Source: Desulfurococcales archaeon
Lineage (GTDB): Archaea > Thermoproteota > Thermoprotei_A > Sulfolobales > Fervidicoccaceae
Reading direction: 5' to 3'
NCBI GenBank assembly: GCA_009904015.1
Contig: WYEQ01000002.1
Location: 1 to 64,000 of the forward strand
Length of the DNA stretch: 64,000 nucleotides
Shown here: one piece after another, positions 1 to 64,000 of the stretch
Position numbering within the stretch: the stretch's first letter is position 1
Layout: every line of letters starts with the position of its first letter
Program-made: the position numbers and the translations under genes
Notes under the pieces: model-generated
What the model saw: only the letters and a program-made list of their open reading frames with translations
Told to the model about the DNA's origin: nothing
The model's database searches: none

Positions 1-947
1 GCCGTCTTCCTGAAGTCGCCGGCCGCGTACCACGCTGCTCTCGGGCAGTTCTCGTGAACGGTGGGGCCAAATATGAACTTGGGCCTAGCGAACTCGTCAA
101 GCTCGGGGAGCGGCATTAACCCCTTTACCCACAGCACCAGGTTAGCTACTGTTTTAAGTATGCCGTTTCCGTTGGCCGGGCATCCCGGGACAGCCACGGC
201 TGGCCTGCAGTTAGCCTGACCGGGCGCTGTCGGCACGCACTCTCCATCAATAAATCTCCTGAACGGCTCAGCCTCCGGTAGGAGGTGCACGAGTCCCTTA
301 TGGCCTCTTCTCTTATCATCAAAGAACCCCACGTTGCCTGTCGGTGATTTGCCGTATCCGCTGGGGAACTTATCGAAGTAGTCGAAGCCCATTCTCCTAA
401 AGTAGTCCTTCTCCCACACATAATTACCGGCGAAGCCGCCGTAGGAGGCGCAGTTGCCAACCGAGACAAAGGCAACAGCCCTTGGCAACAGCCTTCTCAT
501 CCACTCCAAGCACGTGATTGGCTTACCGTTCTCCTCCCCGACAAAGCAGAACATATCGCTTCCGGGCGGCGCGCCCGCCTTCTCGTCGGGCGGAACAGCG
601 CCCTCCAGCACAAGCACAAAGGGGTCCAGCCTACCAGCGGCGGCTAGGTGGAGAACCTCTAGAGCTCTCTCCCCCCACTCCGGCATAACGACGTGCTGGA
701 ACCTGAGGGCCACGGTGCCCGGCGGGACAACGTGGCTCTTCCCTAGCAACACCTGTATAAGGTCAGGGTCCGTTGCCTGAATAGCTGACTCGGTATCACC
801 ATCACAGGCAGCAGCCTCGAACCAAATAATGTTTATTGCACCGCTCGCAACGGTCTCAGCGGCCGTCCTTATAGCTTTATCCCAATTAATAGAGGCTAGG
901 AGAGCCGTTGTCAAGCCGGCCTTAATGAGAGTTCTACGATCAATCAA
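1..947 (-). CDS. [NiFe] hydrogenase small subunit, Tat-exported, partial
   Basis: Electron-transfer subunit of a membrane-side uptake [NiFe] hydrogenase; the C-terminus lies beyond the left edge. Start is TTG at 947, directly after an in-frame TAA (950-948), so nothing longer is possible. The N-terminus has a twin-arginine signal (DRRTLIKAGL, residues 3-12) and a hydrophobic stretch. Cluster ligands are recognisable: Cys48 in WFEAAACDGD, then NCASYGGF, then VPGCPANGNG for the proximal cluster, and HENC for the distal cluster. The second Cys of the usual CxxC at the proximal cluster is replaced by Asp51 (read directly at 797-795). A Cys-to-Asp exchange at this place is known from actinobacterial-type (group 1h) enzymes. 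HypF at the other end of the window would serve maturation of the partner large subunit, which is presumably to the left. Confidence 0.93.
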   Translation of the reverse strand, partial: MIDRRTLIKAGLTTALLASINWDKAIRTAAETVASGAINIIWFEAAACDGDTESAIQATDPDLIQVLLGKSHVVPPGTVALRFQHVVMPEWGERALEVLHLAAAGRLDPFVLVLEGAVPPDEKAGAPPGSDMFCFVGEENGKPITCLEWMRRLLPRAVAFVSVGNCASYGGFAGNYVWEKDYFRRMGFDYFDKFPSGYGKSPTGNVGFFDDKRRGHKGLVHLLPEAEPFRRFIDGECVPTAPGQANCRPAVAVPGCPANGNGILKTVANLVLWVKGLMPLPELDEFARPKFIFGPTVHENCPRAAWYAAGDFRKT

Positions 948-980
948 TTATAGGCACCCTTGCATTGTTTACCAAAAGAG

Positions 981-988
981 ATATAAAG
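981..988 (-). promoter_or_regulatory. TATA box of the hydrogenase gene
   Basis: CTTTATAT on the minus strand, 34 bases before the TTG start, with a short leader carrying GGGTG as ribosome-binding site. The rest of 948-1221 is very AT-rich and shows no gene. Confidence 0.45.
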
Positions 989-1221
989 GGTGGTTATATT
1001 TTAATTTTTCTTTTATTAATACAAAATATGTGATTTTATTAAATATTACTAAAAAACTAAAAATTTTTTTATTTTTTAAATAATAATAAAGCTATTTTTT
1101 GGAAATTATCTTACAATAAAATTATTGCACATATTTCGCATTTATACACACGAAATGTCTTTAACAATAATCAAGAATTAAAAAATGAGAGCATAATGTT
1201 GAACTGAACTAACAAAAATGG

Positions 1222-1298
1222 TGGTGGACCGGCCGGGATTTGAACCCGGGGCCTCTCGGGTGCAAACCGAGCGCTCTTCCAGGCTGAGCTACCGGCCC
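1222..1298 (-). tRNA. tRNA-Ala(TGC)
   Basis: On the minus strand the cloverleaf folds fully: acceptor GGGCCGG/CCGGTCC contains the G3-U70 pair that marks tRNA-Ala, anticodon stem CTCGG/CCGAG with loop TTTGCAC gives anticodon TGC, and the T arm is CCGGGTTCAAATCCCGG. The discriminator A and CCA are encoded (CCA at 1224-1222). No intron. Confidence 0.96.
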
Positions 1299-1473
1299 TC
1301 AGAAACATTTTCTGGCAACGAGTTTTTTAATTTTTTCTCATGGTGCGATTAGTGTTTGCCTCGCGAAACTCTGAAGACACGTACGTATGTGGATTCTATA
1401 TTAATGTCTTTTTTCTGAATTCTGAATGTCTTGCTGGAAGTTGACAAGAGCTGTATTGAGGTTTGGTTAAGCT

Positions 1474-2760
1474 GTGAGAAGGCAGTGGTTTTTGAGGTGG
1501 GATTTAAAGGAAAACGTGCCAATCGTGTCTCCCAGCGGGGAGGGCTGGGTTCTGAGGAACGACTTCTGGCTTATGAGTTCATGGGAGAAGATGCGTGTGG
1601 AGGAATTCGTCGAGAAGTTCTTTGGAGTTAAGGCCTCGCTGGGCAGTAGGTTCCTGGTTGCTCACAAAATGCCGAGCTGGGAGCCGGGGATTGATTATGC
1701 CTCCGAGATTTACGGTGAGGGAGCTAAGCTAGGCTTACTTATTCACAGGGTAGATAAGGATGCATGGGCTGTTGAGGGAACGGGTGCCCTCGCTAGCATT
1801 CTTGAAGGAATAGGGGCAGCCGTTAATGAAATCAGGGAGAGTGAAGCGGTTAGTAGGAGGCTTAAGGGCAAGAAGATAAAGATAGATACTGGTAAATGTG
1901 CGGACTACTGCCTGGTTAAGGCCGGGGACTACGTCGGCTTCGCCAAGAAAACTGCTGATAACAGCTACAAGATTAAGGACCTAGCTAGAAAGGGGTTCAG
2001 GCTTCTTGGCGAGCCTGCTGCTAGCTCCCTCCTCAATAAGAACATGGATGTTCTGGAAAAAATGGCTGATGAGGCCAAGAGCTTCATAAGAAGAGTTTCT
2101 GAGAAGTACGGGCAGAATGAAGTACCTGTTGCTTACAGCGGGGGAGCCGACTCGACCGCCCTTTTATCCCTCGCCGTCGAGGCTCTTGGAGGGGAGAGAG
2201 TCATCGCCGTGTACACAGATACGGGCATGGAGTTCCCGGAGACAATTGCTTACGCTGAATCTGTAGCGGCCAGGCTCGGGGTAAGGCTCGTTGTTCTCAA
2301 AAGCATCTATGACCCAATATCGGAAATCAGGAGAAGAGGCATCATGAGCGTTGAGAACAGGTGGTGCACAAGGCTCCTGAAGCTCGAGGCCCTCAAAAAG
2401 TTCTACAGAGAAGGAGGTTACAGAGTCTACCTCGATGGAGCGAGAGCATATGAAAGCTCACTGAGAGAGAAGACTCCCAGGCTATCAGAGAATCCGTACA
2501 TAAAGGAGGTCGCGAGGGCTCTCCCAATAAGGGATTGGCCCCGCATGCTGGTTCAGCTTTACTTGATGTGGAGGGGGATCCCCCCTAACCCATTGTACGA
2601 TGAGGGGTTAACAAGAATAGGCTGTATGGTTTGCCCAGCTATGATGAACTATGAGTTAAAGCTATCGTACGCTAGAAACAGGAGTTTCCATGAAGCAGTT
2701 ATGAATTCAGCTGGGTTGAGCCCAGAAGAGTACCTATCAATGAGGTGGAAGGGCCGTTAA
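1474..2760 (+). CDS. PAPS-reductase-family protein (adenine nucleotide alpha hydrolase)
   Basis: 428 residues. The C-terminal half is a phosphoadenosine-phosphosulfate reductase-type PP-loop domain: SGGADSTAL at residues 222-230, YTDTGMEFPET, and cysteines C298 (NRWCTRLLK) and C384/C387 (GCMVCPA) that could hold a cluster as in APS/PAPS reductases. The N-terminal 200 residues form the extra PUA-like region usual for archaeal members (inferred from length and position). Start GTG 1474 follows an in-frame TAA at 1468 and has GAGGT 11 bases before. The real substrate of these archaeal proteins is not settled; sulfate reduction or RNA sulfur transfer are both possible. No sulfate-assimilation gene is next to it. 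It stands alone between the tRNA and the reductase operon. Confidence 0.8.
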   Translation: MRRQWFLRWDLKENVPIVSPSGEGWVLRNDFWLMSSWEKMRVEEFVEKFFGVKASLGSRFLVAHKMPSWEPGIDYASEIYGEGAKLGLLIHRVDKDAWAVEGTGALASILEGIGAAVNEIRESEAVSRRLKGKKIKIDTGKCADYCLVKAGDYVGFAKKTADNSYKIKDLARKGFRLLGEPAASSLLNKNMDVLEKMADEAKSFIRRVSEKYGQNEVPVAYSGGADSTALLSLAVEALGGERVIAVYTDTGMEFPETIAYAESVAARLGVRLVVLKSIYDPISEIRRRGIMSVENRWCTRLLKLEALKKFYREGGYRVYLDGARAYESSLREKTPRLSENPYIKEVARALPIRDWPRMLVQLYLMWRGIPPNPLYDEGLTRIGCMVCPAMMNYELKLSYARNRSFHEAVMNSAGLSPEEYLSMRWKGR

Positions 2761-2932
2761 CCAGACCAAAAGAACTAATATGTTCACTGACGTGTTCCCA
2801 GGAGCTCTGGCAAAGCAGACTTAGCCGTTATTCAAAACTCCCCGTTTTCTTAGCATCAGCGCATTACAGCTAGTTCATTCGTGTGCAATGTTTAAATAAA
2901 AGTTATTCTAGCTTTTATTCAGGTTTGCCTTC

Positions 2933-3349
2933 ATGGAACGATCGCATCTCTACCTAATGTTTGCAGCTAAGCTGCTTGGAGAACCCGTTGAGGATGACTT
3001 GATTGATTTGACTGGCTGCGACTTATCAGCGCTGAAGGCATCGTTGCTTAGAAAGGATTACGATGAGGTCACCCGCTCTTTTCTCTCCAGGGCTATCAAC
3101 GAGTTTTACGAAAACTATGGCTACGAGGCAAAGTGGGAGCCCGACCACATCGCGACTATGCTCGGCTTCATGGCGCATCTTGCCAAGGACTACTCGAAGG
3201 ATAGCCTGATGATTCAGCATAGGTTCCTAAGCGTCCATGTCTTGCCATTGCTTAGGTACGCTAAGGAGATTTGCCCGGGACTAGAAACGCTAAGAATAAT
3301 TATTACTGAGGACCTAAAAGTCGTGGAGAGGTTGCTCGTTGTCGGGTAA
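2933..3349 (+). CDS. TorD/DmsD-like redox enzyme maturation chaperone
   Basis: 138 residues, all helical in appearance. It carries the family signature in its second half: EPDHIATMLGFMAHLA followed by QHRFLSVHVLPLL, matching the E-x-D-H-I...FM...L and Q...FL..H..P motifs of TorD/NarJ chaperones. These bind the Tat signal of molybdoenzymes and hold them until cofactor is inserted. It is the first gene of a run that leads to the B, C and A subunits of a molybdopterin reductase, which fits that job. A TATA-like TTTAAATAAA lies about 35-40 bases upstream. The stop overlaps the next start by 11 bases. Confidence 0.78.
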   Translation: MERSHLYLMFAAKLLGEPVEDDLIDLTGCDLSALKASLLRKDYDEVTRSFLSRAINEFYENYGYEAKWEPDHIATMLGFMAHLAKDYSKDSLMIQHRFLSVHVLPLLRYAKEICPGLETLRIIITEDLKVVERLLVVG

Positions 3350-3911
3350 AACCACAATTACCGTTGACCGCGATGTTGCCCTTAGGTTCAGCAAAGCAAC
3401 ACGTGAACATGGAATCTCGGCCTTAAGGCTAGCATCCGACTCGCTTGAGCTAACAATAGAGGCGCTTCGCTACGGATATAACCCAAGAAGATTAATGCTC
3501 TTGCTAAAAATGGCGACGTCTCTTGAAACCGAGGACGCCTTTCCCATGCCTATACATATACTGTCAAGTATCTTCGAGGAAATAGGTCTAGGCAGATACA
3601 AAATTCCATTTTACGAGGCAGGGAAGGCCCTTGGTACAACGCTGAGCGTATCCATAAAGTTCCACGAGCTCATCCAAGACCCATTAATGTTTAAACTAAT
3701 ATTACCCATTAGAAACGCAACATGTAACATCAAGTCCAGCTCCTGTGAAGTCAGCCTAGCTTTTCCGCTCTCAGCGAAGGGATTAATGGAGCTGTTCGCC
3801 AGCTACATAAGAGGCCTTCTTGATGGATACGGTATAACGAGTCACAAGGTAAATGTCAAAGAGAACATCATAGAAATATATATTGAAAACTACTCTCAAC
3901 CACAATCATGA
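3339..3911 (+). CDS. possible ribbon-helix-helix protein with unknown C-terminal domain
   Basis: 190 residues; TTG start at 3339 overlaps the chaperone gene, so both are translated from one message. The first 45 residues (KTTITVDRDVALRFSKATRE, then a helical run ending in EALRYG) have the pattern of a CopG/MetJ-type ribbon-helix-helix: a beta strand then two amphipathic helices. The remaining 140 residues are unknown to me and contain two cysteines close together (CNIKSSSC). Position just ahead of the reductase operon would suit a regulator, and a 28-bp palindrome lies downstream in the operon promoter. Function is inference; an accessory protein of the reductase is the alternative. Confidence 0.5.
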   Translation: MSGKTTITVDRDVALRFSKATREHGISALRLASDSLELTIEALRYGYNPRRLMLLLKMATSLETEDAFPMPIHILSSIFEEIGLGRYKIPFYEAGKALGTTLSVSIKFHELIQDPLMFKLILPIRNATCNIKSSSCEVSLAFPLSAKGLMELFASYIRGLLDGYGITSHKVNVKENIIEIYIENYSQPQS

Positions 3912-4040
3912 GTCCCCCGTGGGTTTATTATCATCTATTCGGCTATTGAGCTATCCATATCCATTAACAGCATAACCAGCTATAATTCTGTCAACTAGCT
4001 ATTCTTTAAGCCAGAAAATTTCTGGGGTCAGCTTTGTCTG

Positions 4041-4068
4041 ATGTTCTTTAAGCATAATTAAAGAACAT
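4041..4068 (+). promoter_or_regulatory. 11-bp perfect inverted repeat, candidate operator
   Basis: Arms ATGTTCTTTAA (4041-4051) and TTAAAGAACAT (4058-4068) around a 6-base centre. It lies 38 bases upstream of the TATA box of the reductase operon, the usual place for an archaeal activator site. Confidence 0.5.
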
Positions 4069-4105
4069 TAAATGTAATTATTGTTAACTATTCTTCTTAA
4101 CTAAC

Positions 4106-4113
4106 TTTTTATA
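4106..4113 (+). promoter_or_regulatory. TATA box of the reductase operon
   Basis: TTTTTATAA-like box 40 bases before the GTG start of the Fe-S subunit; predicts a leader of about 15 bases. The 240-base gap 3912-4152 holds only this and the palindrome. Confidence 0.45.
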
Positions 4114-4152
4114 ACACCACCACTATAGGTTTCACTTGCCTCATAATGAACA

Positions 4153-4842
4153 GTGAGGTGTACTATTATTACTGACAAGGATTCTCCGAGAAGCGGAGTT
4201 TATACTTCTAGGAGGGATGCTCTGAAGGCCGGCGCCGTCATAGCCTTGTCCATGGTTATACCCTCGGGGATTAAAGCTGAGGCCGAGGCCGGAAAGAGGT
4301 GGGCAATGTACATCGATGTCTCAAAGTGCTATGGCTGCTACGCATGCGTTACTGCTTGTGCAGCTGAGAACAACGTGCCCATCGGTGTTTTCAGGACATG
4401 GGTGGAGAGGCACGTGATCGGTGAAGGCACAACTGTTTTCGTGCCAAAGCAGTGCAACCACTGTGAGAACTCCCCCTGCGTGGCTCCATGCCCAACCGGC
4501 GCCACATATAGAACCAAAGACGGGCTTGTTCTTGTGAACGATGAGCTCTGCATAGGCTGTGGAGCGTGTATACAGGCATGCCCATACGGAGCAAGATTCT
4601 TCAACACAGTTAAAGGCGTTGTTGATAAATGTACTTTCTGTAACCACAGGATTTACAACGGTAAGCTCCCGGCCTGCGTCGAGGCTTGTCCTACTGGAGC
4701 GAGGGTGTTCGGCGACCTGAACGACCCATCATCGCCTATAGCTAACCTAGTGAGCAAAGGGTCTTCTCAGAGACTGAAGACCTGGACCGGAGCCGAGCCG
4801 ATGATATTTTATAGAGATCTCCCCTCGGAGGCGAACAGGTGA
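4153..4842 (+). CDS. ttrB: Fe-S electron-transfer subunit of a molybdopterin reductase (TtrB-like)
   Basis: 229 residues of the DmsB/NrfC/TtrB family: four [4Fe-4S] cysteine blocks, CYGCYACVTAC, CNHCENSPCVAPC, CIGCGACIQAC and CTFC...CVEAC. It passes electrons from the membrane anchor to the catalytic subunit. A twin-arginine motif SRRDALKAG (about residues 19-27) precedes a hydrophobic stretch. The start is uncertain: GTG 4153 gives the longest form, but the only good ribosome-binding site (GAGGTG, 4155-4160) lies inside it and would place initiation at an ATT near 4165-4168. Gene order B-C-A is that of tetrathionate reductase (ttrBCA) rather than phs/psr (A-B-C). Confidence 0.85.
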   Translation: MRCTIITDKDSPRSGVYTSRRDALKAGAVIALSMVIPSGIKAEAEAGKRWAMYIDVSKCYGCYACVTACAAENNVPIGVFRTWVERHVIGEGTTVFVPKQCNHCENSPCVAPCPTGATYRTKDGLVLVNDELCIGCGACIQACPYGARFFNTVKGVVDKCTFCNHRIYNGKLPACVEACPTGARVFGDLNDPSSPIANLVSKGSSQRLKTWTGAEPMIFYRDLPSEANR

Positions 4843-5957
4843 TGTATCCCTACGGGTACATGTACCCAAATGAGTATGCTGAGCCAATAGTATGGTTGCC
4901 GACGCTATTTGCCTACTCGCTACTAATATCAGGCGCTGATTTACTAATCCTCGCTCTCCTAGCATTTCTCTTCAACAAACTTAGGAAGGCCATGCCCATG
5001 TTACTAACGCTTGGCTTAGCCTTTTTCACAGTCGTGTTGCTCGGACCACTCGCTGATTTAAGAAACCCCGATAGAGCTACCCTGCTATTCTCAAATGCGC
5101 AGATCGTTCCCTCTGAGCAACATCCGGGAACATCTATGATAGCGCTGATGGGAGGATTAATGTGGCCTCTTGGATGGGTCCTAGCGCTTCTCTTCATTCT
5201 CCTATACTTCTCGTACCCCATGCATCTCAAGTACCTAGCTACCAGAAACCCCCTCTACAAGGTTCTATCACTTGGCGTATCTACGCCTGAGCGGTTCAGA
5301 GCTATTAAGCCCGTGATGAAGTTGGTAGCCGCGATTGCCTTGGTACCGCTTGCCTTCTGGTCAATTTACCCGGCCACGCTTTTCGTCATGCAGACAGAGC
5401 TTTTTGCCTGGAGAAACTGGACTTTACTACCAATAATGTACTTCGCCGATGTCTTTGTGACCGCTACAGCCGCCGCGATACTAGCTGCATGGATATCTGG
5501 CCGAAGCAGGCTGCAGCAATTAGATGTTGCATCCCTGATAACGATTCATGGTGGAGGCGCCGTATCGGTTGCTGCCATACTTGTCATACAGCTATGGTAC
5601 TGGAAGAACGTCTTCGGCACAACAGATTACTACGCTTCTCTAGCACCGCTAATTAGATGGAGCTACGTGGCCATAGGGCTATTTTTACTGACCTTCGCGC
5701 TATCGCTAGTATCAATGAGATATCTATCGCTATCCATAATCATTCCCTTCACGGGCTTCGCTGCAACCGTAGTTAACAAATGGAACGCGATAATAAGAGC
5801 ACAGGAGATCGTGAGGTCAGGCATGACTTACTTACAACCTACTTACAACCTATCCCCCGAGCTAATGGTCATGGTTGGAATAATTTCTGCCGGAGTTTTC
5901 CTAGCCATTGTTCTCACATCTATTTTCCCTCTCGAGGTGAAAAACCATGACTACTAG
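4842..5957 (+). CDS. ttrC: NrfD/PsrC-type membrane anchor (TtrC-like)
   Basis: 371 residues with eight or nine strongly hydrophobic segments, the pattern of the NrfD/PsrC/TtrC quinol-oxidising anchor. ATG 4842 overlaps the stop of the Fe-S gene (TGATG) and is preceded by GGAGG and AGG; GTG 4839 is a weaker alternative. It contains no haem-binding pattern that I can see. It would oxidise membrane quinol and feed the outward-facing B and A subunits. Stop overlaps the next start by 11 bases. Confidence 0.82.
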   Translation: MYPYGYMYPNEYAEPIVWLPTLFAYSLLISGADLLILALLAFLFNKLRKAMPMLLTLGLAFFTVVLLGPLADLRNPDRATLLFSNAQIVPSEQHPGTSMIALMGGLMWPLGWVLALLFILLYFSYPMHLKYLATRNPLYKVLSLGVSTPERFRAIKPVMKLVAAIALVPLAFWSIYPATLFVMQTELFAWRNWTLLPIMYFADVFVTATAAAILAAWISGRSRLQQLDVASLITIHGGGAVSVAAILVIQLWYWKNVFGTTDYYASLAPLIRWSYVAIGLFLLTFALSLVSMRYLSLSIIIPFTGFAATVVNKWNAIIRAQEIVRSGMTYLQPTYNLSPELMVMVGIISAGVFLAIVLTSIFPLEVKNHDY

Positions 5958-8900
5958 GAGAACCTATCTTAAGGCCCTGGCAGCCGCGGCCGCCCTCGGC
6001 GTGGCCGCCGCCGGGTACTGGCCCGTTATAGAAAAAATAATAAGGCCGAAGAGAATGCCTTACACTCCTGACCCTCAGTCCGGAGCAGATGTTCGATACG
6101 TAAGGTCGGTCTGCCTTGGATGCAACGTTAGGTGCGGCATAACCGCGCGTGTAGTTAGGCATGGTGATGTGGAGGTAATTGAGAAGATAATAGGCAATCC
6201 GTATCACCCATACAATAGGGCTGTTTCCTTTGATAAACAAATAAAAAGGTACGAACAACTAGCTTATGACACGCCTGTATCAAAAACGCTTGACAGCTCC
6301 GATGGAGTCACTTTCTCAGGTACGCTGTGCCCGAAAGGCCAGTCAGGCATATACTACGTCTATGACCCCTACAGAGTGCTCAAGCCACTCAAGAGGGCAG
6401 GCCCTAGAGGAAGTGGTAAATGGAAGACGATTAGCTGGGAGGAGCTTATTAAATGCATAGTTGATGGATGCACAATCGAGGAAACAGGGGAAAGAATACC
6501 CGGGATAAGAGACCTGTTCACCTACGGTGTTCTAAAGCAAGCCGGCTTCGAGGACCCAAACTCCGTGTTATCAGATATGAAAAAAGACGTCGATGACTTA
6601 ATGAAAATAGCTGCCGACACGAAGACTACCTACGATGACTTGGTTAATGCTATTGAGGAGTTTAAAGCGAAGTGGTCTAAAATCCTAGGCGAGAAAGGGT
6701 TAAAGCTAGAGGATGTGCTGATAGACCCCAATAGGCCTGACCTTGGCCCCAAGGCAAACATGTTAGTTTGGTTCAGAGGCAGAGGGCAGGACAACGCCGA
6801 CGTATTCTATAGGAGATGGGTGCGATCCCTGGGCTCTGTTAACTGGCTGCGACACACATCCTCGTGCCAGCTGGGGTACTACGCTGGGAACAGGATTTGG
6901 TGCGGAACTTATGATTTGCAGGCCGATGCCGATGGCGCTAGGGTAATAATAGGGGCCGGCTGGTCCATGGGCAGACTTCATCCAGGAGCCACAGGACAGG
7001 GCGCGATGATAGAAAAGGCATGTGAGGGTGAGCTTAAGCTATACTACGTTAACCCAGTAGCCCCAAGGACAAACTGTCATGGAAACATCATCTGGATTCC
7101 AATAAAGCCTGGAGAAGACGCGGCACTAGCGTTCGCCGCTATCAGATGGATGCTGGAGAACAAGAGATACAACGCTGATTTCCTCGCGATACCAAGCCTA
7201 GACGCCGCAAATAAGCTAGGCTACCAAGTTCATACCAACGCGACGTGGCTAGTGATAGTGGAAGGCCCCAGAGCTGGCGAGTACCTCAAGGCAAGAGACC
7301 TAGGCTTAGCTGATACAGATGACCAAGTAGTATATGTTGGCAACGACCAGTTCGCTATTTACAAGGATGTTGAGAACGCCGAGCTGCTGTATTCCGGCAA
7401 GATTAAACTAAAAAGCGGGGATGAAGTGCTCGTTAAAACAGCCTTCCAGATACTATACGATGAGGCCTTCAGCAAATCATTCGATGAGTGGCTAGAGCTG
7501 GCCAGCCCATATCCAAGGGACACCTCTGAGTTCATGGATTATGTAGAGAAGGTCATACAGATGGTCAAGGACTTCGCCGACGCCGCGCCAAGAGCAGGAA
7601 CAGTTATACATAGAGGAGTCGGGATGCATCCAAACGGCGAGTACGCTGTCTGGGCCTACAGAGTGCTGGACACCCTCATAGCTAACTTCCACATGAAAGG
7701 AGACATGCTTAGCAGGCCTTCAACGACTTCCTACAACTCCTATCTATACAATGTGAGCGACTCCGGGTTCGGCGAACCAGTCAGGTGGGGACCACCGATT
7801 GATAGACACGGTGTTGATTACGCTTCAACGCTCGAGTACTGGCTGAGGGTCAAAAAAGCTATAAAGGAGGGCAAAAGCGGCGAGGAAGCGGTGAAAGCCG
7901 CCTTCCCAACAAAAAGACCATGGTACCCATTCACGCCGGAGGAATCCTACACCGAGGCATTTGCTGGGATAGCTGAAGCCTATCCATACCCAATAAGAGC
8001 TCTATTCTTGTACTATGCTAATCCAGTACTAGCAGTGAATTATGGCGTTAAGTTCATTGAGGTACTAAAGGACACAACAAAAATACCTCTTTTCGTCGCG
8101 GTGACAACGACAATCAATGAGACGTTCCTCTACGCTGACCTAATAGTCCCTGACACGACCTATCTTGAGACCGGCACGAACGGTGTTCAATTTTTATACG
8201 CGCCCGGGAGAGGGGTAGTTCGAGCTGAGGGTTGGAGAAGCCCGGTAATCATGCCTCTAACCATGATGATAGGAACGTGTCCCAATGGCCACCCAAGATA
8301 CGCGTCTATGTGGGAACTCTTAATTGACCTGGGCAAAGCTATGGGCATGCCCGGCTACGGCGACAAGGCTATCCCGGGCGTAAAGGGAAGAAAGTACGAA
8401 GGACAGTGGTTCTCGATGCATTGCTTCTGGGAGTACATACTCAGGGTATTCGCTAATGCAGGAGCGCACGCTAAGGACCTGAAGCTCATACCCGAGAGCG
8501 TGCCAGAGGAGGATGTTTTGTTCGTTGAGAGGAACTATCCAATAGCCAGGTTCAAGGACATTATTGCTCCGGATGAGTGGAGATACGCTGCATATGGCTT
8601 GGCGAGAGGAGGGGTGTTCACGAGATACGAGGACTCTTTTGATAGCCGTGGATACTCGAAGCGTAGCGTGCCCGGGGACAGGCAGCTTAGGCTTTGGTAC
8701 GATAAGCTAGCAAAGACCAGAAACTCGGTTACAGGAGAAAAGTTCTATGGAGGACCAAAATACTTCCCACAATCATTGTATGCGCCTGTCAGCAAGGAGG
8801 CGCAGAAAACCTTTATTGGGCCGGCCATAAGGCAGCTGTATAATGAGAAGGACTGGCCGTTTATTTTAGTCATACACACCGGGCCAATCTATACCAAGCA

Positions 8901-9477
8901 TAGAAGCCAGTTCTACTACTGGGTAAAACAGGTTATGCCTGAGAACTACGTTGTTATTCACCCGAAAGATGCAGGGAAGCTCGGAATCGAGACAGGAGAT
9001 GTTGTCAGGGTGGAGACCCCGACCGGCTCCTTCGAGGCACCAGCAGTTGTTGAACCAACTGTGGCCCCAGGAGTACTTATGGTTCCGTATGGAATGGGTA
9101 GATGGGTTGAGACGATAACGACTAAGCCAACGTACTTCGAGGTGAAGGAAAGCGGTTTGGCAAGGCTTATCTCGGAGCTACCGGGTGAAGCCGTGGTGCC
9201 GGAGGACGCCGTTAACCCTGTCAAGAGCCTGCCGGAAGTAACGAAGAAAGTACTGTTCACAAAATCGCCGGCAGAGTACTATGAGAAAGGCCTAGCTATT
9301 GATAAGTGGAGATTCAATGGTGTCACGCCAAACGTTGTCCAGATGAGTGACCCTTCACTCGGCAACTGGCCGCTACTATCATGGCTCGGAGCAGCCCAGG
9401 CATACTTCGACACACCAGCAAAGGTATTAAAAACTGGAAGGAAACATGAATTCGAATTCCCCAACTTAGTTTGGTAA
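5947..9477 (+). CDS. ttrA: molybdopterin reductase catalytic subunit (tetrathionate/sulfur-compound reductase, TtrA-like)
   Basis: 1176 residues, long for the DMSO-reductase family but right for the TtrA/SreA branch. Tat signal TRRTYLKALAA at residues 3-13. N-terminal [4Fe-4S] ligands C56, C59, C63 (CLGCNVRCG) and C128 (CPKGQSG). C307 in SSCQLGYYAGN is placed where the Mo/W ligand is expected, which suggests Cys ligation as in Ttr/Psr/Phs. The C-terminal dinucleotide-binding domain starts near residue 1000 (KLGIETGDVVRVETPTGSFE). Exported and anchored through the B and C subunits; it would reduce tetrathionate, elemental sulfur/polysulfide or a related acceptor, perhaps with hydrogen from the nearby hydrogenase. 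Arsenate or selenate reductase of the same branch cannot be excluded. A T-run (9486-9494) follows the stop. Confidence 0.82.
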   Translation: MTTRRTYLKALAAAAALGVAAAGYWPVIEKIIRPKRMPYTPDPQSGADVRYVRSVCLGCNVRCGITARVVRHGDVEVIEKIIGNPYHPYNRAVSFDKQIKRYEQLAYDTPVSKTLDSSDGVTFSGTLCPKGQSGIYYVYDPYRVLKPLKRAGPRGSGKWKTISWEELIKCIVDGCTIEETGERIPGIRDLFTYGVLKQAGFEDPNSVLSDMKKDVDDLMKIAADTKTTYDDLVNAIEEFKAKWSKILGEKGLKLEDVLIDPNRPDLGPKANMLVWFRGRGQDNADVFYRRWVRSLGSVNWLRHTSSCQLGYYAGNRIWCGTYDLQADADGARVIIGAGWSMGRLHPGATGQGAMIEKACEGELKLYYVNPVAPRTNCHGNIIWIPIKPGEDAALAFAAIRWMLENKRYNADFLAIPSLDAANKLGYQVHTNATWLVIVEGPRAGEYLKARDLGLADTDDQVVYVGNDQFAIYKDVENAELLYSGKIKLKSGDEVLVKTAFQILYDEAFSKSFDEWLELASPYPRDTSEFMDYVEKVIQMVKDFADAAPRAGTVIHRGVGMHPNGEYAVWAYRVLDTLIANFHMKGDMLSRPSTTSYNSYLYNVSDSGFGEPVRWGPPIDRHGVDYASTLEYWLRVKKAIKEGKSGEEAVKAAFPTKRPWYPFTPEESYTEAFAGIAEAYPYPIRALFLYYANPVLAVNYGVKFIEVLKDTTKIPLFVAVTTTINETFLYADLIVPDTTYLETGTNGVQFLYAPGRGVVRAEGWRSPVIMPLTMMIGTCPNGHPRYASMWELLIDLGKAMGMPGYGDKAIPGVKGRKYEGQWFSMHCFWEYILRVFANAGAHAKDLKLIPESVPEEDVLFVERNYPIARFKDIIAPDEWRYAAYGLARGGVFTRYEDSFDSRGYSKRSVPGDRQLRLWYDKLAKTRNSVTGEKFYGGPKYFPQSLYAPVSKEAQKTFIGPAIRQLYNEKDWPFILVIHTGPIYTKHRSQFYYWVKQVMPENYVVIHPKDAGKLGIETGDVVRVETPTGSFEAPAVVEPTVAPGVLMVPYGMGRWVETITTKPTYFEVKESGLARLISELPGEAVVPEDAVNPVKSLPEVTKKVLFTKSPAEYYEKGLAIDKWRFNGVTPNVVQMSDPSLGNWPLLSWLGAAQAYFDTPAKVLKTGRKHEFEFPNLVW

Positions 9478-9552
9478 ACAAAAATCTTTTTTTTAAACTA
9501 CTTTTCCACTAGAACCCAATATCTGATTCTTTTCACTCGTGATTCATGCCTT

Positions 9553-10320
9553 TCATCGCCCATAGAACGCTGGGATAATAGCTTTATGTTCACTTAGAAC
9601 GAGGGCCTCTACTCCAAATACTAGCTTTATTGTGTCCGGCGTGAGGGCCTCATGCGTGGCTCCCATAGCGTGTATTCTGCCATTGCTCAGCAGTATTGCC
9701 TTATCCGAGTACCTGTATGCCTGCGTTAAATCATGGAGAGCCATCATGACCGTTATTTTCTTTTTTCTCGATAGCTCCGATACCAGCTCCAGTATCGCTA
9801 CCTGGTACCTGAGGTCCAGGTTTGATGTTGGCTCATCAAGTAGAAGCACTTTTGGCTCAGCCACGAGAGCTCTTGCTATAAGCGCTCTTTGAAGCTCCCC
9901 GCCGCTCAGCTCCGTTATATCCCTCGTCGCGAGATGCTCTATTTCAAGCGTGCTCATGTAGCTAAGCGCTATATCTACATCCCTATCTGAGGGAGAGAAG
10001 CTGATGTGTGGTCTTCGGCCCGTCAACACGAAATCAATGACTTTTACTCCACGCGATACATTTATGTGCTGTGGAACATAGCCTATTAGCCTGGCCGCCT
10101 CTCTTCTTGTGAGCCTCGCCACGCTCTTCGAGTCCACGTACACCGAGCCTCTGACCGGTCTAACTATACCATCAATTGTCCTCAGCAGCGTGGTTTTTCC
10201 ACTGCCGTTGGGCCCCAGAACAGCGGCTATCTCGCCCTCACTTACATCTAGGGTTACATCCTCAAGGGCCTTAACGCTCTTGTAGTTCACTTCAACTCCA
10301 ATAACTTTTATTAATGCCAT
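9553..10320 (-). CDS. ABC importer ATPase, FecE/BtuD type
   Basis: 255 residues. Walker A GPNGSGKTTLL, signature LSGGELQRALIARAL, Walker B VLLLDEPTSNLD and switch His in MALHDLTQ are all intact. It is the last gene of a four-gene minus-strand unit (FmdE-like, binding protein, permease, ATPase) and overlaps the permease stop by one base. The family imports iron complexes, cobalamin, haem or molybdate/tungstate (MolBCA type). The neighbouring molybdopterin enzyme and the FmdE gene make molybdate/tungstate attractive but that is inference. Confidence 0.9.
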   Translation of the reverse strand: MALIKVIGVEVNYKSVKALEDVTLDVSEGEIAAVLGPNGSGKTTLLRTIDGIVRPVRGSVYVDSKSVARLTRREAARLIGYVPQHINVSRGVKVIDFVLTGRRPHISFSPSDRDVDIALSYMSTLEIEHLATRDITELSGGELQRALIARALVAEPKVLLLDEPTSNLDLRYQVAILELVSELSRKKKITVMMALHDLTQAYRYSDKAILLSNGRIHAMGATHEALTPDTIKLVFGVEALVLSEHKAIIPAFYGR

Positions 10321-11354
10321 CAGCCACCGCCCCTTAGTAGCAGGTAAACCAACAGTGGGGCGCCGACAAGCGAGAGAACAATTCCTACTGGGAGAACCAC
10401 AGGGCTAAGAATAACCCTGCCAAGCGTATCCGCTACCAGCACTAGCAAAGACCCTGTCAGCATAGAGGCAGGTAGCAGGTATCTGTGAGCGCCGCCCACC
10501 ACCAGCCTCGCCACGTGAGGGGCAACTAAGCAAAGGAAAGCGAGGACGCCGGCGAATGAAGTGGCGACGGATGCTCCCAGAGCAGTCATTATGGTTGCCT
10601 CGAGCCTAAGCCTTTTCGGATTAACGCCGCTTGAGTAAGCTACGTCATCGCTCAGTGATATTAAGTCGAGGTCAAACGACCTGGCCATATAATATATAGA
10701 TAACAGGACCGCGGCTCCAATGGTTATTTTGAGGCCCGTCCAGTCAATTCTCCCTAAATCACCGAACGTCCAAAAAACAACCATTGCCACCTGTAGCTCG
10801 TTGAGGAACAGGTACTGGAGAAGGCTCAGCAAAGCTTGATAGAAAAAGCTTATAGCTATCGCGGCCAGGATGATGGCTCTTTCCGTTAAGCCGGCTCTGT
10901 AAGACAAGGCGAGTATCACTGCGACCTGAAGCAATGAGAAGATAAAAGCAAAGAGCGGAAGCAAGTATGGGCTGTGAACGGTTATTACTCTATAGCTTGT
11001 CGTGCCCGATACGCCCATCAACAGTGAGACAGCTACTCCAAGGGCCGCGGCATGAGATATGCCGAGAGTGAATGGGGAGGCCATGGGGTTTCTAAGAACA
11101 GCTTGCATTGATGCCCCGCCCGCGCCAAGTATCGCGCCAACAGCCACTGCAGCTAACGCTCTTTTAAGCCTAAGCATGAGAATAGCTTCAATCTCTGGAG
11201 GAACGCCCCCATCGTTGAACATAAGCTTGATGACGTCCAGGAAAGATGCCTTGATTACCCCCATGGAGACAGATAATGGAACAAGAATAAAGAGCAAAAC
11301 GAGAATTACGAGCAGGAATAAAAGCCTTTGTCTATGAAGCTTCCTCGCGCTCAA
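10320..11354 (-). CDS. FecCD/BtuC-type ABC permease
   Basis: 344 residues with about ten membrane segments. The BtuC/FecCD hallmarks are visible: GAGGASMQAVLRNPMASP near residue 80 and GVLAFLCLVAPHVARLVVG near residue 265. It forms a homodimer with the ATPase to the right. Start TTG at 11354, three bases after the stop of the binding protein gene. Confidence 0.9.
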   Translation of the reverse strand: MSARKLHRQRLLFLLVILVLLFILVPLSVSMGVIKASFLDVIKLMFNDGGVPPEIEAILMLRLKRALAAVAVGAILGAGGASMQAVLRNPMASPFTLGISHAAALGVAVSLLMGVSGTTSYRVITVHSPYLLPLFAFIFSLLQVAVILALSYRAGLTERAIILAAIAISFFYQALLSLLQYLFLNELQVAMVVFWTFGDLGRIDWTGLKITIGAAVLLSIYYMARSFDLDLISLSDDVAYSSGVNPKRLRLEATIMTALGASVATSFAGVLAFLCLVAPHVARLVVGGAHRYLLPASMLTGSLLVLVADTLGRVILSPVVLPVGIVLSLVGAPLLVYLLLRGGG

Positions 11355-11357
11355 TAT

Positions 11358-12569
11358 CTAGCTACACCTGAAAACATCGCTTAGAGAAACGAAGCCTGGG
11401 TACCCACTACCTATGTATGCCTGGTAAATCTGCCTGCCCATAAAGAAGCTGAATATCTCGTCAGCCTTTGATACAGGGTCCACGTCACCGAAGGCCTCGG
11501 GGTAAAGGACCTTACCTATATAGTAAGCGTTAGCGAGGGCTGTAGCAATGTTTGTGTGATAGTAGTTGAAAGGTATAACTCCGTATACTCTACCGCTCCT
11601 AAAGGCTTCGAGGCTACAGTACTGCTCCTTATTTCTCGAGAAGTCATCAAGAGCGATGTTGAGGTTGTTCTCATCAATGAATATGTACTCGGGCTGCCTT
11701 AGGAGCAGCCACTCAAAATCAACTTTCACGTAGCCTCCCTCCGGCTTGAGCTCATCAACAATCGATGATGTATTGAGGAGGACCAGCGGCGCAAACCTCG
11801 CCTGGGAAGCCGTGAAGGGTTGAGCTCCCTGATAAGAGACGGCGCCTATGTAAACGCTCGGCCTGTGCTCAGCGTTCCTGACTCTGCCCTGAATATCAGC
11901 GACCAGGTTGTCTATGTATAGGATTAGCTCCTCTGCTCTTCTCTCCCTGCCTAGGGCTGAGCCGAGAAGCCGAATGGCTTTCTTGAAGTCATCGAGCTTA
12001 AGGTAGCCGGGGGCCCCGTAATCAATGACGAGGACCGGGACGCCTATCTCTGACTCAAGCCTATCCGGGGGGTAGGAATCAGCGTAAAGCCTGCTCATAA
12101 TCACGAGCTGCGGCTTAGCGATTATCAGCTTCTCGGGGTCCGGCGTGCTTCTCGGCCCTCCCTGCCCAATAACAGGTAGGTTCTGGATAACATCGCAGTA
12201 AGCCATAGCGTAGTCCCTGCCAGCACATGATTGCTTCTCGAACTGCTCAACCCCGACTACGAGGTCCATTGCCCCGATGTAAGCAACAAGCCTTAGAGAG
12301 CCGGGGCCTATAGCGACTATTCTAGTAACGTTGCTGGGAACAAGAACTGTTCTGCCGGCAAAGTCGACGAGTTGCTTCACTGTCGATGTCTGCGTAACCG
12401 TTGTTGTTGAGGTGTTCATAGATATCGATTGAGGTGCTTGGGTTGATTGCTCCGCCGCTATGCTGCTTGAGGCCGTCTGAGATGTTAGCGCCCCTGTTAA
12501 GGATGTAGCGATAGTGGCTTGCGTGTTACTTGGGCCTTTATGTGCAAGCGAGGCCCCCATGGCAATCAA
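11358..12569 (-). CDS. periplasmic-binding-protein of a BtuF/FecB-type importer
   Basis: At least 403 residues. The domain begins with VDFAGRTVLVPSNVTRIV and continues with the two-lobed FecB/BtuF pattern (LVVGVEQFEK, ADSYPPDRLE, VPVLVIDYG); a Ser/Thr-rich linker separates it from the N-terminus as usual in archaea. TTG 12569 is the first canonical start, but the reading frame continues upstream without a stop and codes for a perfect signal peptide (TKASIAVAVIFVLALIAMGA) beginning at an ACG codon (12611) six bases after the site GGGTGA. The true start is therefore probably at a non-canonical codon or the start codon has mutated. Ligand unknown. Confidence 0.85.
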   Translation of the reverse strand: MIAMGASLAHKGPSNTQATIATSLTGALTSQTASSSIAAEQSTQAPQSISMNTSTTTVTQTSTVKQLVDFAGRTVLVPSNVTRIVAIGPGSLRLVAYIGAMDLVVGVEQFEKQSCAGRDYAMAYCDVIQNLPVIGQGGPRSTPDPEKLIIAKPQLVIMSRLYADSYPPDRLESEIGVPVLVIDYGAPGYLKLDDFKKAIRLLGSALGRERRAEELILYIDNLVADIQGRVRNAEHRPSVYIGAVSYQGAQPFTASQARFAPLVLLNTSSIVDELKPEGGYVKVDFEWLLLRQPEYIFIDENNLNIALDDFSRNKEQYCSLEAFRSGRVYGVIPFNYYHTNIATALANAYYIGKVLYPEAFGDVDPVSKADEIFSFFMGRQIYQAYIGSGYPGFVSLSDVFRCS

Positions 12570-12629
12570 GGCTAAAACAAAAATTACGGCTACCGCTATA
12601 GAGGCTTTCGTGACGCTTCACCCTACATT

Positions 12630-13323
12630 CTAGCTAATCCGCTTTATTACCTTGAAGGGTGTCCTGAAAGCAGTCACTATTCCTCTCCCAACAACAGCTG
12701 GCACATCTCTTTCAGCGCAGCTAGCGCAGAAGGGCTTTCCATCGATGTAGACTGCCTTGGGAGCCATCACGAGCTCCCCGCATCCCGAGCAACGGACGCT
12801 CTCGAATATCGGTGCTCTCTCGAGGTTCTCCGTTATCTCTACCTCCTGTACAACGAACTCCTCCTCCGGTAAGCATGCCATTCTCATGCCTGTTTCCTCC
12901 CATAGCTTGTCCAGCTCCTCGATTTCATCGGGGCTACCTCTTCTCTCAACAACCACTTTTCTGAAGAGCTCCGTTGCTCGTGGGTCAAAGTACCTCTGCC
13001 TAATCCTTTCGGCATCAATGTAGACGCGGATCCCCCCTCCTGCCCCCCCTCTTGAAAATAGTGATTGCGTTCTTCCCCGTATCCATGTATATAAGGGAGT
13101 TATTGCCCAGAGTGCAGCCCGTCGCTACCTGGACCCCGTCGCTCATGCAGTTATTAGCTTCGACGATAACTACTATTTCCTCCTCTATGCTCTCCGATAC
13201 ACCCGCCCTGCCTACTCCGAGCTTACTCATAGCTATCTCTGATGCTCTTAACCCAAGTACGAGGTAGGGGCATACGTGCCCATGGAGCTCCCTCGCCTTC
13301 TCGATGAGCTCTCTGCTAACCAA
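12630..13323 (-). pseudogene. FmdE-family protein with zinc ribbon, frameshifted
   Basis: Two reading frames together make one FmdE protein. The upstream part (13323 to about 13050) has the FmdE core: HGHVCPYLVLGLRASEIAM and EANNCMSDGVQVATGCTLGN. The downstream part (about 13045 to 12630) runs GIRVYIDAERIRQRYF on to a treble-clef zinc ribbon CSGCGELVM...CASC. The break is in two neighbouring G runs (seven and six G on the minus strand, 13025-13051); removing one G gives a continuous KRGAGGGIRVYID. It could be a recent mutation, a sequencing error or slippage. Start TTG 13323 is chosen because TATA and GGTG boxes place the transcript start near 13340. FmdE proteins accompany Mo/W or metal uptake genes; the role here is inferred. 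Confidence 0.8.
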
Positions 13324-13327
13324 AATG

Positions 13328-13353
13328 GTGCACCAATAAGAAAAAAAGTGCAC
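13328..13353 (-). promoter_or_regulatory. paired GTGCAC palindromes in the FmdE/importer promoter
   Basis: GTGCAC at 13328-13333 (extended GGTGCACC) and at 13348-13353, centres exactly 20 bases (two helical turns) apart, between the TATA box (TTATATAAAT, 13355-13364) and the start codon. Good candidate for a repressor site, for example a metal-responsive one. Confidence 0.5.
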
Positions 13354-13483
13354 CTTATATAAATATGTTACTTTCTAAACGATAATCCTCCATCCAGATT
13401 GGTTTTAGAGGTAATAAGACGTGTTTTTATAAAATTTGATAATCTCATAAGCCCTTTTTCCAGGCATTGTTCGCGTAAATAAG

Positions 13484-13492
13484 CATATAAAC
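13484..13492 (+). promoter_or_regulatory. TATA box of the nucleoside importer operon
   Basis: CATATAAAC about 45 bases before the ATG at 13536; a strong GGTGGTGA ribosome-binding site lies in the leader. The gap 13365-13483 shows nothing else. Confidence 0.4.
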
Positions 13493-13535
13493 AAACGGAA
13501 AAACAATTATTATCTCCCCCAATGGTGGTGAATGA

Positions 13536-14963
13536 ATGAATAAAACTCTTATGACCGGGCTTCTGATCGGTTTAATCATTGGCGTCGTTATAGGCATAGT
13601 AGCTCTCTACGCCACCACTAAGCCCTCAACCACGGCTACACCGACAACACAGGCAACAGCAACGACGTATAAGCCACCGGAGAAAGTCAAGGCAGCCTTC
13701 ATTTATGTTGGCCCGATAGGCGACCTTGGATGGAGCCATGCACACGAGGTTGGAAGACAAGCTGTCCAGGCCCTCTACAGCGACTGGCTGGAAACGACCT
13801 ATAAGGAGCAAGTATCCAAGGAGGGGGCGGCCAGCGTTATTGACGACCTCGTAAAGGCTGGCTACAACGTCATATTCTCAACAAGCTTCGACCACATGGA
13901 CCCAACATTCGAGAAGGCCCAGCAGTACCCCAACGTCATGTTCTTCCACTGCTCAGGCTACAAGAGAGCACCGAACATGGGGACTTACTTCGCTGACCTC
14001 TACCAGGTCTACTATCTCAATGGCCTGATGGCCGGCGCGTTGACGAAGACTGGGAAAATCGGATACGTTGCAGCCTTCACCATACCGGAGGTTGTCAGAC
14101 ACATCAACGCTTATGCTATCGGCGCCCAGGAGATGGGTAGGCTGCTTGGAAAGAACATCACCGTCTACGTCATAGAGATAGGCGCGTGGTTCGACCCGGA
14201 CAAGGCCAAGGAGGCCGCCAGAACCCTTGTTGAGAAATACGATGTTGACGCGATAGCCTTCACGGAGGATAGCAGCAGCATAGTCGAGTTCGCGCAGTCC
14301 CTCTACACCCAGACCGGGAAGCAGGTCTACGTGTTCAGCCATTACAGCCCAATGTACTCCTATGGCCCAGATGTTGTTGTAAGCGGGCAGCTGGTTAGGT
14401 GGGAGGTGATATACGCTGATATACTCGCGAAGGTAAAGTCAGGCGTTTACAGGCCTGATAATCTGCAGAACGTTGATTACTGGTACCTCTTGAACACAGG
14501 CGCTGTTGAGCTGGGATGCCACATATATGATAACGGCACAGTTATGATGGTGAACCCGAAGTTCCAGCCCGTCCTGAAGAGCATCAAGGTCAAGGACCCG
14601 CAGACAGGAGCCGAAGTCAGCGCTTACGATTATGTCATGAATAGGTACCAGCAAATGAAGGAAGCGCCACTCCTGCAAAGCCTCCAGGGAACATCCCTGA
14701 CGCACCAGTACGAATCGCTGAAGAGCGTGTCAACAAACCTAAAAGCTATACCAAAGGTGCCCGTCGCCCCCTCCTTCGACCCGTTTGAGGGGCCGCTCAA
14801 GGGATACTGCCTGCTCGGAGGAAAAGACGCTTACTCGAGGTTCTGTTCAGGCAAGCCAGTGAACTCCGAGGTAGTAGTGAAGGATGGTGAGAGGCTGACT
14901 CACGATGACCTGTGGAACATGGACTGGTTCGTTGAGTGGGTAAAGTACATGGGCAGGACCTAA
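13536..14963 (+). CDS. BMP/PnrA-family substrate-binding protein
   Basis: 475 residues. N-terminal membrane anchor (residues 5-28), a Thr-rich linker, then the BMP-family domain: AAFIYVGPIGDLGWSHAHE, NVIFSTSFDHMDP, VMFFHCSGYK, GALTKTGKIGYVAA and VDAIAFTEDSSS. Members bind purine nucleosides and feed a two-permease importer, exactly the genes that follow (ATPase, permease, permease). ATG 13536 is chosen over ATG 13532, which runs into a stop after three codons. The C-terminal 80 residues after the domain are longer than in bacterial PnrA. Likely surface-anchored. Confidence 0.92.
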   Translation: MNKTLMTGLLIGLIIGVVIGIVALYATTKPSTTATPTTQATATTYKPPEKVKAAFIYVGPIGDLGWSHAHEVGRQAVQALYSDWLETTYKEQVSKEGAASVIDDLVKAGYNVIFSTSFDHMDPTFEKAQQYPNVMFFHCSGYKRAPNMGTYFADLYQVYYLNGLMAGALTKTGKIGYVAAFTIPEVVRHINAYAIGAQEMGRLLGKNITVYVIEIGAWFDPDKAKEAARTLVEKYDVDAIAFTEDSSSIVEFAQSLYTQTGKQVYVFSHYSPMYSYGPDVVVSGQLVRWEVIYADILAKVKSGVYRPDNLQNVDYWYLLNTGAVELGCHIYDNGTVMMVNPKFQPVLKSIKVKDPQTGAEVSAYDYVMNRYQQMKEAPLLQSLQGTSLTHQYESLKSVSTNLKAIPKVPVAPSFDPFEGPLKGYCLLGGKDAYSRFCSGKPVNSEVVVKDGERLTHDDLWNMDWFVEWVKYMGRT

Positions 14964-15020
14964 AACAATATTTTTCTTATTTAATTTATTTTTTGACATC
15001 CACTGTAAGGTGTTGTTTTA

Positions 15021-16496
15021 TTGGCCTTGATTTCGCTTGTAGGTATAACTAAGCGCTTCGGAAGCGTTGTGGCTCTCGACAACGTATCCCTGGGCGTGGA
15101 GAGCGGAGAGATACTGGGGGTGCTCGGCGAGAACGGCTCGGGAAAGTCAACCTTAACGAAGATAATCTACGGCGTTTATGTCCCTGATAGCGGTTACATA
15201 GAGCTCCGCACGGATGGCTTGATGCGCAGGGCTTTCTTCTCGTCTCCAAAGGAGGCTTTGCTCAGCGGAATCGTTATGATTAGCCAGAGGCCACAGCTTG
15301 TCGAGGAGCTATCCGTTCTAGACAACATAGCGCTTTTTCTCGGCTACTCCCGCGGAAGAACAAGAAAAATAGTCGAGTCAACTATGAGCAGGTTTAATAT
15401 AAAGCTCAACGCTGACGCGCTGGTAGGCTCGCTCAGCTACACGGAGAAGCAGCTCGTCGAGCTCGTTAAGGCCCTGAGCTTCAAGCCAAGGCTACTCATA
15501 CTGGATGAGGCGACGACCTACCTGCCAAGAGATGTGAAGGCAAGGTTCTACGAGGCTCTGAGAACGTTCGCGTCCATCGGGGGTTCCGTAATATTCATCA
15601 CGCACAAGATACCTGAGGCCCTGGAGGTATGTGATAGGATCGCAGTCCTGAGGAGAGGGAGGCTCGTGAGGATTTTCAGCAGAAAAGATGTTTTTAGTAT
15701 TGATGATTTGAGGAAGGCCATGTTCGAGGAGGTCTCACCGAGCGTTGCTACCGAGAGAGTAGAGGAGGCGAAGGCCGAGGATGGGAAGGTGCTCAGGGCC
15801 GAGGGCCTCGTAGTGCTCGATGACTACGGGAAGAGGGCGGTGAGCATTGATGAGCTGGTTGTGGAGAGAGGCTCCGTGCACGCCGTTGTCGGGGTCGCGG
15901 GGAACGGCCAGAAGGAGCTGTGCGAGGGATTATCAGGGCTCAGGAAGGCTGTGGAGGGCAGAGTGGTTCTAGATGGGGAGGACGTGACGAGGAGCAAGGC
16001 ATCGGAGAGGGCCTCGAAAGGGCTTGTCTATATTCCCGAGGACCCATTCAGAACAGGAGTTGTCCTGGACCTAACAATTATGGAGAACATAAGGCTATTC
16101 GCTACCGGCAGACTTAGCAGTGATACCGTGAAAAAGGTGATAAGCGAGCTCCGGATTAGCCCGCCCGAGCCCAGAATCAAGAGCTACATGCTCTCAGGGG
16201 GCAACTTACAGAAACTGTCACTATCAAGAGCCCTGCTACTCAATCCAAAATGCATGATTGTTCACAACCCAACCAGGATGCTTGACGAGGCGAGCTCAAG
16301 GCAAGTGAAGCTGCTTCTAAGGGACTCAGCGCGCAAGGGCGTGGGAGTACTGCTTGTCTCCGAGGATATTGATGAGGTTATAGACGTAGCGGATAAAATA
16401 TCCGTTATAGCTAATGGAAGAATAGTCAAGACACTGCCAGCCATGTACCCGAGGCTAAGAGAGGAAATAGAGGAGGCCATGTCGACCTATGCCTAA
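15021..16496 (+). CDS. nucleoside ABC importer ATPase with two ATP-binding domains
   Basis: 491 residues, two fused nucleotide-binding domains as in the ribose/nucleoside class (RnsB, YufO). The first domain has Walker A GENGSGKSTL, a poor signature LSYTEKQLVELVKAL and Walker B LLILDEATTYL; the second has the degenerate Walker A GVAGNGQKEL typical for this family and signature LSGGNLQKLSLSRAL, but its Walker B reads MIVHNPTRML, so the acidic pair is missing. Start TTG 15021 with GGTG at 15009-15012. Overlaps the first permease by 8 bases. Confidence 0.92.
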   Translation: MALISLVGITKRFGSVVALDNVSLGVESGEILGVLGENGSGKSTLTKIIYGVYVPDSGYIELRTDGLMRRAFFSSPKEALLSGIVMISQRPQLVEELSVLDNIALFLGYSRGRTRKIVESTMSRFNIKLNADALVGSLSYTEKQLVELVKALSFKPRLLILDEATTYLPRDVKARFYEALRTFASIGGSVIFITHKIPEALEVCDRIAVLRRGRLVRIFSRKDVFSIDDLRKAMFEEVSPSVATERVEEAKAEDGKVLRAEGLVVLDDYGKRAVSIDELVVERGSVHAVVGVAGNGQKELCEGLSGLRKAVEGRVVLDGEDVTRSKASERASKGLVYIPEDPFRTGVVLDLTIMENIRLFATGRLSSDTVKKVISELRISPPEPRIKSYMLSGGNLQKLSLSRALLLNPKCMIVHNPTRMLDEASSRQVKLLLRDSARKGVGVLLVSEDIDEVIDVADKISVIANGRIVKTLPAMYPRLREEIEEAMSTYA

Positions 16497-17541
16497 GATA
16501 GCTGTTGTTAGGAGAGACCTTCCACCCACGCTGAGCGCTGTTGTCAGGCTCGGCGCAGCGCTAGCTGGGATAGGCATAGCGATTCTCTCAATATCAGTTA
16601 TACTTGGGGTTGATGCCTGGACAGTCACGGAGAGAGTAGTGGGAACCTTTCTTAGACCTGACATGATTAGGTACCTCATCGTATTTCTCCCAGTGGGGCT
16701 CGGGCTAGCAGTTGCTTACCACGCAAGGCTCTGGAACCTGGGCGCCGAGGGCCAGATAGTGATGGGGGCTGTCGCCGCTGCCTACGTAGCGCTTTTCACA
16801 CCTCTGGGGGAAATTCGTGTTGTAGGGCCTCTAGCAGCTCTTCTCGCCGCATCGCTTGCGGGGGCTTTATGGGCTCTTCTGCCAGGCATTCTCCGAGCTT
16901 ACCTGAACGTCAATGAGGCCATAACAACGCTCATGATGAACTACGTTGCCTACAGCCTCTGTAACTACCTTGTCTACGGGCCGTGGAGGGGGAGAAGAGT
17001 ATACGGGTACCCGGAGACGGACCTCATACCGGATGCAAGCAAGCTCCAGTGGGTCCACGGCTACAGCTTCTCTCCTTGGTCCCTGGTGATTGCCATCGCC
17101 TTCGTGCCCGTCATATACCTTTTCCTCTACAAAACAAGGATAGGAACGGCTCTCAGGGGGTACGGGTCAAGCCCAGCAGCCGTCGAGCTGAGCGGCATAT
17201 CCGGCACAAGGCTGATTATCCTGGCCTTCTTCGTTTCGGGAGCCCTCGCCGGCCTCGTGGGGGGCAACGAGATACTTATGTACCACAGAAAGCTTGTTCC
17301 AGGCGAGAAGATAGGGGCCGGGATGGGCTTCGTTTCAATCATGGTCGCGTGGCTGGCTGACCTGAACCCGGCTCTCATGCCTCTATCAGCCTACTACGTC
17401 TCAGCTCTCCACTACCTCAGAATGGTCATGCAGGTGGGCGAGCTCACGGAGCCCGTCGCCAGGTTCTTCATTGGCCTTGTGTTCATGTTGCTCCTCGTAT
17501 CTATATTTGTATCCAAGTACAAGGTGGTGATTAGGAAATGA
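16489..17541 (+). CDS. nucleoside ABC importer permease 1 (BPD_transp_2 family)
   Basis: 350 residues, eight to nine membrane segments, with the family motifs NLGAEGQIVMGA (residue 80 region), LNVNEAITTLMMNYVA and GSSPAAVELSGI. Such pairs (RnsC/RnsD, YufP/YufQ) form the channel for nucleosides. Start ATG overlaps the ATPase gene by 8 bases and the stop overlaps the next ATG by 4 bases, so the four genes are one transcription unit. Confidence 0.92.
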   Translation: MPKIAVVRRDLPPTLSAVVRLGAALAGIGIAILSISVILGVDAWTVTERVVGTFLRPDMIRYLIVFLPVGLGLAVAYHARLWNLGAEGQIVMGAVAAAYVALFTPLGEIRVVGPLAALLAASLAGALWALLPGILRAYLNVNEAITTLMMNYVAYSLCNYLVYGPWRGRRVYGYPETDLIPDASKLQWVHGYSFSPWSLVIAIAFVPVIYLFLYKTRIGTALRGYGSSPAAVELSGISGTRLIILAFFVSGALAGLVGGNEILMYHRKLVPGEKIGAGMGFVSIMVAWLADLNPALMPLSAYYVSALHYLRMVMQVGELTEPVARFFIGLVFMLLLVSIFVSKYKVVIRK

Positions 17542-18425
17542 TTGTTGAGGAGCTTTTCGAGAGCTTCTTCCTCTTCCTGCTGCTAGCTGCTGTGGGGGAC
17601 ATAATAGTTGAGAGAAGCGGCGTCCTGAACCTGGGGATAGACGGGTTCATCACGCTTATCTTCGCTCTCTGCTACTCAGCGACAATTGCTTATGGGCCCG
17701 TTGCATCACTCGCCCTGGTACTGGTGGCTGGGGCTATCTACGCTCTGCTGATAGCGCTTTTCGTTAACCTTCTCCACTCATCCCACGTGCTGACGGGCCT
17801 TGTTACAAACATGGTTTTCTATGGCTTAAGCGTCCTAATAGGGTACTGGGGCCTCGACCTGGCCACAGAGAGAGGCGTGCCCAGAACCCTCTCGATAAGC
17901 ACCCCCCTGGATTGGCGCACTGTGCTGGCACTGAGCATCCTGGCTGTGTCTGCGACGTGGGTATTCCTGTACAGGACGAGGATAGGCACGGCCGTGAGGG
18001 CCTGCGGGTACAACCCGAGGTCAGCTGACTACCTGGGAGTTAACGTGTGGAGAACCAGGCTGTTATCCCTGGTTTTGGGCTACATAATTATTGCTCTTGG
18101 AGGATACGTTTACGTGTTGTTTTACAGCAAGGCCTGGACCCCCTACATAGGCATGGGCTACGGCTTCCTGGCACTGGCCCTTGCTATATCCTCCCTCTGG
18201 CACCCCCTCCTCATAACTCTGCCAACAGTGATTTTCAGTTACCTGTTGAGGTCGCTTTACGTCTACCAGCTGGAGTACGGCATATCCCAGTACATACTAT
18301 CAATGATTCCCTACCTCGCATCGATAGTCTTCATAACGGCCGTCATAGCGTCGCCGCTGGGGAAGAAGCTTCCCATCCCGAAGGCTCTAGGCGAGATTTA
18401 CTACAAGGAGGAGAGAGCTGCCTAG
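17538..18425 (+). CDS. nucleoside ABC importer permease 2 (BPD_transp_2 family)
   Basis: 295 residues, shorter partner of the preceding permease. Motifs: GVLNLGIDGFITL near the N-terminus, SSHVLTGLVTNMVFYGLS and RACGYNPRSADYLGVN, the usual cytoplasmic loop of this class. Ends 19 bases before the stop of the convergent nurA gene, so the two operons meet tail to tail. Confidence 0.92.
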   Translation: MIVEELFESFFLFLLLAAVGDIIVERSGVLNLGIDGFITLIFALCYSATIAYGPVASLALVLVAGAIYALLIALFVNLLHSSHVLTGLVTNMVFYGLSVLIGYWGLDLATERGVPRTLSISTPLDWRTVLALSILAVSATWVFLYRTRIGTAVRACGYNPRSADYLGVNVWRTRLLSLVLGYIIIALGGYVYVLFYSKAWTPYIGMGYGFLALALAISSLWHPLLITLPTVIFSYLLRSLYVYQLEYGISQYILSMIPYLASIVFITAVIASPLGKKLPIPKALGEIYYKEERAA

Positions 18426-18444
18426 CGGAATCCGAAGCCCCTTT

Positions 18445-19590
18445 TCAGCCAATTATGTGCATCAGCTTCTCGGGGTTCATGAGCGATAGCAGGGAGAGTA
18501 TGTCTCTTGACTCGCCGCTGGCCCTCTTAGCCACCTCTGCAAGAAGCTTCTGGTAAGCCGTTTGTCTAAGCTCCCTTGTCACGGCTGAGAAGACATCAGC
18601 GTAGTCTATGGGTGCGGGTATGCCTGAGCCAGCGCTTACATGCATGAGGCTCGATATGAGCTCATCCTCATCGAGGGAGTCGCTGGTAACGTACTCTATC
18701 TTTGTTGATGTGGGATAAATAGTTCTGTGGGCCCTGTAGAACGCAAGCTTGACGGCGTATCCTTCCGGCATGTTGTTAACGAGGCTCTCGTACCAGCGAA
18801 TCCTTGTTTCAAGCCACCTCCTGTTCACCCCCGGCTTCTCCCTCAGCCTGAGGAGCTCGTTGTAGATGTCTATGTGGTTGCCGGCAACCAGGTACTCCCC
18901 CGGGCTGAGCACGAGGCTCAGGACAGCCTTATCGCTAAGCCTCAGCTTATGGAATCCCAGGATATTGACTATGTCTCTGGAGTAGCTTCTCTTGAGGACA
19001 CCCACGACAGCTGTATCCGTCTTGTCAGCGAGCCTGAGGACCTCACCGGTTACCTCAACGGTCCTCGACAGCACGTCCTCGCCGCCCGCTGTCCTCGACG
19101 CGAATCCCCTAGGCACAATCTCGCCGTCAAGTAGGAGAACATCGAAGCTCAGCCTCCCCTTGCTCTTCTCCTCAAGGAGCCTCCTAGCCGTGAGCCTCTC
19201 GTAGTACTTGGCTACCCCCTCGGTTAAGTCCTCGTTGAACCATAGCTTAGCGTATAGCTTTGAGTCAACGCTGCTTCTCCCGCACCTAGAGCCGTAGAGA
19301 ACAGTCGCAACTATTATTATCCCCAGGTACCCGCCCACGAGCTCCACTGATGGAGCCGTGAATCCGGAGTCAACTGATAAGTAGCATAGCTGCTCAGGCT
19401 CAGATGCTCTCCCTATTCTCAGTAGGTCGGCCCTGCTCTCAATAGCTCTTCTCACGTCGCTTATCAGGCCTCTCACCTTCATTATCTCGTCGATCAGCTT
19501 TCCCGTCGCTTGCTCTAGCGCCTTCTCAACTATCTCGGGTGCAACGCCCACCGACTCCTCCGGAATCAGCTCACCTGCCCGGCTCTCCAA
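18445..19590 (-). CDS. nurA: NurA-family nuclease
   Basis: 381 residues. NurA domain: SVDSGFTAPSVELVGG with the first catalytic Asp near residue 73, VLLLDGEIVPRG, VVGVLKRSYSRD and, in the C-terminal part, a YADVFSAVTRE stretch where NurA normally has its last metal ligand. NurA is a 5'-3' exonuclease that acts inside the HerA hexamer ring during DNA end resection. The gene overlaps herA by 20 bases and follows it on the same strand. rad50 and mre11, often linked in other archaea, are not here. Confidence 0.85.
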   Translation of the reverse strand: MESRAGELIPEESVGVAPEIVEKALEQATGKLIDEIMKVRGLISDVRRAIESRADLLRIGRASEPEQLCYLSVDSGFTAPSVELVGGYLGIIIVATVLYGSRCGRSSVDSKLYAKLWFNEDLTEGVAKYYERLTARRLLEEKSKGRLSFDVLLLDGEIVPRGFASRTAGGEDVLSRTVEVTGEVLRLADKTDTAVVGVLKRSYSRDIVNILGFHKLRLSDKAVLSLVLSPGEYLVAGNHIDIYNELLRLREKPGVNRRWLETRIRWYESLVNNMPEGYAVKLAFYRAHRTIYPTSTKIEYVTSDSLDEDELISSLMHVSAGSGIPAPIDYADVFSAVTRELRQTAYQKLLAEVAKRASGESRDILSLLSLMNPEKLMHIIG

Positions 19591-21079
19591 CCTCCCTCAC
19601 CCTTATTAGCATTGGGTACTTCAGGGGGTTGCCGAGGCCGGCGAAGAAGAACTCCCTTGTCTCGAGCAACGATAGGGACTCGGGCCTAATCCCGGCCAGG
19701 TCAACGAAGTTCCTCAGCTGCTCGTAGTCGTAGGGTGTCTGAAGCCTGCTGAAGAACACCGTGTTGACGTTGTTTCTGACGTCCGGCGATAGGTCTATGA
19801 CCCTTTGGCTGGCCAGGAGCACTCCCAGGCCCCACTTCCTCCCCTCCCTCAGCGTCTTCTCTATGAGGGCGCTCGATGGGCTGCAGCCCTGCATGCAGGC
19901 GTAGTTGTGAGCCTCATCAACAACTATGAGAGTGTTGGCTGGCTCGAGCTTCTCGGACACCATGTCCCAGAGCCTCTCGAGGAATCCCTTAACGATGGCT
20001 CTCCTAGCCTCTGTCTCAACCGTGCTGAGGTCCACAATCAGTAATCTATCCCTCCTCGCCTTCTCTACTAGCTCGTTGATTGTTAAGGACATGTTGTTAA
20101 GCCTCTTAACGTAGGTCTCAGCGAAGAGAGCTATGTAAAGAGCCAGCTTCATACAAGTGCTTTGGCGAGCCCCCAAATCGTCTGCGACATCAGCAGTGGT
20201 CTTCGCCAGCTCGCTTGCTTTCCATCCCTTCTTTCTAGATAGCTCGAGGGTCCTCTTCTCGAGAATCTCTCTGCTTATGTTTATCTCCATCTTTTTTAGG
20301 TCGTTTAGGTCTTGGTAGTCCTTACAAGGGCCTGAGCCACCGCACAGGATGTAGCGAATGAGAGCTAACGGTACATACTCCTCGAAAAGCCTCTCGGCCG
20401 AGCCGATGGTCGCGATTAACCCATCAGATATAGTTTCAACGTCGAGAACAACCTCGTCTGCCCTGACCACCTTACTTCTCCAGTACGGGGCGTAGTCCAT
20501 CCCGGTGTGGTCAAATACGATCACGCTCCAGCCAGTCTTTTCCAGCACCTCGTCTATTATTGCTTTGACGAGCCTTGACTTGCCTGTGCCCGTTGTCCCA
20601 ACAACAGCTATGTGGTAGCGAAGTGCCTCGGCTCTGAATGGAATCTGGAGACCACTGTGTTTGTGAAGACCTATAGCCAGGCCCTCGCCGAGCTTCAGGT
20701 CAAGCTCTCCTGGAGACTCAACAACGCTTACCCTGGACCTGGGGTTTGGAGGGCTGGATGGAGGGTCGATCCTTCCATCGATAATCTCCCCTATAATCCT
20801 GACGAAAGATGTCTCGTAGGGAATATCTAAACCCTCATCAGCTATCTCGGGCTTCTCGATAACAGCTGACCTCTGGCTCGGGTTAAGTAATGGGTCAAGC
20901 TTGGTGACGTACCTCAGAACGCCGAGGAACCTCCTCGAGAACTTGGCGTCATCGATTACGACTAGGGCCTCCTCCCTGACGAACTGCTCAGCGCCCTTGA
21001 ATATCAGGACGGGGGCTTCATAGGACCGCGCGCTCGAGGCTACAACTCCTATCTCACGCAAGAAGAGAGCACCATCCAT
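19571..21079 (-). CDS. herA: HerA-type DNA translocase
   Basis: 502 residues, normal HerA length. N-terminal HAS beta-barrel (EIGVVASSARSYEAPVLIFK), then the FtsK/HerA ATPase core: Walker A GTTGTGKSRLV near residue 160, Walker B TLIVVDEAHNYA near residue 385, and the RVIDLSPDVRNNVNTVFFSR arginine-finger segment. Acts with NurA to open and resect DNA ends; homologous pairs have also been drafted into defence systems, but both partners here look like the housekeeping form. ATG 21079 has no clear ribosome-binding site, so the message may be leaderless. Confidence 0.87.
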   Translation of the reverse strand: MDGALFLREIGVVASSARSYEAPVLIFKGAEQFVREEALVVIDDAKFSRRFLGVLRYVTKLDPLLNPSQRSAVIEKPEIADEGLDIPYETSFVRIIGEIIDGRIDPPSSPPNPRSRVSVVESPGELDLKLGEGLAIGLHKHSGLQIPFRAEALRYHIAVVGTTGTGKSRLVKAIIDEVLEKTGWSVIVFDHTGMDYAPYWRSKVVRADEVVLDVETISDGLIATIGSAERLFEEYVPLALIRYILCGGSGPCKDYQDLNDLKKMEINISREILEKRTLELSRKKGWKASELAKTTADVADDLGARQSTCMKLALYIALFAETYVKRLNNMSLTINELVEKARRDRLLIVDLSTVETEARRAIVKGFLERLWDMVSEKLEPANTLIVVDEAHNYACMQGCSPSSALIEKTLREGRKWGLGVLLASQRVIDLSPDVRNNVNTVFFSRLQTPYDYEQLRNFVDLAGIRPESLSLLETREFFFAGLGNPLKYPMLIRVREVGEPGR

Positions 21080-21179
21080 AATATAACATAGGATAGACGA
21101 GAAGAAAACCTTAACTTCGAAATCATTGTTTGTATTTGGGATTGTCCTTGAGGCTGATTATACTTAACATACGAACAAC

Positions 21180-22000
21180 TTCGGCATAGTGGCCAAGGTG
21201 AATGAGCTTTTAGTTGCCAACCCGTACTATCCATAGGGATACTTATCCTAACACTAGCGCTGGCAGACATAGTTGGGGGTTCGTGGGTTATTAGTGCCCA
21301 CGCCCGGCCTTTAGGTTAAAGGAAGCCTATCTAGGCATAACGCTTTTAGCTTTTGGTGATTTGATAATAACAATTGCCTAGAATTACGAATTGCTAGTGG
21401 GCAGTACAACCTGTGTTTCTTTTATAGACACGTTCAGCTTTGTTTGTGGAAAAACCAGATTCACAGTAGCCGCTTAAGTTCCGCTTGGAATAGCGATTTT
21501 GGTATACTTGTATGTAGAGATTTTAGCTCACTCACCTTTCTCAAGAATGCTAAAGGCTATTCGAGACGCTGAGGTAGCAGCGAATATTTACGGTAAAGAT
21601 ATAGTCAAGGCAGGAGCGCAGACGCTTATAATAGGGGGCGCTATAGCCGCTGTGGCAGGTGCGTTATGGGCTTTGTATACTGGGAGCATGAAAGCAACCA
21701 CGTACACAAGAGTAACTTAGACCTTCTGGCCATGGGCTTTCATGAGGCTGGGGAGACAGGGAATAACTTAGCGTGCTAGTCGGCGTTTTGCTATACGCAG
21801 TGGCGAGAACAGCAATCATAATTTACAAGGGAGCTATATCAGCTGTTCTAGGAATCGTGCCTCAATGGCTTGAGTACATATTAATAGGCTTGATAATAGT
21901 CCTGGTAGTTTTGTTCAGGCCAAAGGGTATTCTGCCTGAGAAACCTGTTCTCACATTATCTAAGGATAAAATAAAGAAGATATTTGAAGAAACTGAATAA
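21180..22000 (+). pseudogene. decayed LivM-type branched-chain amino acid permease
   Basis: The remains of one permease are spread over different frames. 21238-21390 reads ILTLALADIVGGSWVI then RPAFRLKEAYLGITLLAFGD (the LivM lRLrGdYLAivTLgfge region); 21499-21717 reads SRMLKAIRDAEVAANIYGKD and GAIAAVAGALWALYTG; 21773-22000 reads VLVGVLLYAVARTAIIIYKG and ends in LIIVLVVLFRPKGILPEK, the classical LivM C-terminus. Several in-frame stops and at least two frameshifts separate these blocks. No LivH, LivG, LivF or LivK is adjacent, so this is an isolated relic of a lost importer. Confidence 0.82.
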
Positions 22001-22007
22001 AAATTAC

Positions 22008-22379
22008 TTATTTCTCCGTAGATATCGTTGTTGTAATTCTTTTTTCTATAGCCTCCCTGTGAAGACTTATTCCGAGCTTTCTACTTATTAACTGTAAACC
22101 TGCCCATAAAGCTGAGGTCGCTATTGTCATAGCTACGCCGTTTGTTGCCATTTCATGTAGTGCTATAGACCATTCCTCAGGGTTCTGCATAGCTGTTAGG
22201 AAAGGAGGCCATGGAACAACTTCTCCGTGCCAAATATGCTCTAGTGCTAGAAGCCCTGCTCCTCCCCATAACAGGACTTCCAGCATGCCAAGATTTATCT
22301 TCTCCGCCAGACCCCTACTTATCCTTTTTACAATACTCACTATTACTGCCAATGTCAAGGGAACTATAAAGCATGCCAT
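22008..22379 (-). CDS. small three-helix membrane protein
   Basis: 123 residues, not recognised. Three hydrophobic segments (about 3-19, 33-51, 72-98). The second carries LLWGGAGLLALEHIWHGE. The same layout and a related block (LMLWGATLMAFVDHIF) occur in the small protein encoded divergently at 22478. The basic C-terminal tail suggests a cytoplasmic end. It lies tail to tail with the LivM relic. The histidines in the membrane could bind haem; this is only a guess. Confidence 0.6.
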   Translation of the reverse strand: MACFIVPLTLAVIVSIVKRISRGLAEKINLGMLEVLLWGGAGLLALEHIWHGEVVPWPPFLTAMQNPEEWSIALHEMATNGVAMTIATSALWAGLQLISRKLGISLHREAIEKRITTTISTEK

Positions 22380-22477
22380 AATGCTTCACCGGTCTTAACG
22401 GTTAATTATTGTTAATTAAACAAAAAATATTTTTCTTTTCTTATTTTTATTTTTAGTTAAAAGCTAGGTGTTGGTCC

Positions 22478-22762
22478 TTGTGGCTACTAGTATTGAACTA
22501 CGCTGCCATATTCTCTACCTTGGCATGGTACGCTCTCAAGGCTAACAACAAAGACTATTGCCTAAACTATTTGTCATTGATGCTTTGGGGAGCAACACTA
22601 ATGGCGTTCGTCGACCATATATTTAGTTACGCCAGAGGAGAGGGTTTTTTTGAACTCAGCTCAGATTCATTGGCTCTGGGCTTTTCATTGGTTGCGGTTG
22701 CTTTGATGATCTGGCTAGTTATACTCCTATACAAAGATCCATTGAAAGTTCTGAAATTATGA
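22478..22762 (+). CDS. small three-helix membrane protein, related to the divergent neighbour
   Basis: 94 residues, three hydrophobic segments (1-20, 31-50, 66-86), not recognised. LMLWGATLMAFVDHIFSYAR resembles the central helix of the protein at 22008-22379 (W-G...A...E/D-H-I, then G-E), so the two are probably paralogues. TTG 22478 follows an AGGTG site. It is followed 88 bases later by the Tat-exported flavoprotein gene, with its own promoter, and may serve as a membrane partner for it (inference). Confidence 0.6.
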   Translation: MWLLVLNYAAIFSTLAWYALKANNKDYCLNYLSLMLWGATLMAFVDHIFSYARGEGFFELSSDSLALGFSLVAVALMIWLVILLYKDPLKVLKL

Positions 22763-22850
22763 TTAAACGCGCAAGCTTTTTTCATTATTAAATTAATCAA
22801 AAAAATATAAATAATAAATAATAAATATAAAATATATTTAGAGTGAAAGT

Positions 22851-24374
22851 ATGTCCTCTTCTGAGAAACCCAAATTTTCTCGAAGAGAGTTTCTAGCTGG
22901 AGTAACGGGAGCTGTTGTTGGATTAGTTGCTGGTGCGGCTGTTGGTAGTGCTGTTTCCCCTAGAAAGATAACAGAGACGGTTACTCAAACTCAGGAAATA
23001 ACTAGAACAGCAACGCAGACCGTTACTGTTGGCCCCCCTTCACCTCCATCCGAGGAGTACGATATTGTTATCGTTGGAGCAGGTATGGCTGGATTAACTG
23101 CAGCTATAGCTGCTTATGAGGCTGGTGTTAGAAAAATAGTTGTTCTCGAGAAAGCTCCCATACCGGGGGGCAACTCGTCAGTTGCTGGCGGAGCCTTCTT
23201 AATATCGACTCCGGATTTCCCGCCCTCAGATTACGTTAACTACGTTATGAAGATTACACAAAATAAGGCTGTACCGGAGCTTATACAAGTGCTAGCTGAA
23301 AAATCATACGAGACAGTTATGGAGTGGCTACCAAAAGTTGCTAACGTTAAGTTCTTACCTAAAGAAAAATGGTTATCTTCCAACGCACCAGGAGTTGATG
23401 GAGGAGGCCCTGCCTTAATGAAAAGCATGATTGAAGCAGTGAACCAGCGAGGAATACCCATTTTAACAGAAACCATAGCCGTTTCTCTCCTTGTGGATTT
23501 AAAAGGCGAGGTTGTTGGCGTAAGGGCACTAACAAAGAATGGCTACAAAGACTTTAAAGCTAAGGCCACGATACTAGCATGCGGAGGGTTCCAAGCAAAC
23601 CAGGAGATGGTTATTAAGTACATATCACCCAAGGTAGCTTACAACGCGATCCTTAGGGGATTGCCTAACAACACTGGAGATGGCCACAGAATGCTCTTGG
23701 AAGTAAGGGCTAAGATGGTTTTCATGGACCAATACCACGGAGCAACTGTTCAGCCTGGAACATACGCTAATCCAGGGGGATTTTTCCCACAGGGTATAAT
23801 AGTTAATAAGTATGGCAAAAGATTCATTGATGAAGGAGTCGCTACGTACGTGGAAGCCGGAAAGGCCGCTCTTGAACAACCAGACGGACTAGCCTATATC
23901 ATATTGGATTCCGAAGGCCTTAAAAGAGTAAGTGCTTGGTGGCGTGACTACTTCCTGGTACAGTACAAAGGAAAACTTGTTGAGGCTAGTAGCATAGAGG
24001 AGCTGGCGAAAACATTTAACATCGACGTTGATGAATTGAAGAAAACAATCGAGGAGTTCAACAATGCCGTCAGGGATGGCTACACTGAAGGCATAACTCC
24101 ACCGAAAACCAAGAATACATATAGAATAGAGACGCCGCCTTTCTATGGTATAAACTACGTATGTGGAATAACCTTGACCTTTGGTGGTCCATTAGTAGAT
24201 AAGTATGCCCGTGTACTTGACCTGGAAGGGAAGCCTATACCTAGATTATATGCTGTTGGAGAGTTGACTGGAGGGTTCTTCTTCGAGAATTATCCAGGAG
24301 GAGGTAGCCTGGCTAGATGCGCCGTGTTCGGCCGAATTGCCGGTGAGCATGCTGCCTCGATTGTTAAAACTTAA
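22851..24374 (+). CDS. Tat-exported FAD-dependent fumarate-reductase-like flavoprotein
   Basis: 507 residues. Tat signal SRREFLAGVTGAVVG at residues 10-24, a Thr-rich linker, then a FAD domain: DIVIVGAGMAGLTAAIAAYE, VLEKAPIPGGNSSVAGG, ATILACGGFQAN, and the closing LYAVGELTGGFFFENYPGGG block. The capping domain holds GKRFIDEGVATY. This is the FccA/UrdA/KstD family, which adds electrons to a C=C bond of an external acceptor or runs the reverse reaction. No cytochrome domain is attached, so an external donor is needed. The acceptor (fumarate, urocanate, another acrylate) cannot be told. An AT-rich promoter (22795-22845) precedes the ATG. Confidence 0.85.
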   Translation: MSSSEKPKFSRREFLAGVTGAVVGLVAGAAVGSAVSPRKITETVTQTQEITRTATQTVTVGPPSPPSEEYDIVIVGAGMAGLTAAIAAYEAGVRKIVVLEKAPIPGGNSSVAGGAFLISTPDFPPSDYVNYVMKITQNKAVPELIQVLAEKSYETVMEWLPKVANVKFLPKEKWLSSNAPGVDGGGPALMKSMIEAVNQRGIPILTETIAVSLLVDLKGEVVGVRALTKNGYKDFKAKATILACGGFQANQEMVIKYISPKVAYNAILRGLPNNTGDGHRMLLEVRAKMVFMDQYHGATVQPGTYANPGGFFPQGIIVNKYGKRFIDEGVATYVEAGKAALEQPDGLAYIILDSEGLKRVSAWWRDYFLVQYKGKLVEASSIEELAKTFNIDVDELKKTIEEFNNAVRDGYTEGITPPKTKNTYRIETPPFYGINYVCGITLTFGGPLVDKYARVLDLEGKPIPRLYAVGELTGGFFFENYPGGGSLARCAVFGRIAGEHAASIVKT

Positions 24375-24401
24375 AGTTTTTTAATACATTCCATTTGTGC
24401 T

Positions 24402-24425
24402 AACCCTCCATAAAGGAGGGTTTTT
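24402..24425 (+). terminator. stem-loop with T run after the flavoprotein gene
   Basis: AACCCTCC / GGAGGGTT, eight perfect pairs around a five-base loop, running into five T. Looks like an intrinsic terminator. Confidence 0.65.
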
Positions 24426-24684
24426 GCACTTTTATTTCTTTTTTAATGGATTTTTCGGAGCGACGACTCTGCTGTACTTCTTTGTTTAACAATTAAAGTA
24501 TAATTTCTTAAAAATTTTATATGGTGTATTACGCGGCTGACAAAATCGAGAGTTGTATGTGATTAAAAGTTGCAAGAGGGTCTGAAAGCATAGCTACTGG
24601 AGCGGAGTATTTTTGAAGATTTGCAGTGCGAGCAGAGAAGTCGCCAAGAAGGAGGTTTCAGGGAATTGTGTCGCAGAGGTCATT

Positions 24685-24953
24685 CTGACCTCCTCCCCGC
24701 CCTGAAGGGTGAGGGCTCCCTTTAGGGGCTTCATTGGTTCCCCGCATCTGTTCGGGTTTACATCTGTCATTTGCGGGGCAGTCGGGGTGGTCAGAGATCC
24801 CCCCACAGCGTATTTGCCTAGTGGTTGCACTCCCCGCATCCCACGTGCTTAGGGGCAACCACAGCTTACGATTAACTCATCATCAAGGAAATAATTAAAA
24901 TGAGAAAGTTTATAAATCCTTCTATCCATCCCCGCCCTAAAAGGCGAGGCTTT
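24685..24953 (-). mobile_element. tnpB-less IS200/IS605-type element, copy A
   Basis: 269 bp on the minus strand. Left end: TTTTACAA flank (24964-24957) then GAAAGCCTCGCC and a hairpin CCTCGCC/GGGCGGGG. Right end: CCCTTCAGGGCGGGGAGG ending in GGTCAG at 24685. Between them about 190 bp are shared with copies B and C, including GGTTGCCCC, CACGTGG, GATGCGGGGA and CTGACCACCCCGACTGCC. There is no room for TnpA or TnpB. The right-end part could still encode an omega-like RNA; the bases after the end, its would-be guide, start AATGACCTCTGCG. Confidence 0.7.
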
Positions 24954-25048
24954 CAATTGTAAAAGCTGTGAATGATCAACGCCCCTCGCTCACAGAAAGC
25001 GATGGTTAAATGGTTCGTCAAACTACCGAAAAATAGTGAAAACTTCTC

Positions 25049-25999
25049 TTAGGGAGGCCTCCTTGCCAAGTCTTTAAGTAACTCTTTGTGTGGCTTCAGT
25101 GATTCGTAAAGCTCGTGTATTTCTCTCCAACTTATGACCCTTGTTCTGTCCTTTATCCTACTAAATGCCCCCCCAAGCTTTGGCTCAACCAGCTTCCTGG
25201 CTCTATCAGCTCTTGACTCATCGCTTACCACTAGCCATAGCTGTTCGCATCTCCACTTGTCGTAAGCATGCATCAGCCTAGATAGGGCTATATCGACATT
25301 TCCGCTCAGCTCAACTTCGAAGGCCTTGAGGGGAGAGTGGTTCTCTGAGTCTCTCCACGTGGCGTCTACTCTGTACAGCTTGTCAGGAGTCTCCTCCTCC
25401 TTTTTGGCTATGAAGCTGAGGTTCTCCCCCAGCTCGACTATCTCGTTGATGAGCTCGTCGTGGCTCGGGGCCTCCTCATGAATAGCTTTCATGGCACGGT
25501 TCCTGATAGCCTGAACAATTGCTGAGGAGTCCTCGGGTTTCAGCAACGAGAAGCCCAGGATTATCCACTTGCTCAGTGGCAGCTTGCTCGTCGATGTCCT
25601 TATGTCCTTGCAATCACCAAGCCTGAGAGGGTTATCATATTTTATTAGCCTATCGAACTCTATGACCCGCGCGTTTTCTTTCGGCTTAGGGAAGGGAGCG
25701 CTTGGAATCTCAACTGCCCTATAAGCATAGAGCCTTCTGAAACTTTCGCCATCAACCCTCTTTACATCCCTAACTATGAACTCCCCAGCAATGAGCCAGT
25801 CCTCCCTTTTTGATTTTGGGGCAGGCTTAGCTAGAACCAAGCACACGCTTCCCCTGGATAGCTTGTTTACTCTCGGATTTTTGCCTGGAGGAAAGTGGAA
25901 AACCGTGCAGTTCTTTTGCAAGCAGTTCTCAAACCAATCCATAGTCGTTAAAACAAACGCACCGTACTGAGAGCTAGACATATCTAAGTACCAAATCAA
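25049..25999 (-). CDS. EVE/PUA-like domain fused to a PD-(D/E)XK-like nuclease domain, hypothetical
   Basis: 316 residues. Residues 20-100 have the look of an EVE/PUA-type fold (DWFENCLQKN, then RGSVCLVLAKP, WLIAGEFIVRDVKRVDGE), the fold used to read modified bases. Residues 200-260 resemble a restriction-endonuclease core: YRVDATWRD with D212, then AFEVELSG with E228/E230, then a helix and EQLWLVVSDE. The third residue of the E-x-K motif is Glu here. Together this suggests a modification-dependent restriction enzyme, but that is inference. ATG 25981 is a possible shorter start. Stands alone next to element copy A. Confidence 0.6.
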   Translation of the reverse strand: MIWYLDMSSSQYGAFVLTTMDWFENCLQKNCTVFHFPPGKNPRVNKLSRGSVCLVLAKPAPKSKREDWLIAGEFIVRDVKRVDGESFRRLYAYRAVEIPSAPFPKPKENARVIEFDRLIKYDNPLRLGDCKDIRTSTSKLPLSKWIILGFSLLKPEDSSAIVQAIRNRAMKAIHEEAPSHDELINEIVELGENLSFIAKKEEETPDKLYRVDATWRDSENHSPLKAFEVELSGNVDIALSRLMHAYDKWRCEQLWLVVSDESRADRARKLVEPKLGGAFSRIKDRTRVISWREIHELYESLKPHKELLKDLARRPP

Positions 26000-26102
26000 T
26001 TACACGTTTAAGTTGTATTTGAACCTATCTTTAATTGCTAAAAATATTAACTTGCTCCTCGGCATATACAGTGAGCTTGGTTAAGAAATTGGGGAAAAAG
26101 AT

Positions 26103-26390
26103 TTATTTGAGCTCCTCCTCTGTTCTTCTTTTCTTAACTGCCCTGTCAAATATTATCCAGTTCCTGTACCACTCCTCGTTCTCTTTTCTCAGGAGCTCCA
26201 GCACCATTCTCGTCAGCTCCTTTGCTGATACCTCCGTTGCATTTGCTTCAAGAAGCTTAGCCTCAACAATCTTTGCTATCTTCCTTGATGCCTCGAGCGT
26301 CGCCCCCGCTTTAAGGCAACTAACAACTATCTTCTCCGGCGCGAACTCCTCCCTGCTTCCATCCCTCTTGACAACGAAAATTGTGGGCAT
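26103..26390 (-). CDS. stand-alone ATP-cone domain protein
   Basis: 95 residues: IFVVKRDGSREEFAPEKIV followed by a helical array ending LLRKENEEWYRNWIIFDRAV. This is the ATP-cone seen at the N-terminus of ribonucleotide reductase and in NrdR, here without zinc ribbon or enzyme domain. Probably a nucleotide-sensing subunit or regulator; partner unknown. ATG 26390 follows GGGGGT. Confidence 0.8.
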   Translation of the reverse strand: MPTIFVVKRDGSREEFAPEKIVVSCLKAGATLEASRKIAKIVEAKLLEANATEVSAKELTRMVLELLRKENEEWYRNWIIFDRAVKKRRTEEELK

Positions 26391-26704
26391 GTTTACCCCC
26401 CAATAATTACTATATTGTTATTCAGTAATATAAGCATGATACATAAACTTCGCCTATAACATGAAAAACCTATAATACTGTTTCGTTACTATAGATAATC
26501 TATTAGGCATCTAGCTAAACATTTCTTTTCAAGGAGACTGAAGCACTGCTTCTTGTAGTTGCCTATACAGCTGTTCCGGAGAACTGATTGACCTCGTTGA
26601 CGCGCAATGCTTCGAAAGATGAAGCTGTTCCTCGTCTCCTGTTTTGTTGAACGTTCAATATTAGATATAAGCTGTTCAGTGCTAACTATCATATTTGTGG
26701 GAAA
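26391..26704. other. intergenic, promoter region of pdxS
   Basis: About 310 bases without a credible gene between divergent genes. AT-rich around 26405-26450 (promoter side of the ATP-cone gene). I see no RNA or repeat. Confidence 0.4.
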
Positions 26705-27712
26705 ATGAAGCTCGTGGATTCATACGTGTTCCTTGAGAAACTGAGGGACCTTATATACAACTTAGTGGAGCTTAGGGATAAGGCGAGAGAAAGCGGGGCT
26801 GAGCTTGTACCGATAAGGACTGGGGCTCCTCTGGTCAAGTACGGGTTCATATCAATGTTCAAGGGAGGAGTCATTATGGATGTCACGAGCGAGAAGCAGG
26901 CCGAGATAGCGGAGGACGCAGGTGCTGTTGGAGTAATGGTCCTAGACAAGCTACCATATGACGTAAGGATGGCGGGCGGGGTGGCGAGAACAGCTGACCT
27001 AAAGGTGATAAGCAACATAATGAGCGTCATAACTATACCAGTCTCTGCCAAGTGCAGGATAGGTCATGCTGAGGAGGCAAGGCTGCTCGAGGAAATAGGC
27101 GTTGACCTGATAGATGAGAGCGAGGTCCTAACACCCGTTGATGAGAAGTCACACATCGATAAGTGGGCTTTCAGGACACCGTTCGTCAACGGGGCCAAGA
27201 GCCTGCCCGAGGCCCTGAGGAGAATATACGAGGGGGCATCAATGATAAGGACTAAGGGGGAGCCCGGGACGGGAAACGTCGCTGAGGCTGTTAGGCACAT
27301 GAAGCTCGTCAACAGGGACATAGCTGCTCTCAGGGGCTACTACCTGAGCGGGGACCTTGAGGCAATCTGGCTATACTCGAAGGAGAACAAGGTCCCATAC
27401 GAGCTAGCCCTCCTGACAGCCCGGCTTGGAAGATTGCCCGTGGTGAACTTCGCCGCCGGGGGGATAGCTACTCCTGCTGACGCGGCCCTCATGATGTGGC
27501 TGGGTGCTGATGGCGTCTTCGTTGGCTCAGGAATATTCAAGAGCAGCGACCCGGACAGCAGGGCGAGGGCAATAGTGCTCGCAACGGCATTCTACGATGA
27601 CCCGGAGACCGTTGTCGAGGCTCAGAAAATGGTCTCTGAGAAGAGCGCCATGATGGGCATAGACATAAGAGCGCTGAAGCCGGAGCAGCTGATGCAGGTG
27701 AGAGGGGAGTAG
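26705..27712 (+). CDS. pdxS: pyridoxal 5'-phosphate synthase lyase subunit PdxS
   Basis: 335 residues, full TIM-barrel. It joins ribose 5-phosphate, glyceraldehyde 3-phosphate and ammonia to PLP. Visible landmarks: [23 protein letters not shown] with the lysine that holds the sugar, [32 protein letters not shown] with the second catalytic lysine, and [19 protein letters not shown]. The 3-base gap to pdxT indicates co-translation. The N-terminal 20 residues are a bit longer than in Bacillus. Confidence 0.98.
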
Positions 27713-27714
27713 CC

Positions 27715-28314
27715 TTGGTCAGGGTAGGAGTGCTGGCCCTGCAGGGCGATTTCCTCGAGCACGTGCAGATTCTGCGCGAGCTAGACGGCGTTGAAGCCGT
27801 GGCTGTTAAGAGGGTGGATGACCTGAGCTCCGTTGATGCCCTGATAATACCTGGGGGCGAGTCAACAACCATCGGCTCGCTCATCGTTGCGAGAGGGCTC
27901 GCAGACAAGATAGCAAGCCTAGCTGAGAGCGGAACACCGATAATGGGGACATGCGCAGGCGCTGTTCTCCTTGCCAAGAGCGTCTCCGATAAAACCGTTG
28001 GGCCAAAAGACCAGTTCACGCTAAAGTTAATGAACATAGAGGTTGTGAGAAACGCGTTTGGGAGGCAGAGGGAATCTTTCATAGCTGACGTGGATATCGA
28101 TGAGATAGGGAGAGTGAGGGCGGCCTTCATAAGGGCCCCGGAAATAAAGAACGCCTGGCCACCCGCTAGGATAACGGGCTTCATTGATTACCCGGGGATG
28201 GGCAGAGTCGGGGTCTCAGCCCAGCAGGACAGCTTGCTGGCCCTCGCCTTCCATCCAGAAATCACGGGTGAGAAGAAGGTCTACGAGTACTTTTTAAGGC
28301 TAGTAAAAGCATGA
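27715..28314 (+). CDS. pdxT: pyridoxal 5'-phosphate synthase glutaminase subunit PdxT
   Basis: 199 residues. Class I glutaminase that supplies ammonia to PdxS. GVLALQGDFLEHVQ at the N-terminus, oxyanion loop PGGESTTIG, nucleophile Cys in MGTCAGAVLLAK, and the His-Glu pair in FHPEIT near residue 182. TTG 27715 is the start, two bases after the pdxS stop. All catalytic residues are present. Confidence 0.97.
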   Translation: MVRVGVLALQGDFLEHVQILRELDGVEAVAVKRVDDLSSVDALIIPGGESTTIGSLIVARGLADKIASLAESGTPIMGTCAGAVLLAKSVSDKTVGPKDQFTLKLMNIEVVRNAFGRQRESFIADVDIDEIGRVRAAFIRAPEIKNAWPPARITGFIDYPGMGRVGVSAQQDSLLALAFHPEITGEKKVYEYFLRLVKA

Positions 28315-28347
28315 TAAACTGTTAGGGCTGTGTAGGTCAAAGCAGTG

Positions 28348-29478
28348 ATGGGGAACAATAACTATTTTTATAGATGCATTGGTTGTGGCAGGGAGCTCGA
28401 TGCCCCGTACTCAGCTTGCCCATTCTGCGGGGGACCCGTTATTATCGAGTACTCTGAGCCCCGGTTCAGGGTTGATAAGTCCAGGCCGGGAATATGGAGG
28501 TACGGCTCTCTTCTGCCCAGGTTCGGGGAAACAGTGTCCCACGGGGAGGGGCTGACGCCTATAAGCAGTGTTGATGGCGTCTTGGTTAAGAACGAGAAGA
28601 AAAACCCCACGGGCACGTACGCTGATAGGGCCTCCGCTGTTATTGCCTCTTACGCCAGGAGCACGGGCGTAAGGCTCATGGCAACTGAGTACATCGAGGC
28701 ATTCACGCAGTCGCTCCTCTATTATTTGAAAGGAATAGCCAAAGTCAGGGTGCTCGTGAGGAGCCTCGACTCCTTAAGCATGGATGATATTGTAAGAATT
28801 TATGGGATGAATAACGTGGATGTCACGACAAAGGACACGATCATAGGCGATGAGGCCAGGATTAACTACCTGAACCCGCTGACTATTGAGGGCTTAAAGA
28901 CTATTGTCTTTGAGCTTTATGAGAGAGGGGTTAGGGCTGAGAACATAGTTGTCCCCGTGGAGACGGGGGTCCTCGCCTACTCTTTGGTTAAAGGCCTGGA
29001 TGATTTAAGAAGAGCCGGGGCTGAGCCAGGGTACACCGTGGTTGCCGCCGTGGTCAAGGGGGCTAGTGTGCCGGAAATAGTCAAGAGGCATGGGGTCAAA
29101 GTAGCTGAGATTGAGGCTGAGGAGGTACTCGACGCGCTTGGGAGGCTCACGAAGAAGGGGTTCGTGACCATGCCAATATCTGCTGTGAGCTTCGCTGTCG
29201 CGAGGATCCTCGGCAGCTCGGTCGCCGTCTTAACGATGGGTTTCAAGCCCTACAGATTGTATACTGGGAGAGGCCAGCTTAGAGAGGAGATAATTGAGCT
29301 TCTGAGGGAGAAGGGGAGGATGACGGCATACGAGATGTGGAAGGAGAGGCAGAGCTACACGCTCAGGGCTTTCTACAAGGTGCTGAGAGGAATGGAGGCG
29401 AGGGGGGAGGTCTGCAGTGAGGTGGTGGTTAGGGGGGCGAGGAAGGTCAAGTATTTTAAGCTATGCAAAAACCCTTAG
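28348..29478 (+). CDS. threonine-synthase-like pseudoenzyme with C-terminal winged helix
   Basis: 376 residues. N-terminal zinc ribbon CIGCGRELDAPYSACPFCGG and the threonine synthase frame (FGETVSHGEGLTPI, VKNEKKNPTGTYADR) are clear. The Schiff-base lysine of the family motif (SFKDR) is Ala92 here (TYADR, codon GCT at 28621), the SxGN substrate loop is replaced by TEYIEAF, and the phosphate loop reads PVETGVLAYS. It can hardly be a PLP enzyme. Residues about 315-372 (LREEIIELLREKGRMTAYEM, then a recognition-like helix and a wing) look like a winged helix. Being 30 bases behind pdxT, it may sense PLP or a vitamer and control pdxST; that is inference. A degenerate paralogue of another role is the alternative. 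Confidence 0.75.
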   Translation: MGNNNYFYRCIGCGRELDAPYSACPFCGGPVIIEYSEPRFRVDKSRPGIWRYGSLLPRFGETVSHGEGLTPISSVDGVLVKNEKKNPTGTYADRASAVIASYARSTGVRLMATEYIEAFTQSLLYYLKGIAKVRVLVRSLDSLSMDDIVRIYGMNNVDVTTKDTIIGDEARINYLNPLTIEGLKTIVFELYERGVRAENIVVPVETGVLAYSLVKGLDDLRRAGAEPGYTVVAAVVKGASVPEIVKRHGVKVAEIEAEEVLDALGRLTKKGFVTMPISAVSFAVARILGSSVAVLTMGFKPYRLYTGRGQLREEIIELLREKGRMTAYEMWKERQSYTLRAFYKVLRGMEARGEVCSEVVVRGARKVKYFKLCKNP

Positions 29479-29596
29479 CGAAGCCAAGATGAATATCTCT
29501 GTAAATAAATAGGATGGAGCTGCCGAGGCCATAGGCTCCGGGAACAGCCCCCGTCGTAGCTGTTTCACGGTTGTTTAGTCATCATTAATAAGGTTT

Positions 29597-30463
29597 ATGT
29601 GGCCGTTTAGCTCAAAATATGTCTTTGGCTGGTGCTCTTGCTTGGTAGTAAGAATACTTGGCGGCGGCAACGTTGATGTCAGGAAGCTGTTGTCCAGCGC
29701 CCTGAAGCTTTACAGAAAGGCGCCCATGCCCCCTAACTTCTACTTGCTATACGACTTGCTTTACGAACTTGACAGGACAGATATCGTTATAAAGCCCTCA
29801 TCCAGCGGTGGTATTCAGTCTTATGTGCTTGCCTGGAGGCATAGCCATGGATGCTCCGTTCACCTTCCAAGCAAGGAGGGGCTCGAGCTCCTCAGAGGCC
29901 TGAGCCTTGACTCCAGCAAGCCAGTTGTCGTTGAGCTCTACGAGCGGAGCGAGGAGCTCATCGAAACGGTCTCATCGTACCTCTCATCGCTGGGTTTCAG
30001 CTCAGTTGAGACGGCCTGGTTCAGCGACATGATTTGTGATGAGGGCTCCTTCAGGCCAAGCCTGAACGAGAGCGTGGCTGTCAGGCTGGGAAGAGGTCAC
30101 GCGGATGCCTTCCTGGGCTACTATAGAGAGAGGGATAGCCAGGCGACTATGGAGGAGGTTGTTGATATGCTGTCAAGGAGGACTTACTACGGGGTCTTCG
30201 CTGATAAGAAACTCGTATCAGCCGGGGCTATATGCGCCAAGCTCCCCAGGCTAGGGCTTATATGCGATGTCTACACTAGGCCCACCCACAGGAGGAGGGG
30301 CTACGCAACGGCCGTTGTCTCAGCTGCCACCAGGAAAGTGGTATCATCGGGAGCGAGGTCGTTCCTCAGCGTTAACAAGGAGAACGAGGAAGCAATAAAC
30401 ATATACTTGAGGCTGGGCTACAAAGTATACAGAACAAGGCCCTGGATAATAGCTAAGCCCTGA
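29597..30463 (+). CDS. GNAT-family N-acetyltransferase
   Basis: 288 residues. C-terminal GNAT fold: GVFADKKLVSAGAICAK, DVYTRPTHRRRGYATAVVSA (acetyl-CoA loop R-x-x-G-x-A) and SVNKENEEAINIYLRLGYKV. The N-terminal half is unusual and may be a second, degenerate GNAT domain that helps binding. Substrate unknown. The start is unsure: ATG 29597 is used, but the first 25 residues (cysteine-rich) may be leader, with a TTG near 29639 as alternative. Confidence 0.8.
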   Translation: MWPFSSKYVFGWCSCLVVRILGGGNVDVRKLLSSALKLYRKAPMPPNFYLLYDLLYELDRTDIVIKPSSSGGIQSYVLAWRHSHGCSVHLPSKEGLELLRGLSLDSSKPVVVELYERSEELIETVSSYLSSLGFSSVETAWFSDMICDEGSFRPSLNESVAVRLGRGHADAFLGYYRERDSQATMEEVVDMLSRRTYYGVFADKKLVSAGAICAKLPRLGLICDVYTRPTHRRRGYATAVVSAATRKVVSSGARSFLSVNKENEEAINIYLRLGYKVYRTRPWIIAKP

Positions 30464-30663
30464 AACGCAGATAAAAACCTACGAGCCTCGGCGTACTTTG
30501 ATAAAAGTAAGTTTTTACCTTAGGTTAACAGCTGAGTTAAGACGGACCCAAAGTAATGAACATGTATTCAAAGATCGGGAGAAATGCTTTGTTTTCAACT
30601 ATTTCATCCTTATTTATAAGCTTATTTATAAGCGATTAGTATAGAACAATTAGTGCTATAATC

Positions 30664-31710
30664 TTGGGGGATGCTTTGCTCCATACCAATACTTCGTCCA
30701 AAGCTCTCGTGTTTATTTTTGTATCGTATCTTCTCGTCTTGATGGTGGACGTTGTTTTCTACTCTCGTGCCTTTTCCCTGGCTTCGACTCAAGCAACCAC
30801 AAGTGTTTTTGCCGCTGTGTGGGGCTTCGTCAGGATGTGGAGCGTTGCTCTCGCCGTGGTTCTTTGCCTCAGGCTTCAAAAAGAGAGAGTTAGGGATTGG
30901 CTATGGGGCTTGTTCAGGTTTAACAAAAAGACCGTTGCCTTATACCTGCTCTCCCCCCTGCTCGTATACTTGGCTTTGGGCATCTACGTTCTCTTGGCGC
31001 TGCCTCTAGGCTACTTTGATTTCAATGCTTACGTGAACATAGTTGCTGATATACTCAAGAGCTCGCATGCAGGCGTTACCAGCCAGGATGCAGAGAAGCT
31101 GGCTCGGCTATACGCCTCTGCCCAGATACCTCAAGCGTACCTCTTCGCAATCACAATTAATGCCCTGTTCGCTTTGGGAGAGGAGATTGGATGGAGAGCT
31201 TATTTATACAAGCTGCTTGGCTCTAAGCCAAGCTCCAGAAACGTGGCTTTGATTGGGGCTTTGTGGGGGTTGTGGCACGCATCGGCGATAGTGCTCCTGG
31301 GCTTCAACTACACTTATAACAGGGCGCTGGGAGCGCTTCTATTCATGCTTCTGTGCATAGCCTTAACATATCCTCATTTATTAGTTGTGAGCTTGAGCAA
31401 CGGTGTTCTGCCGGCGGCATCTCTTCATGGAGCGATAAACGCCTTGTGGGGGCTAACGCTGTACGCATCAAGCATCCCGCGAGAGCGCGGGGAAATCGTG
31501 CTGGGCTTTGGATTCCTGGGGATAGCCGCATGGTGCATACTATCGCTCGTGACAGCGCTGGTCATCAAGTATAGAGAAAGGAAGGCTAAAATAAACGCTG
31601 CTCTGGTGATGACTAGCGTTCACCGCGCTGTAGCATATGTAAAGTACTCATCGCGACTGATGTCTCCACAATGCTTATGGTTGGATAAAGGATGGTTTAA
31701 ATTGCCATGA
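30664..31710 (+). CDS. CPBP-family intramembrane glutamic endopeptidase
   Basis: 348 residues, about eight membrane segments. The three CPBP/Rce1 motifs are present: EEIGWR near residue 173, WGLWHAS near 203 and HGAINALWG near 258. Such proteases cut prenylated or membrane substrates; in archaea the substrate is unknown. The TTG 30664 start is preceded by a double TTTATAAG repeat (30612-30635) as promoter. The last 50 residues are hydrophilic and not part of the family core. Confidence 0.85.
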   Translation: MGDALLHTNTSSKALVFIFVSYLLVLMVDVVFYSRAFSLASTQATTSVFAAVWGFVRMWSVALAVVLCLRLQKERVRDWLWGLFRFNKKTVALYLLSPLLVYLALGIYVLLALPLGYFDFNAYVNIVADILKSSHAGVTSQDAEKLARLYASAQIPQAYLFAITINALFALGEEIGWRAYLYKLLGSKPSSRNVALIGALWGLWHASAIVLLGFNYTYNRALGALLFMLLCIALTYPHLLVVSLSNGVLPAASLHGAINALWGLTLYASSIPRERGEIVLGFGFLGIAAWCILSLVTALVIKYRERKAKINAALVMTSVHRAVAYVKYSSRLMSPQCLWLDKGWFKLP

Positions 31711-31882
31711 TGAATGTTTCCTCCCCTTCTCCGGGAAGTGATTAGATAAGTGGCTGTCTGCCGGTCAGTGTGATATTCGAGTAGTTCTTTGTGTACATAT
31801 AGCTATTAAGCAACTGTGTAATTTTGTGAGTTTATTCAGAAATATATACGAAGCATGAACAAAAATTGTAATTAGTGAGAGA

Positions 31883-32245
31883 ATGCCCTTTGATGTCGGC
31901 ACACCCGAGATACTCATCATACTTCTGATAGCCCTTATTCTGCTTGGCCCATCAAAGATACCTCAGCTGGCGAGGTCTCTTGGGGAGGCTGTGAGGGAGT
32001 TCAGGAAAGCGAGCGCGGAGATATCCAGTGAGCCTATTCAGCCCGCGAGGCCCGTGAAAGCCGAGCAACAGATCATACCGGCACAGGCAAAGAGAGAGGA
32101 GGTGGACTACGAGACTATAAGGAAGCTAGCGGAGAAGCTCGGAGTAGCAACAGAGGGCAGGAGTGAAGACGAGCTAATAAGGGAGATAATAAGCAAGGCG
32201 AAAGAGAAAGGACTACTGGAGGAAAAGCGGGAGAAACAGCAATAA
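31883..32245 (+). CDS. tatA: TatA/TatB-type twin-arginine translocase subunit
   Basis: 120 residues: one N-terminal membrane helix (PEILIILLIALILLGPSKIP) with the FGP-like hinge, then amphipathic helix ARSLGEAVREFRKA. The C-terminal 50 residues form a small extra helical domain (YETIRKLAEKLGVATEG) not found in Escherichia TatA. Serves the Tat substrates seen here: hydrogenase small subunit, TtrA, TtrB and the flavoprotein. TatC is not in the window. Confidence 0.9.
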   Translation: MPFDVGTPEILIILLIALILLGPSKIPQLARSLGEAVREFRKASAEISSEPIQPARPVKAEQQIIPAQAKREEVDYETIRKLAEKLGVATEGRSEDELIREIISKAKEKGLLEEKREKQQ

Positions 32246-33695
32246 TCGAAACAAAAACAGTTGTTCAAAAGAAAGTACTAGGGAACCTTCTCTATACATC
32301 GAACAATCATTAAGAAGCCGTATAGCTTAAGTTCTTTTCTTTAGTTTTTAATTTTTCTTCTTAACGTTCACGTCTTCAAAAGATGCGTTAACGCAAAACC
32401 GCAAACTTTTATATTCAATATAATTATAACAATTATAAAATAGCTACATAAGACACATCTATAACTAAAAACTGTTTTACTCTTTATCAAAGGTCCCTTA
32501 TTGGCAATCTCGGCATTCCTGTAGCTTTATATGTCTCAGTTCCTTTAGGTTATGTGAACAGTAGAAGCATTGTGGAAGATGTTCTACTAAGCATGACGAC
32601 CATATAGCCAACCCAGACATTCGTCAGGGCGTAACCGTTACATTTACAATCGAGTACTACTACTAGCCTTTTAATCTAACTTTTCGTCAAGGCTCCTATA
32701 CAAATCACTTTTGCTTTTTGCCTAGCCTATCCACTTTTGGGGAGGATCCTCCCTCCCGATAGAGCGATGCTTCCATAGCTTTTCCCGAGCTTGGATAGGC
32801 TCGATGGGCTTTTACTCACAAGATGAGAGTTGAGGAGCTATGTTTCCTTATAGACAATAAGAATTAGGAAGAATTAGGAGGATCTCTCCATGGTTGCTCA
32901 TGGTTGTGCATGGGAGTTCTGTACTATGATTAGTCCCCAAACGTTTGATACCATTCTATATGAGGCAGTTTCGCATGGTTGCTCATGGTTTCAATGGTTT
33001 CCATGGTTGAGCATGGAGTGTTTTTCAAAGCGTTTGAAAACAGGCAGAATTATGGGGGATCCCTCATGTAGTGATGACTTCTTTAGATTTCCCCAGACTT
33101 TGAAGATTCTACGAGGAGCATTAATCTATGGGGGTGGGATGCTCTCCATGAGCAATTATAAGCAACGGATGTGAACTGTTAATATCAACCATAAGTAATA
33201 GTTTCTGCAACTAGTATGAAACCATGCTCAATCATGCTCAACTAAAATTACACAATTCCAGTTTCTCATGAAACTATCTTAGCTAAACCTATTAGGTAGC
33301 TTGATTTAGCCATGCAGGTTGCAGCCCAGATGTTCCACGCCTTTTTTCTTTTAATTTAGCTTGCAAGCCCAACATATCAGAAGCGAGCATGGTCTGGGAG
33401 GATCCCCACTCTTATTTGCGCATGAAGCATTTGCGCTTGATTGCCATGGCAAATAACGAGGTACTCATTTAGAAACAAATAATAGCAAGGGGGATCCTCC
33501 TCCGATGAAGCTGTATTTCCATCACTTCTTCTCAGATAAGGAAGAGTCGATTAGGAAAGTTGCTATTTACTGCTTGTAGGGGATTCGTAATAGTAATTGT
33601 AAGTTTTCAAATCAAACATGCAAGTGAAGTGAAAAGAGTAGCAGTAATTCGAATAGTAATCATACCACATACTATCAGAATTAGTTTAAATGCAG
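32246..33695. other. 1.45-kb gene-poor accessory stretch
   Basis: No convincing gene. A 94-codon open frame at 32890-33174 runs through the repeats and is probably chance. 32485-32605 on the plus strand reads IGNLGIPVALYVSVPLGYVN before a stop and may be a scrap of a lost gene. Short motifs recur: CATGGTTGCTCATGG and its variants (see the repeat entry) and GGATCC centres in G/C runs at 32746, 33059, 33400 and 33492. The region borders the restriction-modification genes and looks like integration debris. Confidence 0.6.
32889..33242. repeat. iterated CATGGTTGCTCATGG / TTGAGCATGG motifs
   Basis: A 17-base exact direct repeat at 32889-32905 and 32974-32990 (85 bases apart), a variant CCATGGTTGAGCATGG at 33001-33016, and inverted forms CCATGAGCAATTATAAGC at 33146 and AACCATGCTCAATCATGCTC at 33220-33239. 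All share T-T-G-C/A-G/C-T/C-CATGG. No regular spacing as in CRISPR. Confidence 0.6.
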
Positions 33696-34841
33696 TTATT
33701 TCTTAAACCAATTAAGAATACTCGATTGCCGAGATACTGATTCCTCTTCTTCGTCTTCAGACTCCTCTTTTCTTCGGCTCGTTCTTTTTCCAACCCGCGA
33801 TTCTTCTAAAATACGATGCATTACATCGAGTTCGAGCTTTATAGCCTTGTAAAGCTCGCTTAGCTGTTCATCAGACCATTTAAGCCCTACCATCCTAAGT
33901 GCTATTCTATCAATCTTCTTCTGTAACTCTGACCCTGAAGAATACCTTGAGTAAAGTGATTCGAGCCCTTTCTCGATCTTTGCAACCTCGTTAAATATCT
34001 GCACAGCCTCATTCAGTACATCTTTAGGCAAGGACTCCAGACCTGGAACATATACGCCAGCCCATACGTCCTTATCAAACCTGACCCAGGCACCCTCGGT
34101 TTCGACAAATAGGGAGAGGAGCTGGAATAGAGCTAGCGTGCTGTTGAGGTATAGGGCCAGGGCTTTCACAAGATCCCTATCGAGGTTTCTAGGCCTAAGG
34201 ATGTTCATGGTGGCCGGCGAAAGCATTCTATTCGAGGAGTATAGGGCTGTGAAGTAAACGTTTGGAGACGTTACTCTAAATCTCCGCACAAGGAGTATTT
34301 CACCGGAGTACCTATCGTATGCATCCCTGATATCCTTAGCGGCCTCTCTGACGCTATTGTAGTCTACCAGACCAAGGGACTTAAACAGTTCCGGGCCTAC
34401 GGAAGCTGGGTTAACTAAGGCGTACTCCTCCCTACCGGTAAGGTCTAGGTACCTCACACCGGCAACAGACCTCAGAGCCGGTACTACATCCTTAAGCCCT
34501 ACCCTTATGGTGGTTCCGCCTCTAACCACTTTGAGGAGTATTATCCCCCCTTCTACTCTCTCAAGGTCGAAGAGTACCTTCCCGCGGGAGCCGTACCTCC
34601 TTATGAACAGCCTGGTGGCGTAGCCCTCCACGTGCTTACCCCTTGCCGTAAATTGTCCGGGGTTGTAGTTGTGTATCTGGATCAACCCATTCGACTCTAA
34701 GTCTCTAAGTATAGGGAGCCCCGACAGCTCCCTAGCTATTTTCTCGTAGAGCCTGTAGGCCTCTACGGTGTGAAACGCTACCAGGGGCTTGAGGTTGTCT
34801 ATCCTAGCCCTAGCGACCTCGGCCACGTTCCCCAGCTTCAC
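33696..34841 (-). CDS. target-recognition/specificity subunit of a split type IIG-like R-M system
   Basis: 381 residues. The C-terminal half has the segment ALALYLNSTLALFQLLSLFV followed by a long coiled region (residues 285-345) and an acidic, lysine-ended tail; lone-asparagine-serine segments of this type close the recognition domain of Eco57I/BREX-like methyltransferases. The N-terminal half (RRFRVTSPNVYFTALYSSNR) fits a target recognition domain. It overlaps the methyltransferase-nuclease gene by 4 bases (ATGA), so the two form one enzyme. I infer the role from that coupling and the motif. Confidence 0.68.
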   Translation of the reverse strand: MKLGNVAEVARARIDNLKPLVAFHTVEAYRLYEKIARELSGLPILRDLESNGLIQIHNYNPGQFTARGKHVEGYATRLFIRRYGSRGKVLFDLERVEGGIILLKVVRGGTTIRVGLKDVVPALRSVAGVRYLDLTGREEYALVNPASVGPELFKSLGLVDYNSVREAAKDIRDAYDRYSGEILLVRRFRVTSPNVYFTALYSSNRMLSPATMNILRPRNLDRDLVKALALYLNSTLALFQLLSLFVETEGAWVRFDKDVWAGVYVPGLESLPKDVLNEAVQIFNEVAKIEKGLESLYSRYSSGSELQKKIDRIALRMVGLKWSDEQLSELYKAIKLELDVMHRILEESRVGKRTSRRKEESEDEEEESVSRQSSILNWFKK

Positions 34842-36787
34842 TGCGTCGAAGTCCTCCCCCTGAGTATCTGATCCCCGCTCTCCGTAAACCTCCTAACGGA
34901 TTCGGCGACCTCGTGCTCCCTACCTTTTAATTCATCCAGTCTCTTCTTCAGCAGTACGATAACCGTGTAGGGGCTAACCTCCTGCGGGGGAACCTTCCTA
35001 AACACCACCAGGTAGTCCCTGTAGGAGGCTCCCTCGCTAAACGCCACCTGCCTAACCGACTTAACTATGTACACAGGTACGTAGACCCTGCCCAATGCCC
35101 CAGATCTACCGGCTACCTCACCAAGTAGGAGGTATCTCCTAACGCTCTCGGCACTACTGCCAACGAAGAACTCCTCAGGAGTTACTGCCGCGAGCTTGCC
35201 TCCCATTTTTATCACGTTATCGGCAGCGGTAAAGAAATATGCCCAGTAGCCTACTTTCCCCCTCACGATTTTTCCTAAGGCTTTTTCTAATTTGGCTCTT
35301 TCGCTTTCAGGTATTCTTTCTCTTCTAGTGAATGGCGGGTTCATTATAACTAGGTCGAAGCTCTCGAGTGCTAGCTGGTGTTTCAAGTACTTCTCTTTAT
35401 CCTTTGTTATCCACCACTCTATTAGAAAGCGCTGTGGTAGTGGATCGTCTTCTGGGTTTTCAATCGCTGTTATCATTTTCTGTATTCCATCTCCCCAGAA
35501 TACCCTAGGTTCTACCGGTGTCTCAACATGTTGTAGCGAAAGGTTTATGGATGAAAGCTCCTTTGCAAATTGCATTACGTCTATTCCAACTATGTGCTTC
35601 TCCAAGAAGACCCTATGGGTGTCAGACCTATCCAATCCCTCCCCTAGAGCCTTCCTCATTTTAGCCTCGTATGCAGAGACTAATAGAGTTCCCGATCCAC
35701 AGGCGGGATCCAATACTTTTTCATCCCATCTCTCAATAGCTAGATATGCTAAAAGTCTTGCTGCAATGGGGTTTGTGAAAAACGCGCCCAGGTTCTTCCT
35801 GGTTTCTGGTGGAAGCCCCTCCTGGTAGATCCTGCCAAGCAATTCCTCGTTTACATACTCGGGTTTTAACGCTTGTATTGAGTAAATATACCGTGATAGC
35901 GTGTAGTTTATTCTCTCCTGTGGTAAGCTGAGGATATCTAGAATGTAAATGAGTGGCTCAGCGATGAACCTATACTCAGTGTGTAAGGGACTCGTCTTAA
36001 TGTTTCTTTCTATAATGCCGAGAGTGCCTTGAGGGGGCGAAACAGGGTTTTCTATGCTTGGTAGAACGCTTTTTCCAAGTCTTTTTACAGAAGCTATGTG
36101 TAGAAACAGTAGGCTAAGAACAACTATGTAAGCCATTATGTCTGCTATATAAGTCTTTATTATTTCCTCATTTTCAACAAGATCCTCGAGGAGAGATTTA
36201 TAGAAGTCGAATCTACCAATAACAGCTTGTGCCTGGTCAAATAGTTTTGGATCGGTCATTATGTATTGTCTTATAGCTCCCGCAAGCTCTTCTATTGTCT
36301 CCCTGGATACTAGTGCTATTGTTGTATAGTCTACAATTGGTTTCCTCGCTATTTCAAATTCTTTTACTGTTTCGACGACTAATCTTAGAAACTTTTCAAG
36401 CTCTATATCTTCAGAGTGTCTAGATGCCCAGCTGGTTAGAAGAATGCCTCTCTTCACACGTATCTTGGGTGCGGCTTTTTCTAATTCTGTTGGGTAGATC
36501 CTCTTAGCTTCTGATGGCAGGAGAAGGAGGAGGACTCCCGAACCTTTTGACGTAGCTATAGGATATATCTTGGCCAAGTCATCTAGTAGCTTTCTCTCGC
36601 TATCTATTTTAACTTCCACTAGAATTCTGTGACCGTCAAGTTCCAGTAGTACATCAGGATATTTGCCACCAACACCTATCTCAGAGACCCTCACCACTTT
36701 TACTCCGAGCTCTTCGCTAGTCTTTTTGGCAAGCTCCATAATAACTGGGTAGAAGCTTCGCTCTGTGACAGAGTCGCTTGAACTCAT
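34838..36787 (-). CDS. N6-adenine methyltransferase fused to N-terminal PD-(D/E)XK nuclease (type IIG-like)
   Basis: 649 residues. N-terminal nuclease: YPDVLLELDGHRILVEVK with D45, E58 and K60 in the PD-x(n)-E-x-K pattern. Central helical part, then the gamma-type methyltransferase: GAFFTNPIAARLLAYLA, motif I VLDPACGSGTLLVSAYE (D360) and motif IV NPPF (N483-F486). The usual C-terminal recognition domain is missing and is coded by the next gene, so this is a type IIG enzyme split in two. It would methylate one strand of an asymmetric site and cut nearby. ATG 36787, no obvious ribosome-binding site. Confidence 0.85.
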   Translation of the reverse strand: MSSSDSVTERSFYPVIMELAKKTSEELGVKVVRVSEIGVGGKYPDVLLELDGHRILVEVKIDSERKLLDDLAKIYPIATSKGSGVLLLLLPSEAKRIYPTELEKAAPKIRVKRGILLTSWASRHSEDIELEKFLRLVVETVKEFEIARKPIVDYTTIALVSRETIEELAGAIRQYIMTDPKLFDQAQAVIGRFDFYKSLLEDLVENEEIIKTYIADIMAYIVVLSLLFLHIASVKRLGKSVLPSIENPVSPPQGTLGIIERNIKTSPLHTEYRFIAEPLIYILDILSLPQERINYTLSRYIYSIQALKPEYVNEELLGRIYQEGLPPETRKNLGAFFTNPIAARLLAYLAIERWDEKVLDPACGSGTLLVSAYEAKMRKALGEGLDRSDTHRVFLEKHIVGIDVMQFAKELSSINLSLQHVETPVEPRVFWGDGIQKMITAIENPEDDPLPQRFLIEWWITKDKEKYLKHQLALESFDLVIMNPPFTRRERIPESERAKLEKALGKIVRGKVGYWAYFFTAADNVIKMGGKLAAVTPEEFFVGSSAESVRRYLLLGEVAGRSGALGRVYVPVYIVKSVRQVAFSEGASYRDYLVVFRKVPPQEVSPYTVIVLLKKRLDELKGREHEVAESVRRFTESGDQILRGRTSTQ

Positions 36788-36799
36788 TGCACCTCCCTT

Positions 36800-36919
36800 T
36801 TATCTAACATATATTTTTATTATATAGCTCTTTCTTCTGCCTTCAGGGTCTACTTGCCAACTAAACCTAACACCACACTTCGAGCACTCACAATAGTTGA
36901 CTTCCCACCACATATACAT
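36800..36919 (-). CDS. 39-codon zinc-knuckle-like small ORF
   Basis: Reads MYMWWEVNYCECSKCGVRF and a further 20 residues; a C-x-C-x2-C pattern could bind zinc. Only 12 bases before the methyltransferase start on the same strand. Could be the tail of a degraded larger protein; an unrelated frame just upstream reads PYCWYEG. Low support. Confidence 0.3.
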   Translation of the reverse strand: MYMWWEVNYCECSKCGVRFSWQVDPEGRRKSYIIKIYVR

Positions 36920-36973
36920 CCAATTCCTTATGAGCCCTCATACCAGCAGTAGGGACGCCTGACATCATCGATA

Positions 36974-37231
36974 CTACCATTCTTCTGCCCTAATTCTTCT
37001 CTCAAGCTCCTCAAGCCTCTCCAACCTCTTAGAATCGAGTAGGGAGGTCCTATCTGTTCTAATTTGAACTATTAGCATTAGGGCCTCATCCTTAGAGACT
37101 CCGAAGGCCCCTTTTAAAACACCCATGACCCAGTTTATATTCGATGCTCGCTTCTTAACGCCTCAAACATATTCTTCAATAACTCCTCTAGCCCTCCTAA
37201 GCCTCCACTCCCCGAAATTTAGTTTGCTCAT
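36974..37231 (-). pseudogene. small protein gene interrupted by an in-frame TGA
   Basis: ATG 37231 follows AAGGTA. The frame codes MSKLNFGEWRLRRARGVIEE, then TGA at 37165-37163, and continues in the same frame for 62 codons (VKKRASNINWVMGVLKGAFG, then a charged helix ending LEELERRIRAEEW) to TAG at 36976. Composition is protein-like on both sides, so one 85-residue helical protein has been cut by a nonsense mutation. Not recognised. It may have been part of the restriction locus. Confidence 0.5.
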
Positions 37232-37575
37232 TACCTTACCACATATACAACTACATTTTAATAATTTAAATATGTTTTAATAACTTAAAAAATGCTCTAT
37301 AGCTTATCTGACGCTTAATGGTAAAGGAAGATTAAGTAGTAAGTATAATAAGCTAGTTTTCGAAGAATACGTAATATATAATAAAGACATAGTAAAGAAA
37401 ACCAAAGTTGCAAATATATTAGAAAGATTTGGGCAATGCTTATCAAGGCATAGTGCTATGCAAGCTAGAAGATCACGAAAATATATAAATAATCATTTAA
37501 ATAGTTTTAATTTCAATATAAAGATTTCTTGATAAAAGAAAAGATGCTTTGGGGGTATGATTGATTATTTTAAGG
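37232..37575. other. AT-rich intergenic stretch
   Basis: About 340 bases, very AT-rich, with no start/stop pattern of a gene on either strand. Separates the restriction locus from the GHKL unit. Nothing else seen. Confidence 0.5.
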
Positions 37576-38193
37576 TTAAGCTATTTCTTCTTTTCCTGGT
37601 TCACTTTTGAATTCTTCGAATTCAATGATAATTCTGGGAACCTTATCTTTTAAGGCTTTAAGTATATAAGGTGCATCGGGGCTGAGGCGATTGAAGTATG
37701 GGTCTAATATGTGTAATCGATATAAGTATCTGCAAAGCTCTTCCTTCACTGCATTGGGCAGAATCTCTCCTATGAGAATTTGATATAGTCTAAATATTTC
37801 CTCAGCTATATTCTGAGATAAATCCCTGATATTTTCAAACATCAATAAAGCTATAGCAACTATATTTTTAACTAAAGGGTCCAATTTATCAATAATGTCT
37901 AAAGCATCCCTTATGAGATACTGACGCAGTATTAATCTCTTAGCCTCTACAAGTCTCTTAGCGTCACCCGGAATGCTACTTACGCCGGCTTTTTTCAAAT
38001 CCTCTATAACTTCTAAGCATGGCTTTAAGGAGCTGAACTTTAGCAATATATACCGACAAGCAGCATCAAATCCATGTTCAACGATGTAACATAATGACAC
38101 GGCCTTCTCTACAGAGCCTTCGCTTAAGTATTTATCTATCAACTCATCTATTGCTTTAAGTGTTTGAAGCGACTCGGCTATCTGCTCACTCAT
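37576..38193 (-). CDS. all-helical partner protein of the GHKL ATPase-nuclease, unknown
   Basis: 205 residues, almost entirely helix-forming, with no known motif that I recognise. It reads ESLQTLKAIDELIDKYLSEG at the start and holds scattered cysteines. It overlaps the upstream 944-codon gene by 8 bases and so is co-translated with it; this tight coupling suggests a dedicated partner, perhaps an adaptor or inhibitor. The sequence has the same AT-richer base use as its partner, unlike the GC-richer core genes. Confidence 0.7.
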   Translation of the reverse strand: MSEQIAESLQTLKAIDELIDKYLSEGSVEKAVSLCYIVEHGFDAACRYILLKFSSLKPCLEVIEDLKKAGVSSIPGDAKRLVEAKRLILRQYLIRDALDIIDKLDPLVKNIVAIALLMFENIRDLSQNIAEEIFRLYQILIGEILPNAVKEELCRYLYRLHILDPYFNRLSPDAPYILKALKDKVPRIIIEFEEFKSEPGKEEIA

Positions 38194-41020
38194 CCCCTAA
38201 CACCTCGCCATAGTTTTTAATATCCTTACCATGAAACTTAATCCAAGTAACTAATTTTACCGGGTTCCTTAGAACCCACGCCCTCGGGTTATTAGGTATG
38301 CTTTCGACCACTGTAAGCCAATACTTATCCTTTAGCTCCATCGCGGTTTTTACCTCACTCTCTGTTAAATCAACTTCTAACTCATTAATACTTTTTCTCC
38401 TCCCCTTAATCTCTACACATATTATTTCCCCATTTACATCAATCTTAAAGTCACATTCGCCACCTTTATTAATAATCCTGTATCCTTTTTCACCAAGTTT
38501 ACCCTCAACAAACCACTCAGCAAATCTTTCAATAACTTCACTGCCAACGCTATCCTTAACCCCTAGAACCTCTACAAAGAATATTTTCCAATAAGGTCTC
38601 GCATCGGGATTTTTTACGTACTTTGGACTAACAAAAGGACCTACTGAAAAGCCCCTAGCTTTCCATTTACACCACAGCTCAGTAGCACTATAAACATCGT
38701 GTAACAGTAACTGGTCTGAGTATGCAAAGCTATCCTCATCTGTAACAAGCTTAACCCTAACCCTGTCCCATTGAGCTTCGGACGAGTACCAATACAATCT
38801 ATACAGTAATCTGACAAGTTTTATGTTATCGTCAATAGAGGTTTCTTCCAAAGCCTCTTTAATCTTATTAACAAGGTCCCAGACATATCCACGTAGAGTA
38901 CAGAGCCGGCGAGAGTAATAGTACTGGCAATCGTATAGTATATAGCCTCTTACAACATTAGCAAAAAATATTGCCCAACCGCCAACATCACCATCATACC
39001 TTTTATAAGCATCAATATCTAGTAACTCGACGTTCAAAATCTTTGCAACGTCCTCAGAATCTATAAAGAGCTCGGGATTCCAAACATTATCTGATATTTC
39101 GATACTTCCTTCCTTTGTTAACACCCATATAGGTCCAACAATAACTATACCTGCTTGCTTAACTAGAAGTGTCGCAGCAAGTAGCTTCTCCCTGTCCGGT
39201 GGAGGATTCCTTGCAACAATGTGTTCTAAGATTATTTTCTCAGCAATCTCCTTCAAACTAACTTCTTTAACACCAAACCACTTAAGAATTACTTCATTAA
39301 TAAGTTTCATCATTTCCTCGTGAACAAAGTCCAGAGACTTTAGATAGTTATTTACTTCGGGAAACTTCTTGCCAATCTCAATAATGTGTTCTGGTATTTT
39401 AGGAATGTACACGTTACTGGCAAGCTTCAGTTCTCCAGGAGATGTTACAATAAAGCGTTTCTCAGGCGGTATATTAATTTTTATTCCGTAGGCTAATTCA
39501 TAAACTTTGCTCAATAATGTTATACTCCTGCTCATAAAAGCCCTAAGCAGATTTTCATTAAGAAGATCTACCAAAGTTAATTTAGATACTTTATCTTCGT
39601 CTGCCTTACGTAATTTTAATTCTGAGTCTAAAATATGCTTCTCAACACCATAGATATACCTAAGGTCTCCCTCGTCAAGAAGGCCATACTTAATAATTTC
39701 GTAAACCTCCCCAGAAGCTTTCACTACCTGGCTTAATCTAACTTCATGCCCCTTGTAACAAAGCACTACTGGATCGTTAAGAACTTCATCAATGGTCTTG
39801 ATGATGTATGGCTCTATAAACTTGTACCAGATTTCGTCGCCTAGAGGTTTGTAGTCAAAGACCATTAGGTACGATTTCTTATACTTCTTCATAAGATAAT
39901 TGATTGTTGTCTTTAAAAGCTCAGCAATACATTGCATCATCCATTGATTCCACTTAGCCTCAACATTTATGTACCTTCTACCAGGGTGAACAATGAAGTC
40001 TGCTTGAATAAGAAACTTGAGGCCAGTTTTAACCTCTGTTAATGGTAGAAATGAGTACATAAGCCAGAACCGGGTCTCCTCAATAGGCTTTAAGTCATCT
40101 GTTCCGGGGTCTAACTCAAATGCTACTGCCACTTCTCTCTTTATGACATCGCTCCTCTTAGCCTTTACACTCACAGGATCCATCCTAATATTTTCAGGGA
40201 CCTTAAACTCTTTCTTAAACACTAAGAAGTCGCTCCATGTGGGGGCGCTTCCATCCATAAGAACATGAACTCTTATAACTCTTACCTTCACATCATCAAA
40301 TTCTTCCTCTTTTTCTACAGACCACTCTATTCTCTTATGCTTATTGTTTACATAATCGCTAATCAAGATTTTGTTTACGTGGTCTAGGAATAGAAAGATT
40401 GAAGGCGTCAATTCGTCAAGCACTTTAGCTATTTCATTGCTTAGAGATGAATTCTTGAAATATACAGTGAATCTGGTTTCATCTTTTGGTAGGGTTTCTG
40501 TTGGTTCAGTTGGTATTGGTGTTAACTGCCATAAAACTTCCTCCGGCTTCAAATTATAATTCTTCAAGATTTCATGCGCCTCAGGTCTTTTCCAGAAGTC
40601 TTCGTTAAACTCGAAGCATGTATCAGCGGAACATACCTCTACATGGTTAGAGACCTTGTATACAGATTTCCATCCAATACCTATGAAGCCTTTATATCCA
40701 AGCGCGGGCTTCTTCCTACTCGCAATAGCACATAAACTCTCAAGATCCTCCTCAACAAATGGCTTGCCATTATTACTTATGACAACCTTATCTCTATAAA
40801 GCTCAACCTTGAAGTACCCTTTTTTGCCAGCCTCCATCAAAGCATCTTCAGCATTCTGAAGGAATTCCAAGATAAATTGACCAGGCTCAATATACATGAG
40901 CTCGGTAAGAAGGTTAGATACAGTCCTAAGACTTTCAGCCTGTAGTCTGTAAGCTGGGTTTTTTACAAAATTTAACCAACGTTCCTGAATCTCCAGCACC
41001 TTGCTCCTCAAATAAGGCAT
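38186..41020 (-). CDS. sacsin-like GHKL ATPase with C-terminal PD-(D/E)XK nuclease, putative defence protein
   Basis: 944 residues. N-terminal Bergerat-fold ATPase of the sacsin/HSP90 type: N-box LEFLQNAEDA (51-60, N56 and D59), G1 box ISNNGKPF (81-88), G2 box GYKGFIGIGWKSVYKVSNHV (108-127). A long middle part of unknown fold follows. At the C-terminus GGECDFKI...ICVEIKGRR gives D857, E870 and K872, the DUF3883-like nuclease core, followed by the usual ELKDKYWLTVVES and RNPVKLV. The protein thus joins an ATP-driven clamp to a nuclease. Its low-GC sequence, the R-M locus beside it and the coupled helical partner suggest defence against foreign DNA; the target and trigger are unknown. Confidence 0.83.
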   Translation of the reverse strand: MPYLRSKVLEIQERWLNFVKNPAYRLQAESLRTVSNLLTELMYIEPGQFILEFLQNAEDALMEAGKKGYFKVELYRDKVVISNNGKPFVEEDLESLCAIASRKKPALGYKGFIGIGWKSVYKVSNHVEVCSADTCFEFNEDFWKRPEAHEILKNYNLKPEEVLWQLTPIPTEPTETLPKDETRFTVYFKNSSLSNEIAKVLDELTPSIFLFLDHVNKILISDYVNNKHKRIEWSVEKEEEFDDVKVRVIRVHVLMDGSAPTWSDFLVFKKEFKVPENIRMDPVSVKAKRSDVIKREVAVAFELDPGTDDLKPIEETRFWLMYSFLPLTEVKTGLKFLIQADFIVHPGRRYINVEAKWNQWMMQCIAELLKTTINYLMKKYKKSYLMVFDYKPLGDEIWYKFIEPYIIKTIDEVLNDPVVLCYKGHEVRLSQVVKASGEVYEIIKYGLLDEGDLRYIYGVEKHILDSELKLRKADEDKVSKLTLVDLLNENLLRAFMSRSITLLSKVYELAYGIKINIPPEKRFIVTSPGELKLASNVYIPKIPEHIIEIGKKFPEVNNYLKSLDFVHEEMMKLINEVILKWFGVKEVSLKEIAEKIILEHIVARNPPPDREKLLAATLLVKQAGIVIVGPIWVLTKEGSIEISDNVWNPELFIDSEDVAKILNVELLDIDAYKRYDGDVGGWAIFFANVVRGYILYDCQYYYSRRLCTLRGYVWDLVNKIKEALEETSIDDNIKLVRLLYRLYWYSSEAQWDRVRVKLVTDEDSFAYSDQLLLHDVYSATELWCKWKARGFSVGPFVSPKYVKNPDARPYWKIFFVEVLGVKDSVGSEVIERFAEWFVEGKLGEKGYRIINKGGECDFKIDVNGEIICVEIKGRRKSINELEVDLTESEVKTAMELKDKYWLTVVESIPNNPRAWVLRNPVKLVTWIKFHGKDIKNYGEVLGDE

Positions 41021-41160
41021 GGTAAATCACACATGAATTCATCTATAATGTTGGTGGTATTTTTTAAAATATTTACTATAAAATATTTACTATGTAAATT
41101 TTAAGAATGGTCAGAGTCTTCTAAACTTTAATCATAATCCTAGAGCATCACTCAAGTAAT

Positions 41161-41742
41161 TTAGATATAATCTAGATACTTTGAGTAGTGCTTATCTGTC
41201 ACGTCTAGTATTTCTTCGTATTTGGCTTCAGAGATCATTAGTTCTCTTGACCCACTCCGTATGAACCTGGCTACTTCCTGGGCATGGCCTTTTCCATGAG
41301 CCTCCGCGCGATCTTCCTCATGTGTTTCGGCAGAAACAGTTCATGTTTGCATATGTATTTCTCAAGCAGTCTTTTATTAATGTCTTCGTCAGCGTGATTC
41401 TCAAGAAGCCTTTTGGTCTCGAATGAGAAGCATATTCACTCGCATGGCTTAGCCGTCTCTTTCAGGCCAAAGTAGTGCTTGCAGAAGCCTTTGTCATTGA
41501 TGCAGGCAAGCCTTAGGATACCGTAATCAAGCCCGTTTATCTCTTTATCTTCACCATCTCGCTGGACCTGTAGTTCTTAATGAGTAAAAAAGTATAGGAG
41601 AGGCTGAGCACTCCTCAAGTATTAGTCTATATACAAGGTAGTACTGTTCTTGCCTCTCCCTCAGGAATTTCATTGTCTTTTTCAAATCATCAAGGGTTAT
41701 CGGGTAGCTCCTCACGTCAAGCCTGTATCTCCTGCTTGGCAC
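41161..41742 (-). pseudogene. decayed gene of about 190 residues
   Basis: From ATG 41742 the frame reads RRYRLDVRSYPITLDDLKKT to SLRTTG (41575), then shifts to another frame (EINGLDYGILRLACINDKGF, KPCE, stop, CFSFETKRLLENHADEDINK, LPKHMRKIARRLM), then shifts again to GHAQEVARFIRSGSRELMIS and ends at 41161. At least two frameshifts and one stop. Cysteine pairs remain. Not a family I recognise. Confidence 0.6.
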
Positions 41743-41835
41743 AAACCCTTTAGTCAGCTATAAGTCTTAAGGAATCCTTACACCTTTATGTAGAGCCGGT
41801 TTTATTGAGGAAAAGCTGTAGCTATTATACAGAAA

Positions 41836-42135
41836 TTAGCTGGTCTTTTTGAGAATCGCTATGACTGTTGATAGAATAGCTAAGACAATTAGCAGAACGG
41901 TAAATATATCTGAGATGTTCATAAGCGTATCGTAGCTCTTTATTCCATAACTGAGGGCTACTTTGCTTGCTTCGGTCCACTCCCCCGAGGCTCCGCCCTG
42001 ATTAAATATGGAATTGAAAGCGTTATTTACAAAGACATAAATAAAGACAATAATAATTATAATAAGTACAAAAATAAAGGCCATAAAAATCGAGTTGGCT
42101 GTTTTTTCAACCAAATCTAGAAAATGCTTATACAC
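41836..42135 (-). CDS. small two-helix membrane protein
   Basis: 99 residues; two strong membrane segments (about 17-40 and 74-94) joined by a hydrophilic loop FNQGGASGEWTEASKVALSY. Not recognised. Such proteins are common in archaeal mobile elements and as surface components. ATG 42135, AT-rich upstream. It lies between two degraded genes. Confidence 0.55.
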   Translation of the reverse strand: MYKHFLDLVEKTANSIFMAFIFVLIIIIIVFIYVFVNNAFNSIFNQGGASGEWTEASKVALSYGIKSYDTLMNISDIFTVLLIVLAILSTVIAILKKTS

Positions 42136-42257
42136 AAGTCACCCTAATCTAAAGCTTGGCATAGGAATTAATTAATGTAATTTTGAAAAAGAAAGTAATA
42201 CAAAGTAATACAGATTATTAAAAAATAAATATTACTGACCGTTTAGGAGCTCTACGC

Positions 42258-42545
42258 TTAATGATTATAAAAAAGTCGGCCTACTATCAAAAGAATAATA
42301 AAGGCACTGCGGAGACAACGAATTCGTCTAAGAATTTCCGGAACAAATTTAGCCATGTAGGGGAACTCCCTATCCCTGTATCCAAAGTGCCTTAAAAGAG
42401 CCTCTATGCTGCCCGCACCCAGGAAAACATCCCTTTCTAGGGGGGTCCTCATCTACAATCCTATCATTAACAAAGCAGTAGCCAGCGCTTAGGCCAATTA
42501 TTTCGTATACCCTTCTGTGAGTCGAGTAGCTAGGCAAAAAACAAC
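42258..42545 (-). pseudogene. gene remnant with one frameshift
   Basis: One frame reads SYSTHRRVYEIIGLSAGYCF and NDRIVDE (42530-42450), the next frame carries on with TPLERDVFLGAGSIEALLRH, GYRDREFPYMAKFVPEILRR and a hydrophobic end (42445-42258). Together they look like one protein broken by a frameshift near 42448. Family unknown. Confidence 0.4.
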
Positions 42546-42702
42546 ACCCAAGCTCCGCAACTACAATATATAAAAACAGTTATGCTGAAAGCGCTTATTT
42601 AGTTTGTACATTTAAAGAGATAAGGCTTCGATTGCCGATGTCAAAAACTATTTTGCGAAGTGATTACTGTTTTGTTTTTCAAAGCCTCTAAAGGCGTTGT
42701 CG

Positions 42703-43080
42703 CTATCTTCTTATTTTCTCCATTAGTAGTGTTAAAATTCTCGGGTCCTCTGCATCTATGACGATTATTTTGTATGGCAGGCATCCCTTTAGGTAAAGCG
42801 CTATGGATTTCTCTGGGTACTTCCTCGCTGCGAAGAAGGCTTTGCCCATCTTTGTTAGGTAGTGCCCATAGATGGCTTTGCCTAGATAAGCGCCCGCTAT
42901 CCTCAGCCTAGGGCTTATCTGCTTTTTCTCATCCTCATTTAGGCTCCAGACGTGGGAAGCTCTCTCAATACAGCTGAGAGGTATCTCCAGCCTCCTCCTG
43001 AGCGAGAGTACGCTCTCCAGTCCCCCCAGCTCTATAACCAGCCTGTCCCCCTCAACCCTTAACCGCGGCACAAGGGTCAC
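42703..43080 (-). CDS. hypothetical protein, PH-domain-like
   Basis: 125 residues, beta-rich: RLVIELGGLESVLSLRRRLE, IPLSCIERASHV, IAGAYLGKAIYGHY, FFAARKYPEKSIALYLKG, YKIIVIDAEDP then a helix. The order of strands and the closing helix resemble the bacterial PH-like domain, but no function is implied. GTG start 43080. Single gene. Confidence 0.6.
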   Translation of the reverse strand: MTLVPRLRVEGDRLVIELGGLESVLSLRRRLEIPLSCIERASHVWSLNEDEKKQISPRLRIAGAYLGKAIYGHYLTKMGKAFFAARKYPEKSIALYLKGCLPYKIIVIDAEDPRILTLLMEKIRR

Positions 43081-43247
43081 GCACCGAGGGCTTCATATCC
43101 TGGAAAAGCTTAATCACTATTCCTTATCAAGATACATTATTATGCCGAAAGGTCATAAATCCTTTAACCATGAATACGGCTTGTAGCTGAAAATGAGCCC
43201 ACAGAAAGGCTACCGGCATCACGCTTTTAAAAGATAGCTTTACAACT

Positions 43248-43505
43248 GAAAGCCTCGCCTTTTAAGGCTAGGATAACATAATAAAGCTTATAAGTTTTTA
43301 TTGTTTTAATCGAGAGCTGTGGTTGCCCCCCCCCCTCCCAGGCACGTGGATGCGGGGAGCGCAGCCACTAAAACAATGTTGAGATGGGGGGATATCTGAC
43401 CACCCCGACTGCCTCGCAAATGACAGATGTAGACCCGAATAGATGCGGGGAACCAGTGAGCCGCCCCAAGGGAGCCCTCGCCCTTTAGGACGGAGAGGAG
43501 GTCAG
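43248..43505 (+). mobile_element. tnpB-less IS200/IS605-type element, copy B
   Basis: 258 bp, plus strand. Flank CTTTACAA (43238-43245), left end GAAAGCCTCGCCTTTTAAGG, shared core (GTGGTTGCCCC, GGCACGTGGATGCGGGGAGC, CTGACCACCCCGACTGCC, AATGACAGATGTA), right end CCCTTTAGGACGGAGAGG closing with GGTCAG at 43505. A run of ten C interrupts the core compared with copy A. No transposase. Would-be guide after the end: ATGAACTGGAGGG. Confidence 0.7.
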
Positions 43506-43686
43506 ATGAACTGGAGGGTCTGGGGGGATCCTCCCCCTCAATTGTGCTGGGGCTCGCCTAGTTGCTTCGTTATGAATAATATCGTGGAGATGCGTGTTGA
43601 AATCAGTTCCGCTTGTTCGATTTTTTGAAAGAAGCGTTCCAATGATTAGGATTAAATGAATCGGAAATAACTAATAGATACAGTGG

Positions 43687-44502
43687 ATGCCCGTGAGAGA
43701 GGTTGCAATTGTTTTATCTTTAGTGGTTGTTGCCCTGGCCGCTCTTTTAGTGTATATGCACGTATCAGGCCAGCAACCCAGTAGCAGCTCAACGTACACT
43801 GCTCCTCCACGAGAAGCGGGCTCCACAGCTTCTCCCGCGCCCTCCGAGCCCCCGTATCAGCCTCCATCAAGCACCACCAAGCCATTGGAGAGCGTCGCGG
43901 CCTCAAGGCTATGCCCAGTTTACAACAGCACGGCTGAGCTGAGGGCCCAGGCAAACGTTATAACCGATGAGAACCTGCTAAGCGAGATAGAAAAAGAAGT
44001 TGAGAAATACGTTGAGGGTCTGAGGAGCAGGAACATAACCATACCAGAGGAGACACTCCAGCTACTTGAAGCCCTCAGAACTAGGAAAGGCGACGTCGCC
44101 CTCCTGGAAGTTGTGGTGGAGGTGAGGAACAGGGGGCCCATGGCAATAAGCATCTATAGGCCAGTACCGTGCGGCCCAATAATCGACTTCATAGCAAGCA
44201 ACGCCACGGGCAGAGAGCGCGCTGGGGGAATAGAGTTTGCCCTTGTAACAGTAACGCCAGTAGAGGGCTCAGTGTATGTCGGGGAGCCAACTCTCTGCAT
44301 ACTAGCGCTATTCGAGAAGAGCCTGCTGCCAGGGCAGTCGCTACAGAGCACACACTACTACATCATAAAGAAGCCATCACCGGACACGAGCTTCGAGGCA
44401 AAAATAAGCATACAGATAACAGGCTTCACAGACACACTCTGCGTAAGCCCCACGCCAAAAGAGCCATGCGACTGCGGCGTCACGCTTGAAGTTATATTTT
44501 AG
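43687..44502 (+). CDS. secreted/membrane-anchored protein, unknown
   Basis: 271 residues. N-terminal anchor (IVLSLVVVALAALLVYMHV, residues 8-26), then a 45-residue Ser/Pro/Thr-rich linker, a helical part and a beta-rich domain (VALLEVVVEVRNRGPMAISI, GSVYVGEPTLCILALF) of immunoglobulin-like appearance. Cysteines at the end (LCVSPTPKEPCDCG) may form disulfides. Not recognised. Probably on the outer face of the membrane, and perhaps related in role to the next secreted protein. Confidence 0.7.
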   Translation: MPVREVAIVLSLVVVALAALLVYMHVSGQQPSSSSTYTAPPREAGSTASPAPSEPPYQPPSSTTKPLESVAASRLCPVYNSTAELRAQANVITDENLLSEIEKEVEKYVEGLRSRNITIPEETLQLLEALRTRKGDVALLEVVVEVRNRGPMAISIYRPVPCGPIIDFIASNATGRERAGGIEFALVTVTPVEGSVYVGEPTLCILALFEKSLLPGQSLQSTHYYIIKKPSPDTSFEAKISIQITGFTDTLCVSPTPKEPCDCGVTLEVIF

Positions 44503-44675
44503 CATCAACGCATAATCAAAGGCTTCAGAAGGACCCTCGCTAGAATCATGTTTTTTAATAGCAACTTTCTTGACTATAAACTGATAAACAAATATGATCA
44601 GCTTAAGTGCTCTTCATGTGTACTCCATAACTTTAATTTATATGGTATTATGATTAGGAATCATGGGTCTTAACC

Positions 44676-45863
44676 TTGGAATCCACTGTATCTAGAAGAT
44701 TATTCCTTTTTGTCGTCATATTTGTTGTTATTGGCTTTCTATCAGGCTACGTGGTTGGGCTTAGGTCTCAGCTATCTGAGCTTAGCTCCAGGGAACAGCT
44801 TATCAAGGAGCTGGGGTCCTGGCTTGAGGGGAACGTATCTTTTTACGAGAGCAGGTTATCAAATCTGAGCTCTGAGAAGGAGCTGCTTGAGTCCCAGGTG
44901 GCTTCGCTGAACAGCTCTCTCAGCCACTATGAGTCCTTGGTTAGGGAGATGGATTCGTGGCTCAGAGGGAACACTAGCTTAGCTGATTCTCTCAGGGCTG
45001 AGAGAGATTCTCTCCGCTCCTGGCTTCAGGGCAACATAACCATGTATGAAGACAAGCTGTCAGCCCTTAGCTCGAGGATTGATGTCCTCGAGAGCGGGAA
45101 AAAACAACTGATAAGCTGGCTCTCAGGCAACATCTCTTTTTACGAGTCCAGGATAAACGACCTGAGCGCTGAGCTCGCCATCCTCAACTCAACCCTTAAC
45201 GAGTACGTGGATGCCTACTCCTCCCTCAGGGACAGCGTGAACAACAGGTGGAGCGGGGCCAACGCAAGCGTCTTTGTAACCCCGGATGACCCATTGGTTA
45301 AGGAGCTGGTCCTAAACATCACGGGTGGGTGGACCGATAAGTCAAGTACAGCGGAGCTTTTGAGCGATTTAAAGAAGCTTTACGATTGGGTCGTGGACAA
45401 CATTGACTACAGGTACGATGGGCTTTACCCAGTGCTTCCTAACAAGCCCATGGGCAACCTGAGCTTCGTGGATGAAATGTGGCAGATGCCGAGCGAGACC
45501 CTTAAGCTCAGGATGGGCGACTGCGAGGACATGGCTATACTCCTAGCATCAATGATAAGAGCCTACGGAGCCAGCGCTGAGCTAATAGTTATTGAGAACG
45601 AGACTATAGGGCACATGGCCGTCCAGGTGCCGCTCGGGAAGGGAGAAATAATCATCCTGGACCCAGCTGGACGCTACTACACGCGCAGCGAGACGGGAGC
45701 GCTTGGGCCAAGAGACATAAGGGTGGAGATAAACAGATGGCTAAGCTACTGGGCCAACGCGGGATTCATGAACACAAATGTAACGAGGGTTTTCTCGGAC
45801 AAGATAGACAAGAGGTTCAGCTCAACCGAAGAATATATAGAGTGGATGTACAGCAGAACATAG
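44676..45863 (+). CDS. membrane-anchored transglutaminase-like protein with repeated coiled coil
   Basis: 395 residues. Anchor at residues 9-28. Residues 30-190 are coiled coil with a motif repeated four times: W-L-x-G-N-x-S/T, mostly followed by FYESRL or MYEDKL. Then a transglutaminase-like domain with the Cys-His-Asp triad C283 (MGDCEDMA), H313 (GHMAVQV) and D329 (ILDPAG). Many N-x-S/T sites agree with an exported glycoprotein. May cut or cross-link surface proteins, or only bind peptides. TTG start 44676. Single gene. Confidence 0.82.
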   Translation: MESTVSRRLFLFVVIFVVIGFLSGYVVGLRSQLSELSSREQLIKELGSWLEGNVSFYESRLSNLSSEKELLESQVASLNSSLSHYESLVREMDSWLRGNTSLADSLRAERDSLRSWLQGNITMYEDKLSALSSRIDVLESGKKQLISWLSGNISFYESRINDLSAELAILNSTLNEYVDAYSSLRDSVNNRWSGANASVFVTPDDPLVKELVLNITGGWTDKSSTAELLSDLKKLYDWVVDNIDYRYDGLYPVLPNKPMGNLSFVDEMWQMPSETLKLRMGDCEDMAILLASMIRAYGASAELIVIENETIGHMAVQVPLGKGEIIILDPAGRYYTRSETGALGPRDIRVEINRWLSYWANAGFMNTNVTRVFSDKIDKRFSSTEEYIEWMYSRT

Positions 45864-46308
45864 GTTACGTGAAAAAACCTTCAGATACGCCATCGCATTA
45901 AACAGCATAACTAGAACTATTATTCTGCATTATCCCGGCCCTTGCCCAAAATATAGAAGGATCCCCGTTGCTATGGCTCTCAACCGGAAAAAACGTATCT
46001 CGACATATACGTGGATTACACAACGATTTATGAACGCACGGTCTACTTGCTTCTAAGCACCCAGGCTATTGAGAGAGACCGCTAACCCCACGAGAGCGCT
46101 TGTCGCTATGCGCATGGGGCTTTGAATTAAGCTCAATGCTTAATTAAGAAGCACCTTCACCGTTTACATCAATTTACATCAATTACTAATTATTCTGCAA
46201 CAACCAATTGATAATCAATTTTAGGTCTCTCTAAGCATATCTGCAGGGCAATCGGGGTCTAGGCCGTAATTAGCTAAAAATAAGGGCTTCACCTAATAAT
46301 TCTTTTTA
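45864..46308. other. intergenic stretch without visible gene
   Basis: About 440 bases. I find no start-to-stop frame with protein-like composition and no stem-loop of note. A directly repeated CATCAATTTA (46169, 46180) is present. Confidence 0.45.
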
Positions 46309-47136
46309 GTGTTGAGCTTGTCTCAGAGAACATATCCCGGGCTCAAGCCCCTATCCGAGCTGATATCCCTGAAGGGGAAGACATCTCTAATAACGGGAGC
46401 TGCCTCCGGCATAGGCAGAGCTACAGCTCTGAGGTTCGCTGAGGCCGGCTCCCACCTATTCCTCGTTGACATAAACCTCGATGGCCTTAACAGCGTTAAG
46501 AGCGAAATCAAGGAGCTTTTCGGCGCTGATGCTGAGGTGTTCAGGGCTGACTTATCGAGAAAGGAAGAAATAGATAAATTATGGTCACAGATAAGGGGGA
46601 GGGAGCCCGACGTCCTCGTGAACAACGCCGGCATCTATGAGTTCAGGGATTTCCTCGAGCTCGACGAGGCCTTCCTGGAGAGAACGCTGTCCATAAACCT
46701 CAAGTCCGTCTTCTGGATGTCGCAGCACATGATAAGGTCAAGGATAAACAAGGGAGGAGTAATAGTTAATGTAAGCTCCGTGGAGGCCTTTCTACCATTA
46801 GCTAAGAGGCTCACTCACTATGACGTAAGCAAGATAGGAGTGATAGGCTTGACAAGAGCCCTAGCAATGGAGTACGGGCCACGTGGCTTCAGGATAAACG
46901 CTGTTGCCCCTGGGGGAATAAAGACGCCTAGCGTCGAGAAGCTGACGAGGGAGGCGCTGATGAAAATGGATATCGAGACAATAAAGACAGGCGTAATATA
47001 CAGGGCCAGGCTGCCCCTGAGGAGAATGGGCGAACCAGATGAGGTAGCTAGGGTTATACTGTTTCTAGCATCAGACCTATCATCCTACATCCAGGGAGCG
47101 GTCATACCGGTGGATGGTGGATTCCTATCAGCCTAG
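46309..47136 (+). CDS. short-chain dehydrogenase/reductase
   Basis: 275 residues, classical SDR. Cofactor motif TGAASGIGRATALRF (residues 28-42) with D at LFLVDIN favouring NAD(H), NNAGIYEF, catalytic Ser in VNVSSVEAF, and Y-x3-K in YDVSKIGV. C-terminal VIPVDGGFLS closes the fold. Substrate unknown; glucose/ribitol dehydrogenase-like is the nearest class. GTG 46309 start; the first 20 residues lie outside the core. Single gene followed by a T-run. Confidence 0.9.
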   Translation: MLSLSQRTYPGLKPLSELISLKGKTSLITGAASGIGRATALRFAEAGSHLFLVDINLDGLNSVKSEIKELFGADAEVFRADLSRKEEIDKLWSQIRGREPDVLVNNAGIYEFRDFLELDEAFLERTLSINLKSVFWMSQHMIRSRINKGGVIVNVSSVEAFLPLAKRLTHYDVSKIGVIGLTRALAMEYGPRGFRINAVAPGGIKTPSVEKLTREALMKMDIETIKTGVIYRARLPLRRMGEPDEVARVILFLASDLSSYIQGAVIPVDGGFLSA

Positions 47137-47246
47137 GTCAGCTCGTGCCTAAACAAACTCTTTTTTAAACAACTTCTCCCTCAGTTCATTCTACCTGTGC
47201 AGTTAGCTTTGAGCCTAGGCGTTAATGAAGGTACTTTGTTTCAGTG

Positions 47247-47774
47247 CTAAGGTAGATTGCCGCGGCAGGCCATCTCCATGAAGCCATAGCAACTTGACGG
47301 CTCATGCTCATACATGCCTCCTCCAACTATATGGATTACCCTGAACCCCCTGCATAGCAGATAATCCGATATGAACTGCCTGTGGCAGTGCCTTGGGCTT
47401 CTCTCCCTGCATAGTATCACTGTTCTTTTCCTCGAGGCCTCATCAACGAGCGTGCTGAGAGCAAGCCTGGCTATATCATCATAGACGAGGTAGTTGACAT
47501 ACGCGTTAAAGGTGGGGGACTCAACGCAACTGAACCGGGCCTGGTACTTCATGCCAAGGGCGCCGAGCTCCCTGAACGGCCTGTACTCCACCCCGTGCCT
47601 AGCCAGCTCAGCCTCAAGCTCGCTTGACGTGAACCCGGGAACCCTGCTTCTCGGGAACCTCCTTACATCAGCGACGAGCTGTGCTCTCAGCTCCCCGATG
47701 ATTCTCATGAAAGAGCTTAAGCTTAGGCCCGAGTAGCCGATGGTGTAGACAATCCTGCTAGGAGCTACACTCAC
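47247..47774 (-). CDS. DUF488-family protein
   Basis: 175 residues with the family landmarks: YTIGYSGLSLSSFMRII, LVADVRRFPRSRVPGF, ELEAELARHGVEYRPFRELG, and C-terminal VILCRERSPRHCHRQFISDY. The conserved Asp, Arg and Cys/His residues suggest an enzyme or nucleotide-binding protein; function in archaea not established. It overlaps the macro-domain gene by 17 bases and is co-translated with it, which suggests a common pathway around nucleotides or ADP-ribose (inference). Confidence 0.85.
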   Translation of the reverse strand: MSVAPSRIVYTIGYSGLSLSSFMRIIGELRAQLVADVRRFPRSRVPGFTSSELEAELARHGVEYRPFRELGALGMKYQARFSCVESPTFNAYVNYLVYDDIARLALSTLVDEASRKRTVILCRERSPRHCHRQFISDYLLCRGFRVIHIVGGGMYEHEPSSCYGFMEMACRGNLP

Positions 47775-48285
47775 TTCTCACTGCATCCTCAGCTCTCTTC
47801 CTAACAGATTCATCCCTCACGTAGATATATACGTCAACCGGCACATCCAGTGCTCGAATAGCTCTGAGCATGCTCGAGACGCTTTCCTCGACGCTCAGTC
47901 CTCCCACCCCAGCCCCCATAAGCGGGAAGGCAACTCTCCTCAAGCCAAGCTCACGTATCTTTCTCACAGCGGCAGCCGTTGCTTTGTAGACGCTCTCCCT
48001 GCTAGCTCTTCCAGCGGGCCTCTCAACCGTCGGGGCGTGAATCACGTACCTGGCCTTAAGCCTCCCGGCCCCCGTCACAACAGCATCACCGATGGGGACG
48101 GGGGCATGCCTCCTGGCCTCCTCCTCTATCTCGCCTCCACCCTTCATCTTCAGGGCCAGCGCAACGCCTCCACCCATAACCATGAGAGTGTTAGCGGGAT
48201 TAACTACAGCATCTCCCTCAAAGTCAGCGATATCCCCCACGACGAGATAGATTGTTGCCTGTCCTATTTTGCATAGGGGCTCCAA
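47758..48285 (-). CDS. macro-domain protein (ADP-ribose binding or hydrolysis)
   Basis: About 175 residues. Macro fold: LVVGDIADFEGDAVVNPANT, GGGVALALKMKGG, RYVIHAPTVERP, and FPLMGAGVGGLSVEESV, which is the ADP-ribose pocket. Binds or removes ADP-ribose. TTG 48285 is chosen because GGTG (48296-48293) lies seven bases ahead; a longer frame to 48372 has no such site. First gene of a two-gene unit with the DUF488 gene. Confidence 0.85.
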   Translation of the reverse strand: MEPLCKIGQATIYLVVGDIADFEGDAVVNPANTLMVMGGGVALALKMKGGGEIEEEARRHAPVPIGDAVVTGAGRLKARYVIHAPTVERPAGRASRESVYKATAAAVRKIRELGLRRVAFPLMGAGVGGLSVEESVSSMLRAIRALDVPVDVYIYVRDESVRKRAEDAVRSECSS

Positions 48286-48422
48286 CAAGCTACACCAACA
48301 TTTAGTTAAACACACAATATTGTTAAAAAGGTTAAGCGGCACTACGAGCTCAAATAACCGCCATGAGAGCAATGTCTAGGAACGGCAAACCTCTAGTCTT
48401 AATTCATTGAACTCGGCGATGC

Positions 48423-49460
48423 TCAAGATATTCTAACCACTAGCTTGCTTGCTGCTTCTCTGTAGACCTGGTCTAGGAACTCGTAGTTCCTTATTAACCC
48501 TAGCTTTTCCAGCTTCTCCACTAGCCTGCTGAGAGTGGATTTGGGTAGAGCTAAGCCGTACTTCTCAAGAATATAGTTTCTAACCTGGCTCCAGGACCTA
48601 GCGTTGTTCGCTATTGCCTTTAGCACCAGCTTCTCCCTTTCACCTAGCTTGCCTAACTCATCAAGCGCAATTGCAACAGCTGCGTTTCTAATTGTGCTTA
48701 GGTCCCTATCACCATCAACGTACCTACGGCCGAAGAAGGTCAGCCAGCCGGGTATACCATCGAGGAAGCTCACTGCCTCATCAATGATGTCTACGGGGGG
48801 CTCCACGCCCTCCTCCCTGAACCCCCTTTCGAGAAACTCCCTTGACAGCTCAGGCTTGAACCTCTCAACCAAGACCTCGTATATCCCTCTGCCATATAGC
48901 GGGGATGATGGGTCCTCGTACCCTATGAAATCGCGTAGCAAGCCGACCTCGGAGCCTGCAACTATGAAGGTTATGTTCTCCAGGTTGTCATGAGCGTATG
49001 CAATAGCGTTCTTCAGCTCGTAGGACAACGGCGGCCGAGTAGACTGTGCCTCATCCAACACTATTACAAACCTTTCCTTCTTCTTGTTAATCTCCTCCAG
49101 TAGGCCCGCCAGGCTCAGAGAGTCTTTGCCCCTCCACCTTATCTGGATAGATAAGCCCGTTATTCTTACCCCCCTTATCCCCTCCAAGAACCTTCTGAGC
49201 CTAGTTAAGGAGGACTCCATTGACTCGGTGAGCTTGGCCTCAAGGTCACTTCTCCTGGTGACTCCCCTCATATCAACGTATAATCCACTAAGCTCGCTAA
49301 GCAACACCTTCAGCAGGCTGGTCTTGCCTATACGCCTGATACCAAGCACGGATATAACGGGATAGCCTCGCTCAATTCCTCTATGCAGAAGATCGAGCTC
49401 CCGCTCCCTGTCGAAAAGGTCCTCGCGTCTCGTCTTCGGCCTGAGATCGAATAGTGCCAT
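48423..49460 (-). CDS. archaeal STAND/AAA-type ATPase with C-terminal winged helix
   Basis: 345 residues. Walker A GIRRIGKTSLL (residues 40-50), Walker B RFVIVLDEAQ near 130, sensor TFIVAGSEVGLL, then a lid (GIPGWLTFFGRRY) and a winged helix (REKLVLKAIANNARSWSQVR, KSTLSRLVEKLEKLGLI). This is the archaeal ATPase family of PF01637 type, abundant in crenarchaea, thought to act as signalling or toxin-like switches. The promoter has two identical palindromes directly before the ATG, so it is likely self-regulated through its own winged helix or another factor. Confidence 0.85.
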   Translation of the reverse strand: MALFDLRPKTRREDLFDRERELDLLHRGIERGYPVISVLGIRRIGKTSLLKVLLSELSGLYVDMRGVTRRSDLEAKLTESMESSLTRLRRFLEGIRGVRITGLSIQIRWRGKDSLSLAGLLEEINKKKERFVIVLDEAQSTRPPLSYELKNAIAYAHDNLENITFIVAGSEVGLLRDFIGYEDPSSPLYGRGIYEVLVERFKPELSREFLERGFREEGVEPPVDIIDEAVSFLDGIPGWLTFFGRRYVDGDRDLSTIRNAAVAIALDELGKLGEREKLVLKAIANNARSWSQVRNYILEKYGLALPKSTLSRLVEKLEKLGLIRNYEFLDQVYREAASKLVVRIS

Positions 49461-49495
49461 AGTTCCACTCCGGAACTAAGTTCCGCACCGGAACT
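49461..49495 (-). promoter_or_regulatory. double palindrome AGTTCC-N5-GGAACT, operator
   Basis: Two perfect 17-bp dyads: 49461-49477 and 49479-49495, one base apart (18-base period), right before the ATG at 49460. A TATA-like AAATTTATTA lies just upstream (49506-49497). Binding would block initiation. Confidence 0.7.
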
Positions 49496-49511
49496 AATAA
49501 ATTTTACAACC

Positions 49512-49758
49512 AAAAGCCTCACCTTTCAATGCGTGATGAATAGAAACAGTTTTTCTTTAGAAGACGATTAGCTGGTAAGACCATGGTTGTTCCCAAGCGC
49601 GTGGATGCTGAAGCAGCAACTGCTAAGCAAATATATTATGTGTGCGGTCTTGCCACCCCGGTTGCCCTACAAATGATGGATAGAGCCCCGAATAAATAAG
49701 GGAAACTAGTAAAACCCCAAGAGAGCCATCGCCTCTTCGGGGGCAGGGGAGAGGTCAG
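49512..49758 (+). mobile_element. tnpB-less IS200/IS605-type element, copy C (degenerate)
   Basis: 247 bp. Flank TTTTACAA (49502-49509), left end AAAAGCCTCACC, worn core (ATGGTTGTTCCCAAGCGCGT, GCCACCCCGGTTGCCCTACA, CAAATGATGGATAGAGCCCC), right end ending AGAGGTCAG at 49758. More diverged than copies A and B, so older. It sits next to the operator of the ATPase gene. Would-be guide: ACTTAACAATCAC. Confidence 0.65.
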
Positions 49759-49770
49759 ACTTAACAATCA

Positions 49771-51066
49771 CTAATCGAACACAAAGACCCGGCACAGCAC
49801 GTAGTAGATCCCCCCTGCTACAAGCATGGTTATCATGGTTGAGCCAAGCCATGGAGCAAACCTTGATACAAGCGTATAGGCAACGAAGCCTGCTGCCCAA
49901 GCCATCACGCCGCTTATCCTCACAGGGGATGCCCCCTCCCCTATAAGCTCCTCGACGTCGTATTTGCCCCTCTTGATTACGTAGTAGTCTATAATCATTA
50001 TTGTTGCTAGGGGGACGAAGGCTCCTCCTATGAGTAAAAGGAACCACTCGTACTCCTCCACTGGGAAGAAGAGGGCTAAAGCAGTGCCAGCAACCCCAAC
50101 AGCCAGTACCTGCCTCCAAAGAGGCTCGCTCGGCCTAATGTTCTTAAAGCTAACGGCAGCTGAGTATATATCGAGGAACGTTGTTGTGGTGGTTGATAGC
50201 ACGATTATGAGCATCGCTGGTACTCCAAGGCCAATGGTTGCTATGATTGATACAGGGTCCATTAAGCCAAGATAAGCATTCGTGTATGCGCCCACGAAGT
50301 AGAACAAGCTGCTTGATGCGAAGTAGCCGATAAACGTTGCTGAGAAGGCCCCGCCCCTGCTCAGCCTTGAGTAGTCAGCCACGAGAGGGACCCAGGACAC
50401 GGGCATGGCTATGACCAGGTCCAAGGCAAGCGTGAATGGCAGCCCCTTATCACCGTAGCTCCAGTCCACCCCTCCGCCGGTCCTCAAGATAACAATTGTT
50501 AGCCAGCCCACCAATCCTAGGAGCAGCAACGCCGAGGCTTTCTCAAGCCAGCTCCAGCTCCTTGGCCCAGCGAGGGCCCAAACAGTGTTCAGAAAACCTA
50601 TGGCAACTATGCATAGGTTAAGGCTAACGGGATGCCCTAGTGCTGAGAATATTGAGGCGAGGGCCCTGGCACCAACAATGTTCATAACAGCTGTCCAGCC
50701 GACCAGCTGGAGGTAGTTCAGCGCTGAGGCTAGATAGGAGCCCCTTAACCCGAGAGGCCTCCTAGCGAGAACCATTGTAGGAACCCCAACCCTATAGCCC
50801 TCGATGGCCACGAAGCCCATGAGGGCGTTGCCAACTATGTGGCCCACAATAATGATGATGAGGGCCTTGAGCAGAGAGACGCCCGGGACCAGAAGCGCGC
50901 CGGCCCAGAACTCGGCTATTGATATGCCCGCGCCGAACCACGTAGCTAGAAGGCTCCATGAGTCCATCGGCCTGGAACTGCTTGGAATGGGTTTGATGCC
51001 TGTAATCTCCTCATCGCTCATGGGCCTCTCACCGACTCCGCATTGCTCTGTTGGTTTAGCTGGCAT
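49771..51066 (-). CDS. NCS1-family nucleobase/cation permease
   Basis: 431 residues, about twelve membrane segments. WSLLATWFGAGISIAEFWAG near residue 37-57, then GHIVGNALMGFVAIEGYRVGVPTMVLARRP split over two helices, and APVSWVPLVADYSR-like AMPVSWVPLVADYSR: the cytosine/purine permease signature (CodB, NCS1). Imports cytosine, purine, hydantoin or thiamine precursors. ATG 51066. Single gene; the nucleoside importer at 13.5 kb would serve a related need. Confidence 0.87.
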   Translation of the reverse strand: MPAKPTEQCGVGERPMSDEEITGIKPIPSSSRPMDSWSLLATWFGAGISIAEFWAGALLVPGVSLLKALIIIIVGHIVGNALMGFVAIEGYRVGVPTMVLARRPLGLRGSYLASALNYLQLVGWTAVMNIVGARALASIFSALGHPVSLNLCIVAIGFLNTVWALAGPRSWSWLEKASALLLLGLVGWLTIVILRTGGGVDWSYGDKGLPFTLALDLVIAMPVSWVPLVADYSRLSRGGAFSATFIGYFASSSLFYFVGAYTNAYLGLMDPVSIIATIGLGVPAMLIIVLSTTTTTFLDIYSAAVSFKNIRPSEPLWRQVLAVGVAGTALALFFPVEEYEWFLLLIGGAFVPLATIMIIDYYVIKRGKYDVEELIGEGASPVRISGVMAWAAGFVAYTLVSRFAPWLGSTMITMLVAGGIYYVLCRVFVFD

Positions 51067-51157
51067 TAAATAGGCCTTTAGCTAGGACCGCTCAGCGCTT
51101 CTTATAGTATAAGTTAATGCTTAGCTACACGAAAATTAAGTCTTGCGGTCATGCTCG

Positions 51158-51682
51158 CTACGTGATGAAGACGTACTCGTCGTCAGGGCTCATCCTGAAA
51201 AGCTCCGCGAAAGCCCCCCACTCCAGTATGGTTTTCACCGCTTCTGTGGTGTTGTATGGGTAGAACCTCTCAGCTATCTCCATGAACTCCTCTACAATTA
51301 TTCTCTTCTTTCTTCTCAGAACCTTAATTATCGTTCTGAATGGCTCTATTTTGTCAATTATCTTCCTCATCCTCTCCTTAACTCTCTGCACATCGCCATC
51401 AACAATCTCCTTGCCAAGCTGGGTTAGCCTGACATTCCCGTTCTCCAAGACCTCAATCAAGCCGAGATGCGAGGCCACGTCTATAACGTGAGGAAGCAAA
51501 TCGATCTTCTCCCCCAAAATGTCCCCAAGGTACATTGGGTCAACTGTGCCAGTTAAGTTGTTTATGACCTCGAGAAAACCTAGGACATGGTCTGGTTGAA
51601 CAACGGGGGGAAGCACGTATGCGTGCTCACTATGAGACAATTCCTCGCTAACACCAATAAACGTCTCTTTTAGTAGAAACAA
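51158..51682 (-). CDS. AAA-associated domain protein, detached from an SsuB-type ATPase
   Basis: 174 residues: QPDHVLGFLEVINNLTGTVD, MYLGDILGEKIDLLPHVIDVASHLGLIEV, and a second half AAVKTILEWGAFAELF-like TEAVKTILEWGAFAELFRMS. This is the domain that follows the ABC ATPase in many archaeal nitrate/taurine-type importers (PF09821). Here it is a separate gene, divergent from the permease and ATPase genes. It may sense the ligand or the state of the importer. Confidence 0.8.
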   Translation of the reverse strand: MFLLKETFIGVSEELSHSEHAYVLPPVVQPDHVLGFLEVINNLTGTVDPMYLGDILGEKIDLLPHVIDVASHLGLIEVLENGNVRLTQLGKEIVDGDVQRVKERMRKIIDKIEPFRTIIKVLRRKKRIIVEEFMEIAERFYPYNTTEAVKTILEWGAFAELFRMSPDDEYVFIT

Positions 51683-51749
51683 CCTTAAAATTATTTCTGT
51701 TGCTCAGTATATAAACGTAATTATACCTAGTAGTAGACATGGCGATTCA

Positions 51750-53261
51750 ATGCTTACGGCTGAAGTGGCATGGGAGCTTCTAGCGTCAACAGGGCTTAGC
51801 TTAGCGAGGATGGTTGCTTCCTACATAATCTCCTTCGTAGTAGCTGTCTTCACCGGCGTGGCCATGGCCAAGAACAAGTATGTTGAGGCCGTTATGCTGC
51901 CATTGCTAGATGTGCTGCAGTCTATACCCATACTTGGCTTCCTCCCAGCAGCGCTTGTCGTGTTCGTCAGGGTGCTGGGGCCAGCCGTTGGCGCTGAGCT
52001 AAGCGCCGTCTTCCTTCTCTTCACGAGCCTTGTCTGGAACATGATTTTCGGTGTCTACACATCCGTTAAATCGCTTGAGAGCTCGGTGGATGACTTGGCG
52101 AGGGTTTACAGGCTGCCTCTACTGCACCGGTACATGTACATCTACTTGCCGGCATCAAGGAACTCTGTAATCGCTAACAGCATTGTATCGTGGGCTGGGG
52201 GCTGGTTTTTCCTGACAAGCGCTGAGGTTCTATCAATAGGCAAGACCGAGTACAGCTTAAGGGGGCTTGGCTCATTCATAATCAAAACGTACGCGCAGGG
52301 CGACCAAACAGCTTACGTAGCCGGGCTAACCATGCTCTTCGCCGTTATTCTCCTATCATACCTGCTTTTGTGGAACCCGGTAGCCATGAAGTACACGCAG
52401 ACAAAAGCTCTCGTAGGCTTCACCAGGGTGTACGAGGAGCTGGAAAAAGCTGTCTCAAGAATCCGGGGACTAATATGGGAGAGGCTATCCTCCGCATACA
52501 GCGTGATTAGGAGGAAGAAGGGGAGGCTGGCAGTAGCCATTCTCTTCCCCATTATCCTTGATGTAGCTAGCCTCAATAACATAGACCTTTCTACTACTAG
52601 CTGGCTGAGCGGGTCATGGATATACATAGAGGAGTTCTTAGTTAACCTGCCACTTACGGCCCTGAGGGTGTATGGAGTGATGGCGGCTGGACTCGCGCTA
52701 ACAATCATTCTAGCGTACATATCGCACATGATGCCCAGGCTTAGCAAGGCAATAGTCATGCTGGGCGAGGTGTTATCTTCTATCCCAGCCATGATGTGGT
52801 GGCCCATCCTGTTGCCCGCTCTCGGGGGGTTCCCAACAGGAATCATGTTTTTTATCTATATGCAGGGCTCCATATGGTACGTTTTCTTTAACACGATTAT
52901 TTTCGGCCTAACCCGCGTTACAAGGGAGCTCGATGAGCTATCGGAGATATACGGTGTAAGGGGGAGGCTGTATATAACGAAAATATTTATACCATCCATC
53001 ATGCCAAGCATAGTTGCGGGGAGCATATCATCGTCAGGTGGCGCTTGGAATGCATCAATAGTAGCTGAGCACATTCGCCTCGGGGAACTAAACATTGATG
53101 TGGGCGGGGTTGGAAGCTTACTGAGCAGGTATGCGGAGATGGGTGATATGTACGGCGTGGTGTTAACATCGCTCCTCATGAGCGTAACTATAGTTGTTAT
53201 CAACAAGCTTCTGTGGGCTAGGCTTGTAAGAAAAATAGGTGGCACATATGTCATTGAGTAG
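51750..53261 (+). CDS. fused double permease of an SsuC/TauC-type ABC importer
   Basis: 503 residues, two binding-protein-dependent permease domains in tandem. First domain: VAMAKNKYVEAVMLPLLDVLQS and YLPASRNSVIANSIVSWAGG (EAA-like loop); second: LGEVLSSIPAMMWWPILLPA and FIPSIMPSIVAGSISSSGGA. About eleven membrane segments. The class imports nitrate, sulfonates, bicarbonate or riboflavin precursors; no binding protein is adjacent, so the ligand is open. Start TTG or ATG around 51750; an A+T-rich promoter precedes it between the divergent genes. Confidence 0.85.
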   Translation: MLTAEVAWELLASTGLSLARMVASYIISFVVAVFTGVAMAKNKYVEAVMLPLLDVLQSIPILGFLPAALVVFVRVLGPAVGAELSAVFLLFTSLVWNMIFGVYTSVKSLESSVDDLARVYRLPLLHRYMYIYLPASRNSVIANSIVSWAGGWFFLTSAEVLSIGKTEYSLRGLGSFIIKTYAQGDQTAYVAGLTMLFAVILLSYLLLWNPVAMKYTQTKALVGFTRVYEELEKAVSRIRGLIWERLSSAYSVIRRKKGRLAVAILFPIILDVASLNNIDLSTTSWLSGSWIYIEEFLVNLPLTALRVYGVMAAGLALTIILAYISHMMPRLSKAIVMLGEVLSSIPAMMWWPILLPALGGFPTGIMFFIYMQGSIWYVFFNTIIFGLTRVTRELDELSEIYGVRGRLYITKIFIPSIMPSIVAGSISSSGGAWNASIVAEHIRLGELNIDVGGVGSLLSRYAEMGDMYGVVLTSLLMSVTIVVINKLLWARLVRKIGGTYVIE

Positions 53262-53997
53262 AGACATCGTCATCGAGGTAAAGGAGGTATCCAAGAGCTA
53301 CGCAACAGGCGGCAGGGAAGTCGAGGTCTTAAGGAACATCAGCTTCGCCGCTGGAAGGGAGTTCGTCGCTGTTCTGGGCCCTAGCGGCTGTGGGAAGTCG
53401 ACTTTGCTGAGAATAATAGCGGGGGTTGAGAAGCCGAGCAGAGGGGAGGTCGTCTTCCACCTTGACGGGAAGCCCTCTATTGGCTTCGTTTTCCAGTTCC
53501 CAACTCTTCTCCCATGGCTAACCGTTGAGGAAAACGTGCTACTGCCCCTGATGGCCAGAGGAATGAGCAAAAAGGAGGCGTTGGGCAACGCTTATAGAGC
53601 ACTAAAGATTGTCGGGCTCTATGAGTTCAGGGACTTTTACCCAAACGAGCTCAGCGGGGGAATGAGGCAGAGAGTAAACTTAGCCCGCGCAATAGCCGTG
53701 AACCCGGACATCCTACTGATGGATGAGCCTTTCTCAAACCTTGACCCACTAACAGCGGAGAACCTGAGAAGCGAGATACTGGATATATGGTTATCATCAC
53801 TGTTGCCCATAAAAACCATAATAATGGTTACCCATAACGTTGAGGAAGCAGTGCTGATGTCAGATAAAATCGTTGTTTTATCGCCGAGGCCGGCCACAGT
53901 AGTGAGGATAATAGAGAACACGCTTCCAAGGCCGCGGAGCAGAAAGGCAAGCGAAGTACAGGAGCTGGTAGATAAGGTATACGAGTACGTCAGCTAG
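53248..53997 (+). CDS. SsuB/TauB-type ABC importer ATPase
   Basis: About 249 residues. Walker A GPSGCGKSTLLR, Q-loop FVFQFPTLLPWLTVEENVLL, signature LSGGMRQRVNLARAIA, Walker B ILLMDEPFSNLD, switch MVTHNVEEAV. It lacks the C-terminal AAA-associated domain, which is coded separately at 51158. ATG 53248 has AGGTGG five bases before it; GTG 53239 would be a longer start. Overlaps the permease gene. Confidence 0.9.
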   Translation: MSLSRDIVIEVKEVSKSYATGGREVEVLRNISFAAGREFVAVLGPSGCGKSTLLRIIAGVEKPSRGEVVFHLDGKPSIGFVFQFPTLLPWLTVEENVLLPLMARGMSKKEALGNAYRALKIVGLYEFRDFYPNELSGGMRQRVNLARAIAVNPDILLMDEPFSNLDPLTAENLRSEILDIWLSSLLPIKTIIMVTHNVEEAVLMSDKIVVLSPRPATVVRIIENTLPRPRSRKASEVQELVDKVYEYVS

Positions 53998-54103
53998 TCA
54001 TCCTTCTTGGAAAGCAAGGCTTTGAGCCTCAACCATCCACGAAACTCCTATTCCCAATCATGATTTACTCAGACTCTATGTTTACATTTCATTGACTATG
54101 CCT

Positions 54104-54399
54104 TTAGACCCTGGTGTAGACCTCCACTCCATGTTTCGCCGCTACTTCTCGTGCTTCTTTATTAATTAATTGAGTTATTATGACTAATCTTGGCTTTATT
54201 CCTGTACTCCTCTCGTATAATCTTCATTTTCTCCACAGCGTTGAGACATCCCAAATGGACTTGCCTTTACCTCTACTAATACATGTGCACTATTTTTAAT
54301 CAGAACATCTACTTCTACCTGTGAAGGGCAGCCGTGAACCTCGCCTGCTTTATCATAGTAAAAAATTTTTATACAGTAAAAAATCACTACTATACACAA
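54104..54399 (-). pseudogene. truncated DUF3782-type PD-(D/E)XK protein
   Basis: Frame one reads EVDVLIKNSAHVLVEVKASP (the D-x(n)-E-x-K nuclease core) and then shifts: VEKMKIIREEYR in a second frame and GIKPRLVIITQLINKEAREV, VAAKHGVEVYTRV to the stop in a third. The order is exactly that of archaeal DUF3782 proteins, but the N-terminal half is missing and there are two frameshifts. Confidence 0.7.
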
Positions 54400-54477
54400 A
54401 TTATATTAATAATTATATATACTTCAACGACTATTGATACATCTACGTGTTCGACGTTAGAATACTAAGTGGTTTAT

Positions 54478-54957
54478 ATGAGGCTTTGGTCTTTACATCC
54501 AATGTATTTAGATAAGGTTGGTTTGGTCGCACTATGGAGAGAGGGCTTATTAGCTAGACGCGTGCTTCAAGGTTTGACGCGGGGTTATAGAAATCATCCC
54601 CAACTCTACAGGTTCAAAATTTATGAAAAGCCCTTAGATCTCATTGATGCGTACTTATATCAGGTCTACCTGGAGGCTTCTAGGCGGGGCTACAAATTCG
54701 ACATCTCGAAAATCAAGGTGATAGAGCTAATAGGCGTTGCATCAGTGACTCGTGGCCAACTCATATATGAGTACAAACACCTGCTCGGAAAACTAGAAAA
54801 ACGCGATAAAAAATGGCTGGAAAAAATTAGAACAATTAAACCGGAGGAGTTACGCGCAAACCCTGTATTCAATGTAGTTGAAGGTGGAGTGGAAGAATGG
54901 GAGAAGAGAGCCTGGAAATATCCCAAAAAAAGGTTCTTCTTTGCTCAGGTCCATTAG
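54478..54957 (+). CDS. pyrimidine dimer DNA glycosylase (Pyr_excise family)
   Basis: 159 residues. N-terminus MRLWSLHPMYLDKVGLVALW, then LTRGYRNHPQLYRFK and VVEGGVEEWEKRAWKYPKKR, the archaeal/bacterial relatives of T4 endonuclease V that remove UV-made thymine dimers. In T4 the residue after Met is the catalytic Thr; in this branch Arg follows Met. ATG 54478 is chosen because the family begins with M-R-L-W. Single gene. Confidence 0.82.
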   Translation: MRLWSLHPMYLDKVGLVALWREGLLARRVLQGLTRGYRNHPQLYRFKIYEKPLDLIDAYLYQVYLEASRRGYKFDISKIKVIELIGVASVTRGQLIYEYKHLLGKLEKRDKKWLEKIRTIKPEELRANPVFNVVEGGVEEWEKRAWKYPKKRFFFAQVH

Positions 54958-55622
54958 ATAGATAGATTGTGGTCAAAAGCCAAACAATGAGAAATGTAGT
55001 ATTTTTAAGATTTCTCGCTCACGGTTGCTTTAGTAATCAATTTTTGTTTTTGGTTTTGAGGTTCATGCCAGCTTTCTCAATATATATATATATGGTTTAT
55101 CTTTTCATCATCATCATCTACGCACTATGAGCCACTAACTGAGAACCTCTTAGAGAAGCTCTCTTCAGCAAAATATGATGCCTAGCTTAAAAAGGGGAAA
55201 ATTAGAGAGGGGGATAAATACCTTAATGAGAAGTCTAGGCTAATGTGACATCACCTAAGGTTGTAGGTTTAGCGAAATGACATTAATACGCAACCTCATA
55301 GATGATTGAAGCACTGCTCCAGGTTCATGCTGACAAAGCCTATATTAGTGCTTCGTGTCGTTTGACTCAACAGCCACCTATAATACAGCACTAACCGCTT
55401 GTAAGTAGTAAGCGTAGCGGAAGTCCTTGTATGAGACACTTAAAAACTTGAATTGAAGAGAACGATCATCCAGGGACAAACTGTTTCAAGATATAATTTT
55501 GACAATGTTGATTAACTAGAGGTTTATCTACTTTGATGCAATAATTAAAAGCTTGTCTTCCTATCAAAATTATTATTTTGAGAGTTCTTGCTTTATTATG
55601 TATTTAGGTTGTTTAATGCACA
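54958..55622. other. intergenic stretch with a possible small relic
   Basis: 665 bases. A TA run (55080-55092) and CAT repeats (55106-55116). On the plus strand 55122-55260 reads HYEPLTENLLEKLSSAKYDA, stop, LKKGKIREGDKYLNEKSRLM, stop, which looks like a worn coding piece of the PaREP-like kind. Nothing else recognised. Confidence 0.35.
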
Positions 55623-58031
55623 GTGATTGAGATGGGCAATAAGGTTCTTAGCACTAAGGATTTTGAGCGTCTCTCGCTAAAGGAGGCCTTCGAATTGCTT
55701 GGTTCGAGGCCTAATGGGATAAGCGATGTGGAAGCGAAGAGGAGATTAATTGTTTATGGACTTAACGTTATTGAGGAAAAGAAGGAAAACCCTGTACTAG
55801 AGTTATTAAAGAAGTTCTGGGGACCTATGCCCTGGCTTCTAGAGATCGCAATAATACTCTCCCTCTTCATTGGACACGTTGTTGAAGCCGTTATAATTAC
55901 GCTTCTTCTGGTCATTAATGCAGTTATAGGATTTCTTCATCATGAATCTAGTAGAAAAGTCCTGGAAATGCTGAAGTCTAAGCTGGCTCCTCGGGCTAAA
56001 GTTTTTAGAAATGGAGTCCTCAGAGACGTTGAGGCGGCTTTAATTGTTCCAGGTGACGTTATTGTCGTTGAACTCGGCGACGTTGTGCCGGCTGATTGCA
56101 AGGTTGTAGAGGGGGAGGTCTCGGTTGACCAATCGATTTTAACTGGAGAAAGCCTGCCAGTTGAAGTATCTTCTGGTGGAGTTATTTTCGCTGGGTCAAT
56201 CATTAAGAGGGGAAGGGCCAGATGCCTCGTAGTAAACACAGGTAGGAACACCTATTTTGGTAAAACTGTGGAGCTTGTCAGAATAGCTAGACCGAGGTCA
56301 CACACGGAGGAAGTAATGCTAGCAATAACGAAGTATTCGATGTTCACAGGAGTAATGGTGATGATAGCCGCGGACATATACATTTTCTTCTCAGGTTTAA
56401 AGAACGAAATCATCTCGATAATAACATTTGATTTAGCTATACTAATGGGATGCGTGCCGGTCGCTCTCCCAGCAGTTATGACAATAATGCAGGCCGCTGG
56501 AGCACGTGAACTAGCACAAAAAAGCGTCTTGGTAACAAGGCTAGATGCTGTTGAAGATGCCGCCTCAGTGGACATCCTCTGCCTGGATAAAACAGGTACA
56601 ATTACAATGGGGTCTCTAGAGGTAAGCGAGGTAATACCAATCAGTGTAGGTAGTGAGAAAGAGGTCTTGGAGCTTGCTTTATACGCCTCACCAGAGGACT
56701 CGGAGAGCCCAATAGACATCGCGATAATCAAAAAAGCTAAAGAACTCGGTGTTACCAGGAGAGGAAAACAAATCTCACTAACGCCCTTCGACCCTTCAAT
56801 TAAAAGGAGCGAGGGAGTCATCGAGCTAGGGGAGAAGAAAATAAGGATAGCTCTAGGAGCTCCACAAGTAATCATTAGTTTATGCAGAGAAACCCCGCAA
56901 GGCCTCGAGCAAGTACTAGTAAAACTCGCTGAAAGGGGGTTAAGAGCTCTTCTTGTTGCTTATGGCGAAGAAGGAAAGGCATTGACTGTGGCCGGGGTTA
57001 TCGGTCTCTCTGATCCTCCAAGACCAGACTCGGCAGAGCTCATAAGCGAACTGAAAAAGCTGGGCATAAAGCCATTAATGTTAACTGGAGATAGCTTCCC
57101 AATAGCTAGGGAGACTGCAAAAAAAGTTGGAATCGGTGAAAAGGGATACCCACTTTTACGTATAAAGGAGAAGCTCGGGGAGATTGTAGAGAGCATTGAT
57201 TTTATAGCAGAGGTTTACCCCGAAGATAAATACGCTGTCGTCAAGGCTCTTCAGGAGAAAGGACACATGGTTGGCATGACCGGTGACGGGGTAAATGATG
57301 CCCCAGCACTACGCCAAGCTGAGCTCGGTATAGCTGTTAGTGGAGCAACTGACATCGCCAAGAGGTCGGCCGGAGTAGTTCTTTTAGCCCCTGGACTAAG
57401 AGGAATAGTAGACGTTATAGATATTAGTAGAAGAGTTTTTCAAAGAGCCCTTACATGGATTTTAAATAAAATAGCAAAGGTCATACAGTTCACTCTTCTC
57501 CTACCACTTGGATTGTTGTGGCTACACTACGATGTGTTATCATTAATGGGTATGACACTACTTATATTTGCTAATGACTTCGCGACAATGTCTCTCTCAA
57601 CAGATAATGCCTCGCCCTCGCTTAGTCCAAGAAAGTGGAGGATACAGAGCCTTTTTGTATCTTCACTAGTTGTGGGAATAGCATTACTCGTAGAGGCCAT
57701 ACTAGCTATATACATAGGACTCAGAGTATTCAACCTAAACATGAAACAAATGCAAACATTCACACTGCTCAACATGGTCTATATAAGCCAGTTCAGAGTC
57801 CTTATACTCAGAGAGAGAAATTACTTCTGGAGAAGTAAACCAGGTAAAATGCTCATAACATCTATAGTTGGCGTGATCATAGCCTATACGTTACTGGGAA
57901 TATCAGGACTAATAATAGAGCCAGTTTCAGTCAACGCGGTGCTCTTCTCGCTGGCATACTCCACAATATTCACGCTAAGCATAGACCCCATAAAAGTACT
58001 TATGTTTAAGAAAATAGGTTTGATTAGCTAA
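55623..58031 (+). CDS. proton-type P-type ATPase (type IIIA)
   Basis: 802 residues. Phosphorylation motif DKTGTIT with D322, actuator TGES, ATP-site residues, hinge MVGMTGDGVNDAPALRQAEL, and GIAVSGATDIAKRSAGVVLL. Length, the short N-terminus (LSLKEAFELLGSRPNGISDV) and NDNASPSLSP-like TDNASPSLSPRKWRIQ match the plasma-membrane proton pump family found in fungi, plants and some archaea. Would export protons or a monovalent ion and help pH homeostasis. GTG 55623 has AGGTTG upstream; ATG 55632 is possible. Confidence 0.93.
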   Translation: MIEMGNKVLSTKDFERLSLKEAFELLGSRPNGISDVEAKRRLIVYGLNVIEEKKENPVLELLKKFWGPMPWLLEIAIILSLFIGHVVEAVIITLLLVINAVIGFLHHESSRKVLEMLKSKLAPRAKVFRNGVLRDVEAALIVPGDVIVVELGDVVPADCKVVEGEVSVDQSILTGESLPVEVSSGGVIFAGSIIKRGRARCLVVNTGRNTYFGKTVELVRIARPRSHTEEVMLAITKYSMFTGVMVMIAADIYIFFSGLKNEIISIITFDLAILMGCVPVALPAVMTIMQAAGARELAQKSVLVTRLDAVEDAASVDILCLDKTGTITMGSLEVSEVIPISVGSEKEVLELALYASPEDSESPIDIAIIKKAKELGVTRRGKQISLTPFDPSIKRSEGVIELGEKKIRIALGAPQVIISLCRETPQGLEQVLVKLAERGLRALLVAYGEEGKALTVAGVIGLSDPPRPDSAELISELKKLGIKPLMLTGDSFPIARETAKKVGIGEKGYPLLRIKEKLGEIVESIDFIAEVYPEDKYAVVKALQEKGHMVGMTGDGVNDAPALRQAELGIAVSGATDIAKRSAGVVLLAPGLRGIVDVIDISRRVFQRALTWILNKIAKVIQFTLLLPLGLLWLHYDVLSLMGMTLLIFANDFATMSLSTDNASPSLSPRKWRIQSLFVSSLVVGIALLVEAILAIYIGLRVFNLNMKQMQTFTLLNMVYISQFRVLILRERNYFWRSKPGKMLITSIVGVIIAYTLLGISGLIIEPVSVNAVLFSLAYSTIFTLSIDPIKVLMFKKIGLIS

Positions 58032-58440
58032 ATATTAGCCATCCATTCTCCGAGCCGTGGAACGAGTTTAACAGCGTCGGAGGCAAAATGTTCTTTAAGA
58101 ATAGAGGCGCGGACCCCAAAACACCATATGGAGAGTATTACAAATAAATACAAATTACTAATAGGCTCAGCAAAGACACAGCTAATCCTACCAGGAATGA
58201 TAATGCTCAGAAGATCTTCTTCAAACTACCGAAGCTCGAGAAGTAAAAACGAGCTCCCTAAATTCATATCAAGAGTCATCCAGATTTGGTGCAAGCTGAC
58301 CTCCTTTTCGCCCTAAAGGGAGAGGGTTCTCGCTAAGGCATAGAGAAAGTAAGCTGAGCTACTATTGTTAAACTCATGTTAATGCATAAAAAACAAAAAT
58401 TATCGTCTACACAATGTGTTATGATTTGAGGTATTAGTGC
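58032..58440. other. intergenic stretch with an element end
   Basis: 409 bases without a gene apart from the right-end fragment D listed separately; AT-rich promoter side of the phosphatase gene near 58380-58430. Confidence 0.45.
58296..58340 (-). mobile_element. right-end fragment of the IS200/IS605-type element, copy D
   Basis: On the minus strand it reads AGAACCCTCTCCCTTTAGGG, CGAAAAGGAGGTCAG, ending at 58296: the right end of copies A-C. No left end or core was found, so it is a solo fragment. Following bases: CTTGCACCAAATC. Confidence 0.6.
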
Positions 58441-59163
58441 ATGAAACGCGTAGGCGTTTTATTTGATTTTGATGGTACCTTAAGTCCCTTGAACGTGAGC
58501 CGAGATGATGCAAAGATTCGTGATGATGTTGCCGCGGTGCTCAAGGAGCTGGCTAAAAGGTATGTGCTTGGTGTGGCTAGTAGTAAGGATTGTAAATTCC
58601 TTTTAAGTAAGGCTCCGTTCTTTCATAGCTATGTTTGTGTTAATGGCTTAGAAATTCTAACTAACGAATATTTATTGCTTGACTCCGTAGTTATTGGAAA
58701 GAACTTGCTCAAGGCTATTGAAGATGTGTATTTTGACGCTAAGAGGTTGCAAAATGCGATTATTGAGGAGAAGAGGTCTTTACTGGGTTTTCTGTTGGGT
58801 ATTAGTATTGATTGGAGGGGATATGGAAAACCGCCTGAGAATCTGAATAATGTGATTAAAACAGCTTCTTTTAAGGGATTACACATCGTTAGCTATAAGC
58901 ACAATCCTTTCGTAGATATCTATGTGTCTAGAAAAAATAAAGGTGAAGCTGTTAAGATGCTGAAAGCTATACTTAACTTGGAAAAGCTCATATATGCGGG
59001 AGACGGGGAGAACGATATACCTGCATTTAAGGTAGCTGACATTGCTGTTTTGGTACGACATGAATTTAACCAGGAACTAGAGTTAGATGTAGATTATGAG
59101 GTTAAATTTGAAGAGCTGAGTAAATGGTTGGTTGACTATGTTGTTTCAGGTAGATTACCTTAG
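58441..59163 (+). CDS. HAD-family sugar phosphatase (trehalose-6-phosphatase-like)
   Basis: 240 residues. HAD motif I DFDGTLSPL with D9 and D11, motif II LGVASSKD, motif IV IYAGDGENDIPAF near residue 182. A cap domain sits between. The class includes trehalose-6-P and mannosyl-3-phosphoglycerate phosphatases. The order phosphatase, MscS-like channel, glycosyltransferase equals the compatible-solute operon of Thermoproteus tenax, so a role in trehalose or a related osmolyte is likely (inference). ATG 58441 with GAGGT ahead. Overlaps the channel gene by 26 bases. Confidence 0.82.
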   Translation: MKRVGVLFDFDGTLSPLNVSRDDAKIRDDVAAVLKELAKRYVLGVASSKDCKFLLSKAPFFHSYVCVNGLEILTNEYLLLDSVVIGKNLLKAIEDVYFDAKRLQNAIIEEKRSLLGFLLGISIDWRGYGKPPENLNNVIKTASFKGLHIVSYKHNPFVDIYVSRKNKGEAVKMLKAILNLEKLIYAGDGENDIPAFKVADIAVLVRHEFNQELELDVDYEVKFEELSKWLVDYVVSGRLP

Positions 59164-59758
59164 CTTGCTACGAGCAATAGGTTTTGGAGCTCTCACAATC
59201 CTAGTAGGTTATGTAGCGGGATTTCTAGTTAAACGATTTATTCGCTATGTTCTTGCAAAAGTGGGCTTTGATGAATGGTTTAAGAAGTTTGCCATAGGTA
59301 AAGCTATATTACGGAGTGGATATGTAGCTAGCGAGTTCTTCGGGCTCGTTGTTTCCTGGATCATATATATAACGGCTACGTTGTTAGCTGTGGCTATAGC
59401 TGCCGCAAATCTGGGTTTCACCGAGATTTCTGAACCTTTGTATCGCGTAGTCTCGGTATACGTGATAGGATTTGCCAAGGCCTTTGCAATATTGATTGTA
59501 GGCTATATACTTATAGATGCATTCATAGGGTACATATATAAAAGCACGGAATTGAGAAGCGAAGCATCGTTTTTAATGCCTGTTGCAGAGTACTTAAGAA
59601 TACTATTTTACATAGCAGTACTGGTGTTTGCTTTAGAGCAAGGCGGTTTGAACGTCAGATCGCTATATATTTTGTTAACGCCCATTATATGGGGCTTGAC
59701 AATAACTATGATTATAATAATACTAGCTAACTTAGTGCAGCAGGTCATTAAGAAATGA
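59138..59758 (+). CDS. MscS-like small membrane channel protein
   Basis: About 206 residues, four membrane segments (LLRAIGFGALTILVGYVAGF, YVASEFFGLVVSWIIYITAT, VYVIGFAKAFAILIVGYILI, and a C-terminal one). It has the shape of the membrane part of mechanosensitive channels without the cytoplasmic MscS domain. ATG 59138 overlaps the phosphatase gene by 26 bases; TTG 59132 is an alternative. Its place between phosphatase and glycosyltransferase supports an osmotic-release function. Confidence 0.7.
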   Translation: MLFQVDYLSLLRAIGFGALTILVGYVAGFLVKRFIRYVLAKVGFDEWFKKFAIGKAILRSGYVASEFFGLVVSWIIYITATLLAVAIAAANLGFTEISEPLYRVVSVYVIGFAKAFAILIVGYILIDAFIGYIYKSTELRSEASFLMPVAEYLRILFYIAVLVFALEQGGLNVRSLYILLTPIIWGLTITMIIIILANLVQQVIKK

Positions 59759-61014
59759 AGTTCTTTTCGGTAATGTACCAAACATCTTATAGTAAAGGAC
59801 AAGAGCTAGTTGCACAGAGAATGGTTAAATGGGCTAAGCGGTTAAATTACGAGGCGTGGCTTATTACTAGCATATATCATGATGGCGAGGCTGTGATGCC
59901 TCTTGACAGAGTTTTGAAAAGCGAAGAAGGTTATTTGATGTTTGAAAAAGACCCTAAGATAGGTCTCCCGGTGATTAGGGTTGATAGCTTTAAAACCTTT
60001 TGGCCTCCCAGACGAATAATGTTTAGAGACTTCATTACAATTCTTAGAAGACTTGATGAAAAGCTAGGCATAGATTTTATAGTGACTCACTCAACTCTTT
60101 GGAACGGCCCCGAGGAGGTTTCTAGATGGGTTATATGGAAAAGGCTTATGATGAGTCTAGGTGAGGCCACTCGCACCACTATATATGGTCATATCTCGCA
60201 CTACCAACCCCCAGACCCCACTAGATATGAGCCCGTTGAAAGAGCTTATAGAATGGCCTGGAATGCAACAGCGTTTCCCATGATTTTTAAGTCTGCTGAT
60301 TTAGTAATATGTGTCACAGGCATTGAAGCTGAGGATATGATAAATCACGGTGCAAGGCCTGAGCAAATTCACATTTTTCCAGGTGGGCTAGACGATGACT
60401 TAGCAATGCTTATAGAGACCGCTAAACCAGCGGAGTTTTTAGAAAAATATAACATAAACAGAGATAGTTACGTGATTTCCTATTTAGGTACCATTGAGGA
60501 GAGAAAAAATCCATTAGCTATTGTTAAGGTAGCTAAGAAGCTAAGAAAACTGAGAAACGTGGTGTTTGTTATTGCAGGTAAACCTGGAGATCAGTGGCAT
60601 GAAGTTGTTAGGGAGGCTAAAAGCCTAGAAAACGTAGTAATTACAGGCGAGCTAAGCGAAGAGATGAAGGCCTCCTTAATTAAAGCATCATACCTAAACA
60701 TAATTATGTCCAAAATGGAGGCTTTGGGATTAACGCAAATAGAATTCATGTATGGAGGCGTCCCAGTAATAAGTAGTGGTACCTATGGTCAGAAATGGCT
60801 AATAACAAACAATGTTGACGGAATAATCGTTAATGGGCCTAACGATATTGAAGGCGCAGCTAAAGCAATTGAAGAGCTAATTAAAAATCCAAACAAAAGA
60901 GAGGAGATGTCCATTAATGCTCGCGAAAAAGCCTCCTCATTATTAATGTCCAAGCTCATGAAACAGCTCTTAAGTAAAGCTAAGACAATTTATGAAACCA
61001 GTAAAAAGCTGTAA
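59755..61014 (+). CDS. GT4-family glycosyltransferase (trehalose synthase-like)
   Basis: 419 residues, two Rossmann lobes. N-terminal VMYQTSYSKGQELVAQRMVK, HIFPGGLDDD at the domain border, SYLGTIEERKNPLAIVKVAK, FVIAGKPGDQWHEVVREAKS, and donor-site MSKMEALGLTQIEFMYGGVP. GT4 enzymes use NDP-sugars; with the phosphatase and channel it is likely to make an osmolyte or its phosphate. ATG overlaps the channel stop by 4 bases (ATGA). Last gene of the unit. Confidence 0.87.
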   Translation: MKFFSVMYQTSYSKGQELVAQRMVKWAKRLNYEAWLITSIYHDGEAVMPLDRVLKSEEGYLMFEKDPKIGLPVIRVDSFKTFWPPRRIMFRDFITILRRLDEKLGIDFIVTHSTLWNGPEEVSRWVIWKRLMMSLGEATRTTIYGHISHYQPPDPTRYEPVERAYRMAWNATAFPMIFKSADLVICVTGIEAEDMINHGARPEQIHIFPGGLDDDLAMLIETAKPAEFLEKYNINRDSYVISYLGTIEERKNPLAIVKVAKKLRKLRNVVFVIAGKPGDQWHEVVREAKSLENVVITGELSEEMKASLIKASYLNIIMSKMEALGLTQIEFMYGGVPVISSGTYGQKWLITNNVDGIIVNGPNDIEGAAKAIEELIKNPNKREEMSINAREKASSLLMSKLMKQLLSKAKTIYETSKKL

Positions 61015-61129
61015 CATTGAACACGATGCTGAGAAATCGCTACACAGCTCGCTTACGCGTGAAAATCAGGCTTTCAAAGACGCATATAAATCGCATTTTG
61101 AGGTTCTTCCAGCGAAGACTATTAGACTC

Positions 61130-61497
61130 GATAACACTATTATGGATATGATGGTTTTACGGCAAAATACCTATCTGGGCCGGTCTATTCTAGGCGTCTC
61201 GGCCGTAGTCTCGGAGATTTGGTAGAGGTATATGAAGAGTTCAAGAAGGTGCTGGAAAGAGTAGAGCTACTAAACATGCCTGAGCCTCCTCCGAGAATGA
61301 TTAGTGGAGAACCCGTTGCATGGCTTTTAGACACGTCTGCTGTTCGCACATTGATACACGAGCATGTATTAGAGGCGTTGAAGGGCAGAGTCGAAGACCC
61401 GGTTAGAATAATAGAGGGGCTAATGAGGGAGGGCTTATTACTGGAGACGGGGTACGGAGAAGTAGCGTACTTCGTAAGGAACTTCAAGCATAGATAG
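61130..61497 (+). pseudogene. internally deleted radical-SAM protein remnant
   Basis: The frame reads YLSGPVYSRRLGRSLGDLVE and continues to FVRNFKHR. G-P-V-x-S-R-R-L-G-R-S-L-G is the N-terminal signature of COG0731-type radical-SAM proteins, but instead of going on to the CxxxCxxC cluster the frame passes at once into a C-terminal-like helical part (VYEEFKKVLERVELLNMPEP, VEDPVRIIEGLMREGLLLET). So about the central 200 residues are gone. The only canonical start, TTG 61219, would give a 92-residue fragment. No ribosome-binding site. Confidence 0.6.
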
Positions 61498-61521
61498 CAA
61501 TTAAGGAGGAGGGCGGTATAC

Positions 61522-62172
61522 ATGGTTATCCAGCCATTCGAGAAGTATTGGAGCGACTATGATGAATGGTATGAAAAACACAGAGAACTATGTCTTAGTG
61601 AGCTCAAAGCAGTTGAAATCGCGTCTCGCGGGATTCCACGTCCATGGCTTGAAGTGGGTGTTGGAACCGGCAGATTTGCTGTTCCACTAGGTATAGACAT
61701 TGGGGTAGATCCTTCAGACGCGATGCTGGCCATTGCAGCTCGTAGAGGCCTGAGAACTGTGAAGGCAAGAGGTTAAAACTTACCGTTTCCTAGCGGTTCA
61801 TTTGGAGGAGTATTCATAATTATATCATTATGCTTCCTAGACAACCCAGTACAAGCGCTACACGAAGCAAGCAGAGTATTAACACCGACCGGTAGATTAG
61901 TGCTCGGATTTGTACCAGCGGATAGTACTTGGGGTTACTATTACCGCGAGCTGGCTAAAAGAGGACACAAGTTCTACAAATACGCTAATTTCTATACGTT
62001 CAACCAAGTCGAAGAACTGCTAGAAACCACAGAGTTTGAGTCAGAACTCTACGTGTCAACACTAGTGAGAAACAAACCAGGCACGCCAGAGATTCTTGAG
62101 GAACCCATCATAGGCCTTCACGATGATGCCGGCTTCATCCTCATTTTGGCACACAAATCCCTGTCGAGCTAG
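61522..62172 (+). pseudogene. class I SAM methyltransferase with one in-frame TAA
   Basis: ATG 61522 follows GGAGGAGGGCGG. Residues 1-84 give WLEVGVGTGRFAVPLGIDIG and VDPSDAMLAIAARRG (SAM motif I and II); TAA at 61774-61776 interrupts at the place where the family has GxAExLPF; the same frame goes on with NLPFPSGSFGGVFIIISLCF, RVLTPTGRLVLGFVP and FYTFNQVEELLETTEF to 62172. One base change (GAA to TAA) explains it. Otherwise intact, 216 codons. Substrate unknown. Confidence 0.78.
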
Positions 62173-62400
62173 TCTTGGGTCTATCTATACCCTTGTGGCG
62201 TTTAGTTACCTTAGATAACTACATGTAGAAATGCTTGAACGTTCAACCTAGTATTGAGTGGCGATGTACATAGGCTTCTCCCCAGTGACGCCCGCCTTAA
62301 TGAGCTCCAACATTAATCTAAATGTGACGGAAATTAGCGTTTCGATTTCTATAACCGTTTATATTTCCCACGTGAAATAGTGAACCCTCAGTAGTTGGAT

Positions 62401-62479
62401 TGGTGCGGCGGCCGGGATTCGAACCCGGGATTTCCGGCGTGGCAGGCCGGCGTCCTAATCCAGGCTAGACGACCGCCGC
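62401..62479 (-). tRNA. tRNA-Gly(GCC)
   Basis: Full cloverleaf on the minus strand: acceptor GCGGCGG/CCGCCGC, D arm GTCTAGCCTGGATTAGGAC, anticodon stem CCGGC/GCCGG with loop CTGCCAC (anticodon GCC), T arm CCGGGTTCGAATCCCGG. Discriminator A and encoded CCA. No intron. 62173-62400 shows no gene. Confidence 0.96.
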
Positions 62480-62593
62480 TCCACTATTTTTTGGTTTATG
62501 TATTGATTAATAAGGGTTTTGTGCTTTATGCGTTATTGTTTTTTTCTTTTAAGAGCATATTTACTGTTGTCTGTTGACCGGTGGCTGGAGAGA

Positions 62594-64000
62594 TTGACTG
62601 GCTGCTCGAGGATTCTTGTGAGGGGCCTTGTCCAGGGAGTTGGATTCAGGCCTTTCGTCTACAGGTTAGCGGTGAGCCTTGGAGCAAGGGGCTTCGTGAG
62701 GAACATCTCGGGCAGCAGCGTTGAGATTTGGGTGGAGGGCATCGATGCGGGGCTTTTCGTTGAGGAGCTTCACAGGAAGAAGCCGTGGGCAGCCATAATC
62801 AACGATGTTGATGTTGAGAGTGTTGAGTGCAGGGGGTACTCATCCTTCTTCATCGAGAAAAGCGCGGAGACCTACCACGGCCCAAGCATGATTCCACCAG
62901 ACATAGCGATATGCGATGACTGCTTAAGGGAGATCGAGGACCCCCGCGACAGGAGGTACAGGTACCCGTTCAACAGCTGCGTTAAATGTGGGCCAAGGTA
63001 CAGCATGATGTACTCGCCTCTCTATGACAGGGAGAACACCAGCATGAGGGATTTCCCGCTGTGCTCGAACTGCTTATCCGAGTACGGGGACCCAGCCAAC
63101 GAGAGGAGGTTCCACGCACAGGGCATAAGCTGCCCGACCTGCGGGCCGAGGCTCTGGCTCGCTGATGAAAAGGGAGAAGCACTGGATACCGAGGACCCGA
63201 TAAGAACAGCCGCCCGGCTGGTCAGGGAGGGATACATCGTCGCTGTCAAGGGGATCGGGGGCTTCCACATAGCCGCTGACCCGTTCAGCGATGACGTTGT
63301 CCTAAGGCTAAGGGAGAGGAAGAGGAGGCCGAGAAAGCCCTTCGCCGTCATGGCCTTCAACATCGAGTGGGCCAATAAGCTAGGGGTAATAGATAGTGAG
63401 GCCAGGGAGCTGCTGTTATCGCCACAGAGGCCTATAGTCCTTGTCCCCAAGAGAAGCGGTGCCATGAGCGAGCACGTAGCGCCCGGCCTCAGACACGTGG
63501 GGCTGTTCCTGCCCTACAGCGGCATTCACTACCTGCTGCTCAAGGAGCTCGGGGCATCGATAATGACGAGCGGAAACCCACATGGAGAAGCGATGGTCAC
63601 AAGCAACCATGAGGCGCTCGCCAAGCTCAGAGGCATAGCTGACTACTTCCTTCTACACAACAGGAAGATCGTTAACAGGGTTGACGACAGCGTCCTGAGA
63701 AGAACGCTGGACACATACACATTCCTCAGGAGGGGGAGGGGCTACGCGCCCATGTGGCTTGAGCTGAGGTTCAAACTCAGAATGAAGGCCGTGGCCGTTG
63801 GAGCTGACCTGCAGAGCGCCGGCGCGGTTGGTTTCGACGACAAGGTCATACTCACACAGTTCATAGGGGACGTGGATGAGCCGAGCAACTACTCCGACCT
63901 AATCAAGTATATAGAGTTCCTGGCCTCGAACTACAAGCTAGACATAGGAGAAGCAGTTATCGTTGCCGACAAGCACCCGCGATACATAAGCAGAGTGGCG
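62594..64000 (+). CDS. hypF: hydrogenase maturation protein HypF, partial
   Basis: Carbamoyltransferase that makes the CN ligands of [NiFe] hydrogenase with HypE. Domains in order: acylphosphatase (ILVRGLVQGVGFRPFVYRLA), two zinc fingers (CDDCLREIEDP, CVKCGPRYS; CSNCLSEYGDP, CPTCGPRLW), then a YrdC-like domain (KGIGGFHIAADP, KRRPRKPFAVMAF, IMTSGNPHGE). Most of the catalytic Kae1-like domain is beyond the right edge. Start: TTG 62594 gives the usual short N-terminus and has GGTGG about 10 bases before; TTG 62567 is in frame and possible. The hydrogenase subunit at the left edge is a client. Confidence 0.95.
   Translation, partial: MTGCSRILVRGLVQGVGFRPFVYRLAVSLGARGFVRNISGSSVEIWVEGIDAGLFVEELHRKKPWAAIINDVDVESVECRGYSSFFIEKSAETYHGPSMIPPDIAICDDCLREIEDPRDRRYRYPFNSCVKCGPRYSMMYSPLYDRENTSMRDFPLCSNCLSEYGDPANERRFHAQGISCPTCGPRLWLADEKGEALDTEDPIRTAARLVREGYIVAVKGIGGFHIAADPFSDDVVLRLRERKRRPRKPFAVMAFNIEWANKLGVIDSEARELLLSPQRPIVLVPKRSGAMSEHVAPGLRHVGLFLPYSGIHYLLLKELGASIMTSGNPHGEAMVTSNHEALAKLRGIADYFLLHNRKIVNRVDDSVLRRTLDTYTFLRRGRGYAPMWLELRFKLRMKAVAVGADLQSAGAVGFDDKVILTQFIGDVDEPSNYSDLIKYIEFLASNYKLDIGEAVIVADKHPRYISRVA

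Follow-up and report, generated by a model that had tools for sequence, protein, structure and literature searches.

A compact TmtA-like ATPase-nuclease with an overlapping small partner gene in a Desulfurococcales archaeon: a candidate archaeal variant of the Tiamat defence system

Introduction

Two overlapping genes, one for a 944-residue protein with an ATPase and a nuclease end and one for a 205-residue protein, lie in a 64,000-nucleotide stretch of archaeal DNA, which is called the window here. A sequence-only reading of this DNA had proposed the pair as a candidate new defence system. The locus raises two questions, whether the pair serves defence and whether it is new.

The reading that we prefer, at a probability of about 0.6, is a compact archaeal variant of Tiamat (TmtA) on an integrase-linked mobile island beside a restriction-modification (R-M) locus, working by ATP-gated DNA cutting together with a small adaptor or regulator. 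The family match and the neighbours of relatives give good support to a role in defence and to the GHKL-plus-nuclease architecture, whereas the claim of newness fell, as the large protein belongs to a superfamily already catalogued in PADLOC. What is new is the partner, together with the compact size; the main enzyme is of a named kind.

Results

The gene pair and its duplicate

The pair comprises the following features.

38186..41020 (-), TmtA-like sacsin/Hsp90-type ATPase-nuclease of 944 aa (ORF list, profile matches and alignment)
37576..38193 (-), predicted all-helical partner of 205 aa, from an unnamed Thermoproteota family of about 200 aa (ORF list, duplicate and profile searches)
38186..38193 (-), 8-bp gene overlap ATGAGTGA, common to the 944-aa and 205-aa ORFs

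The coordinates of both ORFs, their minus-strand placement and the 8-base overlap, as first described, were all borne out. A second intact pair was found on contig C3 of the same genome, with the same gene order, likewise overlapping genes, and identities of 55% for the ATPase and 42% for the small protein. This recurrence within one genome indicates that the pairing is more than chance. The comparison of the two pairs by the Nei-Gojobori method resulted in pN values of 0.29 (ATPase) and 0.40 (small protein) versus saturated pS values of 0.87 and 0.82, respectively. Since pN lies far under the saturated pS, strong purifying selection acts on both genes at the protein level. The possibility that the small gene is a chance ORF was ruled out by the duplicate and by this selection.

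Domains and catalytic residues of the large protein

The motifs of the sacsin-type ATPase and of the C-terminal D-E-K nuclease of the DUF3883 type, both named in the sequence-only reading, proved to be real. The NCBIfam model NF047352 (sacsin N-terminal domain) matched residues 48-129 above its cut-off (58.8 vs 50 bits), Pfam NOV_C matched residues 855-913, also above cut-off (33.4 vs 22.1 bits), and Pfam SACS scored just under its cut-off (26.6 vs 32.8). We read NOV_C as a DUF3883-type nuclease because several relatives are annotated as 'DUF3883 domain-containing protein' in plasmid records.

Conservation was assessed by aligning 18 relatives, drawn from archaea, bacteria and one phage contig; 17 of these relatives reach the C-terminus. 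The Bergerat residues E52, N56, D59, G111, G114 and G116, together with D341 and R348 in a QADFxxxPGR motif, are invariant in all 18, and the nuclease residues D857, E870 and K872 are conserved in 17/17. These residues map to the window as follows.

40844..40867 (-), Bergerat N-box E52-x3-N56-x2-D59, general base and Mg site (18/18)
40673..40690 (-), Bergerat glycine-rich lid G111-x2-G114-x-G116 (18/18)
39977..39979 (-), R348 of QADFxxxPGR, candidate Hsp90/sacsin middle-domain arginine (18/18; proposed by analogy with sacsin, PMC9880540)
38282..38458 (-), NOV_C (DUF3883-type) nuclease core D857/E870/K872 (Pfam NOV_C, 17/17, PD-(D/E)xK order in the model)

In an alignment to Hsp90 made by eye, the adenine-side Asp of Hsp90 is replaced by N or H in the TmtA-like family, so that nucleotide binding by the family is predicted and not to be taken for granted. 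The ATPase activity of sacsin itself was long disputed (PMC9880540). The AF2 model of the 944-aa protein is mediocre (mean pLDDT 56) and good in the N-terminal third only. Foldseek with this model returned Hsp90 N-terminal plus middle-domain structures (E about 1e-8, probability 1.00), and the modelled C-terminus, to be read at that mean pLDDT, runs helix-strand-strand-strand-helix-strand, which is the order of the PD-(D/E)xK core.

Region 581-683 of the TmtA profile matches twice in the protein, at window positions 38525-38839 and about 38960-39220 (-), which suggests an internal duplication of a module of about 100 aa before the nuclease.

Relation to Tiamat

The ATPase had been said to match no named system; this was refuted by TmtA profile matches that extend from the ATPase end to the nuclease. 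The PADLOC TmtA profile PDLC03972 matches residues 27-687 with an E-value of 4.8e-82, and the last 255 aa, scanned alone, match positions 1217-1298 of its 1302 positions (E 9.7e-15), which shows a nuclease of the same kind at the end of the TmtA profiles. These matches place the large protein, as a compact form, in the TmtA (Tiamat) superfamily, which was named in 2022 and has already been reported from archaea. An N-terminal TmtA match alone is unspecific, because the same family also gives matches in control genomes such as E. coli, probably through Hsp90 proteins; judged by the profiles, the full-length pattern from ATPase end to terminal nuclease is specific for TmtA.

As in TmtA, the sacsin-type GHKL N-terminus, the middle region and the C-terminal nuclease of the window protein all align with the profiles. 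The differences are a length of 944 aa versus PADLOC profiles of 1063-1782, the lack of a central part of about 550 positions in the best model (668-1217 of PDLC03972 unmatched), and an overlapping partner gene that is covered by no TmtA model. Because the central region is missing, the protein was filed as a compact TmtA variant and not as canonical TmtA. Tiamat is a single-gene system, whereas the 205-aa partner overlaps the ATPase gene in both copies of the present genome; solo relatives exist. PMC13321033 places Tiamat in 20/382 complete archaeal genomes and credits it to Millman et al. 2022. Tiamat is described as being of unknown mechanism (PMC10482375), so family membership does not supply one.

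Distribution of the ATPase relatives

ATPase-region matches were patchy, occurring in 6/229 genomes of the class besides the present one; one of the six is decayed (G107) and two are cut by contig ends. The contigs of G043 and G037 end inside the ATPase gene, and the G107 relative can be traced to about residue 595 only, which makes it unusable for linkage to the small gene. G314 carries a full-length solo copy of 1065 aa. Solo copies of about 830 aa are present in Dehalococcoidia, Phycisphaerae, Ignavibacteriae, other Chloroflexi and one viral contig, and thus in Chloroflexota, Planctomycetota, Ignavibacteriae and a phage contig. In the tree, the window pair groups with G043 and G314, sister to the bacterial clade of about 830 aa. 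A scan of genome contigs with a single-protein query led nowhere.

The prediction of a 205-aa gene behind every ATPase is contradicted from both sides. The small gene is absent in most archaeal relatives checked and in the bacterial solo homologues with flanking sequence, and most relatives of the small protein do not adjoin an ATPase.

In one viral contig (L047:7911-10394, IMGVR_UViG_3300032770_001058), a TmtA-like ATPase-nuclease of about 830 aa lies among apparent phage structural genes and is a candidate phage-carried defence gene.

The 205-aa partner

The 205-aa protein has no significant match in Pfam, NCBIfam, PADLOC, PHROGs or PDB sequences, and viral-contig scans and a plasmid search with it led nowhere. 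Stepwise profile searches recovered relatives in G242 and G332 and then in G453, G294 and G422, all of about 200 aa, with genome-level E-values of 1e-13 to 1e-16 for the last three. Four of these five members stand away from any ATPase. In G453, the small-family gene heads an operon with 404-aa and 624-aa genes, homologues of which immediately precede a TmtA-like ATPase gene in G123 (E 4e-14 and 7e-12); the present genome gave no match to the 475-aa G123 protein. As the members are mostly solo and once in the 404/624 operon, the small protein appears to be a mobile accessory and not an obligatory subunit. Additionally, a haloarchaeal (Halorussus) gene that shares 4 bp with the gene of a sacsin-DUF3883 ATPase showed a weak match to the small-protein profile (E 0.0024 among 2886 ORFs, with the best reversed-sequence decoy at 0.08), which we take as a lead.

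Two further observations concern the surroundings of this family. The genes found in G453 (L079:1204-4273) and G123 (L033:7400-10660) form an unnamed archaeal pair, whose first protein measures 404/475 aa and whose second, with a PD-(D/E)xK-like C-terminus, measures 624/609 aa. In one of its two occurrences the pair is linked to the small-protein family, in the other to a TmtA-like ATPase. In G294, a protein that appears FtsZ/tubulin-like by eye is encoded directly downstream of the small-family protein (L080:3146-4279).

AF2 prediction from the single sequence gave an all-helical 205-aa protein with a poor pLDDT of 54.5. The C-terminal pattern looks like a winged helix; with so poor a model, this reading draws on the sequence pattern only, and the Pfam, PHROG and PDB sequence searches returned no wHTH family match. 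As a tentative and somewhat doubtful extension, the small family might be an interchangeable DNA-targeting or sensing adaptor common to several archaeal defence operons (TmtA-like here, the 404/624 genes in G453). If true, this would amount to an unrecognised multi-gene Tiamat class in archaea, in which the adaptor chooses the target and the GHKL clamp fires the nuclease.

Genomic surroundings and mobility

Three neighbouring features bear on the setting of the pair.

41161..41742 (-), remnant of an SSV-type (Phage_integr_3) integrase (C-terminal part, decayed), immediately preceding the ATPase gene (recognised from intact relatives)
34838..36787 (-), type IIG-like PD-(D/E)xK and N6-adenine methyltransferase protein of 649 aa (neighbouring locus)
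33696..34841 (-), 381-aa gene overlapping the methyltransferase, a possible specificity subunit by its position

The broken gene at 41161-41742 corresponds to the C-terminal part of a protein of about 440 aa that is intact in relatives (E about 1e-51), where it is an archaeal phage integrase (Phage_integr_3). In G043, the ATPase gene is immediately preceded, in the same orientation, by an open integrase frame of 339 aa (L028:14638-15657, +), which is 64% identical to the intact one of G024. Taken with the window remnant, this gives two genomes in which an integrase is followed by a TmtA-like gene. The GC content is 0.34-0.40 in the 37-43 kb stretch vs about 0.50 around it. A 20-nt direct repeat at 33019 and 42673 (85%), flanking the low-GC region, was rejected because it is at chance level by our own estimate.

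The 649-aa protein has N6-MTase/Eco57I matches, and its PD-(D/E)xK-like N-terminus was read from sequence; the 381-aa protein has no family match in the libraries searched. A methyltransferase protein followed by an overlapping gene fits the split type IIG R-M locus described in the sequence-only reading, which was also right about several broken genes, one of them being the integrase remnant. Between the methyltransferase and the pair, positions 36800-37276 (-) hold the remains of one or two small genes, seen as short, stop-interrupted frames, one of them encoding a CxxC pair.

The surroundings of the relatives are of the defence type. The G051 relative is accompanied by pAgo, a helicase and a methylase, the G123 relative adjoins a Piwi-domain protein, and the Sulfuricurvum plasmid relative lies beside a Qat system. 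A DUF1156-type methyltransferase is found near the relatives of G342 and of the Haloarcula/Halobiforma plasmids, in the latter together with DUF499.

Discussion

Proposed working and alternatives

The architecture, the intact catalytic residues, the operon overlap, the duplication under purifying selection, the defence-type neighbours and the integrase remnant are established at the level of sequence. By analogy, the pair probably protects the cell by cutting invading DNA; for ATP gating, DNA as the target, an adaptor role and an anti-viral function, we infer the following course. On ATP, a dimer of the sacsin/Hsp90-like N-terminal and middle domains would clamp shut over foreign nucleic acid or a virus-made structure, and this closure would license the C-terminal D-E-K nuclease to cut the invading DNA. 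The 205-aa protein would be an accessory translated along with the ATPase-nuclease, which it may recruit or restrain; its likeliest role is that of a small DNA-binding adaptor or regulator, possibly of the winged-helix type. In VcSduA, a fusion of a GHKL ATPase and a PD-(D/E)xK nuclease, mutation of either site abolishes protection, and phage is restricted without killing the host (PMC12137116). As both sites are needed there and the host survives, ATP-controlled clamping that licenses DNA cutting appears likeliest by this analogy.

We consider it unlikely that the pair is instead an abortive-infection module. In such a module, the ATPase-nuclease would detect infection and break down DNA or RNA of both host and virus, and the 205-aa protein would inhibit it in the manner of an antitoxin until infection brings about its release. 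The overlap between genes for a large enzyme and a small helical protein and the intactness of both pairs would suit such a module, whose solo small-protein relatives would be regulators; however, the solo ATPase homologues of about 830 aa without the small neighbour family imply that an inhibitor is not generally needed, and the GHKL-nuclease precedent VcSduA spares its host.

The 205-aa protein as effector, for instance a diverged HEPN RNase switched on by the sacsin-like ATPase, is a distinctly improbable reading. Sacsin has a HEPN domain (PMC3710099), located at the terminus of the animal protein, and the partner is predicted to be all-helical, with R155 and H161 of an R-x5-H pattern identical in both ATPase-linked copies. 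The pattern is, however, absent in five other family members, no library gave a HEPN match, and two shared residues are not unlikely by chance at 42% identity; HEPN identity was rejected because R-x4-6-H is not conserved in the family. Equally hard to sustain is protein quality control by a sacsin/Hsp90-like chaperone whose NOV_C is no nuclease: the N-terminal and middle domains are Hsp90-like and NOV_C is named after the protein NO VEIN, not after a nuclease, but the D/E/K residues are conserved throughout (17/17), relatives adjoin R-M, pAgo, Qat and DUF499/DUF1156 genes, and the distribution is patchy and integrase-linked.

With the compact Tiamat variant and ATP-gated DNA cutting as the preferred reading, the locus bears on Tiamat, which is among those named defence systems that lack a known mechanism. 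The compact form of 830-944 aa retains all catalytic residues without the central region and lends itself better to biochemical and structural work than the proteins of 1,300-1,800 aa. If the partner is an adaptor, it would offer a first handle on target choice by sacsin-type ATPase-nucleases. The finding would tie the Hsp90/sacsin ATPase lineage to archaeal virus defence.

Comparison with other known systems

VcSduA, the GHKL-type Shedu protein earlier called paraMORC3, likewise joins an N-terminal GHKL ATPase and a C-terminal PD-(D/E)xK-type nuclease in one chain. This likeness is a resemblance in working and not membership, as the VcSduA nuclease is DUF4263, its GHKL domain is of the paraMORC kind whereas that of the window protein is of the sacsin kind, and VcSduA is a single gene. 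Membership in Shedu was ruled out by the Pfam scan of the 944-aa protein, which found NOV_C and no DUF4263.

The Hsp90-like repeats of animal sacsin share the ATPase subfamily (NF047352, SACS) and the candidate middle-domain arginine. To our knowledge, sacsin carries no NOV_C nuclease, and unlike the window protein it is a huge eukaryotic chaperone-like protein. The SNF2 helicase-DUF3883 proteins of DUF499/DUF1156-type R-M operons have the same C-terminal nuclease type and similar neighbourhoods; their motor is an SNF2 helicase, whereas the window protein has a GHKL switch instead (PMC3710099).
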